This document shows, in pieces, positions 1 to 64,000 of a stretch of DNA of 64,000 nt. Under the pieces are notes generated by a model, which saw nothing but the letters and a program-made list of their open reading frames with translations, was not told where the DNA came from and searched no databases. The stretch covers positions 62,001 to 126,000 of the forward strand of contig JADIIX010000035.1 of assembly GCA_027604505.1 (NCBI GenBank), in the 5' to 3' direction. A program made the translations under genes and the position numbers. Origin of the DNA: Gonapodya sp. JEL0774. Its lineage: Eukaryota > Monoblepharomycota > Monoblepharidomycetes > Monoblepharidales > Gonapodyaceae. Each line of letters begins with the position of its first letter. Position 1 is the stretch's first letter.

Positions 1-32
1 CACACACGTCACTCCTCGCTGCATACGCACCA

Positions 33-939
33 ATGTCCTCCTTTTCCAGCCCTAACCTCTGTCACTGGTGCTACAAGACATTCCCCAAGTCGGACTTGCT
101 CAAATTCGGTTTCAAGGCCGACTATGTGAGACTCTGTGGACCATGCAGAGCCGTCAAGTGGAGAGACGAGAAAAACAAAATGCAGAGGAAGCAAGAGGCA
201 GCGGCTGCAGCAGCAGCGATTGCTGCGGTAGTTGCTGTCGCCGAAGGAGACGTTATCGCATCCGCCACTTCTTCCACCACCTCGGCGACTGGTCAAGAGG
301 CGACTGCCACCGCAAGTACCGCAGCCCGCGTGAAGAAGGCTAAAGCAGGGCCTGATCCATACAACATCAATAAGCAAACTGCAAAGGAGCTCTATTGTCT
401 CAGTGAAGCCGATATGGCCCGGTTCGTGAGTAGCGCCAGAGTCACTTAGTGCGATACTAGAAAGAGACCTCTCATGTTCCTCCTTCACCGTACACCAGCC
501 CCATTGCACGACTTACCACGAATCGGGTCGATCGTACTACGAGCGGGTCTGGGTCGAGGTGAGCTGGGCGTGGGAAAACATGTGTAGCAATCACTAACTC
601 CGATCCTGTGGGTCTCAAAGTACCTCTACCGACGCAGCGAAATCCTTGAGTATGCGCGTACAAAGTGGGGAGGAGACGGAGGAATCGCGGTGGGTTACTG
701 TGCTGTCTCGAGTTGCTTATCGCTACCCATTCACCGCTTGTCATTTCTCGGCGCGGAACTCCATTTCACACCGACCCGGGCACGGTTCCAAACCATTCTT
801 CACCCAGGCTCGCTGCAGGGACCGCGCCTGTCGTCGTGGGGAGAGGATTCAAAGGAAGATGGATCGTGAGGTTGAACCGGCGGTGGAAGCAGAAGGAGAG
901 GAGGTGAGACCAGAAGACATGGAAGTGGTAGCTGTGTGA
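33..939 (+). CDS. CX2C zinc-finger protein with XPA-C-like segment
   Basis: Model join(33..425, 621..689, 808..939), 197 residues, all junctions phase 0 with GTGAGT and GTGGGT donors. The N-terminus has a four-cysteine cluster C10-x2-C13-x21-C35-x2-C38, a probable zinc site. An Ala-rich low-complexity stretch (about 60-100) follows. Then comes a segment around NINKQTAKELYCLSEADM leading across intron 1 into YLYRRSEILEYARTKWGG, which resembles the DNA-binding C-terminal part of XPA nucleotide-excision-repair proteins. The C-terminus is a charged KMDREVE-rich helix. XPA itself has CX2CX17CX2C, so this is at best a divergent relative; a DNA-binding role is inferred. The start is the first ATG, 33 nt from the window edge, so an upstream exon cannot be excluded. 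Confidence 0.6.
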
Positions 940-1459
940 GATCCGACTCTGGTGGTGGGCCAGGCGGATGTCTACGAGGTGGTTCCTATTTCATGATTCT
1001 CCTATCTGTGATTCGTCGCTATTTTACTATGAATGTCTAACTTTGCTACGTAAATGAATTGATTTCTGTTGTCTCGTCAAAAATTGCAAAAGAATCTTAG
1101 TTTCTGGCGAAAGGAAGTTAGAGTCACCGCATGGACTTGAAATCGCACATGCTTCCTGATAAAACAGAGCCATCGGATTTCGCAACCTAAGCCTGCCAGG
1201 ATTTGAAGCAGATGGCGAACCGCGATTGCATGTTTCTTCGGGGAATCTGTGCATGGTGGTGCGACCTCCCTGGAGCTGCCTGGAGTAATACCCTGATCAC
1301 TGTCAACCCTGTGATCATCTTTTTGTACCTTCAGTCAGGATCCGAATATACCTGTCCTACAAAGCAGATCAATACTCCAGAGCACTTGAGACGCAGACGA
1401 TATGCAATCTCAATCTGCGCCCCCGCGTAGGACTTCGATGCCCTCGGCACGTGTGTATT

Positions 1460-4108
1460 ATGGCACTAAATGTTGATACCGTCGATGATTCGCGGCATCG
1501 ATACTTGACGCCACTCAAACCAGATCCTCCTATCTTTCTTTCTGCTGGACCTACAGCCAATTCATCGGATTCCGCCGCGACAAAGATAGACTCCAAGCCT
1601 GAGTCCGATTATCTGCCTTGGTACGCTTTTAGATTACGCTCCGCGATTCTATTCATGGTTATACTCGAGTGAGTAGTCTCTCGTGTTGGAAATTACTGTC
1701 ATTCAGGTCGAATACCGATGTGCACTTTTGTCACAGAGTCAGCATCGTCGCCGTCACTCTTACCACTCTCAACTACATCTCCCAACGGAGCTCAAACGCT
1801 GATGCCATTGCACAGGGTACTTCTGGAATTGTAGCCCTTGCCACTCAACTCCAGAGGGGAGCAAGCAAGGAAATCAGGACGAGCATGGGTAAGCTTCCAT
1901 CACAAGAATGTGATCATCACCACTGGAATACCCAAAACCTATCAACCGCAGATTCATACCTCAAGAAACTCACCGTTTTGGCAAACAACACAGCCAACTT
2001 AGTCCACTACGGAGTGGTCGACGTGACGGATTACGAGTGCGTTCTTTATGTAACCTCCCCAAGCTAATGCAACTCATACGCATGCGACGAATCACCTTCG
2101 TATACCAGCACGTTGGTCCCCCTGATGAAAGCCAGCTACATTGGCGCAAACGTAACAGCTGTTGCCATCTTCTTTTGGATGAACTCAACTCTCGAATCAA
2201 TTGGTGTGGGCCCTGTAACCCCGGCGTTGTATGGCAATCTTTGTAAGGACTAAGATCTCGATCGCGCGCTTTGATTTTGCAGTCATCATTGATTGTGGTA
2301 TGGCACATTTTTTTGACATTGTCTGATTACAACCGACCAACTAGCCTACTATAACATCAGTGAGTCTGAATCAATTTACTGGCCCAACGTTCCCGGTCCT
2401 TATCTCCCTTTCATCACCTACCGCAGCTTACGATCCCTCCGTCCCCCTTTTTCAAGTGCAGTATTATGCCACGAACAAGACCTGTGCACGCTTCTGCCCG
2501 GTTGTCAGCACTAACGCCCGGCAGACGTCGTGGTTGTACAATACCACAACAGATTCTGCTACCACACTGCTTTCGACGGTGGGTGAAAAGCATTTTACTG
2601 TGGAGCGAAGAGGGTTGACCTCGATTCTTTATGACCTTGTTGACATGCCATGGCTCGTGTCAGTCGGCTGCCGCATTCAAAGCTTGGACTCGCCCATGGT
2701 ACGTCGACCGGCTTCCTCACGGTCAGATCTCTATCTCCCCTCCCTACACTGCGATATCTCGGGTACGTGCAGCGATCTCGCGCATTTGTTGCTTCTGGTG
2801 GTCGAGATCTGAGATTTTTCGGTGGTCAATACGAATAGCCTGGTAACCCACCACGAGTCTTTCAAGCGCTCGTGTTCTCCCTCTGGACAAAAAATGGCAC
2901 ATTTATCGGGGAGGGCCCCATCAACTACGGGACCCGGGATCTGTGTGGGGTGTTGGAAACTCTCAAGGCGTCGACAACCCCCAACTCGTTCTATTACATT
3001 ATGACACCCAAGGCCGAGGTGCTTGCAATGACGGGAGTTGGTGAGGACCAGACGGTGAGTGGGGCTTTGTATCTTCAGCTCCATGCGGTGGATGAGGCGT
3101 AACATCGTGAACTTCGCGAAGCCCCTCATGCATTTCTCCAATACAAGCGGCTGGCTGCTCAACACTATTTGGGACTACAGCGCTACAGATTTCCCCTTGC
3201 TCAACGTTTCCGCGGCGACCATCTATTCCTACTCGGGCAACAACCTTTCCAACAACTTTGCCGACGCTGAGTTCACCGTGGGAGACTACATGTTCCAGGT
3301 GACATCTTACACGTATGTCAACTACAAGTGGATCATCGTCAGCGGAGCTGTGAGTGGGCACTTTTGAGGGAGCGATCATTCCCTGATGTAAATGGGAAAC
3401 TTTGACTACTTTGGCACGCAGCCGTCGTCGGACTATCTTGGGGAGACTTTGGCACTTCAAACGAGTCTAGCCGATCGACTTTGGAATGTGCAGAAGATGA
3501 TCATTATCATTGGTGAGCCTGGCATCACGAGAAAGCTCTGCGTAGTGAAGTTGTTCATATTCTACCGGATTTCCAGCCGCGGTGATTGTCGTCACCATGA
3601 GCGCGATTTCTGTCATGTTTACGGAGCTCTTGATCTCGAAACCCCTGTCGTTTATTCTCGAGGTTATCGGAATGGGTACGTAACGTTGACTCGAGTGAGA
3701 ACATCTGAAGCGCCGTGGAGAAGCTCAACAAAATTCATTCTTCTCACTCTCAACTCAGCGTCACGGTTTGACTTTTCTGTCATTCGACAAGGGGAACTTC
3801 AGCAGAGAAAGTCGGTCATTGCAGAAGTCTACGTCCTTCAAGACAGGTTCATGTCGATGCTGCACACATTTGCCGACGCTCTACAGAGTGCGTGTTGATC
3901 GTACTCAAAGAGAAGGAGGAAGTCCGATTAACACATCGCTTTGTCGTGTCCTTCCATTCCGTCAGAAAACAAATCGCTGCTGGGAAAAGTAAAATCCTCG
4001 AGCTTCAATGGCGAATCGAGCAAGACCAAGGACGGAGCTTCCACGAGTGTGAACAAACCCGCCGGTACGCTTTTGCCGAAAGTGGAGGAATCGGCTGTGA
4101 TGGAATGA
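1460..4108 (+). CDS. Two-pass membrane sensor with large extracellular (dCache-like) domain
   Basis: Fourteen-exon model, 605 residues, every junction phase-consistent: join(1460..1668,1737..1888,1952..2036,2109..2242,2283..2297,2345..2359,2427..2698,2773..2821,2858..3054,3122..3349,3422..3512,3577..3675,3759..3887,3966..4108). TM1 is at about residues 58-80 (RLRSAILFMVILEVSIVAV). An approximately 400-residue extracytoplasmic region with many N-x-S/T sites (NNTAN, YNTTTDS, NNLSNN, LLNVSA) follows. TM2 is at about 478-500 (MIIIIAAVIVVTMSAISVMF). The roughly 100-residue cytoplasmic tail has a helical QQRKSVIAEVYVLQDRFMSMLHTF stretch and a polar end. Size and topology match Cache-type sensor proteins, but no kinase or cyclase domain is present. 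Ligand and partner are unknown. Two consecutive 15-nt exons and a 36-nt intron (2822-2857) are unusual. Confidence 0.72.
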
Positions 4109-4411
4109 GGTCTGTCGTATCGATTCGCGTGAGTTTAGAGAATGGCGATACCAGTTGAGGTGATTAGCCCTAGGCGTTCGTTGTGTTTCAGTGCAAGTAT
4201 ATGTGTGGTATAGTAGAATATAGTTAACACGAAGCACAAAGAGTTGGAGCCATCAGTGTTCATGAATATTAGTGCCAGTTATGTTTGTCCGACTGCGTTT
4301 TCAACCAGGGCACGCCAATCAACGATGGAATCTCTTCGGTTCTCAATAGTCGCCTTTCGAACTAGGAATAATTTTTATGCCGTTTGGAAGAAAATTGAGA
4401 ACGTGGCAACA

Positions 4412-4464
4412 TTTCACATCTGAAATTTGTGAGGTCTGAGAACCCTTAATCTTCAGATGTGAAA
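4412..4464. repeat. 13-bp perfect inverted repeat, 27-nt loop
   Basis: The arm TTTCACATCTGAA (4412-4424) is the exact reverse complement of TTCAGATGTGAAA (4452-4464). It lies about 300 nt after the sensor gene stop. It could form a hairpin in the transcript 3' end or mark a small transposable element remnant; no target-site duplication was noticed. Confidence 0.7.
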
Positions 4465-4516
4465 CCGTCTTCCGGTCGTCGCTACAGGCGATATATGGCT
4501 CAATTTCCGACTTACA

Positions 4517-4795
4517 TCACTCAAACAAAGTAGAAAGCATCGCTTTGAGGTGCTCAAGGAGCTCATAAGTGGTCGGAAACTTGAGCTCTCGCGTCACGCG
4601 ACCGCACCGCCAGTCGTTCAAAGCCTGATCGGACCCGCTCTGCTTTATCAGGAGCTTTATATTACAACTACGTACCCAGCCCAGATACCTCCCATACACT
4701 CCTTCGAAGTCCGCGCTCGTAAAGCGTCCGCCCTGAGTTGTCAGCCGCGAGACATTCGATCTCCGCGAATCGTACGCCTCGGCACCCTTTTCCAT
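4517..4795 (-). CDS. Possible small ORF, unknown function
   Basis: A 92-residue open frame starts with ATG at 4795 (MEKGAEAYDSRRSNVSRL...) and ends MLSTLFE*. A good donor (GTACGT after YLGW) and a possible acceptor (CTCAAG) inside it make a spliced shorter product equally possible, both in frame. A TATATAAAA motif lies about 140 nt upstream. Residue composition is plausible but no family is recognised; this may be noise. Confidence 0.28.
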   Translation of the reverse strand: MEKGAEAYDSRRSNVSRLTTQGGRFTSADFEGVYGRYLGWVRSCNIKLLIKQSGSDQALNDWRCGRVTRELKFPTTYELLEHLKAMLSTLFE

Positions 4796-4936
4796 CGCTC
4801 GTATTTCAGTGTGTCTCCAACCAACCGTATATGTGTGCTTCGCCTTCCTCGTGCCGATCGTCCGAGACAGGGTGTATGGACGTGGACGAGCGCAAGTGAT
4901 AGTTTCGGCGTCACCGAGTGAAACACGAGCACCTTC

Positions 4937-4945
4937 TTTTATATA
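4937..4945 (-). promoter_or_regulatory. TATA-like motif
   Basis: On the minus strand this reads TATATAAAA, the best TATA-box match in this intergenic region. It faces the candidate small ORF at 4517-4795. The approximately 140-nt spacing to that ATG is acceptable but proves nothing. Confidence 0.3.
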
Positions 4946-5313
4946 GTTGGCCTCATTAGTTGTGGTTGACCGTATTGATAAGTTCCGAGCAAAGAACTGT
5001 CCTCGTTCACTGTGATGTAACCGACGAAACCGATCGCGTTGTACTAGTATAACAACAGAAATTCATTTCACCAGACATTACGTGGCGTACAACAGCGTAA
5101 AAAATTTTCCAAAGACGACTGGCTGTCGCATGTTACCCAGCGCAGCCCGGTTGAACCAGCCGAAACCCCGAAAAGAACACAAAATAAGGAAAACAGCGTC
5201 ACAATCGCCACCAAAGACCCGTCCCTATACGTCTCCGTGGTCCCCAACCCCACCCCACACGCCCCACTCCCGTCTGCCCCGTCTCTCCCTCTTTCCCATC
5301 ACATTGATGCCTT

Positions 5314-6646
5314 TCACGCGCCTACGGTACCCATGGTAACGGGCGCCTGAGCCGCGGCTGCGGCCTTCCTGTGGTTGAGGAATCGGAGGGCGAGAGTGGC
5401 CCAGAAAGAGAACCACACAAAGAAGCCAAAGGCCGCAGCGGCGGTCCAGGAACCGCAGTTGATGACGACGTTCAGGTAGTCCTAGTGTGTTGGTGAGTGC
5501 GGGGAGTGGGAGTGTGACGGTTGAGGCGGGAGTGTGGGGTGGAGGGGTTTCAAGGTCAATCGGGTGATGGGGAAGTCTACAAGGTAGCCACTCACATTGC
5601 ACAGAGTGGAGACCGAGGCTGCAGATCCAGCGGCGGAGATCCATTCGATCCAGGCGATGCCTGAATGACGTGGCGACAAGATGAAAAGTGCGAGATCAGC
5701 ACAACAGACTCAGTAGGTGGGACATCGTTCGATGTGACACCTCCAACCCCCCACTCACAATCGTAGACGATGGGGACCAAATAGAAATACATTCTGCGTT
5801 GGTGCTGGGGGAACGCGTTGTAGATTTTGTTTTGGTAGGCGCCAAAGAGGTTGAACATGATGATGTGGACTGGGAGGGTAGATATTAATCCGAGGTGAGC
5901 CGGGAGAAGACAGGTGGATGATTTACAGAATTGGGGGTGTGATGAACTTACCAGAAACGAGGAGTGAAGTGATCATGCTGGTGAGAAAGGGGGAAAAGGT
6001 GATGACGACGGAGGTGAGGGAGTGCTAATGATACGAGATGGGATCCCGGAGTAAACTCACGTCCACCTGCGAAGAGAGAACCGAGATTTTATTAGAAATG
6101 AGAAATGTAAAGGATTCGAACCAAGAAAGAAAAAAAAATTAGTTTCACGAGAGGCAACTCACCAGAACCATCCGTACGATCCGTAGTAGGTCAGCCAGCG
6201 ATTTGAGGCCGCAGCGGCACCTATGGAGAGTGGAAGCGGTATTCGGGAAGTGGAGATTCGAGTGAGCTCAGTCGAAAATAAAGTTGAGTAACAATCGACA
6301 CGCTAATTGACTCACAAAGGCAAATGAAATTGATGAACATGAGCACAAACTGAATGACCCGGACCAGAACCAATCTGTCACTCGTGATAACCTGAGTCTG
6401 CATCTTCCATGTGTTGTCCTTAATAGGAGTGAATTCGACTGCCGGGTTGAGTATGTTGTACTGAGGTTGGACCTGCTGGACAATGACGGCGGGAGCCTTG
6501 GGATCCACGGCAGGAGGAACATAGTACTGAGCGGGCTGGTTGGGAGGCGGGGCATAGTACTGTTGCGGGGGTTGGCCAGCAGGCATGGAGGGGAGCGCCG
6601 GAGCGGAAGGAGCGGGGAGCGGGGCGTTGTTGGTAGGAGCAGCCAT
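5314..6646 (-). CDS. Four-TM MARVEL-like membrane protein (intact copy)
   Basis: Model complement(join(5314..5481,5596..5660,5759..5869,5952..5977,6061..6066,6163..6220,6316..6646)), 254 residues, all phases consistent. An approximately 85-residue Pro/Ala/Gln-rich cytosolic N-terminus (QYYAPPPNQPAQYYVPP) precedes four hydrophobic segments: VLVRVIQFVLMFINFICLC, TMITSLLVSVHIIMFNLFG, YFYLVPIVYDCIAWIEWISAAG and AAAFGFFVWFSFWATLALRFL. The C-terminus is short and Ala-rich. This layout fits MARVEL/tetraspan fungal membrane proteins involved in membrane organisation; the family call is by topology only. Exon 3 is only six bases (GTGGAC, 6061-6066), flanked by proper splice sites and conserved in the neighbouring paralogue. 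The ATG at 6646 starts the only frame joining the Pro-rich tail to TM1. Confidence 0.68.
6061..6066 (-). other. Six-nucleotide micro-exon
   Basis: GTGGAC on the minus strand is preceded by TTCGCAG and followed by GTGAGT. It adds W plus two bases of a Thr codon (reading ..W-W-T..) and keeps the phase between the flanking exons. The same six bases with the same flanks and phase occur in the paralogue at 8464-8469. Confidence 0.8.
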
Positions 6647-7702
6647 TTGATTCAGAAGGTCTGGAAGCTTTTGAGCGGGTTTACTGGTGTTTTGAGTTTT
6701 GGGCGAGAAAACGAATTTCGAATTGGAATGGGAAAGAAAGAAAGAATTCTCCACGTTTTTATCCGCAACCTGAAGGGATCAAGGGCCAGCTGCGTGTTTC
6801 GGCACCGCCATCCCGGTGAGGAAGAGGCACCAGGACTAAGCCAGCCCAGCGACAATGGTTACGCCGAGTGCGTGAATTCGACAATTTCAACAGGCACTGT
6901 TTAGTCAAATTAACTGAATTTCTTTTTCAAAATTCCTTCTAGTAGTGCGGTGCCAAACCGGCTGACCGCCAGACGGGAAATCAACTTTCCAAACCAAGCA
7001 GCCCGCCATTCCAGCCCGCAAAGACGGCTGGGACAGAAAATACGTGCATTTTCCGACGAGTGATTGTGCTGGTCTTTTGTAAAACAGTAGTTCCAGGTAA
7101 AGATTTTCCATTGCATTACGACATTGTTTACTTTTGCTTAGGCCTTTTTGCTTCGGGTTCCCACCACCCGTTCCAGAACGCCACGCCGCTCATCACCTCC
7201 CACGTCACACGTGCACAGCCAAATGTGCAGATTTCAGTAGAGTGGATTTAATGATACAACGCACAATATTGCTCCTGGATACACAAATCTGAATGCTGTT
7301 GGATAACTAACCTTCGTCCAGGCCCGGTATTCACCTAAATGTTGGAAAAGGTTCTGTGTTGGTATTTTACCGAAATGGAAACCCTATTGAAAAAAAAATA
7401 TAATAGCAGCGCTTCCGCAACCCCGTTTTGCCGGACGTTTCGCCCATCAGTCGTTCCCCCAAATCGGTGGGGTGTCGAGGAAACGAAGAGAAGGCTGTCA
7501 TGAAACCAGATACTTATTATCAGATGAGCAAGCAGTAAGAACAGTACACTAAAACCATTCTATCTCTATTTATTCCTGACGCTGTTCCCCAACCACTTGT
7601 CCACCCCTCGGCATCCACGGTCCACCCCCACCTCCTCCATTTCCACGAACTCCTACCTCTCCCATCCTGCTCCCATCCCCCATCCCTCCATCCCTCCACC
7701 TT
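6647..7702. other. Intergenic region between MARVEL-like paralogues
   Basis: About 1.05 kb with no supported gene. It must hold the promoter of the minus-strand gene at 5314-6646. The stretch 7560-7700 is pyrimidine-rich (repeated CATCCCTCCATCCCTCCA-type motifs), just past the stop of the second copy. No repeats or RNA genes were recognised. Confidence 0.5.
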
Positions 7703-9044
7703 TCAAGCATTGACTGCTGCCGCTAGAACCACGGGCACCGCGATCGCCGCGATCGCGGCTCTTCGGTAATTGATGTAGCGGAGACATATGGTGAACGAAA
7801 AGCTGAACCACACAAAGAACCCGAGGGCCGCCCCGGCAGTCCAGGCGGTGCAGCTTCCGTCGAAGGAGTAGGTCTTGTGGGTGGGTGGTGGTGCGGAGGG
7901 GGTCGCGGTGACAGACGTTTAATTTTAGGTTCAGCCAACGCGGTCATGGATGATGAATTGCTCAGCGGAGTAGAACTCTGAAACTCACGTAGCACACGGT
8001 CGACACGTTTGTTGCAGCCTCTGCAGCGCCGAGCCATTGCAGCCACATGATGACTGTTGATACGTACGTGTACGTGGGGATGTCAGTGTCGGACCTTATC
8101 CGCGACAGCAACCCAAAAACGCCGTTCAAATCCGGACCGTCTTCTCACCGTCGTAAACAATCGGAAAATAGAAAAAGTACACGATGGGGAACGTGGAGAA
8201 GATCATGTTTTGGTACGCGCCAAACAGGTTGAACATGAGGATGTGGACTGGTGGGACACCGAATTGGGTGGGAAATCAGCGTTCCGCGCAGTGAGTGTCA
8301 CGGTGTGAACGTATCACGGAGTGCCATTCACACTTACCGGTGATGAGGAGAGAACTGCCGACGGTGTTATCATGCGGAGGGGACAAGTGGTTCCGATTCG
8401 AGGAGAAGTCAGAACTGCGAAATCGATCTTTTTGGGGCAAAAACAACTTGTACAAGAACTCACGTCCACCTACGAGAGAGTAGAGCCGTTCACAGGACGT
8501 CAAAAACGTGGAAACGGAGTTGATCACTCGATACACAACTCACCAGCACCACCCGTACGCTCCGTAATAGGAAAGCCAGCTGTTGGCGCCGGTCGCGATA
8601 CCTGCGGACAATCAGAAACATAGTGAATCAGTAATCAATTCTTTTCGCGGTCATGGAGGGCGCACCACAAGCTCAAATGGGGGTACTTCCGCGAGAACGG
8701 TCGAGTCCAACTCACCGAGACAAACGAGGGTGCTCAGCACCAAGAGAAATTGAGTGAATCGTGCCTAAACCATGGGATCGCTCAGTATCATCTCGGTCTG
8801 CAGAGCCCACGTGAAGTCGTCGATAGACGTGACGTCGACGTTGTTGTAACGCGTCCGGTCGGCTGGCTTTTCATCCGCAGTATCCACGGGGGGGCAGAAT
8901 GTATTGCTGGGCTTGCTGGTCCATGGGGGGTGCAGAATGCTGCTCGTGGTGGTGCCCAGGTGCCGGCACCGCTGTGCCATTGGGAAGCTGGGGAGAGGAT
9001 TTTGCGGCGGCCTCAGGGATGTTGTTGCTAGCAGGAGTGGACAT
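7703..9044 (-). pseudogene. MARVEL-like paralogue with frameshift and premature stop
   Basis: The same seven-exon structure as the gene at 5314-6646: complement(join(7703..7873,7989..8053,8149..8247,8338..8354,8464..8469,8544..8601,8716..9044)). Exons 2, 3 and 6 have identical lengths (58, 6, 65 nt) and all splice sites look functional. Shared motifs include SYYGAYGWCW, FNLFGAYQN, FPIVYD and FFVWFSF. Two lesions sit in exon 1. A run of seven C on the coding strand (about 8888-8894) shifts the frame by one base relative to the paralogue, and an in-frame TAG (about 8764-8766) falls just before TM1. Exon 1 is 329 nt where 328 would preserve phase. If the bases are right the copy cannot make a TM protein; the C-run could be a sequencing error but the TAG is independent. 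Confidence 0.72.
8464..8469 (-). other. Six-nucleotide micro-exon in the paralogue
   Basis: GTGGAC between CTCGTAG and GTGAGT, in the same phase and exon order as at 6061-6066. The flanking introns differ in sequence and length, so the match is not simply recent identity. Confidence 0.75.
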
Positions 9045-9653
9045 CTGGCGAGGTTTTTTCTTTTGAATTTCTTGAAAATGTCGTTGGGTCTTGGATTGTG
9101 TATCGTGACTTAAAAGCTGAAGAAGTTCTTGGATATATTATGTATTGATGATATGTAGCCTGGACTCACTTGCATATGACACCCACTCAGCACTGCATCA
9201 GGTACAAATAGAGGAGGTCACATCCGATTGCGTATGATGAAAAATGAGAAGCTGTGGATAGTAGGGATCCGACAATCTTCAAATCAAATCCAATCTGCCG
9301 CTTCCAGATTTCACGGATGGAACTTGATCCCTTGATATGAGTACCTTCATGACAGGCCCCAAGAAACTCATCATTATTAGTGATTGGCCATAATGCATAA
9401 TGGACTGGGACCAGAACAGTCATGGACGGAAACGTTCCCAATCACGTGCCGTGGGGCATCGCTGTTGTTCCCGAGATAATAATATGACCTGGGATGAAGG
9501 CTCCCTCTCACTATCCTCATTCTTCATTTGCTATTTCGACGAACGATCAAATTGTGACACTCATCAATGGTGGACATAACACATTGTGAAATTTTAGGGT
9601 TGATTGCTTTCGGCTTCACAATAATGACTGCAGCATGACCCACGGTGAATGAT
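9045..9653. other. Divergent intergenic region
   Basis: About 600 nt separating the minus-strand paralogue from the plus-strand coiled-coil gene; presumably both promoters. No gene, repeat or RNA recognised. Confidence 0.45.
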
Positions 9654-10664
9654 ATGCGAACAGAAACTCAAATCAAACTTGCCACGCTGGAATCTCAATC
9701 TTTGGAAACTTCATCAACGTACGGACTCGAATCAGACTCGGAATCATCGATTCGAGCGAGCATCGACATTCGTCCCGGATACGCAGACCGTCGCAATCTG
9801 AAAATGGACATCGCTTTTTCCGGACCCGATACTTTGGAACCACGGCCGGCATCCAGCCTCAGCACTGCTTCGCGACCTCCGATCCGCTCACCTGTGACCG
9901 AGCGAGTGCCGGAAACCGGTCCCAGAGTGGTTCAACGGACCGCGACCTCGCCCCCCCGAACACAGCCCCGTCTTCGAAACTTTACCCCCGGGTCCTTGTT
10001 TGGTCACAAAAAGAGCGAAACCACAGATGGGAACGATCTGCGAGGGCGTGGGGTGGCGCCTGTCCGCGTGTCGACCGGTCCTCCGTTTGATACCATTGGG
10101 AAGCCCACTGTGAACTTCTTTCAACACGCCATCGCCTCTTTCAACACTCAACCCCAACCCGACCAGAGCAAACCATCTCTGTTGACCAGCATCACTCGTC
10201 GGCTCTCCGGGTCTCGTAAGAAGTCCCACCAAGGTATCCAAAGAGACGATTCCCTCTCCACTCTCATCGCCACCTCCCCTACCTCCCCCACTTCCCCAAC
10301 CGATCAATCCCGTGAGATTGAAGACCTTCGTGCTCGTATCGCTGAGCTCGAGCACTCTCTTGCTGCCGAGCGTGTTCGTTCCGAGGACATGTCGACTCGT
10401 CTTGAGGCTGCTCTTTCCGAAGCTTCGGAGAGCAAACGTGCGGTATCGAACGTGGAGAAAATTGCCAGAGCCCGCAAGACACATGCGATGGAACTGGAGC
10501 ACGAACTGCGTGTTGCTCTCTCAGTGGCGGGGACTCTCGAAAGGCAGCTGCTCCTCTACGTCAATGGCATCAGTCCGAACGTAGCGCAACTGGAGGCTGA
10601 ATTGAAACTGTCGCTTCAACAGGAGGTGGCTTTGGAGGCGTCCATTGATTCATGCTGTTCATGA
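9654..10664 (+). CDS. Intronless coiled-coil protein, Ser/Thr/Pro-rich N-terminus
   Basis: A single 336-residue frame starting at ATG 9654 (MRTETQIKLATLESQ). Residues 1-210 are low-complexity, rich in S, T, P and R, ending in an SPTSPTSPT repeat. Residues about 215-325 form a long heptad-patterned coiled coil (EIEDLRARIAELEHSLAAER and on). It lacks introns, unlike all neighbours, and ends abruptly after SIDSCCS; the next 100 nt stay open in another frame, so a 3' frameshift or unrecognised intron is possible. It is convergent with the villidin-like gene, 295 nt apart. No family recognised; a structural or scaffold role is a guess from the coiled coil. Confidence 0.6.
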   Translation: MRTETQIKLATLESQSLETSSTYGLESDSESSIRASIDIRPGYADRRNLKMDIAFSGPDTLEPRPASSLSTASRPPIRSPVTERVPETGPRVVQRTATSPPRTQPRLRNFTPGSLFGHKKSETTDGNDLRGRGVAPVRVSTGPPFDTIGKPTVNFFQHAIASFNTQPQPDQSKPSLLTSITRRLSGSRKKSHQGIQRDDSLSTLIATSPTSPTSPTDQSREIEDLRARIAELEHSLAAERVRSEDMSTRLEAALSEASESKRAVSNVEKIARARKTHAMELEHELRVALSVAGTLERQLLLYVNGISPNVAQLEAELKLSLQQEVALEASIDSCCS

Positions 10665-10959
10665 GGAGTTCGTCCTGTGGAGCGCTTGGTGAAGTCGAAC
10701 TTGTTGGAGCGAGGTGGTCGTCAAGGGCGATGACAGTTTTGCCAGTAGCTTCTAGGCTCTTGCAGTTTGTATGTTTATGCAAAGGGGGGATGCTGAGGAT
10801 GAACCTGACACTTATCTGGAGACATGTTTAAAATATGTTTATTAGCACGCACTGGGCCGTCAGTTTTTGTGATTACTGTGAGATCTCAATTCAGCTCATC
10901 TTGTCTGAGAATCGGTGGATTATAATACTGGATGTCAAACCAACGCCAATGTTACTACT

Positions 10960-11110
10960 TCAATAAATCCCAACTTCCTGCTTCACCCGCTGCTTCTTCC
11001 ACTCGGGAATCTTGATAAAAGACTCTCTCGTCATTTTAAACAGAGTCTCAAAATCGCTGTCCGAGAGTAGCTCCTCCAGCTTGGAAACATCGATGTGATG
11101 ACGCTCTGAG
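10960..11110 (-). other. Villin headpiece domain
   Basis: The C-terminal approximately 50 residues (VSKLEELLSDSDFETLFKM then TRESFIKIPEWKKQRVKQEV and GIY) match the compact headpiece subdomain: L-x-x-x-L-S-D-x-D-F, the spaced core phenylalanines, P-x-W-K-K and a basic helix. These are the residues that form the hydrophobic core and the F-actin cap in villin. The stop follows directly, as in villin and villidin. Confidence 0.88.
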
Positions 11111-14100
11111 ATTGCCTGCGCACCACCCCCAGTTTGGAGCGTGGAAGAGAACTGAAGCACTTCAGATAGCGTAAAGGTTGTTCGCGTGAGGCTGAAAAAC
11201 AGTGAGCGATAAGTGTGATGTTCGGCAAGTACTTCTTTTGCTCCTCCCATTAACGTACTCTTCGAGCGCCTCTTTGGCCGGGCGACGTTCAAAGGTATGC
11301 AAGGTTGAGTCACCAGTTTGTCGTCGCCAGCCTTGAAAGCGACACGTGAATGGTGGAGGTTCGCGCCCCGAGTCAATGACCCACACAGAAGGGGAACGCT
11401 TGGCTGTCTCGACGAATTTCTACGTGTCGGGAGGGATTCCACACTCCAAGAATGAACTTCACCGATGGAGGTTAAAGTAACCCACCAGAATCGTTCGTAA
11501 ACCGACTGTTTTCTCTTGTGGTTTCGCGTTGCATAACCTGACAAACACCTCCTCGCCATTGTCGCACATCAGCACGGGTACCTCTGCAAGGTCATCTTGC
11601 GTCACCAAGAAGAGTTCATCGCACTTATTAAAGGCAAAATTGAAGCGTTCGCGTCATTAGATCACCATTCCCAGCACTAAAATGAAGGCACTGAAGTGAT
11701 GTGGCAGAGTCTCACCATCACATTCCCGACACCAATGGAAAATCCAAAAAATCGGTTTGATATTGACGTCGAGAGGTTTTCAACCGCACGCTGCCATTCA
11801 TTCGCTTCCCACTTATGGCGCCGCAGGAGATCGTGAATTTCTGCTGTCCCGGCTACAAGTTTGAACTTGCCGCTCGGCGTCTTGTGGGTCCCAAAAAGAA
11901 ACTGGCAGTCTCGCGTTGCTTGGGATTCAAGAGATCGTCTTGCGGATTCATTGACGTGAGGTCCGTGGTAAATAATTGCCAACTCTTGTGGAGGAATGAG
12001 AACCAAGGACGCAAACGGGTAGAGTGAAATGTCTTAATGGGAGCAAGGTGAGGACTATTCGCAGTTGTGCCTACATAGATCAACGAGAAGCAAACACGTA
12101 CCTCGTACTTCACACTCCCACGCGGTGAGATTACCCTGCTCCGATTCACGAACATCGAAAACAGTCAGACTTCCCCGAGCTTCATTTCGATCTCTAGCAC
12201 CCCTCTCCACCAGAGGGTCCCTTCCTATCTTGAAGACAACCAAACCACCCAAGATCTTTACGAAATGTGAAGGCTCTTTCCCTTGCATGACACGGACTTG
12301 CTGAACCTCCCCTGCCCCTTCCTTACCGAGCTCCACCGCCAAAAGCGCTGCTGTTCCCTTTTGTGTAATAGGACTATCGCGGCCTTGCCAAAAGTACGCA
12401 ACTCGCTTGTCGATTTGTGAAGTTCCTCCCACAGCTGGACGGTATCGATAAATCATGAGGTACGAATCGCTCTCAAATAACACGTTGTGGCGGCTGGGCG
12501 GTACATCAACCCGGCTGAATTCATTTACGAGATAGACGGATAGATTTCCTGGTTCCTTGCCATCATCGTCCACGACGGCTTCTTTCGGTTTGTTTTGCGC
12601 GGCGTTAAAGATCGAAACATCGATGTCAGTTTGAGCCAAAGACCGTGCAATGCGAGCTGGCCCTTCTTCCGCTGGCCTCATGGAAATTGGCAAGGAGCCT
12701 ACGTAATCTACGAATTTATCCTGACAAGGCCACAAGAGGATGGGAACCAGTGAGGAATATATCGACTGGTACGGGCTCACCTTGAACAGCACGCTCTCCT
12801 GACCTTCATTGGTTTTCATAATCACAACATATCCCGGACATCGTTCATTTCCTTCACCTTTCATACTCACTTCGACCTCAGACATCCTCAACGACACTGC
12901 CTTCCATATGTTTGAAGCCAACTCCCTGAGATCCATGGGAGAACCTTTTCCTACCCACAGAAGCACTTCACGGTCCCCTCCAACGACCAGGTAGCAGGAA
13001 CCAGACTTGAGCAAATTCTTGGAGGGAGCGATACCCTCATAAACGAGCTCCAACCGTTTCCGAAACACCCTGCAAAACTGTACTTCAAGCACTTTGATGA
13101 TCCGTGGTCTCGGCGTTCTATTTGCCAACGAGTCATCTCCTCCTAAACAATCACCGTCCCCATTGCCTGCCACAACCCCTTCCCCTTTCTCACTCCCAAG
13201 AACCTTCCAAAACTGCGGCCACCCACTATCTCGTTCATCCACAACACATATTCGCGGTCTGTTCTGTCTCTCCTTACGTATTCGCGATGCCCAATCCATT
13301 GCTTGCCCGCGGCAGACTCGCGACGAGTCTGGACCAGCCCAGCGGTAGATAATATCGCCAGCATCGAGAACAGCACAAATAGAGGGGTGAAGGTGCGAGT
13401 AATGCAAGGGGACCGGATCGGTGACCTTAGCCACCGAAGGAAGGAAAAGATGAAGACCATGTCCACATTGCATCACAGACCCAGCCCTCTGCAGAAACTC
13501 ACCAGTTTCACTGCGCCGCTTATCACTATCATTAATGGAGCTTCCTTCCTCGCCGCCATTGTCCCATCCACTTCAAACACATGCGGCTGTTTCCTCCCCA
13601 CCAACGACGTGCTCGCCATTGTAACTATGCTTCTCCCGGCCCTAGCCCCAAGCAATCCCAGATCAACCTCGCTTTTCACTCCAAGTCTTCCTAGCATGTC
13701 ATACGACCGAAGTCGTTGTCTCGCCATCTCCGCGCAAAACCTGTCCCGCGCTCTTGTTGAACTCACACCATGCACAATGGCTGACCCATCAGCGAGTCGA
13801 GTTCGGAACCAAGCGGTGCTTCGGAAACGACCCGGAAGCGGCGGCAGTCCCGGACGAGGGACATTAGCCGTTCTGGTCGCCGTTTCGTTGGGTGATTCAC
13901 ACACCTCAACAAAAATGATCTCGGCAGCCTTCACTACCCTCTCAGGTATCCTCGCGACACAAGCCTCGTAGTAGAACATGTCGCCCTCGATCATCGCAAG
14001 CCACTTAGCTCCCTGCATAAGTTCGCCCTTGCCCTGCTTGTCGCTCTCACATAGCACTTCCACCTCAATCTCTTGGCATTCACCAGCCTCACACCCCACA

Positions 14101-17100
14101 GAGCCCACATTGTCAATAACGTCTCGGAATGCCACTACCCACTCTGCGGCATCCCTCGCGCTTCTGCACTTGAAAAACTCTGCCCGCCCATCTGCCATTG
14201 TCACTTGCACCACGTCCATCCCACCTCCGCCTCCTTTAACGTCCATTACCCCTCCTGCTGTCATGTCCGCCAGTCTTGCGCTCATTACTTCACCTACATC
14301 CACCGCCTCAACGGGCTCTGAGCCCGGTCGAAATGTCCTCAGGTCTCCCTCGTGCATCAAGAGTATGCCGTCCGCGTCCAACGTCGCCAGCCGAGGCCGC
14401 CATGTTTCCGGTGGTGCGGGTCGAGCTTGGCCTGCATGTGTCACTGGTCCAAGATGTTCAACAGCAGACATGAGGAGAGACGTTTGTCGCAGGACTGTTG
14501 CTCGCCTAACCAGGTCTTGGCTCCCGCCCGCGGTAGTCCTTGTCAACTTTCCCGACGAACCCAATTCCTTTGTTCTCTCGTTAACCAAACTAACGAATAC
14601 GTCTCTCATCCTCTCATCTCCAAACCTCATCCTCCAAACAATTGTTCCGTCCTCCACGGTAGCACCAAACCCCCCGACACCGCTGGCTGCACCAGGCACA
14701 TACGGCACGGTGTCAACTCTAACGATCTCGTCCAGCCATACCGAGCCCGCGAGATTGTACACTCGGTCTGACCGAGGACCTATTGTGGACACGGTACTTC
14801 TGCTTAAAAACCACACTCTCCCTTTTCTCACACATACCCTTCCAGAAACCCACGGTCCCTCTGCTCGCGCGAACCCTACCGATCCACCGGCTATCGCAAC
14901 TTGCCCAGTGCCTCCTTGACCACCACCACTGTGCCGCCTCAGCTCACATTCGGCCATGAACGGCGGAGGCGGGTATAAAGGCCTAGAAGATTGGGCAGGA
15001 GCCCGCACAGCCGCTGTATTGGCGCGACGGAGGGCTGCTGCCGCAGTTGGACGACGAGACAAGCCCGGTGATGGCGTGGGAGACCCGCGTGGGGAATCTG
15101 TCGAAGCCTTTCCACCAGTTGCTGCACCAAGAATATTGACGATGGACCCGGAGAGCACAGATGGCACTCTTGAATGCGCCGCACTCCCAGCACTCTCCAA
15201 TAAACCTCCTGTTCCGTCAAGAACCACCTCCGCCTCCAACATTCGCACCCAATCGTCGACCACAGTACCCCTCCCATCAAATTCTATCGCGATGCTCGGG
15301 TACAGCATTGCTGCAACAGGATCATCGACTGGTACAGTCATTGGTGTACTTTTGGAGGCAACCGTGGACTGAGCAGACACGGTCGCCGCACGGGACACGA
15401 GAGCTTCCCTTCGCGGGATATGAAGCGAGATCAAGTCGATGGAGCTGTCTGGGCTGGCCCGTTGAAATTTGGAGCAAGGTCAAAATACTTTACAGGGCGG
15501 AGAGAGTGGCAAGGTGGCTTAATGAGTCACTTACAGTATTCGCACGAATCTCCCTACTTCCCATTTCACTCTATCGTACCCTCCGGGGGGCTCTATATGT
15601 GCAAGGGCAGTCTCGATGTGCGGAGTGTTAATTTTATCGGTCAGATTGCACAATGACGGACAACACAACAGACAACTCACCGCTCCTTTATCCACTTTCG
15701 CCCATCCAATTTTCTTCCACTCCACGTTCCCACATTCGTCTGATGAACTTTCCTCATACCCCTCCTCCACCTCCCACCCACCAACGCCGGCTTCCCCTTT
15801 ACTCCACGTCCACGCCACTCCCCTTCGCTCATCCCATACGGGTATGGCGGCGCTAGGACCGTCAGGCAGGGGTATGGAGGAGATGAGTGACGTGGTTGAA
15901 GTATCAGGGTGCGAAAAGCATGTGGTGGAGAGTAAGAGGAACCGGCGGGAAGGCGGAGGTAGAGACAGAAGGAGGTATGGTGTGCCCAAAAGAGCAATAA
16001 GCGAAGCAGGGCGCGTTGGAGGGCTCGGTGCGGGAAGGAGCTGAGAGGAAGAGAAAAAGTGCGATGGTTCAGCAGAAAATCTTTCAAGTAGCCATTGGAC
16101 AAAGAGACTTCTGCGACGCTGCCAATTCTTTCCGAGATGGCAATCAATCCTGCCAAACGCGAACTCACCACCTTGACTCCACCTTCTCCACTCGCATGAA
16201 GCAACATTACCGCTCCATCTTGTGTCGCGACAGCGATCAGTGTAGACATCGGCCACGCGATATGGTATGGTGTGAGCGGAGATTGCGTCGTCGGGTCAGT
16301 GGGCGGTGGTTGCACGATTGAGGAGGATGGGTCCGAGGAGAAGACAGGAGGATGAACTGGAGGTAAAGGATTGGATAAATTTATGCACCGGAGTTGAAGC
16401 ATCCGGTGGACGTCCCATATTCGGATGGTAGAGTCGCTGGGGAGTGAGGAGACATGAGGCAGAGCAAGAGGGGATCGGTCAAAAGAGTTTGTGCTGAGCG
16501 TTCCAGATATGGAAATGAAAGAATGAATGATGGTCTGGTTCCATCTCTCCAGTTTGTACTCGGTAGTCACAGGTCCGGCAAGTAAGCAGGTTGTTGTGTG
16601 CTTGCACCTGGTGTTTCCTGAACTTCTGCACCTCCTCACCCCATTCCGCATCTACTCATGGCTGATCTTGACTTCGGCGTTCAAGCTAAGAATTGGAATC
16701 ACAATACTCACCTGGCTCCCGAAGCGAGCAATCCATAAACACACGGATGCCACTGAAAACACGAGACTTTTCCCTCGTGACCTGCCAGGTAGGCGTGAGC
16801 AACGTCCATGTGGAGTGCAGGTGGTTCATCTGAAGAGCTGAATTCAGAGGACACTGAGGAAGAGAAGACAGTTAGTCGGTCGAGAACAGCCGGTGAGATG
16901 GACCAAATGCGAATTATGAGGTCGTTGCGTGATGTGGAAGCGATAAGGAGGGTCTGGACCTCCGTTGAATTGGGTGACCTGTCTTCAGACTTGGCAAGGA
17001 CAACTCCAAAAGACGGGGAAAACTGAAACATGGACACCGGCAACGGATGAACAAATGCGACGGGTGGAGAAAGGACTCTGGTTGATTTTAGGGAAATCGT

Positions 17101-17651
17101 CGATGGAATGGGGAGGAGGGCCAGAGCAGTCGGGGAAGAGAGGGGGTAACCAAGAATGGTTGGGGTGGCCTTTGGTGGTCATTGTGTCCATCCGAGAGCG
17201 CACGAAAATGCCATCAAGGGAAAGTAATCGATATCAAGGAATACACGTACACAGTTTCGAAGGGGATTCCAAGAGAATCATCGGCTTTAACACTTCTGTA
17301 TTCGTGCACTCAGCGCGTCAAACTCACCACAATTTTCGTCAGCGCCGTCGGCTCCGTCCTCAGTCCCACATAAACCGGTTTTGCACTCGTCGAGCCGTAC
17401 ATGTTCCGAAAGACGGACAGCGTTTGAGGTGCGGAACCACCGACTCCACGAATGCCCGTGCTCGCCACCGACCCGGAGGCAGACACGGCCGAGCCTGAGC
17501 GACTGTGCGTGATTGAGGATGAAGGGACGGGAAGTGTCCATGCCGCGTTTCCTCCAGCTGTCGTGGTGAGTCCCTTGGTCCCGGCCCCTCCCGCAGACTC
17601 TGCCCGTGTTAATGTCACGTCTGGTCCTAGTCGAAACGCCGACATTTTCAT
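10960..17651 (-). CDS. Villidin-like actin-binding protein (WD40 + PH + gelsolin repeats + headpiece)
   Basis: A large multi-exon gene reading from ATG 17651 to TGA 10960-10962, roughly 1,800-1,900 residues. The N-terminus is Ser/Gly-rich, then coronin-like (FRNMYGSTSAKPVYVGL) with WD repeats (LAGHEGKVSCFQWHP, DSTIRIWDV). The long exon 13.5-15.4 kb carries PH-like blocks (ADGRAEFFKCRSARDAAEWV; SARLADMTAGG). The exons 10.96-13.46 kb carry about five gelsolin-like segments (AGDIIYRWAGPDSSRV; GGDREVLLWVGKGSP; VAYFWQGRDSPITQKG; ELAIIYHGPHVNESA; VWVIDSGREPPPFTCRFQGW). The last exon encodes a villin headpiece with conserved core F residues, PEWKK and terminal VGIY. The domain order is that of Dictyostelium villidin, so F-actin and membrane association is expected. 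Some junctions are not fixed. Confidence 0.85.
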
Positions 17652-19415
17652 TCACTGTTTCGCAGTGCGATGAGCGATTTGATGGGGAATCGATGATATT
17701 TTTGAATGACTGTTGGAATTGCCGCACCAGCCGGGTTTTTTATGGCTATCCCAACTCTAAATGGACTGAAACCCCAATGCCAACTTTTTGGAATCGGAAA
17801 GGTCCCGGAATATGATTGTTCATTGTGCCGCGACCAAGCCTCTGGCTCTTGAACCTCGTCTCTCGGTTGGCGTTCATATGGGGAATCGTTTCCCGCATCA
17901 GGAGCAAATAGACGGGAAACGGACGGATCACTCGCACAAATAAACGAAAATGCGTGACTGATCGGCGGCGATCTGGGGAATCGGTCCTATTCATCGTCTT
18001 CGTTCATTCATCTGGGAGGATTCCTTACGTTTTACACACCTCACCCCCTTATCTCAAAACGAGTTTTCCGAACTGCCGAAGCGTCTGGATGCTTCTCTGA
18101 GTTTCTCGATTGCAGCCATCCTCGTCAAATCTCCGGATTCCCTATGCTTTACGCACCCTCACCCACATTCGGACGTCGCCGTACCACTCATGACACTGTA
18201 CTTAGTCTGGGACACACTGGAGATCCGCACACATCTCTGACAGATGGCGTTCAAGAGTCAAAAGTCATGTGTCTCCTTTGTGGAAGTCACTCGGGAACTC
18301 GAGAGTTTTGCAGGGATCCCACAAAGGATAGAGTATTATAGCTGGTGAACTTGTGCCAGAATAACAGCTCGGGAGATTGAATTACAGAATGTGTGGGATC
18401 AAACGCGGGAAGGATGGCCGAAGACAATGGCGCAAATGAATCATACTCAGGGAACTACCTCTCCCGGTATTCAAATATGAATCATTGTTATCCTTCACTT
18501 TGTAACTCTTAAACACGTCAGACTATAGCGGTAGCAGTCACCTTCTTCACATTTTGCACGGATGAATATTTCTGCGAATGCCGAATGAAACGGGGGGATG
18601 CCGGAACTTGTCCCAAGCCCCACACATCTCTAGAAACAAATAGTTATATTTCATTGTCCGCCCTCCAGCGTACTTGCACGCGGCTGGGTGCACATAATTG
18701 TGTGACGCGCAGCACAAAGTCCTTGCAGTTTGTTGGATTTCATGTCACTCTACCCTATCCACGTCCAATAAACACCGCCTTCGGAACTCTGACCGCCACA
18801 AAACAGTCAGCCCACTGGATGGCAAAAATCGGCAGAGCAATATGACACCAGCACATCACTCCGCTGAACGATATTCTGTCCTGAACATTCCAAAGTGGTG
18901 AGATTCGGAGTAAACTCATTAATGCTGGATGCCATCCACTCACCCAAATCAAGCATTCGCTGACTGTATCTGCGGAAACTCAACCGAAGTGTCCTCACAC
19001 CAAGAAGAGGTTTGGAACGATTGTGTGGACGGTCGGTGAAGAACTCACGATCAAGTTGTATTGTATTGACAGAGCCAAAATAATCCACAAGAAGATTCCG
19101 AACATCAAGTGGGCACTCGCGCCCGGCTGATACGGATTGAGCGCTGACCATAAACGTTGAACGGTCGAGACATGTATTCGATTGGCAAATGCAACATCCG
19201 CTATAACGGTCTCGTGACTCAAGTTTTGAGGACAGCATCACGATCTCTCTCGCGCAGCAGAGGCATAGATTAAAACATATAAAAACAACATTTATCCAAA
19301 CGGGCGTATGATAATTGACCAAAACAGACAGACGATCGGTGGGGATGGGACGGAAGTTTCGAATCGGCACGAAATCACCCGCATTCCGCCACTGCAGTAA
19401 ATTCCTGCCATCGCG
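17652..19415. other. Divergent intergenic region
   Basis: 1.76 kb between the villidin-like gene (minus) and the oxygenase gene (plus); expected to hold both promoters. It contains an imperfect direct repeat at 18018-18048 and 18135-18165 (GGATTCC-T-A-G-TTTAC-CAC-CTCACCC pattern). No open frame here resembles a known protein. Confidence 0.5.
18018..18165. repeat. Imperfect direct repeat, about 31 bp, two copies
   Basis: The units at 18018-18048 and 18135-18165 both start GGATTCC and end CTCACCC with a TTTAC core, about 80 percent identical. They lie about 370-520 nt upstream of the villidin-like ATG and could be a duplicated regulatory element or a chance local duplication. Confidence 0.45.
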
Positions 19416-21331
19416 ATGGTAGTCCCCTTGTCCTCCCCTGCCATCAACCTTATCGCGGTTGACTTGTCCAAGATTCGCAATGGGACACAGTCAGAGCGAG
19501 AAGCTGAAGCCCTCAAGATATTAGACGCTGCCACCGGCGTTGGGTTTATGTGTGAGAACCAAGGAAATAATAATAAACCACCGCTAGATCTCGCGATGAT
19601 GTAGAATCTGGCGCGCTGCTGACGGTGATCATCCATCCACAGATGTCACAGGCACTGGTCCCAGTGAGACGGAGGTGGATGATATGTTCGACATGTACCA
19701 AGAGTTTTTCGCGCGGCCTTTCGAAGAAAAGGATAGGCGAGTCACTACGAGTTTGCGTGCAAAATTTGCCGCTGAAAACGAATATTCATGTCACCTTACA
19801 GATATCGAAAGCAAGGCCCTGGTATGGACTTCATCCGTTTACATCTCTTCTTCGCAGCAGTAAACTCACAGCTCACAAAATATCACCACAAGCCTCAAAC
19901 TTTGGCGGATTCGCACCCCTTGACGGACTCCTCGGACCGTCAAAACCGTTCGACTTTTGGAAAGCTGCGGGGAATCCCGCTGGATCCACTGCGTTCAAGG
20001 GTGAATTACTCTGTTGAATGGGAAAGTGTCTGCTTATGTGGAGGGATTGACCAATTTACTTGCTCGGGTCTTGGTTTACAGAGATGCTCTCGATTCCTAA
20101 TCGTGCCATGAAAGAATGGTGGGATGGGTATGAATTGCCCGAACAGGTCAAACAACGGGAAAAGGTGTACGATAAATTTATCCAGGTATGCTCAAAAGCG
20201 TTTGTTGTCGAATTTTGCTTGAAGCAGCAGCTCTGTCTTGTGTGTCACCATCGAACTCAACAGGACGTCCAATCCATGTGTGTCGACATTCTGCGCGGCC
20301 TAGCTATCGCACTTCGTGTTCCTGAATCGATGGGGGGTGCAGACTATTTCTTAGCGGCGCACGATTTCGAGGGACAAAGTCAGAACTTTTTGAGGTGAGA
20401 TTCTCACGTTGAAGTTGTTTTGAAAACTGGGCAAAACTCTCGGAAATTTGCAGGTGTCTGCATTACCCACCGTTGCCGGAAGGGGAGGACAGTTTGGAAG
20501 GTGTAATGAAGTCGAAAAGGTTTTGGCTTCCGGGGTGAGTTATCTCTCGATCGATCACGTAGCCGATCATACTCACATGACCACACACACACACGTGAAA
20601 CAGTCACTCGGATACAGGCTCTCTCACTATTCTGTTCCAACACGAAGGTGGCTCTGGATTACAAATCCGGCCCCTCATCCCCACAGTGGATGAGCAAACT
20701 GGCGAAACACGTGTCGGGTACTCTCCAGACTGGATCGATGTGCCACCAAAAAGAGGGTTTGCAACTGTCAATTTCGCGGATACATTGCAGTGGTGGACAA
20801 ATGGACTGGTAAAGAGCACTTTCCACAGAGTTGCTCCCGGTCCGGACGGGAAGGTGAGCTGTGGGGAGGATTACTCAGAGAGAGGCCTTCATAGATCATG
20901 CGCTGATTTACTCGTGTGATAGGCGAGCCACCATCGGTACAGTATTGGGTGGTTTCTGTATGCCAATGTAGGTCTCCCACGCGCTCTCTTGGGTTTGACT
21001 GTCCTTCACTGGTGGACTTTTGCCGTACTCATGACTTTCATTGTTCATTATGAATCGTTGCACCACGGTCGCAAAGGAAACTGCCCATCTAACACCTGTT
21101 CCATCACCGTTGATCCCGACCGTGAGGGAGCACGGAATCGAGCACCACGGACTGGAGAACACGGGTTTCGTGACGGCAGGAGAATTCTACGAGTGGTGAG
21201 ATGACTTTGTATATTATTTGTTACTTCCTTCATTGGATATCGGGCTGCCGCCTCTTGATAGGTACAACAAGACATTCATTCGATCGATGGAAAAGCTCAA
21301 TAACCAACTTTCTGGCCAGTCCGGATATTAA
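19416..21331 (+). CDS. Fe(II)/2-oxoglutarate-dependent dioxygenase (isopenicillin N synthase-like)
   Basis: A multi-exon gene starting MVVPLSSPAINLIAVDLSKI at 19416 and ending QLSGQSGY* at 21331. The N-terminal block (NGTQSEREAEALKILDAATGVGFMY, FDMYQEFFARPFEEKD) is the DIOX_N signature. The catalytic core shows the iron ligands H-S-D (from 20605, GHSDTGSLTILFQ) and the distal His in LVKSTFHRVAPG. The 2-oxoglutarate-binding Arg is in RYSIGWF. QIRP and ATVNFADTLQWWTNG are also typical. The fold catalyses oxidative reactions on small molecules coupled to succinate and CO2 release; the substrate cannot be told. Exons after the iron site splice across the Lys before RYSIGWF. It is followed after 196 nt by the acyl-CoA dehydrogenase gene on the same strand, with no evident functional link. 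Confidence 0.8.
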
Positions 21332-21527
21332 TGTTTTGAAGTGAATAAAAGAACGGGCGTTTTCAGGAATGTTTGCATTGGTTCCCCCGGCAATTGAAAC
21401 GCCGAAAAAGGAACGCATGAGATGATGACGCTCACGATTCGCAACTACAGAATCCCGATTTGGCTCTCAAAAATCAAAATCTCATCCCCATCGATTTCCC
21501 TCATCTATTCTCGAGATCTCATTCCAG

Positions 21528-23820
21528 ATGACATCACCCTCTCGTTGCCTTCACCTTGTTCGAACAGCAACTCGCGTTTGTTCTAAATCAATCTGCCCAG
21601 CACCCAGTGCCAGCCGTTTATCCTCGTCGTTATCGACATCGGGTCTCAGGAGCACCGAGTTTTCCCGAGCAGCCTGGTCGCAAGGTTCGGGAGGGTATGC
21701 AACATCGACTTCTGCACTGGAAGAGACAATTGTTGAAGGTGATTACTTCCCCTATCCGTGACTCACATCAACAACGCCCAGGGAGATTCAAGCACTGGAG
21801 AGCTCTAGAGCTCAATGTTTGACCTACCGATGTGGTTTCAGAAAACACCATTCGTCCCATGAGCCTTCACACTCTCACAGAAGATGAACAGGCAATGAAA
21901 GATACGGGTATGTTGTCAAGCTTTGTGTACCAATTATCATTTCTCATTTCTCTGCTATCTCATCTCATAAACCAATGAAACGGTGGGAACGGTTGCGTTG
22001 GACATTTCTCATCCCCAGTCGCGCGCTTTGCCCGAGACTTTGTCGCTCCCAAATCAAAGCAAATGGATGAAGAGGAGAAATTCGACGAAGGGGTCATGAC
22101 AGCATTGTTTGAAAACGGGGTGAGTCTAAACGAGACCATGCGAAGCTCAATCCTCCGACCGACCATGCTGTCTTCAATTCTCGGACTGCTAGCTTATGGG
22201 CATCGAGGTTTCCCCAGACTACGTTAGTCGCCGTTAAGCTCAATCATCGCGCTTCGTGAAGATTCATGACATCTCCCACTCTTCAGGGCGGCTCAGGATC
22301 CTCCTTCATGTCGTCTATCGTTGCTGTGGAAGAACTCGCCCGTGTCGATCCCGTGGTGTCTCTGGTTATCGACATTCAAAACACTCTTTCCAACACAATC
22401 CTGAGCAAGTACGGGACGGAGGAGCAGAAGCAGAAGTATTTGACGAAGATGGCGACCGAAAGTGTGAGTTGCATGCTTCCTGGGGGACTCGGGACTCATT
22501 ACCAGTTCGTGAGGAGCTTCCAAAAATGGATGTGTTATTGTAATTTGCTTGGATAATGAATGGTACTGATCTACTGTTCCATCATTTGAATCTTTTCATC
22601 TGCATTTCGGGGTGAAACCACCAGCTGTGCTCCTTCTGCTTGTCCGAATCCTCTTCGGGCTCCGACGCCTTCGCGATGAAAACCCTCGCAGTCCCTTCCT
22701 CCACATCGGGCACACCAGACCACTGGACCCTCACCGGCGAAAAGATGTGGATATCTCAAGCCGAGGTGGCTGATTTCTTCTTGGTGTTTGCTCAAACCGA
22801 CCCCGCCAAGGGCTACAAGGGCATCACGTGCTTCATGGTAGAGAAGGAGTGGGGCGTGAAGATTGGACGCAAGGAGAAAAAGCTAGGAATGCGGTGAGTC
22901 TGCGTCGGTGACTTTTATATCCACGCCTGTCGTTTTCTATCGAAGCATCAACAAACTTGTACGTTTCACAGTGCGTCTCCAACCTCCACTGTCATTTTTG
23001 ACGGTGTGGTCGTGCCAAACGCCAATGTCGTGGGAAAAGTCGGCGAGGGATACAAAATTGCCATCGGGTTATTGGTGAGTTTCCCGGACTTGCTTATTAC
23101 CACTCAAAGACGCCACCGTGATACATCCCACTGATTTGCAGAACGAAGGCCGCATCGGCATCGCAGCTCAAATGTTGGGTCTAGCGCAGGGCGCGTTTGA
23201 TACGGCCATGAAGTACATTCTGGAAAGGAAACAGTTTGGAAAAGTAGTAGCGGATTTCCAGGTAGGTCGTGTGTCATCGGCGTCTCCAGCTTGCTACTGC
23301 CTCCCAGCGTCACATAAAGAAAAATACCCTTCCTAGGGCATGCAATTCCAATATGCCCAAGTAGCAACCGAGCTTGAAGCGGCACGCCTTATGACTTACA
23401 ACGCCGGTCGGATGAGGGACCAAGGGCTGGATTTCCGGATGCAAGCGAGTATGGCGAAGCTTTACGCGAGCCAAGTCGCCGAGAAAACCGCCAGTTTGTC
23501 GATTGAGTGGTGCGTGTAATTTGCGTTTGTTTCTGTTGTGGCGGAAATGAAACCCGACAGCGTGTCTATTGTCGAACGTCCCGCGTTACTTTCATAGGAT
23601 GGGCGGAATCGGGTTCACACGGGATATCCCCGTGGAGAAATTCTTCCGGGATTGTAAAGTCGGGAAAATTTATGGTAAGGCTTTCCGCGCTCCCCGTGTT
23701 TATTCGTTTGGAATACAGAATGACTGTGCAACTTTCTCACCTCGACACCATCAAACAGAGGGTACGTCCAACATCCAGTTGCAGGGCATCGCCAAGATGA
23801 TTGCGGATAAGTACAAATGA
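21528..23820 (+). CDS. ACADSB: Short/branched-chain acyl-CoA dehydrogenase, mitochondrial
   Basis: Multi-exon gene from [17 protein letters not shown] to [11 protein letters not shown]. The Arg/Ser-rich, acid-poor N-terminus is a mitochondrial presequence. The N-terminal helical domain ([38 protein letters not shown]), the middle beta domain ([25 protein letters not shown]) and the C-terminal domain ([40 protein letters not shown]) are all present. The catalytic Glu is in [11 protein letters not shown]. The set matches ACADSB-type FAD enzymes that dehydrogenate 2-methylbutyryl- or isobutyryl-CoA in Ile/Val breakdown, handing electrons to ETF; the exact chain preference is inferred from overall similarity. 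Reading frame is intact. Confidence 0.88.
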
Positions 23821-24017
23821 GTATCGGAACTATGTTTGCGTAGAGAGTCGGGATTGTGGTGGGAAAGTATGCAGTTGATTGCAGCTATGCGTGCAAATTC
23901 AAGAACCTTAGGCAATGCAATGCCATTGTATTATTTTACGCAAACCAAGCAAAATCAAAATCAATCAACCAAATAATACTCGGACAATTCGTGCCCCTCC
24001 ACCTCCCTCCCACGCTA

Positions 24018-25669
24018 TCAAATCATGACCGTCCTCATCCCGTCCACCAACACCCCCACTTCTCCCCTCTCTTGAGCGCCTTCAACATCGCCTCTCTCCT
24101 TCACCTTCCCTTTCCCCTTACTATCCTTCACCGATCGGTCGGCATTCTCTCCTCCGACAACACCTCCTCCAGACGCCCTTTCTCGCTTTCTTTCCATGGC
24201 ACGTTCCTTTTGTGCCCGCTTGGCCTCCCGCTTTGCGGCGTTGCGGGATGGCCTTGTTGGTGCAGGAATTGTTGATGGGGCTGTCGAGGTTTGGGAGTGG
24301 GGAGCGGTATCGGTGGTAGGTAGTGATGTGGAGGCGGGTGGTGGTTGGTGAATGGATTGTAGAGGAAGTGGAGATTCGTTCGGTTGGGAAGTTGGAGCCT
24401 CAGCAGACACGGGACCATCGGAGGTTGTAGAGATGTGAGGCGGGTCGGCCGGGGCAGGTGTTGATGGAGAATTTTTTTGGATAGAAGAGCTTTTCGCCAT
24501 GTCACTTGTGGGTATGGACATTGGTCCTGCCCCCGCTTCCGTGGAACTGCTCGCCACCAGCGCAATTTCGAGCTCGGGTACTCCTTCGTCCCCGATAGGT
24601 CCAAACACCCACTCATCATCATCTGAACCCTTGTCGGCATCAGCGTCTGCACCGTATCCTTGTTGCCACAACTCTTCGAAAACCCTGTTGACGTTCATTC
24701 TGTACTTGTCCAAAAGAGCCCTCACACGGTGGAAATCCTCTTCTCCCGTCGTTTGCATTATCATACGTTCAAGAGAGGTTGGTTGATGAGCGGGCGGAGG
24801 TTTCGAGGTGGATGCAGTGGTTGAGGAGGAGGATGTACCTCCAGCAGCGGATGGAGGTGCAGGAGCTGTTGGAGTGATGCGGATGTTGGGAGGTCCGGTA
24901 TGGGGGCCCAAGATGTTGCGTACTGATGAGTCTGGATGTGGAGAGGTGAGGTGCCCAATATAAGGATTGAGTGGGGCGGAAGGGGGGGGGGGGCGGGCGG
25001 GGGGGGGCAAGGAGCGCCCAAAGATGCAGTCCAGTACGTACAGTGTTCCCAGCGGTGGTAGACGATATGAATCATCCTGCCAGCCGGTCTTCCGTCCTCC
25101 CTAGCTCTGACAATCCACACCGGCTGACCCAACTGGTGCACCGCGACATCGACAGCCTGGGCCCTCGCAAACGCCACCACCTCAAGATTTTCGCCATATG
25201 TGCCATCTCTGCGCATCCTCGCGAGGTGTCTGTCGAAGGGGTCATCTTCGTCACAGAACGGGGAGAAGGAGTCCCGGTTCTTCGCCATGTACTCGCAAAT
25301 TTGGTGGCGGATGGCACCGTGCTGGGTATGCGGGTCACCATGAACCTGCTCGCTCAATGCACGGAAGAGACAGTTGCCGTCGCCTGTTACGAAAGAAGTC
25401 TCTTTATCCAACCCAACCGTTCACTTCCGTAGTGTTCGCAGCTCACCCGACACGTCACTGAGGCGCAATCCAAGCATACCCAGCTGGGCGTTCAAGTCTC
25501 CCGTATCGTCGTCCACCCATTGCGACTTTCTTTCTCGTCGTGCAGATTTCGACGACTTCGTCTCCTTCACCTCCTTGCTCGTCGCCGCTGAAGGTGGGGC
25601 TGCCTTCCTCTTCTCAGTTTCCTTAGATTTGTTGGCATTTTTGGCGTTCGCATCTTTCTTGCGAGCCAT
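24018..25669 (-). CDS. OTU-family deubiquitinase (OTUD3-like)
   Basis: Model complement(join(24018..24931,25042..25401,25447..25669)), 498 residues, phase-consistent. Lys/Glu-rich N-terminus (MARKKDANAKNANKSKE), then an OTU cysteine-protease domain. It has the D-G-N-C-L-F-R-A-L catalytic block, ICEYMAKNRDSFSPFCDEDDP, the GTYGENLEVVAFA strand, and the catalytic His in HRWEHYSSVR, where intron 2 splits the Tyr codon. A UBA-like helix (FHRVRALLDKYRMNVNRVFEEL) follows, as in OTUD3, then a long disordered tail ending in a Lys/Arg-rich coiled segment. It should remove ubiquitin chains; linkage preference is unknown. Intron 2 holds G-rich homopolymer runs (24982-25007). Start chosen at the Met of the KE-rich block. 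Confidence 0.85.
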
Positions 25670-25851
25670 CTGGCGACTCACAGTTGGGGATTCTGCGTGG
25701 GGCCAACCGCGTGTCCAGGAAATGATCCGGGCGAGGACAGGCCACAGCCATTTTCGCACACTTACCGTGGAGCAAAAGCAAGGAATAAACCCCCAGTAAA
25801 AGACAATGGACGGACAGAAATTTCAAGCTCGGTCTGTTATTCCTCATTATA

Positions 25852-26761
25852 TCAACAAGTGAGACCCCACGGAGAACTACTCCCTCTCGCCCGCATTCGT
25901 GCACTCTCCACAACAAACACGTCCCATCCTTCTTTCACCTCTCTTGTATTTGTCCCCCCGCTCCGCTTGTCCATGTCTTCGTTGCGAGACCACCTTCTAA
26001 CCAACCACTGGCGTGTCCACCTTGTCCAACGTAAGAGTATCGGTGGCACATATATGGACACTCGGAATGGGGTCACCAGGCTAGACGTGGGCGCTGCAAC
26101 ATCGGGGGGGGGGGGGGGGTACAGGTAGGATGACTGTAGAGTGCTTGGTTCATGGGGGTAGCCATCTACGGGAGGGAAATTGAAATTGAGGCGAGAGTCG
26201 CGACGGAGGAAGGACGGTACTGGATCGAGTGGCAGCTTAGATGTTGGTGGGATGTCAATGGTTTCGCTGACGTGGGAAAGGGGAAATGCACCAGATGCAT
26301 TCTGCGAATGTTAAGTCCCTGAGACTAGAACACAGTGTGGGAAGCACAATGTTGGGAGAGTTTGAGAGGTTCGGATCTGCACCCCCGCCGAGCAGTTCTT
26401 CCACAATCGTGTGGTATCCACGAATGATTGCGATCGCCAGTGCCGATTCGCAATCAGCAGTGTCGCTGAGCGCTTCGCCAGTTCTGCCCACTTTCCCCGG
26501 TATTGTAACCCGTTTCCTCGCATTCGCATTTGCGCCGTCGGCCAATACCTGCCATACACGTGGAGCGTTCATGTATAACTCCACGGCCTCGATCAGCTGG
26601 CCGTCAAGATCACCCGACATTATCGCAATTTGTGCTGATTTCAGGAAACCAACCAAAGGTGAGATAACACCTTTATTGCACGTGACTTGCAACATAATGG
26701 GCACAATGCCTTTCAGCAATAGAGGGTTATCCGTATGTAAAAAATAAATTTTGTTCACCAT
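25852..26761 (-). CDS. Small ankyrin-repeat protein with Pro-rich tail
   Basis: Model complement(join(25852..26301,26348..26761)), 287 residues. The N-terminal part has an ankyrin repeat (SALAIAIIRGYHTIVEELLGGGADPN) preceded by weaker repeat-like helices (LIEAVELYMNAPRVWQVLADGANAN). The donor is the weak GTGCTT, but without splicing the frame stops soon, and the spliced frame continues for 150 residues. The second exon includes a run of 16 C on the coding strand encoding a poly-Pro stretch. The last 75 residues (FRVSIYVPPILLRWTRW...) look less protein-like, so the true 3' end may be earlier through another intron. Protein-protein interaction is the only inferable role. Confidence 0.5.
26104..26119. 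repeat. G16 homopolymer
   Basis: Sixteen consecutive G on the plus strand, in the poly-Pro coding part of the ankyrin gene. At this length the count is error-prone both in replication and in sequencing; any change not divisible by three alters the C-terminus. Confidence 0.9.
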
Positions 26762-26972
26762 GAAGTCACTCCGGAGAGAAAAGTGAGCGCTGTTGCAAGA
26801 CTTTTTCTTTCCCTGAGATTCCTGGCAAAAGAAACTCGGAGTGGACACGAAGCCAGGAAGCCAGGTCCGTTTTGGGGGAAGTGACTACGGCCCACCGACG
26901 AGGTGATGCTCCCAAACAATAAATATTTGAACTACCGCGGTTCTATTTGTATTACCACCGACCGTTCCCAAA

Positions 26973-29232
26973 TCAATTCTCGTCCACCCATTCCCGCCAC
27001 TCCAGCGCCCGTTTCCGCATATCCCCATACACCTTCCTCTTCCTCCGATGGTACTGCCTCAGACCCTCGTCTGTCGTCGGTTCAACAACTTGGGCGGGTG
27101 TGCGCGCCCCGGTGAGGCGGAGGATAGTCTCGGAGAGAGGTATGGATTGGAGCGATGAGTTGATAGACGAGGTGGAGACGTGGTGGGCGTGGGCGCCGAG
27201 CACCGCTGCTCCGAGGAGCGACGCGGATTCGGGGTTGCGGGGGATGAGAACACGACGTCCTGAGAAAGCGAATCGTCGATGGACGGGACAGGGACCGAGA
27301 AAGTTGTATGTGGTGGAGTGGCGTTCGGCACAGTTGTGAAGAAGCGACATTACACCACATTGGAATGGGAAACGAAAGTACATCCACAAACTCACCCAAC
27401 ACATCCGCGACAGTCTGCACCCACACTTCATTCCCCGCCAATCCTCCACACATCACCACCTCGTCCACCGCATGGCCCCCGTCACCGTCCCTCCCCGTGC
27501 CCGCGACCACCGCCTCGACCACCTCCGCCACACCATACGCCAGGCCTTGCATGGTTGCCAAATATAGTACGGCGAGATGTTTGACCGAGTCCGCAGGGTG
27601 CAGTGGGATGCCCGAGACGGTGCCGAGGGCGTGTGGGTGCGGATAAGGGGAGCGGTTGCCGTGGAAGTCGGGGAGAACATGGAGGTGGCGAGTGAGGAGG
27701 TGGAAAGACGGACGAGAGTCAGGAGAGGTGAGGGTGGGGAGGAGGGAGTTGAGGTAGGATGGGACGGAGAGGTGGAATTTGGTGGCAATCGCCTGCGCGG
27801 CCGAGTACGCTGAATGGGTTGTGAGGACGTGGTCGATCTGGAGGAACCCAGATCCAACACGGAGGTCGAATTTTCAACCAACTATTTTCGCCCGAGTCGA
27901 AAACGACTCCGAGAAAAGCTAGGCACCAACACCTGTGCACCAGTCGTCACTCACCGCAGACCCCACCGCACCCTGACCTCCTTCGCTCAACCACCACCCC
28001 CGATCTCCCAACCTCCCTTCATACGGCCCCCACACCCCGTGCACATCCACGGCCCTGCGGGCGGCGATGTAGTGGCACGCCGAGGTCCCACACGTGCTCA
28101 CCATTCGTCGTGAGAGACTGCGCAAGGCCGAATTCGAGCGCCCACCAGATCCACCGAGCGCCACGGCGACAGACCCGGCCCACCCGGCGTGGGCGTCAAT
28201 GAGGGCCATACCGACGGGTGTTCCTGGTGCGAGGCCGAGGTCTACCGCAGCACGGGGTGAGAGGCCACCCGGTACGGGGTGGCCTGGAGGTAGTATGACG
28301 GGTTTAGCACCACCAAGCAGCGAATAGTCTGAGTCGGGTCCGAGCTTGGTGTAACCCGTTGAGGTCCACAGGTCTGGCGTGTGTCTGTACTGTTCTAGGT
28401 CACAGTCATCCTTCCCGCTCCCCGTCCGCTCGCACACGCACGAGGAGAAGAAAGAGCATGCGGAGCGTGCGGTGGAGTCTGTGGCACGCCAGCAGAGCCA
28501 TTCGGGGAGTTCGACGGCGTGGGCGATGCGGGAGAAGTGCTGGGGAGGGAGGTTGGAGAGGAGCCAGGCGAGTTTGGGTAGAGGGTGTTCCGGGTCCAGG
28601 GAGCCGCCGAGAGGAGGAAGGAGGGACGGGTAGGTGGATGCGATGTGAGCAGCCTAGGCACGCGTATCGTTCCGTTGTGTGAATTCCTACACCCAGAGAT
28701 AAAGGCAACCGCAGGACTGGCTCACCTCCTTGGTCGCCCTGTGGTCCATCCACAGCACCACGTTCTGTTCATCGGGATCCCCATCCCGTACCGCTACTGG
28801 CTGCATATTCGCGTCCAACACGGCCATTGAGCACGTCGCATCGAACCCGACACCCTTTACGGATGAGGGGTTTGCACCTGATGTGGCGAGCGCATCACGG
28901 ACTGCAGCGCAGGTTTGAGTCCAGATGTTGGAGGTGGATTGGTGGTAGAAGTCGGGGGCGGGGTTCCATATTCGGATCGGGTGGGACGTCGAGGAGAGAA
29001 TCCTTCGTTCCCAACGATGAACATGGACAGGAGATACAAATGGAAAGGGCGTCACGAGAAAGTCGCAGCACAAACAAGATGAAGTAAGATTTTACATTTG
29101 GGACGAGTTTCGAGACCGAATCACGCAAACTCACTCTCCCGTGTTCCCGTCCACGATACATGCCCGCACACTCTGTGTCCCCACATCGACTCCGATATAC
29201 AAATCGGGCGAATCTCCCCCGATTCGCAGCAT
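26973..29232 (-). CDS. FGGY-family carbohydrate kinase (D-ribulokinase-like)
   Basis: Multi-exon gene from MLRIGGDSPDLYIGVDVGTQ (ATG 29232) to REWVDEN* (26973). First exon 29135..29232 carries the phosphate-binding G-V-D-V-G-T-Q-S motif of the sugar-kinase actin fold, then HPIRIWNPAPDFYHQS and GFDATCSMAVLD. The catalytic-base region is in MALIDAHAGWAGSVAV. The C-terminal lobe has VVMCGGLAGNEVWVQTVADV (FGGY signature 2 / ATP site) and RVLIPRNPESASLLGAAVLGA. The combination matches eukaryotic FGGY-domain proteins (FGGY, yeast YDR109c) that phosphorylate D-ribulose to D-ribulose-5-phosphate as metabolite repair. Substrate is by similarity. Coding GC is high and several long antisense frames result. 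Confidence 0.82.
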
Positions 29233-30096
29233 CGGCGATTAAGACGGGTCAAGGAATATAGAACCGGGTCCGGGCCGTTATTGCCTTAGCGGTGTTCGAT
29301 CATTTGAGGAATTGTCCGAGCCGTTTTAGAAAAGCAAATGACCGTCACTTGAGAATCCGCGTGGAATAGTTTGGGATGAAACCATCAGATTTCTGGTTCT
29401 TGGGAGGGATCCGTTCTAAGCTTATAATTGTTGGATAGTCTATTTCCTAGAAAGTGACAGTCTCGGAACCTATTCTGCGACCCTTCTGTCAAATAGAACA
29501 TTCAATTGGTTTACAGAGTGTTTATGCTGTGCGCAGGACAGTAAGGTCGGAAGCGTGGTTTCACACATCGTTCACTATTCGCCGCACCAGGATGACGTGA
29601 ATGTGGTCCCAGATAAAGAACTCACCCACGTTTGTTGTTCTAGCTATGGTGTCACATTGGAGACAAAGCGGATTTTAAGGGGTTGATAATGCTGGATGGG
29701 CGGGTTCCTGGTTCTCGAACATCTTGTCGGCACATTGCACGCCTCAACACTTATACACATGCATTGAACTCTTGTTGGTGCGAATTGATTCACGCATCTT
29801 ACTTTTGGCGGATTCACGACACCAGAATGAGAGTGATTCTGTGTCCGACGGACTGTCAACATGTTTGCTTGTAATTCCTCGGTGGTCGCGCACTAGCTTA
29901 GATAATGCGCCGTAGCTTGCGTGCATTGTGTTAAAGACATTGGTTGCGTTGTGCTTACTCAAATGTGATTATTAATTTATGATGGTGCCAAATTTGATTC
30001 TCCGACTCAGCAAGGAAGTCGTGTCCCCCACAACCTGAAGTCAAGCCCCCTCATACATAAACCCAACTCTCCACAGACTTCGCAAGAACTTCTACA
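29233..30096. other. Divergent intergenic region
   Basis: About 860 nt between the kinase (minus) and the first hydrolase (plus); presumed promoters for both. AT-richer than the flanks; no supported gene or structured RNA recognised. Confidence 0.45.
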
Positions 30097-31889
30097 ATGA
30101 CTGTCCCAGACTTCGTCGCGCCCGCTTCTTGGACTGAAGCGTACGTTGCTCAATTCGAAGTGTTCTCCTTTCTCTGCCCTCCTTGAAGGACAAATTCGCA
30201 CTTTTCTTTGTTCCTACCAGCGAGGTAAACGCCGTAAAGGGCATGAAGGCGGGATTGAACACGGCTGATCTCTCTGTTGCTCAAATAAGGTATGTGAACG
30301 GCATTCACTCCAAATCATGTTTCGGCTTTCGGCACCAGCCGGCCCGGCCGCCTTCCATATGGATGAACATCTCCACTTCCCGTCCTTTGTCCGTCCTACA
30401 CACTGAGTAGAGAACTTCAAAATTCTGCACCTACCTATCCCACTCCGGATAACGTGGAAATCACCCAAGTCTCGATATCTCGCACTCCTGTCGCAGGCCT
30501 CGAGGAAGATGCATCTGGAGACTTTCCCGCGGAGTGGATCGAGAAGAAAGGTCTCCCATCAGACGCCCCGGTGCTCATTTACTATCACGGAGGGTAAGTG
30601 ACTGCGAAAAATCCCCCTGTAGACATACGTTACAATATCACCCTCAATTCACCAGCGGCTACTGCATCATGTCCCCTCTCACTCACCGCTCTATCACCGT
30701 CAATATTGCCCTTGAGGACATCCGCGTTCTCTCTGTTGACTACCGCATGGGACCCGAGCACCCGTATCCCGCCGCTGTTGTGGATGCCGTGAACGCTGTC
30801 AGGTTTGTCCTCGCGAGTGGTGTTCCAGCCTCCAAAATTGTTCTTTCGGGAGATTCAGGTGCGTCAGATGTTAATCGTCGCGGCGTGCTTTGTCCAACGG
30901 CTCGAGGAAAATCTAATGTTATCGTTCTGCACTTGACAGCCGGCGGTGGCTTGACAATCGCTACTGCTCTCTACCTCCGCGACCAAGACGTCATCCCCCA
31001 AGTTGCCGGCACCGTTGCGATCTCACCGGTAAGTTCCAGTTGTCGTTCACTGGTCCCCTCATCTAACCTCAACCCACTTTATTTATCTAACCCCAATCCG
31101 GGGTGATTACTCACAATAATTTTACAATAATCCTTTTGAAGTGGGTTGATCTTTCCGGAAACTCACCAACAATTGCACTTGGGGAAGAATTCCTGGCCGA
31201 TATCATTGGCCAGGGCCGGGATTCCACCAAAGGCAGTGAGCAAGTCTTACTTTGGTCTGATCTGACGCCAACAGGAGTAATATTCATCCAAATTCCATGA
31301 TGATTCGTTTTACTTGCGCTCGCGAATGTGGGACAGTGGTCGACGGGTACGCCCCTGGTGAACTCTCCCTCCAACCCCTCGCATCCCCCATACATGACCG
31401 TCCCAAGTCGGATCGCCCATTGCCTCCATGCGTGGCGTCCTTGGCCACTGTCGATAGGCTGTTTGGGGAAGACATCGTTTTCACAACCAAGAGAATTGAG
31501 GCCGGGGAGATCTTGCAAGTTGATGTGTACCAGGAGCAACTCCATGTAGGTTTGCATGATTTCAAAATGCTCTTTGCATGCCATGCCGGTTACTGCAGAT
31601 CCTCACTGATCTCTCATGGATTCCTCAGGTCTTTCAGTTCTTCCCCTTCCTTGCTCAAACCGCCACCTTCCACAAACGTACGCGCGACTTCGTCCACACA
31701 ATTACTTCTGGGGGTTCTGTGTCCACCAGTGTGAACTGGGTCGACGCGACCGGAGCAGTTTCACCCATCGCAGATGGTGTTGCGGATCTGAAGAGCAGGC
31801 TCAAGAAGTATTTGGATAGGGTGTCGGAGCAAGGACTCGCCAAGGGGAGATCGGACAAGGAACTGGAGGATTACGCGATATTTGCGTGA
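30097..31889 (+). CDS. HSL-type alpha/beta hydrolase, copy 1
   Basis: Multi-exon gene beginning MTVPDFVAPASWTEA. It shows the hormone-sensitive-lipase-family oxyanion motif YYHGG-GY, VLSVDYRMGPEHPYPAAVVD, and the nucleophile elbow G-D-S-A-G-G-G split by an intron inside the Ala codon. The acid region is GEDIVFTTKRIEAGE and the His is in the QLHVFQFF block. This is a complete Ser-Asp/Glu-His arrangement for a carboxylesterase or lipase, probably cytosolic because no signal peptide or TM is seen. The C-terminal 80 residues after HVFQFF (FHKRTRDFVHTITSGG ... LEDYAIFA) are shared only with copy 2 as far as can be seen here. Exon order and boundaries match copy 2 immediately downstream, so the pair is a tandem duplication. 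Confidence 0.82.
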
Positions 31890-32305
31890 AGGGAGGCGGG
31901 TCCGCTGCGGCGTTGCCGCTCTGAGATTAGATGTGTGGGGTTTATTCCTTCATCCAAAATGAGCCACCTTGCCCTTTCCGAAAGATTAACCGGTAAAAAT
32001 ACATAGCACACCACCTTCAGTCAAATTTGAATTGTTCAGAACAAATGCGAAGAGTATCCGTGAGCCTTCCTCCAACGTGAGAATACCAGAACCTGCAAGT
32101 GATGACAAAACGCGCTGCCAACGTCCAAAACTAATTAACTAAGTATAATAGTTGCTTTTCGTACCATCACGAATAGTTTTTACGGTGTTTGGGGTTGAAA
32201 GCCGGCCCGAGCGTTGCGGAGCACTTCCGCCTTCATCTTCACCCTTTACTCTGAGATGCTTCTCGCTCAGCAACTCCACGCCTTCCATTGCACCAATTTT
32301 CCACC
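31890..32305. other. Spacer between tandem hydrolases
   Basis: 415 nt with no gene; it must contain the end of copy 1 and the promoter of copy 2. Not noticeably similar to the region upstream of copy 1 apart from the coding starts. Confidence 0.45.
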
Positions 32306-34121
32306 ATGGCCATCTCAGATTTCGTCCCGCCCGCAACCTGGACTGAAGCGTATGTTATTCGAAGTGTTGCACTTCTCAACCTGAATTTTCGAACTATAAT
32401 GACTATCCACCATCCCCTGCGCCCCTCAGTGAAATCATGGCCGTAAAGGCTATGAAAGCGGAAATGAGCACGACGAGTCCATCAATCGCCGAAATGAGGT
32501 ATGTGTGAAACTCTCAATACATATTAGTTTGGTCAGTTCTTGGCAGTTCACCAGCAGTCCAGATGAACGGAGCTCTTATCTCTACCCCTTTAACATCCTG
32601 CTTGTTTTGATGTATCCGTTCCTTCTCTGAGTAGAGAAGTCCTTAAGGCTACACCTGTCTATCCCACCCCAGATGATGTGGAAATCACTCAAGTTTGCAT
32701 ACCACGCACTCCAGTCACCGGCCTCGAGGAGGATGCGTCTGGAAACTTTCCTGCGGAGTGGATTGAGAAAAAAGGCTCAACTAAGGATCTCCCTGTTGTT
32801 ATCTACTATCATGGAGGGTGAGCCCATGGACACACATCACCAGATTTGCATCTTCTAAGTCTAGTAACATTCACTAGTGGCTACTGCATCATGTCCCCAC
32901 TCTCTGTCCGCTCCATTACCATCAACATTGCTCTCCAAGACATCCGCGTTCTGTCGGTAGACTACCGCATGGGACCTGAGCACCCGTACCCCGCCGCTGT
33001 TGTGGATGGCGTGAACTCCATCAAGTTTGTCTTAGCGAGTGGCGTCCCGGCATCCAAGATTGTTCTCTCGGGAGATTCGGGTGCGTGAGGCATCGGTGGT
33101 TGCACCGTGCTTTGTTCCATTGTTCCTATGCCATACTTTGTTGAAACAACGGGTATTGAAATGCACAGCGGGTGGGGGTCTCACCATCGCCGCTGCTCTT
33201 TATCTTCGCGACCAAAACGTCATCCCACAAGTTGCCGGTATTGCAGCGATCTCACCGGTAAGTACGTCAGTTGGTTCCTCATCCACTCGTCGATGCGAGT
33301 TAACTCTTTCCCCCAAACTCAATTCCACACGATGACCCACAAAATTACGAAAATTACTTTGAAGTGGGTCGATCTCTCAGGCAACTCACCAACAATGTCA
33401 CTCGGAGGAGAATTTATGGTCGATCTGATTAAGCAGGGCAAGGATGGCCTAAGAACCAGTGAGCAACTTTTGGTTCCTCAGTTCTGCCTCAACACGAGTG
33501 ATCATAGCTCATAATTCTGCTCTGAATTGATTTTCTCGCTCTATTTGACTGCGTCATAGTGGCTCATGGCTATGCCCCAGGTGCGCTCTCCCTCCAACCC
33601 CTCGCATCGCCCATCCGTGACCACCCCAAGTCGGATCGCCCATTGCCTCCCTGCGTGGCGTCCTTGGCCACTGTCGATAGGCTGTTTGGGGAGGATATCG
33701 GGTTCACAATTAAGAGGATTGAGGCCGGAGAGGTATTGCAAGTTGATGTGTACCAGGAGCAATTCCATGTGGGTTTGAGTGTGATATTTAGAACTTCTTT
33801 GACCCTGCCAATTGTTGCTGATACTTAGTGCCCTCTCTACTGCATTCATCCGGAAAGTAGGTTTTCCAGGACCTGGATTTCCTCGCACAAACTGTCACGT
33901 TCCATAAACGTACCCGTGACTTTGTCAACACCGTCACTTCGGGTGGCGCCGTATCTACCAGCGTGAACTGGATCGACTCGACTGGTGCAGTCTTGCCCAT
34001 CATTGGTGGTGTTGCGGATCTCAAAAGCAGGCTCAATAAGTATTTGGAGAGAATGATGGAGGAGGAGTTGAACAGCGGGAGATCGGAACACGATATGGAG
34101 CACTATGCGATATATGTGTGA
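32306..34121 (+). CDS. HSL-type alpha/beta hydrolase, copy 2
   Basis: Starts MAISDFVPPATWTEA with the first donor at the same codon as copy 1. The HGG oxyanion block, VDYRMGPEHPYPAAVVD, split GDS-A-GGG nucleophile elbow, WVDLSGNSPTMSLGGEF, GEDIGFTIKRIEAGE and QFHVFQDLDF are all kept. The C-terminal block FHKRTRDFVNTVTSGG to HYAIYV ends at 34121. Amino acids are highly similar to copy 1 while introns differ more, indicating purifying selection on both copies after duplication. Substrate unknown. Divergence clusters in the N-terminal 40 residues and in the helix before the stop (LERMMEEELNSGRSEHDM). Confidence 0.82.
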
Positions 34122-34439
34122 AGAAAGAACAGTCGAGGTTCGGTCTGGATATTTTTTTCACCCAAGTTTACACCGATAGAATATCTCTTATGTACAAAAA
34201 ACAGATACTTTCACGCACTATCATTCTCCTTCGTTGCGTCGCTGGCCTTTATGTCTCCTATGTGCCTCGGGGGTTGCAGCGATGCCTTCACAAGATTTGG
34301 TGCGTCGAGTACCTCATCAAGTTCTGTGGTTGAAAGATGCGTCAGCCTAAAACCCTGGTGGCGAAAAAGAATCAGACTACCACCTTCAAGAGTTTGTCCT
34401 CTGGTTTCGACAAAGAAGATATAGAAATGCACAATCTCT

Positions 34440-34698
34440 GTCCCCCGTCGTCCCACCCTCGTGGCGCCGCACGCTCCGCCACGCGTTGCCGCTGGCGCCC
34501 AACATGACCAGGCCGGAGTGGTGCCCGACCATGCTCGTGAGGTTGTTGGAGGTGGTCAGGGATAAGTTTCCTAAGAGTAGACTGGTCATTGCGGATTTTG
34601 ATGGGTTGGAACTGAGGGGGGATGAGGGGCAGGGTGTGGAGGGATATATGGCGCCGGTGGTGCAGACCAGGTATGGGGGGGGGAATGGTGCCGCATGA
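34440..34698 (+). pseudogene. Orphan C-terminal fragment of a NDUFAF7/MidA-like methyltransferase
   Basis: One open frame resembles the C-terminus of the mitochondrial complex I assembly methyltransferase NDUFAF7 (DUF185). Recognisable parts are WCPTMLVRLLEVVRDKFP, SRLVIADFDGLE and GYMAPVVQTRYGGG. The family normally exceeds 350 residues; nothing upstream in 34122-34440 encodes the SAM-binding Rossmann core. It abuts the truncated 3' end of the opposite-strand permease pseudogene, so both look like ends of a rearrangement. A real gene with unseen distant exons is less likely because the tandem hydrolase ends 320 nt before it. Confidence 0.55.
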
Positions 34699-34740
34699 GA
34701 TCCCACGCAATCTGAAGGGGTAAGTGTGTCAATTCTGAAC

Positions 34741-36134
34741 TCATTCACCGAAACCAGACAAACTGACATAAGCAAAATAGAATCGCCATCTGATGCTTCC
34801 CATGGCAATAGGAGTTACGTAAGAAGAGTAGAAACCACAAATATTGACAAGTAAGTTGTTCAACCCCATGCCCTTGGCACAGTTCTTGTATGACAGTGGG
34901 ATGCACACAAACGGTATGGTGTCAGATACACGAAACGTCTGCGCAGGCGGATGCACTCACCAACTTCAACAGGATAGGGGACTTGCATCAACGTCCATCC
35001 AAAGCTGAATACAATTCCAAACAAGTGAATGAAAACAATAGCAATGTACGATGATGTTGTGTGGGTCGCGGTGGCAGTGACGCAAGTAGCAACAGCAAAG
35101 CCCATCACCGCGAGAGTGGTGCCCCAGACCAGAGGCGAAGCTTGCGACGCCCAATATGGTCCACAACCATGGCACCGGTCAATGCTGCCAAGAAAGAAAC
35201 AAGAGAGATGATGGCGTTGAGCAATAATTGTGTGTGCTCATCGGTGATCCCGACTTGTTTGAGCATCTGCACCAGTTCAAGACATGTTTGGAAACGGAAC
35301 AAAAATGAACAACGGACCTCTGCAGCGACAACACACAATTGGCATGAAACTCAAGCAGGACAAGTTTGTCCTTGGGTCGTCGTTGCCGTGGAAGTGTACC
35401 AAGATTTGCAGGGCTTCTTCTTGGTGACCATTGTTGATGAGCCAGCGCGGCGATTCGGGAATGAACCAGACGCACGAGATGACAATCAGCCCAACTAGGT
35501 AAGGTCATTGTCCGAAGGACAATCATCAGTGATATGTTGTCAGATGAAGAGGCAGCAACTCACACCAGAACGTGTTGTCGGGCGATTGTGCCCCAGTACG
35601 GCTGGACTAGGGAAATACAAAATTAGCGTGCAGTGAAGATCACAAAGACCACCGTATGCGAATCACATCCGACTCACAGGGTGTGCGATCTCTGTGACCC
35701 TGGATGGAGCTGCCGGACCCGAGAATAAATTGAGCCACCGTGAACTGGGCAACAGTTGTTGACATGGCTCCAATGATGATGAGTGACCTAAAGGCCATAC
35801 CTTTCCTACGCCATAGCTGTCTGCCAATGTACCAGCTGGGTGGATGCTGTGGGTCAGTCACTGACAGGCGTGGTGCTAGATGAGCTCCTAGCGTCTTCTC
35901 CTCATCAAAGAAAGCCGCCACAATAAACCCAATTGAGAAAATGAATTCGGTGAGCACACCAGTATCCGAGACACCAAAGTACTTGTGATACTGGGACATC
36001 GTGTTAATCCCGCTCATCAAGCTTCCATCGAAGCCGTAGGTAGCGGAGCTTACAAATCCGATGAGACAGAGCACGTAGAGTTTGGGAAGGTTGCCGGAGA
36101 AAGCACCACCCACAGATGTAGCTGGAGCGGACAT
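34741..36134 (-). pseudogene. MFS sugar permease (hexose/lactose-permease-like), degenerate
   Basis: Reads MSAPATSVGGAFSGN from 36134. Recognisable sugar-porter signatures are GFDGSLMSGINTMSQY (TM1 loop), the RRKGMAF loop 2-3 motif, the split VTEIAHP and PDNTFW, PESPRWLI (after TM6), the DHIGRRK loop 8-9 motif, VPYPVEV and AKGMGLNNLLVNICGF. The lesions are: a frame change between SSIQG and VTEIAHP; a missing base in the HGNDDP/KDKLVLLEF region (about 35370); loss of most of the TM7 segment; and no C-terminus beyond FYFAYV, where the NDUFAF7-like fragment begins. A would-be intron after VAAFF starts GATGAG instead of GTGAG. It lies head-to-head with the beta-galactosidase gene, 970 nt away. 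Confidence 0.75.
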
Positions 36135-36367
36135 GGTGAGGGGACAATTAGCAGTGAGCTAAGCGGTGCTGGGTGGAATCTGAGGAATTGGTAGCAAAAG
36201 AGAGATTGATGATTCTGGAGAATCTGGTGAGGATTCCTAAAGGTTTTGGAAGTTGACGTGGAGGCAAAGGCCGGCGGAGGTACCTGGGATGACTTCGCAA
36301 TAGGGAACGGGACGCAGTGATTGTAATGTAGTGGAATTGGTGCCCCGTGTCTTATGAGTGGAAGAAA

Positions 36368-36961
36368 TCACCTGCGCTTTACAGTTTCCGAGACCTGACA
36401 GGGGCACAGTTCATCAAAGAGGCCCCTCTCCTTGTCAGTGTCTGGGCTGGGAGGGCTGAAGACCTCAATTCTGATTGTGCTGGACGTAATCTCCACGGCA
36501 AAAGGCTTCTCAGAGCTTGAGCAAACACAAGGTTCCATCAGTTTCCATGGGTGTGTGGGAGACAACACAAAAAGGGCGTACGAAAAGCTCTGACTTGGCT
36601 CCCGATGTGATCGCAGTCTTGAGCCTGACACGGCTGCTGAGGATGGTGCACGTTTACAAGCTGCACCATCCGCGACAGCCGTATCAGGAGGCTTCCTGTA
36701 ACTCCGAAAAGTGTTATAACACAGGACAGGGAGAACACAGAGAGGGACAGAGGCCAAGAGAAAACATATCGGATAGAGAGTGTGATGGGAAGACAGCAAC
36801 ACCAACGCGGATCGCAGTGTGGACGGGGTTGGTTGGTCTGTGATCGATCTGCTTATGGTCCTCAGAGAGACGCCGAACGCTTCAACAAGCAACCGCGTTG
36901 GAACTTTGCCTTTTTGCCTTAATATCTTGCACGCATCAAGTCGCTGAGTGGTATATCCCAT
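36368..36961 (-). other. ORF with N-terminal helix-turn-helix, possible transposase remnant
   Basis: A 197-codon open frame. Only the first approximately 45 residues look like protein: TQRLDACKILRQKGKVPTRL then a GVSLRTISRSI recognition-helix pattern typical of Tc1/mariner or other HTH transposase N-termini. The remainder is low-quality (poly-Ser/Leu, no catalytic DDE motif), and part of it is read through the palindrome at 36627-36685. It may be a decayed DNA-transposon end; it is unlikely to be a functional gene. Confidence 0.3.
36627..36685. repeat. 24-bp imperfect inverted repeat, 11-nt loop
   Basis: The arm GACACGGCTGCTGAGGATGGTGCA (36627-36650) pairs with the reverse complement of 36662-36685 with about four mismatches. 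A cruciform or hairpin is possible. Position within the HTH-like ORF suggests either transposon-related structure or a regulatory palindrome upstream of the beta-galactosidase. Confidence 0.7.
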
Positions 36962-37106
36962 GTTTAGTTTCTGCTCCTTGTATTACATATAAAATGAGCA
37001 TTTGGACTGGACAAGTAAAAATTGCACGACCACACGATTGAAGAACGAACTTCGAGCTTCCCAGGCATTATTACATAACTCGGAAATAATCTCGCGGGAA
37101 TCTCGA

Positions 37107-40100
37107 ATGATGGCAAACACGGTGGCAAACGTGAGCGAGTTGGATGTGACGCCATTGGCAACACCAGCTGTCCACCCGCTGGCGGCGTTCGTGTCCGATC
37201 GTTCGATTCCGTCAATCAATGCTCTGCCTCATGTGTTTGGGACGTCGACAAACTTTCATCCGTACCCGAATTCCGACTTGGCTGCCGATGGTCTCAAAGA
37301 GTGGTACACCAAGATGGTTAACGTCGATTCCATCTCAGCGTTCCCCGAGAAGTGCTCCTGGATTCACTCTCTGGACACTTATGGCAACATAGAGGGTGGT
37401 GCCGACGTGACTGACCCCCTGGTTCCCTCGGCCACTCCAAAGCCGAAGCCGATCGCCCAAAACCGTTGGCTGTTTTCTCTCGCCCCCACCATCGAAGAAG
37501 CTCCTCTAGATTTTGCGCTGGATTCTAGCTATGTCCCCGTTCTCGCTGGACCAGAGGTTGAGTTCGCAGCCGAGAGCTCACTTGCCAAATCGGCGGTACG
37601 GGCGTGGAGGGAAATTGATGTACCTTGCAACTGGCAAATGCCCAGGAACTCGGCTATTGCTGAGGGCTCGGACGAGTATCGGTACGGGAAACCGTGGTAC
37701 ACCAAGTAAGTAAGAGCTCATCAGGGATTTGAGGAGGCGATTCTCCCAGGAACTCAGAGCGTGCCCATGATGCGTCAGTTAACGCATTGTAAGAATCAAA
37801 ATTAAAGCAGGTTTTAGGTGCAAGTCATGTGTTGGAACCGGAACATGGATTTCCGTGACTGGGTTCGGTTTCCGACAAGCGAACAGCCGAAGTGTCGATG
37901 GTGTGTCGAGCTGAAAGGCCGATCCAGCGAGCATCGGAAATGTTCCATAGACTTTCCTTAATGCATCACCACATTGACCGCAAACTTACCCTCTCACTAC
38001 CAAATCCGAATGTCTCGCTAGCGTCGTTTACCCAATCTCTATGTGCCCGCCGCACACACCGTCTCTCAATCCCACCGCCTCCTACCTCCTTGACTTCCAC
38101 CTACCATCCCACTTTCCCCTTCCCGCCTCAGGACCCCGTCCCACCATCCGTCTCACCTTCGCCGGCGTAGATTCGTGTTATCTTGCCTATCTCAACGGAC
38201 ATCTTGTTGGCGGGTCCAAGGGCAGCAGGTTGCCATGCTCTTACGACGTAACGGATTATTTGGTGGTGGATGACGACAGAGGACAGCGGGGAAACCAGAG
38301 ACTTACCGTTGTGGTGTGTCAATGGAGTGATGCAACATACCTTGAGGATCAAGATATGTGAGTCTCTGGTCTCTCTACTGGCAGGAAGTTGGTGTCTTTG
38401 CTGGTGTCACACATGGCCTATTTCTTTCTATCGAATTATCGTGGACACATCACACCTCTCACACAACGACCTGCCCCAGGTGGTGGCTCTCTGGCATCTT
38501 CCGTTCAGTCCACCTAACTTACCTACCCCCCTCGCCGCTCCACCTGCACGATATCTCCCTTACGCCAGTCTATAACTCCTCAACCAAGGCTGGCACCCTC
38601 ACTACCTGTGTTTCCGTTCGCGGAGACACAGCGGCCATCAAAGGGTATTCGATCAAGGTCCGCGTATGGGGCACGTCACCTACCACTCCCAACGCACCAC
38701 CTATCGAGCTATCGGCTCCAATAGCGAGCCCTGGATCTAGTACTTGTTTAGAGCGAGTGTTCTCGGGTGTGACTGGATGGACTGCAGAAACACCCGTTTT
38801 GTACACAGTGGCCGTAGCGTTGGTGTGCGATGGCAAAGAGGTGGAGGCCGTCAGCTCCATGGTGGGGTTCAGAAAGGTTGAAATTGTGGGAAAATCGGTG
38901 TTGGTGAATGGAAAACCCGTAATGTTCCGTGGTGTGGTGAGTATTGCGCTTCCGAGCAGCAATGGGAGTGCTGATGCGAATGCCTGACATGACATGGATC
39001 CATAGAACCGCCACGAGTGGCATCCAGTTCATGGTCGCGCTCTACCTCCTTCCACTGCCCTCGTTGATCTCCTCCTTGTCAAGCAAAACTCCTGCAACGC
39101 TCTCCGCACCTCCCATTACCCTCCGAGTCATCTTATTCCCCATCTTGCCTCTCAACTCGGTCTCTATCTTGTGCTCGAAAACGATCTCGAGACACATGGA
39201 TTTGAACTCGGTGCACCTCCAACGGGTGGAGGCGGGACGAGAGAACTCAATGTGCCTCAACCGAGCTCCGACCCCGTCTGGTGGCCTCAATACCGTGACA
39301 GAATGCGGCGCACGGTCGCACGGGATAAGAATCAGCCCTGTATTGTTATGTGGTCCATGGGGAATGAGGCTGGGTTCGGTGTCAATTTGATGAATCTGGC
39401 AGCATGGATTCGTGCTGGAGCCTTTGGGTACCATGTAAACCAAAAGCGGGAAGCTAATACTGTGGACGAGGATGGCTGGACGGGGCTTGGTGCGGGACAT
39501 GGCTTACCTATACATTACGAAGGGGATTACCGGTGTGAGGCGGCCGACGTTTACAGCCAGATGTAGTGAGTAGGGCGATCCTTTCTCAGATTTGAAGCAA
39601 GGAGCGAACGCTTATACTTTTTGTTATTTTCATTTCATATTGATTCGTTAGTCCATCTCATGAACAGGTGGATAACGTTGGGAAGGGTGAGGCAGGATAT
39701 GGGAAGCCTTACATTTTGTGCGAGTACGCCCACACTATGGGTAGGTTACCTCAAGGAAATTTGATTCTTTTTTGGCCAATAGAGAAACGAAACCTTCAAT
39801 GTTTCCTTTCCAGGTACCGGCCCTGGTGGCCTCGCAGAGTATTCAGAACTTTTCCGGAAGCACTTCCCACGCATCCAAGGCGGTTGGATTTGGGAATTGT
39901 TGGAACACGGTGTGCTGATGCGGGACTCTGCAACAGGCAAGCCTTACTATGCTTTTGGCGGTGATTTTGGGGAGGATGTTCATGACGGAAACTTCATTGT
40001 CGACGGTCTGGTGAGAGGAGGAAGAGAGCCGAAGACGGGCTTGTTGGAGATGAAAAAGGTGCTCTCGGCTGTGAGGATTGCAGTAGAACCTGCTGTTGAC

Positions 40101-41521
40101 GGTAAAGCGTGTGTCATAGTTTGGAATGAGTACGACTTTGTGGGATTGGAGCACTTGAACTTGCAGTGGACTTTGACCAAGGAGGGCGAGACGATTGAGT
40201 CCGGAGTCATTCCATCGGTGCAATACTCGGGGACTGCTCCTTGGACTTCGAGGAGGCTTGAGATTGCTTTTAACACGAAAGTTCCCAAGGTGGATAGTGC
40301 TGAGTGGGTGCTCACTGTTGTCGCAACTCTGAAAGCAAAGACTGTTTGGGCTGCAGCCGGTCATGAGCTTGCATGGGGCCAAGGCATCTTGCGAGAGAAG
40401 ACTTGGTTGCCTGTCAGCGCCATCACATCTCTTCCCGCAAAGGCTGGCACCGATGCTCAGGTGTCTGCTTCTCAAAGTTCTACCACGATATTAGTGGAGA
40501 ACCCATCATTCCGTGTCATTTTCGACCGTGTCCGTGGCACACTTGTGGATTGGAGCATCGTCAGATTGGATGGAAGTCGACAGGCCATTATGACGCATGG
40601 TCCTCGCTTTAACCTCTGGCGGCCTCCGACGGACAACGACATGTACCACACCAAAGCGTGGCGATACAATGGACTCGATAGAGTGCGACACATGACAGTC
40701 AAGGTGGATGTGGAGACGGTGAAGGCGCGGAAAGAAGGTCAGGCGTTGGACTCTGTTCGCGTGAAGATTGTGAGCAGGGTGGGCCCTCCGGTGTGGGATT
40801 GGGCTGTCAAGGTGGTTTACAACTGGGAGATCTTTTCGAATGGAGTGATTGAACTTGGTGTTGATGCAGAATTCATTGACAACGTCGTGAAAACAATGAT
40901 TCCGAAGTAAGTGAGCACGAGGTGGACCATGATTGGCCACGGCATGCAGACTGTCTCACCATTCACGAAATCAACAGAATCGGCCTTAACGCCCGTATCC
41001 CCAACTCGCTCCAGTCAATCGCGTGGTACGGTCTAGGACCCCACGATGCGTACGTAGACGTCGGTAACTCTGCCCGCCTCGGTGCCCATTCTGCAGACTC
41101 CGTCACCGCACTCGACGGGCGTTTCGAAATGACATCCCCCCAAGAAGCCGGTAACCGTCATGGAACGCGATGGGTCCAGATTCGCGACCCAGCAACCGGT
41201 AGTGGGTTCAGGGTGGAGGGTGCCTCTTCACCTTTCGACTTTTCTGTATCACGATTTACTGACAAGGAGGTGATGGATGCAAAGCATCCAACGGATTTAC
41301 AGAAAATTTTGAACGAAAAGTCACGCCAGAGAGTGTCCAGGGGACCGTCTTTGGAGACAGACACTTACATTCTCAACCTCGACCATCGCCACAATGGAAT
41401 CGGGACCAATAGTTGCGGCCCCGACGTTTTACCGCCTTATCAGCTATTGCCCGGCAATTTCAGATGGAAAATGCGGTTCGTTCCCTTGGGAGGAGAGGGA
41501 GGTTTGTCTGCACGAATCTGA
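37107..41521 (+). CDS. Beta-galactosidase, glycoside hydrolase family 2 (LacZ/LAC4-type)
   Basis: Multi-exon gene of roughly 1,200 residues. Exon 1 (37107..37705) is in phase with exon 2 from 38022. An N-terminal extension of about 60 residues leads into the sugar-binding/jelly-roll domain (FHPYPNSDL, IDVPCNWQMP, VVYPISMCPPH, FAGVDSCYLAYLNGHLVGGSKGSRLP). The TIM barrel follows: VLVNGKPVMFRGVNRHEWHP, the acid/base Glu in WSMGNEAGFG (about 39366), and the nucleophile Glu in ILCEYAHTMG (about 39722), split by an intron after MG. The C-terminal small-chain domain has NLWRPPTDND and WYGLGPHDAY. No signal peptide, so intracellular lactose/galactoside hydrolysis is expected. Intron 1 is unusually long (316 nt). 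Divergent from a dead sugar permease. Confidence 0.88.
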
Positions 41522-41669
41522 ATACTGACTGGTAAAGTGGACTTGGCGACTGCAATTCAGCAAAGAAACTGCGGACATCTTTGGTAGAACTAGCTGCATA
41601 TGCTGCGCTAGATGTATGGCGTGAATTTATGCAGAGTTTTCTACTACTGACATGTGTTCAGCGTCATCG

Positions 41670-43696
41670 CTATTCTCGCTCAAAGACAGCTGCTGCTCCC
41701 ATTCCTGGCCCCGACAAAATATTGAATCAAAACTACGGGACACAGTATCCAATCTCGAGCCACACTCTCACTCACCGGTACCGATACACATGCTGGTGAC
41801 ACCGATCTTCTTACCGGTCCTCTTGAGCTCTGTCAAAAGAGTTGAAATCTGACGAGCACCGGTCGCACCGAGAGGGTGGCCAAAAGCTAGGTTCGGGAGC
41901 AGTTTGAGTCGCTTGTACAAGAGTTGGGAGTTCACAGTCCCATCGCCAACGTACCTATCGCACCGCCCTTGGGGTTCACCTTTTTCGGGTCCAGGCCGAG
42001 CTTCTTGACCGTGTAGACAGCCTGGGAGGCAAAAGCCTCATTGATTTCACTGTTGGGGGAGTGACAAGAAGAATGAAGACAAAGTTGTTTAAAGGGTCGA
42101 CTTGAAAGACCCACAAGACTGACGGATGGGTAGGATCACGGACCGAAACATTTGTCAGCGCGTCGGTGTCGGAGTCCGGGTTGACATAGTTCACTCACCA
42201 TCGACTTGCTCTTTCTTGAGGCCGGCTTTGTGGAGAGCGACGGGAATAGCGTAGGCCTTACCGAGATATTGCGCGTGAAAATCGAAATTCAGGGAAGCGC
42301 TTCCGGGGAATCCCACTAAACTTACAGGACCTATACCCATAACACTTCGCACAGGAACGGAGTTGTGGTGAGAAAACGTTCAGCTGCCTTTGTTTGTGCA
42401 TTCACTTCGAACCGACAAAAACTCACCGTGGGGGCACACCGACGACTGCAAATGTGACAAACTTGCCCTGAATCGGAAGCTTAAGTTTCTCTGCGGTGGA
42501 CCGCCTCATTAACAAGACGGCCGCTGCACCATCCGATACTTGCGAGGCGTTGCCGGCGGTGGTTGATCCATCTTCGGAGAAGGCGGGTTTCAACTTTCCC
42601 AGGGTCTGTGCAGTCGTTCCCTCACGGATGCCGTCGTCTCTGTCTGCCACTACCTCCCCGTTCTCCCCCTTGACCGTAATTTTAAGTACCTCCTCATCAA
42701 ACCACCCGTTTTTCCAAGCCTCTGCGGCCCTCCTGTGGGATTCCGCCGAGAACGTGTCCTGTTCCACTCTGGTAATTTTATAGTCCTCAGCAACGTTCTC
42801 CGAGGTTATTCCCATGGGGATCAAGACATCTGCGATGACGGGGTCTTGTTCGACAAGGTTCTCCGAGATTTCGGACATTGCACCAGCGCCGTAGAATTTG
42901 GTCATGGACTCAACACCGGCTCCGATGCCGATGTCGATGTAGCCGGCTTTAATGGACGACGCGATAGCTAGGGAGATTCGGTGAGGCCTTGAATATCTCA
43001 GTTGTTGTTTTCCTCGCATTCTCACTTGCAACAGCCTGAAGACCCGAACTGCATTGTCTGTTGACAGTTGAAACTGCGGTTTCGACGGGAAACCTTGAAA
43101 ATGTGAAGACGGTCGGTCAAAGTATCACCTTCAATAGGGCGGCACGTCTTCCAGCACCCCCTGAAGACACTTGTAGACCATATAGACTATGGAAATACAG
43201 CGGAGCTCCGACAAATCATAAAAATTGAAGCCGGGTTCGATTACTTACCCGGCAGCCAACATGGCAACTCTCGCCGCATTGGCTCCACCCCCTGCGGGTA
43301 GCACGTTTCCCACTTGAATGTCATCGACAAGCTTCTTGTCGAGTCCGACCTTGTCACAAACAGCTGCCAAAAGTGGAGCGAGGTACTCTTCTGGTAGCAC
43401 GGCAGCGAGCGGGCCTTTGCGAGCGCGAGTGATGGGAGTGCGGAGAGCCGACACAATCACGATGTCATCGGGGCGCTTGGAACCGATGGTACCTATGAAT
43501 GGCGAAGAGAGCAATTCAATATAAAAGGAGTTTGTTGGAAACGTAGGGAGGGAGGATGGGCGTGTGTTTGGAACAATGAATCAGAGTTTCAAACGCTCGC
43601 AGAAGTTCTTTGATATTCACCGAGCTCGCCCTTTGACGTCTTCCCGGACTTCAGGTGCGCCGTCACCTGTTCAATTCTGTCGTAGGGAGTCGACAT
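41670..43696 (-). CDS. POT1: Peroxisomal 3-ketoacyl-CoA thiolase with PTS2
   Basis: First exon 43621..43696 encodes [24 protein letters not shown] (residues 7-15) fits the PTS2 consensus R-[LVIQ]-x5-[HQ]-[LA] exactly, so import into peroxisomes through PEX7 is predicted. The thiolase body follows: [12 protein letters not shown], the nucleophile Cys in [64 protein letters not shown] with the catalytic His, and the second Cys in SMCIGTGMG. The last exon ends [11 protein letters not shown]. It catalyses the thiolytic last step of fatty-acid beta-oxidation. Several short introns; frame intact. Convergent with the beta-galactosidase gene, 148 nt apart. Confidence 0.9.
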
Positions 43697-44293
43697 TGCT
43701 ATTCACTCGGGTTGTGGGTGGCTGTAGATGGGAGGAATCGGAGAACGAATACGCCGTCACCTGCAGCCGGACACGGTGCCTATTGCGTTGGAATAATATC
43801 CACGGGAAATGCAAGAATGCTCTTGCTTCAGCTACTTACCTTCAGAATGACCAAGAGCTGTATTGGGCGGTACAAATCTTTGATTTGGGTCCGAATACCG
43901 AATATTCGCAACGCTGTTGCCGCTATCACAACATTTCTCCGAAAGCCATGTGATTCTGCATCATGATTCTGATCGTCCCCCATCATGTATCGCACCCACC
44001 CTGAGCACTAAAATGAGCAAGATTTAGCAAAGGAATCCCATCGAAAAAAAAAAATAAGCAAAAGAAATCTTTTGCCATCTTCATGGTTTAGCAATACAAA
44101 ACCGCACCATCCATGCCGAGCACCACTGCACCATTTCCAGGATTGATGGGGACAAAAGGCCTGGAGTAGTATGGAGTGGGGAGTACGTTTTTCATGGATA
44201 CTTAATCAATTATAATGAACATGGTAATTGAAGTGGGATGCGGGCTCACAAGGGAAACGGCACGCCGTTCCCTTGCAACACCAAGCATCGCCG
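43697..44293. other. Divergent intergenic region
   Basis: About 600 nt between thiolase (minus) and the tRNA-binding protein (plus). An A10 run occurs near 44045. No gene recognised. Confidence 0.4.
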
Positions 44294-45260
44294 ATGCCAC
44301 CACGAATTTTCATTCCCGCTTTGATCTCGCGTTTCAAACCATCTCCGGCCAAGCCTTTTGTTGGCTCCACACAATTCGCGTGCTCGCAGTCGTTATCTCG
44401 ATCATGCTCCCACTCCGAATGGCAGTTGCGGACAGCCACCTCTTTGGCCTCTCTAACTGCATGTCGATTTTCTTCGACTATCGCCTCCCCATCCTCGCCT
44501 TTCAAGAAGAAATCGGCTCCCAAAGCCCTATCCCCAACTCCCGAACTTCTCGATTTGCGCGTGGGACGAATCATGACCGTCGACCGGCATCCCAACGCCG
44601 ACTCGATATATCTTTTGAAGCTCGATGTTGGTGATCCTGATGGACCCAGGTGGGTCTTAATGATTGCTCGTCGAAAGCAGGTGACGACGAGTTGATTCAC
44701 ACAATTTTCCCCCCGCTATCACCACCACCGAAAGAAACGTATGCTCCGGCCTCGTGCCGTACATGACAGCAAGCGAGCTTCTGGAAACGCGGAACGTGGT
44801 TGCTGTGTGCAATCTCAAACCGGCGAAGTAACTGACAACTCCCGGTATCAATGTGACGTCGACGGGTCCAACCATTTTCGTCGGTATGCCTTTCAGAATC
44901 CGTGGCGTCGAATCCCAAGCCATGCTTCTCGCCGCAAGTCCTCCCTCTGCCCCCAGCTCTGACTCCCAGACTTCATCTCCCCCAACTTCCATCTCCATCC
45001 TCCGCACGCCCCCTTCCTGTCCACCAGGTGCACCAATTTTCTTCCCGTCATACCGTACCACTGAAGCCTCCCTCAAATACAAAGTGTTGGGCCGAACTCA
45101 ATGGGAAGCCGTTCGCTTGGGACTCCGAGTCGCACCAGGTGGGAAAGTCTCGTGGAGTGCGAGCTTGAGTGCCAATATGTCTGCAGGAGAGATTATGTCG
45201 ACAGATTATGGCGAGATTCGATGTGTCGAGGAGGCGTGGGTTGGCGGGGAGGTGTCTTGA
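44294..45260 (+). CDS. EMAPII/OB-fold tRNA-binding protein, probably mitochondrial
   Basis: Model join(44294..44649,44735..44827,44897..45260), 270 residues, phases consistent. The N-terminal approximately 75 residues are basic, Ser-rich and acid-poor (MPPRIFIPALISRFKPSPAK), as in mitochondrial presequences, followed by FKKK. The tRNA-binding OB-fold begins LLDLRVGRIMTVDRHPNADS (L-D-[IL]-R-V-G-x-I hallmark), continues CSGLVPYMTASELLETRNVV and ends AVCNLKPAKIRGVESQAMLL, all classic for Arc1p/AIMP1/EMAPII and Trbp111 domains. The C-terminal 100 residues resemble the EMAPII extension. Fungal Arc1p is cytosolic and lacks a presequence, so an organellar stand-alone version is of interest. No synthetase domain is attached. 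Confidence 0.75.
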
Positions 45261-45712
45261 TGGTGTTTGGAGGATCTCATGGTACACTTTGGGATATCCA
45301 AAGAGTTTAAAACTTGATTTGATAGCGGGGATATTCCTCCTTGAACAATAGTTTCAAAGCGGAGCATGACAAATCTTGGGACGACCCCCACCGTTCCGAC
45401 AATTATGCCCTTACTGTGAACCACCGTCCCACTGCATGTTGCAACGAAAAAAATAATACACTTCATTACAAATAAAATGAGATGACGACGAGAGTAGTAC
45501 CACGACCCCGATTCCAGAAGTTTGCAGATGCAAGTATGCTATTACAAACTGCACGCGCTCGCCTATCAACCGAGTACCGGGTGCTATAGTAACGCTTACA
45601 CCGTTCCCAGCTGCTTTGCCTTTTGTGTGATTTGCAGAATTCGAAACAAAACGTGAACTTCAAAACAAAATTTGATGATTTATATACCCAATTTTTCCTT
45701 TCCTGCAAGCAC
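45261..45712. other. Intergenic, upstream of tRNA gene
   Basis: About 450 nt, AT-rich, including AATAAAATG-type polyadenylation-like motifs near 45455-45480. A weak 80-codon minus frame here resembles nothing. Confidence 0.4.
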
Positions 45713-45784
45713 GGGATGATGGTTTAAGGGTATAATTGCCGCTTCGGGTGCGGCAGGCTCCGGGTTCGAGTCCCGGTCGTCCCC
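45713..45784 (+). tRNA. tRNA-Pro (anticodon CGG)
   Basis: 72-nt cloverleaf without intron. Acceptor stem GGGATGA pairs with TCGTCCC (one G-T pair), discriminator C at 45784. The anticodon stem CCGC/GCGG closes the loop TTCGGGT, giving anticodon CGG at 45745-45747 for the CCG codon. The T-arm is CCGGG-TTCGAGT-CCCGG and contains the B-box GGTTCGAGTCC. A T5 run at about 45788-45792 ends the unit as the Pol III terminator. CCA is not encoded, as expected for eukaryotes. Confidence 0.93.
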
Positions 45785-45787
45785 CTC

Positions 45788-45792
45788 TTTTT
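45788..45792 (+). terminator. RNA polymerase III terminator of tRNA-Pro
   Basis: T5 run four bases after the tRNA 3' end, followed by further T-rich sequence (TTCTTTCTTTCTCTTTTC). Confidence 0.75.
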
Positions 45793-46578
45793 CTTTCTTT
45801 CTCTTTTCTGTACTTTAACATCCCGGCTCGTGTCATTTGTTGCTGACTGATAAGACAAACATCCAGGAAAAATAATTAGTTTGCGGTGGCCAACATCTTC
45901 ACTCTATGTACAGGTTGCTCAACTTTTCACACCGACCCAGTCACAGCAACTTCGGGTCAATGGGAGAGTGCACGGTCAAACGTAACGAGGACGGCACTCT
46001 TGCACCCCCACTTTTTATACTGCCACAGTTGAACGGAATCGGGAGATAGACTGGCGGCTGGCACAGTCCGTTGTTGGGACCTCCCATCTCAGGTTATCGA
46101 GCCTGGATCCGAGAGGGCAGACATGAGTATGGGAAGCAAGAATTGGAACGGTCGAGTAGTGATAGTTCTTAGATCAACAGAGAATTTGCGAAATATGTAC
46201 TCAAAGATAACCCGCAACCACAATTACCGAAGAGCACATGTACGAACTAACAGCCACAGATTAATCAGAATCACGTGGATATTCCTCTCTATATTATCTC
46301 ACCGGGGAGCTCGACCTTGTTCATGCCAGCGCTGCCATCATTACATGAACGGCCAAATAGTGGCTCACACTCATCACTCCTCCCGTTGATCATTTATGTA
46401 AGCTTGATAAAATTTTGCTTTAAACACATGGCATTTTTGACCAACAGCGGTCAAATGATTGCTGCGAACGTGCAAATACCCACAGCATCGGCGAATCTCG
46501 AAGAGCTCGCGCTACTTGCGTTCATCTCTGGACGACAATCGCGGCGGCAAAATTTAAAAGATTGGCACCAGTTTGGAT
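45793..46578. other. Intergenic, upstream of Vam7-like gene
   Basis: About 790 nt. No supported gene; open frames here lack similarity and overlap the start of the PX protein. Presumed promoter. Confidence 0.4.
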
Positions 46579-48304
46579 ATGGTTTCTTCGGGGTCCCTCT
46601 CGCCGTTCCCTGTGGTGTCCGTCTCTATACCTGCGCTCTCGTTGAACCCAGAGCCAAAACCTCACCATGTCTTCCACATTCTTATCGCTGGGCCAGTCCG
46701 GTCGTGGACCGTCAAGAAGAGATATTCGGACTTCCACGCCTTGTTCGCACGCCTATCTTCTGCCTTTCCCGACGATGCTCCTCCGGTCTCCTTTCCCCCA
46801 AAAACGGCTTCGTTTGGCCAGGCCGTTTCATCTTTGTTCGGAAACTCAGCATCTGAAGATAGAACTTTTCTTGAGTCCCGCCGGGAGCAGCTAGAGGCCT
46901 GGCTTCGCGCTGTGATACAAACCTGCCCCGCATGGCGGGACTCACTGGAAGTTGCAGAATTTCTGCAGATTCCCGAACGAGCCGGCCGCTCGCCAGTGTC
47001 GACCACCTCCAAAGGCCCTCCACCTGCCTCAACTCCGGCCTCCCCTCCAACTGCGTCTCTTATCGGAGGGCCTGTTGCCACCAACAATGCATCGTCAGCA
47101 GGAGCTCCTCCTCCTTACTCAGCTTCTCCGGCTACCACCGCTGCAAACCCATCGTCTCCACCCCCACTTGACTCTCGCGCTTGGATCGACGAACATGACC
47201 GCCTCCGCTCCCTCGCCCGAGAAATACGCGGCATTGCCGCCAACCGACCGCCCCCTCAGTCGACCTCGCGAACAACGTATTCTTCCTCTGTGGCGACAAA
47301 TGCACCCTCACCGTCGGATATGCATGCGCATAGAATGCTCGCGGCATATCACGCAGGTTTGGTTAGGCTCGAGGAGAGCTTAAAGTCATTACAGAAAGGG
47401 ATGCGAGAGGGACCTGGGGCACGAGATGGTCCAGGGAGAAACAGTGTCACGGTGAGTGCAATGCATGCGGTCGGACGGTGCCCTTATCTTTCGGAGCCAG
47501 CACACTCGAATAATCTGATGGGGATTATCGGGAGTCGGTCAGGCGTAGAGAACGAAACTGTTCGGTTACCTTCAATGTTGCATAAGGAGGCTGAGGACAC
47601 GACGCTATGTGAATTTTAGGTGAATCAGGAGATTTGGAACTGGTTGACACAAGATTGGCTCGCCCATGACCGAATAGACCATGTCGGCTTCGAACAGAGG
47701 AACGCATATCCGCCAGTTTTATTGGTGTTCGTTCCTTGCGATGTAGTCGGTGCTTTAAACAAGCTCAGATGATTGGTCATGCTAATCCTCCAATCCGCAG
47801 CTCCCGGCGATGCAAACCTTGACCCCCGCCGAACTCTCCCGCCGCTACGACCTCCTCGACTCTCTTCGCAGTGATCTTCCGGCTCTTACTCGCCTCGCCT
47901 CCCCGCCCGCAGCTTCCAGCAACCCGAACCGCCCTGCTGACGCGACCGTCCGATCTCAGCTCCTCGGTGACTCCAATCTCACTAATTCCGCTTCCCCGTC
48001 AGCTTCTACTGCTTCTAAACGCCGTTTTGGTGCTGATATCTCCGCGCTTGAAACCAACGCGACCCGCCCGGTGGCCACAGAAAGTCTTGTCGGCCTGCAG
48101 ACGCAAATGATGCGATCGCAGGACGAATCACTGGCTGTTTTGGCTGGAGTGGTGAGGAGACAGAGGGAGGTTGCAGGTACAATTGGGGACGAGCTGGAGG
48201 TGCACAATAGGCTGCTGGGTGAGATGGGAGGTGAAGTGGAGAGGACGGGTGGAAGGTTGGGAAAGGCGGGTAAGAGGCTAGACAAAGTGCTGGGCCGGAA
48301 GTGA
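46579..48304 (+). CDS. Vam7-like Qc-SNARE with N-terminal PX domain
   Basis: Model join(46579..47451,47801..48304), 458 residues, phase 0. Residues about 1-125 form a PX domain (VSIPALSLNPEPKPHHVFHI, VKKRYSDFHALFARL, FLESRREQLEAWLRAVI), which binds PI3P. A Pro/Ala/Ser-rich linker follows, then a helix LRSLAREIRGIA and a second helical region. The C-terminal SNARE motif (QDESLAVLAGVVRRQREVAG ... LGKAGKRLDKVLGRK) has no TM anchor. PX + soluble Qc-SNARE is the architecture of yeast Vam7, which drives vacuolar fusion with Vam3, Vti1 and Nyv1. The zero-layer position, expected Gln in IGxEL-x-x-Q-N, reads His (IGDELEVHNRLL, CAC at 48203-48205, His426). Confidence 0.83.
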
Positions 48305-48967
48305 GCGGGATCGTGTGGATCGGTGGAGAAGTGGAGACATTTTCGATCCGTTGATCCGCACCGAAGTGGGAGTGGAGTTCAGCCAGCCATTATCAGAAGC
48401 GGGATCGGTTTGTGTGGGACTGATTGAAATCTGTTCGTTTATTTGCTTTCATGATACCTTGAAATACACAATAGTTTTGTTGTGGGCGCAACAGTGAGCG
48501 TGATACCGTTGCAAGAAAAGAGAGTGCGTGGGTGAACTCCCAAGACCAGGCCAATAAAACACTAGCGTTAGCTACATTTGAAGAATACGTGGGATGTGAG
48601 GAGAAGTTGCCGGCAGCCCTCCTGCGAAATTTTGAACGTAATAATCCGTTAACTTCAAACAAAAGTGTTTTCCCGATAAGCACTGGTGATTTAATTATGT
48701 CACGCTGTATATTAGATTTGGCAGACGTTCTGTTTCTTGTCGATAAGGCGTTGGCCCTGACGGGCGATGATCGTCTTCGCGGTCCCAAGGCGGACTCCCG
48801 CACTTTACATTCCGACACCTGCTTCATCGATTGAACGAAATCCATTCAATTTGGTCCAATCGGTCACCTACATCTAGGATCTGACTTAACGCTTACACGG
48901 AACGAGCGGGCGGAGGTCACCAGTGACACCAAGGAATCCCTCCCCAGACCAACCTGCCAACGCTGTA
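48305..48967. other. Intergenic, upstream of channel gene
   Basis: About 660 nt. A 100-codon plus frame at 48532-48834 has no recognisable similarity and no clear splice link to the channel; it could be an unrecognised 5' exon or noise. An AATAAAA motif near 48553 may serve the Vam7-like gene. Confidence 0.4.
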
Positions 48968-51900
48968 ATGGTCGTGCGTGCAGATGCGCTGGATGCTACA
49001 AATCTTAGCAATGGCTCCATGCTCTCGCCTTTGCATGGCCCTGGTGGCCCGGGCCTCTCCGCAAAATTCACCCAAACCCTCCCGCGCCTCGGGTCTTCCG
49101 TCGCACCCCATATTGCAGAACTCGCCACTTCAGTTCGGGTCTCATATGCTAGAGTTCGACGGGACAAAGGGGCCATACCGATCGATGCAGCGTGGTTGGC
49201 GTATTGGAATGCAATCGTGTTGGCAGCTCAATTCGCAAACATGGTGTTGCTGCCTATTGGAGTATGTACACACTAATACGTAATTGCTATCTAGCCGGTG
49301 TGCGAGTTTGCTCACCTGTAATCACTTCATAGTTCGCTTGGCCATGCGAGCTTTCGGGAGGTGGAGGGTTCGCAGCATTCCTTTTTCTCATCGTGGATAT
49401 ATCCGGTTTGCTGGACGTGCTGATCACTTCTATTACTGAATGTAAAGAGTGAGTGCTAGCCTTTTTCAAGGCTAAACGGTGTATTGTGCCATCTAAACGT
49501 GGTTTTGGCCCTTCACAGCGAATATGGGTGAGTCACGAAGCGTAAGGTCATATCTGTGCACTCCAACAAAATCATATTCAACATGATTTTCTGTGCAACT
49601 TCAGTATTCTCATTACCAGTCCATCAGAAAGTAAGCGTCGACTCCGCCCTCAAAAGAATCACCGTTCAACAACTCTTACTCCCTTCAGTCCGTTACCGAT
49701 ACTTTTCTGATAAGGGGTGGCTCCACTGTTTGTGTGCTATCCCGTGGGACGTTATTCCATTGGCAATTGCTGGCGTGCGAGAGGCACAATGTGTTCCAAA
49801 TGGGTACGTGAAAACCAAACTGTTGTAGCTAACTACTGTTTCTGATCTATGACCTCTGTTGTCAGTTCTTTTGATTTGTACCGGGCCTGGTCCATTCTCC
49901 GCCTTTTGCGTATTGTGAACCTCAAAAAGTTTCTGATATTTTTTGGAAACGTCCGCATTCCTGGCCTACACGTCTGTATCGCATTTCAAGGTCCATAATT
50001 TTCTGTTCTGCATCTCACCGATTTTCCACCCGTCTCACCCTGCCTGCCTCGCAACAGTACTCAATCATCCGCCTGATAAAAAACGTCGTCATAATCGTTT
50101 ATCTCGCGCACCTCTCCTCAGCACTATTCTTTTTTATATCCTCGATGGAGAATACTCACTTAGCTTGGATAAATCGTGCTGGCATTGGATACGAGACGGC
50201 CGAAATGGTGGAGCTCCCGTTTCAATCCAGGTGAGTGCGCGTGTGAACTATGTTGCCGAACACAATTCATTTACTTTCTCTTGTAGATTTTTGATTTCTT
50301 TTTGGGCAGCCGAAAAGTCTATCTTTTTTGTTTTCCGCGAGACAGAAACAGTTGCTGAAAGGACCTATTGTGTTATTGAGGCGCTTTTCGCCGCAGTCAT
50401 TTACGGCTCGCTGTTCGGAAATATCGCATCTATAATCAGGTTTCTGGATAGCAGTGAGGCAGGTGAGTGTACAGATCCTTTATCAGCGAGTGTACTTGGA
50501 GTAGGAGATCACCACACGTCTGTAAATAGTCCAAGAAGTGCAGCAAAGACATGCTCTTCGACTCGGTCAAATGCGCCGATACATGCATGGCAAGGCCTTC
50601 CCCGTGGAGCTGCAGAAAAAGGTTCTGGACCACGAGAACTTCAGGCTCGTAAGAAACCAGGGGATGGATGATTCCAATCTGTTCAAGGATCTACCGCGAA
50701 CGTTACAAGTCGAAATTTATTCGCATCTTTATCTTGATCTCGGTGGGTGAGATCTCATCACCCTCCGAACGGTCTCATTCTTCTAATGCTTCATGCGCAG
50801 TCCGCTCCCTTCCACTTTTCCAAGGTACACATCCACTTTTCCAGACCTCCATTGTCCTTGCCCTGCGTCCTGTTACCGTTCTTCCTGGATGGTACGTATT
50901 CCGAGAAGGAGACGAAGCACGTGAGATGTTCTTCATACAAAGTGGGACAGTCGAAGTGTGGGTTGTTGGGGGAACGCAGGTAGGCAATGATTTTAATGTT
51001 TCGAACCCGTAAGTATCTTCACTTCTTCTCTATTTCGTGTTTTGTGTAGATGGTCAACAAGCTGGGACCTGGGAAATTTTTTGGTGAGGTAGCACTGATG
51101 GAGGAATCCAAGCGATCTGCTTCCATTCGGGCTGCGGAAACAGTCGAACTGTGTGTTCTGAACAAAACGGATTTTGACAACATTGTGGTTGGTAGTTTTG
51201 AAATTTTTTGCTCGGATCGAGATGGTTTCATCCCCAACATGATGGCACTGCACAGGCGTCGCACCCAGCTGTTCAAGAGAGATTAACTAAGTCAATCGAA
51301 GAGCGCAAAAAGGCCGAGGAACGAGCACTGGAGAGGATGAAAAAGATGGAGGGCGGTGGGAAACGTGGTGGGAAAGGCCGACGAGAGTCGGTCTTGGCGC
51401 GCCTAGCAAACAGGGACGGAAGTGATGGGGAGATTAATCAGCAGGGCAACAAAGTCTGGAATAATATAACGTGAGTAAATTCTGGAACGGTTTCGTCGTA
51501 GTGGACTAGTTACGACTATCTTCGTGTTGCAGCAACAACCTACGGAAACTGTCGATGATTCAAAACCCTGACCCCGCAAGTGCACTTGAAGCCCTCACAG
51601 AAAGCAGTTCCCAAGATCCACCCCATCCTATTACAAATAATGAAGCCAAGCCGAACACAGGCTTGTCCGCATTAGCATCGCGCATTCCGCGGATCGCAGA
51701 TTCGCTGAATGAGCTCGATGACGGCTTTGACCCCAGAGCGCCGCCAATGAACTTCAGCACTTCCGAACCACAGCTGGCGGAGAGTGCTATAGGAAGCAGA
51801 CAATCTGTCGCGACATCCAACAACCCACCACCCAAACAGACGGACAAGGAATCCGACAAGCAACAACAATTACATCCTTCCAAATCGATAGCCAAATCAC

Positions 51901-52058
51901 ATTTGGTTGACTTACCTCTCCCAACAATCCTGTCGACTGACGATGGACGAATCTCGGTGGACGCTTCCCATCCCCAACCCCCATTGCGGGAAGCTGGCAG
52001 TGCCGTTCTGGTAACTCGAGGGGAAAACATTCTAGATGACTCTTCCGATGACACATGA
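48968..52058 (+). CDS. Cyclic-nucleotide-gated/HCN-type ion channel with atypical pore
   Basis: Multi-exon gene. S1 IDAAWLAYWNAIVLAAQFANM, S2 FAAFLFLIVDISGLLDVLI, a voltage-sensor-like S4 (WSILRLLRIVNLKKFLIF), S5 (NVVIIVYLAHLSSALFFFI), pore (FLISFWAAEKSIFFVFRETE) and S6 (FAAVIYGSLFGNIASII). The C-linker (GKAFPVELQKKVLDHENF) and a cyclic-nucleotide-binding domain (LPGWYVFREGDEAREMFFI, GKFFGEVALMEESKRSASIR) follow. The tail has a charged coiled coil (EERKKAEERALERMKKM) and about 190 disordered residues ending at 52058. The CNBD phosphate-binding cassette (FGEVAL...RSAS) is intact. The selectivity filter does not read GYG/GFG or GET. The start is the first ATG in the S1 frame; 5' exons may be missing. 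Confidence 0.78.
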
Positions 52059-52175
52059 ATCGCAATTATCCCATCAGCTATTTATGGTTGTCTGGAACTT
52101 CAAACATTATATATCGTCAATACATTGCGGAAATGTTGTTCTTCATTTGCCCTGAGCTTCAAGTCACTCCCTTTG

Positions 52176-54539
52176 CTAGGACACATACATGTTTATCTGG
52201 GGATACACCTGGATAACATTTTTGAGTGAGGAGTGCGATGCAAAGAAGAACACGACAATCCGCATTACGAACCCTTTGGATTTCCTGAAACAATGCAGGC
52301 TTGGTCCTAGCGAGAGCATACGGGTCCTCCGCTGAAAAAAATTATGGCCAAGGTTAGAACCCTCAATGTGTAAGCATCAAGAGCAACACTTACCCAAGCA
52401 GACAAACGTGGTTGCAACGCCACTGTTTATAATGGAAGAAATTGAACCAAAGATTGCAAGGCCAATCATCAAACAAATGATTGCTGACAGTGCAATGACG
52501 CCAGCAGGATCACTGGTGCCGGCCCATTGGTACCTTTAAAAGAAGAGTTAAGTGAAAGCCTCCATTTAAACATTAACCAATGCTGCTCACCAATTGGATT
52601 TCACACTATCGGAGAAGGCAACATACAGACCTCCGACTGCCGCGCAGAGAACACCAATCAGCAGCGTACCCATCCCCAACACCTAGCGGAGCGTAAAGCA
52701 AAGGTCTGAGACTTTGAATGCTCGGCAAAGTCCCGTCTGCCAAATTACTCACATTTCCTATCAACGAGTCGTTGATGATTGCGTCAACGCCCTTCCTCTT
52801 AACCAAATTCCACGTATCCTTGGCCGCACTACAATAGTCTTTCCCATAAATTGCCACCTCCGCAAACGCGTACACGTTGAAGTATTCCACAAGATCCCCG
52901 AGCATTTGTAACAAACATGCCAGGCACGCAGCGATGAATACACCAATGATGTTGCCATCTCGCGCGGATTCATTGCGGGCATTCTGAGCAATAGCTCGTA
53001 ATGTTTGCTGTGGGTTTAGGACGTTCAATTTAGCCAGCTCCCAATCAGTCATCTTTGCGCGATGTCCAGCATCTCACAATAATCGCGATAAGCAGAGAGC
53101 CATAGCAGATAGACCCAAACGAAGTAGTGGTTGAACGTTTGAATGAACCCCAAACTGGAGAAGGGACGTTAATGTCGACGCTGCCGGACAGAGGGTTTTG
53201 GATGCCCTTAGCAAATTAAGAGTTCCACATGAGACTCTGACGCGTTATCTTCAAGCAACCAACATACCAAGAAGTAGTACGATGCATAGAGACCTGCACA
53301 TGTCCAAGAAGGGTGAGCTCCGACTTGAGGGCAACAAAATGAAATGCATCTCCCACCTGCTGTCGTCACATGGCCCACGTTACCAATAACCTGCGCAACC
53401 CAGTACATTGCGAAGACGCAATAAACCCACAGAATTATCTGCGGCACATTGGTTGAGTTGGTGTTGTTGGAAGTGGTGGTGGAGAACTTGATGGTGAGGC
53501 CAACAAATGTTATGGACCACAGTACGACCCAACCAATGGTGAACACAAGTTGGACGAGGGCGACGAGGAAGAGCGATGGGACTGAATCGCAACATGTCAG
53601 ACTCGTGATCAAAGAAGGGAAACGCACACGCCCGAGCCTGACCACTCACACTGGTTCGCAACTCCCAAAACGTTTTCCAACATGAGAATTGCAAACGGGA
53701 TTCTGCTCCTCCAGCTCCAGTAGATGAACGCAAACACGAATGCCAGGACGACCCAAATGATACCTCCGACATATTGCTTCTGGTAGAAGAACAAGGCGGC
53801 GAGCAAGAAATTGGAGAGGATTGCGAAGTAAAATGTGCTTTTCACGAGGAAGGACGTGAATCTGAATGAAGGTACAGGTTTTAGAAAGTCGGAATGGGAG
53901 GAGCGAGGGAAGTGAACATTCTATCTCACACCGAAAAGTGGATGATGCCAACTTCTCACTCACTTCAACATCAAGTAGTAATATCCCGCACTGAGCACGC
54001 TCGCCACGGCGACCCCGACGGCGAGAACAGTGGCGGCATCCTTGATTGGCAGAGGTGCCCCTTTATTCGAGCTTTGCGAGTTAATTGTAGGGATAGCAAT
54101 TATGGCCATGGCTAGGACAAGGACAAAATAACTCAGTTGTGGGTTTGCTTTCCGGGACCTTAATTGCTTTGGAACAAAGCGAGCCCGACAATATGGCGCA
54201 ACACCCACCTGCAAAGGATGCCAGCAACAAGCAAAAGAGCACCGACGCCCAAAGATCCTGAAATTTCGGTCTCTGGTTGATTTGCACACCAGATTGTGTT
54301 GGGGCGCCACCCTGAGGGGGAAGGCTACTCGGCGGAGGGTACGCGACATGCTGCTGGTACGAAGAGGGAATGACTTCGTTTGAGGGCAGACCACTGTACG
54401 TGCCGTCTGTGCGGTGGGGTGGGTGATAAGTCCCGATTTTTTTTCCAAGTGTAGGGTGATACGATTTGAGTCAATATTACTCACATTGAGGTGGCGGGGG
54501 GTACAGAGGTGGTGGCTGCTTGTAATGCTTTTCCGTCAT
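52176..54539 (-). CDS. PNS1: Choline-transporter-like protein (Pns1/CTL, SLC44 family)
   Basis: Multi-exon gene from MTEKHYKQPPPLYPPPPQ (ATG 54539) to RVYPQINMYVS* (TAG 52176-52178). A Pro-rich cytosolic N-terminus with the KFQDLWASVLFCLLLASFAG segment at TM1 is typical of Pns1. Then there are about ten TM helices, including LVFTIGWVVLWSITFVGL and VPQIILWVYCVFAMYWVAQV. The CTL signature core is present: FGSICYGSLLIAII, LVEYFNVYAFAEVAIYGKDY, SAAKDTWNLVKRKGVDAIIN, LGMGTLLIGVLCAAVGGLYV. The C-terminal exon splices QR to VYPQI. A plasma-membrane role in choline or other solute movement is inferred; yeast Pns1 has no firm substrate. Frame intact. Tail-to-tail with the channel gene, 117 nt apart. 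Confidence 0.85.
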
Positions 54540-55279
54540 AGTAGAAATCCAACGCTCTTAGGGTGGAGGCCTGATGGGATATATGGTATCCAACGCGCTC
54601 AACGCAATCAAGAACAAGTGGGATGAAATCTGACTATCTTTGCCGCAGCGAACCGAGAGACGATACGTTGAGATACATTTCATGGTTCAATGTTGGAGCC
54701 TAGTTCCATTCGACAATGATTGCACAAACGCAATGCGGCTGACGTCGAACTCTGGCTTTGGGACTCAGTTGGTGACTGATGACCGCACTTCGTTCGCCGG
54801 CGCTTCGTTCGGTCATTCCGTTCCTTCTACTCGTGCGCCATCTTCTTACTCACTAGTTTTTTTGGCTATGCAGGCTCTTGCTGCTAGCGATGGTCCCAAT
54901 GAAGCTGATACCTGACTATGGCCAGCCTGCTGTCATGGTGAGCAAAGCTGAAGAACTCACATCCCATTGCAGAATTCCTCAATTGAATTGTACGGAATTG
55001 CACCCTTTTAATTCTACCCTTCGACTGTCGAAGTTAGAGAAACCTCTATGTACTCTCAGTGTGTACTTCCGATTGCTTGAATCACAGTTCATATCTGGTC
55101 TTCAAACTTCAAGCTTCTGAAACTAGGAAGCAAGGAAATAGTCTGATATACTTCATGTTAGGCTGATTTGAAGTTCACAGGCACAATGAACAAACATTAC
55201 GTATGGGGCTTGCATTTGGTCAGCTCTTGGAGGCGCTCACATTTGGGAAGAAAGTCATCCACTGGTCCAGAACGTACAA
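54540..55279. other. Divergent intergenic region
   Basis: About 740 nt between Pns1-like (minus) and debranching enzyme (plus). A short tandem CTTCGTTCG motif occurs near 54785-54815. Open frames here lack similarity; presumed promoters. Confidence 0.4.
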
Positions 55280-58200
55280 ATGGGCGAACCGCTACCGCAA
55301 GTGATCTATAACTTGCGCCTGGCAGATGATGGAAGTCCCCCTGGACGGACAAAGGTGAGTTTATTTTGTAAAATCTGAGCTGTTGAAGGTCGTGATCAAG
55401 GCTAGCAGCGGCGCCCTACATTTTCTCGCGATTCTTGATGCAATGGCGATAGCCGGCCAGCATAGGGCAATTTGTTGATGCTGGGACGATCGCTGGCCTG
55501 TGGGCTTTTCATTCTTCCACAATCATGCACTCCGCGATCACTTTACCGGCTTGAATCGCCCCCCTGTCCATCACCACATTCAGTTCATCCGCCTTCCTGC
55601 TCCGAATCCAGACCACCCATACTCTCTGCGCTTCGTGATTACCGCAGGATCCACTGCTGCTCTCGGGGCTGAGCTGAAGACCAACTATCCAGTAAAAGGG
55701 TGAGCGCCGTTCTGCACGAGAAACGTAAGAAGCTAAAGCAGGCTTATCAAGATCTGTTATCTTCCAATATTCCTTGCATTTTCCCCTTCACTTCCTTTTG
55801 GAGCAGAAAAGAGTACTACCGACATGTGTTCAACACTGTTCCGTGAGTGCAGTGTGCTTGGAGAGAGATGTGGGCAGATGCTGGACGAAGTCACATTTGG
55901 ACACGCGACACCGCAATACCTGACCTGTGGTTTTAGCTATGGTCATTTCTGGAAGAATCTCGGAATGTGTTGGATGTCCAGAGGAGATTCGATTATCAGC
56001 ACCAGTCATATCCACCAGCTGCCATTTCAATGTGCCCGAGCGTGCGAGATGGACTAAAGAGTTCTACTCACCGTTTGTCTGCTGTCGTTGCCCCTGATTT
56101 ATCACTCATCCTCTTGATCACGTTGTCTGATGGCCCACCGCCCAGTTTCAACTCCACTCCTCTGTCCGACGCGTCCTGCTCCTTCCCCATAACCCACCCA
56201 GGCATCTTTCAGTACTTTGTGGTCCCCACCCCTCCACCACCCGATCCCAACGCTCCCAGCTCCCTTGACTCCCCCCCGCAGGCCGACCCCGATCCGTTTC
56301 ACCACCCCCTACTCAATTTCAAACCACCAACGAAGGAAGTCGGCCAGGGGAAAGCAGCGGCAGCATGCATGGGATACGTTTTGGTAGACCCAAGGATGCG
56401 GTGAGTAGCCTCGGAGGTGGCGGAGAGTCTGGCGAGATGTGTGGTTCTAGTCACCAACGAGGGGTATCCAACATGGTGGACAATTCTCTAGAAGGTGGAT
56501 TACGGGAATGGCTGAGGTGAAGACACGTGAGCAACACGAAATCTTTCGGCCTTGCATATCTATCAGATATCGCTTACAAAGCAGAAAGATCGACGCTTCG
56601 ACTGAGTTTCTGTAGGGAGTTTTACAACCTGCTTTAATACTCAAAGATATTTTTCCTTCCTACCTCGCACCAGATTCTTTACCCCAGATCTCAGCCCAAC
56701 ATACTCTGCCGAACCTTCGCCCACTCTCGTCACTGGCTTGGATGGAATCTGCATACAAACAGTCATCCCCAAATGGCTCCCCACCATCCCCCAGTGGCGC
56801 CCTCATTTTCAAGCCTGCGCCGACGCTGGTTATAACATGGTTCACTTTGCGCCAGTGATGCAGCGCGGAGCGTCAAACTCGCCATACTCTCTTTATGACC
56901 AACTGGCCATTTCGGACGACTTGTATGACGGAAAACTAGCGGAGGAACAGAAGCAGAGGGTGCTCAAGGGTATGTTGGACGTGATGAGGAGTGATTTGGG
57001 AGTGCTGAGCGTGACGGATGTTGTGTGGAACCACACGGCGCACAACAGTGGTTGGTTGAAGGAACACCCTGAAGCAGGTGAGTGTATTTGTGGTGAACTT
57101 GAAATGAGAGTGCTTCCATTCGCGTGATAAAACTTCCTCCCACCTCACCTCCATATCAAAGGTTACAACCTTGTGAATAGCCCACACCTCCGCCCTGCGT
57201 ATGACCTGGACCGCTCCCTCATTGATTTTTCGGTCTCTCTCTCCCAATACGGTCTGCCGCCAACTATTGACTCCGAAGCTGCTCTAGATCGCGCTGTGTC
57301 CCTCTACTTTACAGATGTATTCCCGAAACTGGAACTGTGGAAGTACTTCGTAGTCGACGTGAAGTCCACGGTGGATACTTGCTTGTCGATTGCTGGGAGA
57401 TCCGAGTGGAACTGGAGTGATTACGGTCCCTGGGCCGCCGAACGAGACCTCTCGAGCCTGTCACTGAAAGACCGGAGCCAAGTGTTCGCCAAGCATGCAC
57501 TAACAGTGAAGCCGGGGATCAAGTTTGGTAAGACCGTGGATCCCGCAGCGGCTTTACGTTTCCTCGGGAAGCTTCTTGCGGATGAGAAGGTCTCCGAAAC
57601 GCCTGGGTCCGCTAGCTACATCAAGGTTTTGGAAGTGCAGCTGACGAAGACTTTGGACGAGCTGAATTTGCCGTGGTACCAGACTTATGACGAGGACCTC
57701 AAGGTTATCAGAGAGAATGTTGAAGGGAGAGCACGCTTCCTTCGGTTGACGGAGCACGGTCCGAAGAAAGGAGCTCTGACAAGAGAGTCAGTTAAGTCGT
57801 TTACATTAGTTGAATTGCTCGCGTCAACTGATGCTCCACACCCTCGACTTCAGTAATCCCATCTCCGATGTCAACTTCACGCAAATCGACCGTGATGAAC
57901 TGACGTCAAAGCACCACCCAGATTCTTTAATAGTTGCCAACAACGGATGGATTTGGAACGCGGACCCCTTAAATGTGAGCTCGCTGGTGGGCAACTACTT
58001 TTGTGTTCACATCTATTTGACACATGTTGAGGAACAGGACTTCGCCGCACCCGGGCCCACATGTCCCTATTTTAGACGAGAAGTGATTCCCTGGGGTGAC
58101 TGCGTGAGTGTGTGCTTGCTTGAGCGTTGGCACCTTCATATAAAACACTGCTCTTTGAATAGGTAAAGATGCGTTACGGCTCCAAGAAGGAAGATAATCC

Positions 58201-61200
58201 TTACCTCTGGGTAAGCCACCCGAAATATTGTTGGAGAGTAATGTTTGGCATCCAGCGACGCTTCTGTCCTTAGGATCATATGGAACGTTACACTGTCCTT
58301 ATGGCAAGACTTTTTGATGGTTTCCGCATTGACAACTGTCACTCTACCCCAATACATGTCGCCGAGTACCTGTTGGACGCAGCTCGCCGCGTCAATCCGG
58401 ATCTGTTCGTGATGGCCGAACTATTTTCTGGTGCGGAGGAGAAAGACATTTTGTTCGTGAGCAAGCTCGGAATCAACGCCCTCATAAGGGAGGCAATGAA
58501 CGCATGGGATCCCTTTGAGTTAAGCAGGCTTGTGCACCGGCACGGAGGACAGGCTTTAGGTGAGCGCATCTTCTGATCGATGTTGGTCTCTCAGACTCAA
58601 TGTAATTAATTATTTCTCGCGGACAGGGTCATTTACTCTCAATTCGGAGTACGTCCCTCTTCACATTCTTGGACATAACCAGAAAGAGGGGGTTCCTGGT
58701 AGTTCTGGATCTTCTGCACGAACATTTGTTGTCGATGTCAAAGGGAACGCTCCCAACGCTGTTTTCATGGAGTAAGTCTGGTACATTGCGGGGAAAAGTG
58801 AGCCATTTCTTGATCGCCGAATGTTTTCAGTTGCACACACGACAATGAGACGCCGGCACAAAAGCGTACCCCGGAGGATACTCTCCCGAATGCAGCGGCA
58901 GTCGCAATGGCCAGCTGTGCGATTGGATCAGTTAAAGGATACGACGAATTGAACCCGAAACTTTTGGATGTCGTTAACGAATCTCGGAAGTACAAAGTAG
59001 CCACGCTAGATGATGGTATCATTCGAGGTGGGGAACTGCTTTGGGCATTCGTCTGAAGGCTCCTTCCTTCAAAGACGCTGTCTTGTCAGCGAAATCCATT
59101 TTGCAGAGACTTCACTTGAAAATGGCCCAAGATGGGTACTCAGAGATTCACGTACATCAAGAGACTGAGGTGAGTTCTCTGGAAACTGCAGTTCTGTCAC
59201 GGACCTTAACCATGTCGGGTCCTCGGCGTATGCAAGTTTATTTCCATTCACCGTAAGAATCCGGTCACACACGACGGATATCTGATGATCGCAAGAACTG
59301 CTTTCAGCAAGTCGAGTGGTACAGGTGAGTTTGGAGCCCGGAAATCAGCCAGATCAGTATTTTTACTTCTCACCAATTTCTTAAGGCGTGGGTCACCAAC
59401 CTATTTACCTCCGGCAACAGCAGAGCAGACTCATTTTTGCAGCGTCAATCAAAATGCAAGGAGCCAAGCTCGACATAAATGGTGTCCAATCGAAAGATGC
59501 CACAAATGGCGCAGCACCTAAAGCGAAAGCTGCAGAGCTCATTGAAGGGCTACCCTCTCATTTGTCCTTTGAGACACATGCTACTGCAATGGTGGAAATA
59601 GATAGCAAACCTGAGGACAATGGTGATTCCCTGACCGTAATTCGAGTTCTTCCTGACAAATTTGTACCTGGGAGTGTGGTTCTTTTCCGGACAAGCACGG
59701 TTGGCTCGGGGATCGATATGCAATCTTCCATCAGGAGCCGTGTGGCTTCGAACAATATGCCTTCGGATACGAACGAGGGCAAGCTTGCTCGGCTTTGGAG
59801 CTTGCTGGGCTTTGACAATGAACATGCAGTGCTTCAGATGATGCTCAACGTTGGTGCAGACTACCTTACTGCTGTTGGCAAAGGCTGGTTTGGAGTTGAT
59901 AAGAGACATTGGCCACCTGGTCTCTTTGATGCAGTAAAAGAGCTTCACGTTACAGATCTAAATGTGGTGCTATATCGCAGTGGAGCTGAGGAATGGGATG
60001 TGATAGGTTCGTCGCCGTTTTGATTTCGAGAATTTCGTTACATAGTTTTACTTTCCGATCACCAGGGTGTGAGACGTACGATGTGCCTGGCTTGGGACAT
60101 CTATCATATTGTGGACTTCAAGGATTTGTGTCGGCGCTCAGTCCCGTGGCTCGCAACAACGATCTCGGTGCGGCTGTATGTGGAAATCTGCGAGCGGGCC
60201 CTTGGATGATGGATTACATCGTCGGCAGGCTCGAGAAGTATGATTCGGATTCTTTTATCTCTTGAACATTTATCTGACTCAATTTTTGGATGAACCCTGT
60301 CAGATACTCGGAACTGTACCCTCGCACTGAAGGCATCAAGAACTGGCTAGACCAAAGATTCAAACTCATTCGCTCTCTGTCTGCGGATCTCATTCCGAAA
60401 TATTTCGGACTGACACTGTTCTGCGCATATCAAGGATGTCGTATCCGTGCCGTGGATCTTCATTCTCTCACTGGATTCTCGAAGAAAAGTGAAACGAACT
60501 CCTCACCGTTCACGGATTCACTTGAGCTCTTTGCACATGGTTTGGCGATGGGGGCACCGCAGATGTATGGGCATGTCAATTCGGCGGGCTTGGTTCCAGA
60601 TGCTGCTGTGGGGTTTGTCGGCAAGCTCCCACCGTCAGTTGTGCACCCGGACAAGTCCGTGAAAGTAGCGTCCCTTGCGGCAGGGCTTCCCCATTTCGCA
60701 AAAGATTACATGCGCGTATGGGGTCGAGATGTCTTCATATCACTTCGAGGGAACCTTTTGCTGACTGGCGCGTACGATGCTGCGAAAGCGCACATCATTG
60801 GCTTCGGAAGCACCCTTCGCCACGGTCTGATCCCTAACTTGCTTGATAGTGGAAAGAACCCCCGATACAACGCCCGTGACGCTTCTTGGTTCTGGCTACT
60901 TGGGGTTCAAGAATATGTAAGGATGGCCCCAGAGGGGGTCGCATTGCTTGCGGCGGAAGTACCGCGGAGATTCGCGCCTCCTCGACGCTACCGCAAGAGC
61001 TTTGATGGCAAGGTGACACCGATCGACACTGATCAGGAAGATGAGTTGACAGATAAATTTGTCGAATGGGACACACCCGAAAGTTACAAGTTCAAGTCTA
61101 CCATCGCGGATCTGATTTTTGAAATTCTTGATCGTCACGCTCGGGGAATCAAATTTAGAGAATGGTGATTTTGTTCCTCGTGCAATAGCTTGCTCTGGGT

Positions 61201-62602
61201 CTAATATGGCTGTTGGCACAGGAATGCGGGACCTCGGCTCGACGAACACATGAAAGACGAAGGCTTCTTCGTCGAAACACGAGTAAGATTCGAAGATGGC
61301 ACTGGTTTTGTAACTGGAGGCAGCAGATTCAACTGTGGAACTTGGATGGTGAGAAATTGATTGTTATCGTGGCTCCCGAAATTTTCTGATGTCATATTGG
61401 AACCCCTCCAGGATAAAATGGGATCCAGCGAGAAATCTGGAAATCGTGGTTTTCCCACCACCCCTCGTGATGGTGCGGACGTGGAAATCGTTGGGCTTTG
61501 TAAAGCAGCGGTCGGATGGTGCGCAAAACTGTCCAAACAGGATGGTGGCAAGTGGTTCCCTTACAAGGGTGTCACCTCGAGCGGCACGTTTATTTCGTGG
61601 GACCAGTGGAACGAGATGCTCTTATCTTCTTTTGAGAAACATTTCTTCATTCCCGAAGGTATGTCCCGAGCGTGTCTAGCGTTCGGGAGTGGTGTGCTGA
61701 GACCACCGATTCTGGACAAGATGAAGCGCAGTACCCACAATACGTCCTCAACCCGGAGCTTGTTAGGCGTAAGGGCATCTATAAGGATACGTATGGTGCC
61801 TCTCTCAAGAATATGGACTACCAACTGCGACCAAACTTCTGCGTTGCAATGACCGTGGTCAGTACTCATTTGTTTGCCTTTTCCGCGATTCGTTGGTATG
61901 GTTTTAAACCGGCACAACTTCCTGAACAGGCCCCTGAGCTATTTGATCCCCAACATGCCAAAGTTGCGCTGGAAAATGTGAAGAAGGTTTTGCTGGGACC
62001 TCTTGGTTCGTATTGTCTCACACGGGAATTGCTACACTCATCTATAAAAGTAATGTTTCCCGCATTTTTTTCACTTTCTTTTCATGATTGACAGGTATGA
62101 AAACTCTTGATCCCGAGGATTGGGCCTACCGAGGGTACTACGACAACTCTAATGACTCCGGTGATCCGAGTGTTGCGCATGGAGCCAACTATCACCAAGG
62201 ACCTGTGAGCAAACCCCTTCACTAGCGCTTAATCGGGTGTTTTGTTAGTAACGTCCGTGCCTTTGAAGGAATGGTTCTGGCCGATGGGATATTTTCTTCG
62301 TTCTTACATGAAGTTCCACCGAGGGCAAGTCGACAATTCTTCTCTGACTTATTTCGTCCAACGAGTGCTTCTCAAACCCAAACATCATCTATTGGACGTG
62401 GTGCGGAGTCCGTTTGCGGGCCTTCCAGAACTGACCAATGCGAACGGGGAATTCTGTCCTGGATCATGTCCGACGCAGGTGAGAGGGAACCACAGGTATG
62501 ATTAGGCTCACTGTGAGGATAGCGTTTATTGGCTTCCCTTTTCGATAGGCATGGTCGCTGGGCTGTCTTCTGGAAGCCGTACAGGACGCAGTTGTTACTT
62601 AG
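55280..62602 (+). CDS. GDB1: Glycogen debranching enzyme (4-alpha-glucanotransferase + amylo-1,6-glucosidase)
   Basis: A 7.3-kb gene with many short introns, encoding about 1,500 residues, the usual eukaryotic length. Starts [22 protein letters not shown]13-type transferase half: [39 protein letters not shown], the nucleophile Asp in [13 protein letters not shown] and the acid Glu in [13 protein letters not shown]133 glucosidase half: [82 protein letters not shown]. Ends with an exon [12 protein letters not shown]. Both catalytic halves look complete, so the enzyme should transfer maltotriosyl units and cleave the remaining alpha-1,6 glucose during glycogen breakdown in the cytosol. Confidence 0.9.
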
Positions 62603-62888
62603 ATATTATTCGTACAGTGTTGCATCATCACCTCGAAATGTCCGCGGTAGTCAACAGAAACAACACCCGTTGTCATCACTTGTATGTAGCAAAGTGGCAA
62701 GAACCCGATCATGTAATTCAACAGTCTGTACTCCTATAATTTTCCGTCTCCCGGCATCGACATAAAGTGTACACCATCGGGAGATCCGGCGGATCAGACG
62801 GCGATCGTGTCTGTGGGTGGACCATCCCTCAAGCTCAGGCTCCTCAGCTGCCCATTATTCTCACACGTCTCTTTCTCCCTCCATTTCG

Positions 62889-64000
62889 ATGGAAATCGCA
62901 TCCATCCTCATTGGCATACACTCTCTAGGACTTTTCTCTTCCCTTCTCGGAGTGTTCCATTTCGCAACCGAGTCCACATTGCGTTGCTTTGGAATTGCTG
63001 CCGGTGGATGGGTGAGTGCAAGCAATGAGATGCCGACGTGACACGAGGGAACAAAAGAAAAGAATACGCTTATCAATATCGCCCGTACGGCGCTGCTGGG
63101 TGGTTTGGTTGAATTCGTGCTCAGCATTGATTGACTCTCCGGAGTTCGACCTGTCTTCGTCTCGATGCCGACCCATAGAGCACAACCAATCTTATTCGTC
63201 TCTCTCTCTACGGATACGATATGCATTCAACACCAGTGCGTGGTTTGATGTTTTTTGTTCCTCAAAATTCCGAGGTAGCTTCTGTACTGCCTTGCACCAG
63301 ATCATTCCATGCTTCGCTTTAAATCTCGTTTTAACTTATTCCGAATCCGCAATGGCGTGGTGGTCGGCGGCTTGTGTTTTGGAGTGACTATCTCGTCTGT
63401 CTGTTTGGTATTCCGATCGCTGATCAAAACCCACAACTACCAGATGCGCCATCCGTTACCTCAGTCCACATTCATCGAATCTTTTCTCTTTATCCAATAC
63501 CACTTCCTGTATTTTGACTGTCCTCGCCACATTCGTATTCCCCCTCACACCTGTCTTCATCATGATCGTGGCATCGACCGCGCCTGTTGCGCCATCGGTG
63601 CAGTATCTCCCTTCAATGTGTTTGATCTATTCTGCACATCCGACAGGATCCATGGTACTGGCTGTCGCAGAGTTGCTGAGCCAAGTGGCAGTTGCAGGGA
63701 CGGTGGGCTGGGCCACTTTGGTGACCGTGTGGGGAGGTGGGATAAGGTCTTGGATGAAAGGAGGGCCTACGTATGTAAGTGCCGCACGCTCGTGGGCCTG
63801 CTGGGAGTCAGAATCGAAGCGTAACTGCGTAACTGGTCCCTTCGATCCCGGTTCGTAGGACCGTCAATACGGTTCTGCAATAGACTTTCAAGACCATGAT
63901 GATCGCAGCTGGGAAAAGACAGGTAAGATTTCCTCGCAGCACCTATTCTTCTCTCTCGCTGCTTCCCTTTTCTTCTTCATTTACGACGCTGACTGGATCT
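62889..64000 (+). CDS. Multi-pass membrane protein, partial (runs off the window)
   Basis: Starts MEIASILIGIHSLGLFSSLL at 62889, with hydrophobic exons separated by short introns: GVFHFATESTLRCFGIAAGGW, INIARTALLGGLVEFVLSI, FCTALHQIIPCFALNLVLTY, LATFVFPLTPVFIMIVAST and VLAVAELLSQVAVAGTVGWA. At least five TM segments within the visible kilobase suggest a receptor- or transporter-like protein. No diagnostic motif was recognised, and the 3' end lies outside the window. Junctions were not fixed. Confidence 0.45.

What the first reader, a model, noticed from the sequence alone, without database searches (positions are those of the whole stretch)
10960..17651. Villidin-type giant actin regulator in an apparently fungal genome
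One minus-strand gene strings together coronin-like WD repeats, PH-like domains, about five gelsolin-like segments and a textbook villin headpiece at the very C-terminus. That order is known from Dictyostelium villidin. Higher fungi generally lack villin headpiece and multi-gelsolin proteins, so retention here would tie early-branching fungi to amoeboid actin biology (zoospore crawling, endomembrane-actin links).
Basis: partly seen in the sequence, partly recalled or inferred. Interest (0 to 1): 0.85.

Follow-up and report, generated by a model that had tools for sequence, protein, structure and literature searches.

The report
Villidin-type (class-4) coronin in Gonapodya
A real single gene in a flagellated fungus encodes a large protein that joins a coronin part, membrane-binding parts and a villin-like part; the same kind of protein is already known from slime moulds and from another chytrid fungus, so this is a new member of a known family.

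Summary
One minus-strand gene (17651..10960, 12 exons, 1849 aa) encodes a coronin-type propeller, three PH-like domains, five gelsolin segments (villin G2-G6, no G1) and a C-terminal villin headpiece. A public protein of Gonapodya sp. JEL0774 (Monoblepharomycota) is identical from my Met84 on. In one search, 18 chytrid proteins carry WD, gelsolin and headpiece families together, as does heterolobosean Willaertia; a tree of the C-terminal part sets Gonapodya with 19 chytrid rows (98/97). The kind is not new: Eckert et al. 2011 defined class-4 coronins, type Dictyostelium villidin, and named a fungal member, Spizellomyces punctatus. New here: a member from Gonapodya, a likelier start codon than the public record's, and signs of divergence (coronin part 26-28% identical to four chytrid relatives; most gelsolin calcium-ligand positions and one headpiece lysine replaced). 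Likely role, inferred: a calcium-independent linker between membranes and actin filaments rather than a severing or capping factor. Villidin itself was not retrieved for direct comparison.

The parts
10960..17651 (-). whole gene, ATG to stop, 12 exons, 1849 aa (public record HDU93_006017 covers residues 84-1849)
15390..17426 (-). coronin domain (WD propeller plus C-terminal extension), aa 76-517; interrupted by introns
   Evidence: profile of 13 chytrid coronin domains, without Gonapodya, matches aa 76-279 and 414-512; predicted fold has solved coronins as its best matches
14559..14840 (-). PH-like domain 1, aa 701-794 (divergent, low model confidence)
   Evidence: predicted strands plus C-terminal helix, block pLDDT 35-76; aligned with the PH1 of relatives
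14106..14480 (-). PH domain 2, aa 821-945
   Evidence: Pfam PH 831-942, 18.8 bits, below cut-off 25.1; fold
13704..14078 (-). PH-like domain 3, aa 955-1079
   Evidence: predicted PH-like unit, matches to PH proteins
13114..13529 (-). gelsolin segment equivalent to villin G2, aa about 1138-1250
   Evidence: borders approximate
12679..13110 (-). gelsolin segment equivalent to G3, aa about 1252-1375
   Evidence: borders approximate
12220..12552 (-). gelsolin segment equivalent to G4, aa about 1418-1528 (best Pfam stretch 1430-1515)
11770..12177 (-). gelsolin segment equivalent to G5, aa about 1543-1655
   Evidence: alignment to gelsolin and villin; borders approximate
11267..11757 (-). gelsolin segment equivalent to G6, aa about 1660-1770
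   Evidence: alignment to gelsolin and villin; borders approximate
10963..11067 (-). villin headpiece core, aa 1815-1849; the one headpiece match found in the held genome

Best explanation
The gene is the Gonapodya member of the class-4 coronins (villidin type), most likely inherited vertically in the chytrid lineage. Shown: one open gene with coronin propeller, three PH-like domains, villin segments G2-G6 and headpiece, in an order shared with many chytrid relatives. Inferred: the coronin propeller, and perhaps the headpiece, bind the sides of actin filaments; the PH domains, and phospholipid sites in the villin part, bind membranes; the G2-G6 block holds the two together. With no G1 and few calcium-ligand positions left it probably neither severs nor caps filaments and does not answer to calcium; it would couple cortical or internal membranes to actin, for example in zoospores.
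Against: Coronin part only 26-28% identical to four chytrid relatives with a full domain, PH region 20-23% to six. The class-4 profile also gives 109.3 bits to pieces of the genome's own short coronin, against 130.8 for the window, so it shows 'coronin', not 'class 4'. The window's own propeller, searched without relatives, shows only other WD40 chains in the 60 rows shown of 300. The propeller model was built on an alignment of class-4 relatives. Headpiece position 71 is Gln and 38 is Leu. Dictyostelium villidin was not retrieved. The PH model has mean pLDDT 53.3. No expression or biochemical data.
Confidence: 0.93

Rival explanations
1. Two or three neighbouring genes (a WD gene, a PH gene and a gelsolin/villin gene) wrongly joined by annotation.
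For: No RNA evidence; two Rhizophlyctis proteins, P0002 and P0004, are annotated without the propeller.
Against: Junctions are in phase, and one exon, 15453-13503, carries the end of the coronin domain, the three PH-like units and the start of G2; 18 listed chytrid proteins carry WD, gelsolin and headpiece families together (Pfam column).
Confidence: 0.03
2. A degenerating copy: still one open gene, but with actin and lipid sites decaying, so that it may have lost actin binding.
For: End branch 2.3 against a median of 0.84; headpiece position 71 Gln, shared by one other of 24; PH1 lacks most of the KG..W.R pattern of relatives (by eye); propeller aa 280-413 not matched by the family profile.
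Against: Open frame over 1849 codons; many invariant columns with relatives; propeller still modelled as a coronin fold.
Confidence: 0.15
3. Acquired by lateral transfer from an amoeba.
For: Patchy distribution of the class across eukaryotes.
Against: Gonapodya falls with the chytrid rows, not with Willaertia or the Entamoeba villin-like protein (which holds no amoebozoan class-4 protein); 12-exon gene; among ten neighbouring open frames scanned, six over-cut-off matches, including glycogen debranching enzyme and a PX protein.
Confidence: 0.02

Closest known systems
Class-4 coronins (villidin type), Eckert et al. 2011, including Spizellomyces punctatus
   Same: Coronin domain, three PH-like, five gelsolin segments without G1, C-terminal headpiece, same order
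   Different: Divergent sequence; Gonapodya (Monoblepharomycota) is not named in the passages read
Dictyostelium villidin (Gloss et al. 2003; paper not held, known here from citations and from Eckert et al.)
   Same: Same domain order as Eckert et al. describe for the class
   Different: Sequence not compared directly; not a fungus
Villin
   Same: G2-G6 plus headpiece align end to end
   Different: No G1; added coronin and PH domains
Short coronins
   Same: Coronin propeller fold
   Different: No C-terminal coiled coil; the genome has a separate short coronin with a coiled-coil-like end at G000:C15, about 200.8-202.7 kb (by eye)

Membership tests
class-4 coronin (villidin type) | N-terminal coronin domain | tested here: met
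class-4 coronin (villidin type) | two to four PH domains after it | tested here: met
   three PH-like units in the model, the first weakly; one weak Pfam match, below cut-off
class-4 coronin (villidin type) | four to five gelsolin segments, villin G1 absent | tested here: met
class-4 coronin (villidin type) | C-terminal villin headpiece | tested here: met
class-4 coronin (villidin type) | coronin domain groups with class 4 in a phylogeny that includes Dictyostelium villidin | not tested
   villidin not retrieved in three protein searches; only the C-terminal part was treed
class-4 coronin (villidin type) | association with membranes and actin | not testable with these tools
   needs experiment
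villin proper | six gelsolin segments G1-G6 plus headpiece | tested here: not met
   alignment runs from G2
[quoted passage not shown]
   the protein ends in gelsolin segments and headpiece

The most novel reading that the evidence does not exclude
Class-4 coronins are a conserved, calcium-independent membrane-to-actin linker of flagellated fungi, used by the wall-less zoospore, and their loss accompanied the loss of the crawling or wall-less stage in later fungi; the Gonapodya copy shows the linker drifting away from headpiece-based actin binding.
Probability: 0.25. Interest if true: 0.55.

Novelty: new member of a known kind. Interest (0 to 1): 0.3.

Why it matters
The class is present in many chytrid genomes, yet the listings of my paper searches showed no paper devoted to a fungal member; the one chytrid actin paper most likely to treat it is not held. 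It offers a concrete gene for asking which actin tools of the fungal ancestor were lost with the zoospore. The class and its fungal presence are already known, which limits the surprise.

Tried and rejected
First splice model lost the frame after exon 4; adding a small exon, 15611-15535, restored it, and the public protein has the same residues. PF08953 (coronin N-terminus) found nothing in the genome, but nothing rang in the tool's controls either, so this is no evidence. Dictyostelium villidin was hoped for in three protein searches and not found; the third scored only the 7986 candidates sharing most words and listed 120 of 190 proteins, so absence from other fungi is not shown. The Gonapodya protein was in that query but is not among the 120 rows.

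In one search two unrelated WD40 repeat proteins have higher total scores (211.1 and 177.2 bits) than the window (130.8), because many repeats add up; their best single stretches are 33.6 and 32.4 against 101.6. The genome's short coronin pieces scored 109.3 (best stretch 81.9), so the profile does not separate class 4 from short coronins. Two of the 13 coronin domains in that profile (P0019, P0020) were cut at residue 430 because the end motif was not found. In one search the region borders are shifted by one residue (offset 82 used, 83 is right), which does not change the percentages in any way that matters.

Calcium-ligand positions were read by eye from the wild-type gelsolin alignment (u44513); that these positions bind calcium is recalled. 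Headpiece numbering and residue roles are recalled. In one search, 24 rows were used; P0004, P0010, P0011, P0025 and P0028 were left out as paralogous, incomplete or lacking a headpiece. That tree flags long branches (Gonapodya, Willaertia, Entamoeba and Lineus among them) and unlike letter make-up in seven rows; the fork that sets Gonapodya outside the 19 chytrid rows has only 94/89 and is drawn open.

Full report
WHAT IS THERE. The minus strand from 17651 to 10960 carries one gene. With 11 GT..AG introns of 60-275 bases it reads as 1849 codons and a stop; the other two frames of the spliced DNA hold 72 and 83 stops. The window lies at G000:C35:62001-126000 in a 25.0 Mb assembly of 381 contigs. 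A public protein, HDU93_006017 of Gonapodya sp. JEL0774, is identical to residues 84-1849; Gonapodya is in Monoblepharomycota. The public start lies inside the conserved N-terminal coronin motif: relatives have S-[KR]-x-[RK]-N-x-F and the window reads L-S-V-F-R-N-M-Y from residue 78, and the family profile matches from residue 76. An in-frame stop directly precedes my ATG, so unless there is a further upstream exon Met1 or Met3 is the likelier start.

RELATIVES. One search listed 3 proteins, one search listed 10, one search listed 120 of 190. In one search, 20 of the 120 carry WD-type, gelsolin and headpiece families together: 18 chytrid proteins, one unnamed metagenome protein and Willaertia magna; by their Pfam columns most of the rest are other WD40 proteins. 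P0013 is fused in its record to a helicase, probably an annotation join. A tree of the C-terminal part (24 rows) sets Gonapodya with 19 chytrid rows at 98/97; its place outside those 19 has 94/89 and is not firm. This fits vertical descent of a Monoblepharomycota gene. Taxonomy was looked up for Gonapodya, Quaeritorhiza and Caulochytrium only, the last two in Chytridiomycota. Identity to relatives is 26-28% in the coronin part (P0005, P0007, P0008, P0009; the incomplete P0006 26%; P0002 has 17 aligned residues there and is left out), 20-23% in PH and 31-35% in gelsolin (six relatives).

HOW IT MAY WORK. The class lacks villin's first gelsolin segment, which in villin serves capping, nucleation, bundling and G-actin binding; Eckert et al. 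infer that class-4 coronins do not do this through their gelsolin domains, and that phospholipid sites probably explain association with internal membranes (PMC3203266, discussion part 1 of 2). In the alignment to wild-type plasma gelsolin, read by eye, the aspartate of the calcium site is replaced in G2 (Ile), G3 (Ser), G5 (Ala) and G6 (Pro) and kept in G4; the matching glutamate is replaced in G2, G3, G4 and G5 and kept in G6. No site keeps both. That these are the calcium ligands is recalled. Headpiece: Trp64, Lys65 and Lys70 are kept, position 71 is Gln, 38 is Leu; Leu38 is found in 22 of 24 proteins compared, Gln71 in one other. The position equivalent to Arg30 of coronin-1B, whose R30D change abolished actin binding in vitro, appears to be Arg here (motif Y-V-G-L-R; placing recalled). 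The best reading is a calcium-independent link between membranes and actin filaments, with the propeller as the main actin contact. All of this is inference from sequence. In Dictyostelium, villidin is cited among actin-binding proteins needed for normal phototaxis signalling (PMC2211301, passages).

SETTING. The genome holds a separate short coronin with a coiled-coil-like end, CYFIP-family matches, one WH1 match and gelsolin-family matches on five other contigs. Retention of WASP with SCAR predicted pseudopod crawling in a chytrid (PMC5461030, passages); WAVE/SCAR is reported lost in Dikarya and Mucoromycotina (PMC3298513, passages).

WHAT IS KNOWN. Eckert et al. [quoted passage not shown] 'Class-4 coronin' occurs in two papers of the library (listing seen), 'villidin' in eleven (listing; passages of three read). 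Prostak et al. 2021 on chytrid actin networks is not held and may discuss this gene; a review citing it says early-diverging fungi keep actin regulators missing from yeast (PMC12050087, passages). The finding is thus a new member of a known kind.

Noticed in passing
window 17403-17651: The public protein HDU93_006017 starts at Met84 of this model, inside the conserved coronin N-terminal motif, and is probably truncated by up to 83 residues.
   Followed up: yes
P0028 (Caulochytrium protostelioides): Coronin domain close to the class-4 profile (319.3 bits), but its record ends without a headpiece and its listed Pfam families include no gelsolin; a possible lineage-specific loss or strong divergence.
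   Followed up: partly
window 39783-40910 (+): Open frame with beta-galactosidase domains LacZ_4, GH2 and Bgal_small_N, a set best known (recalled) from bacterial LacZ; a possible transfer candidate.
   Followed up: no
G000:C48, C101, C66, C50, C290: Gelsolin-family matches on five other contigs, while only one headpiece match was found in the genome.
   Followed up: no
P0013 (Borealophlyctis nickersoniae): Class-4 coronin annotated as fused with an ATP-dependent RNA helicase, probably a gene-model join; its headpiece reads oddly at its start.
   Followed up: no
window 9639-10664 (+): 341-codon open frame converging on the gene, with only a weak Pfam match (Med21, below cut-off).
   Followed up: no
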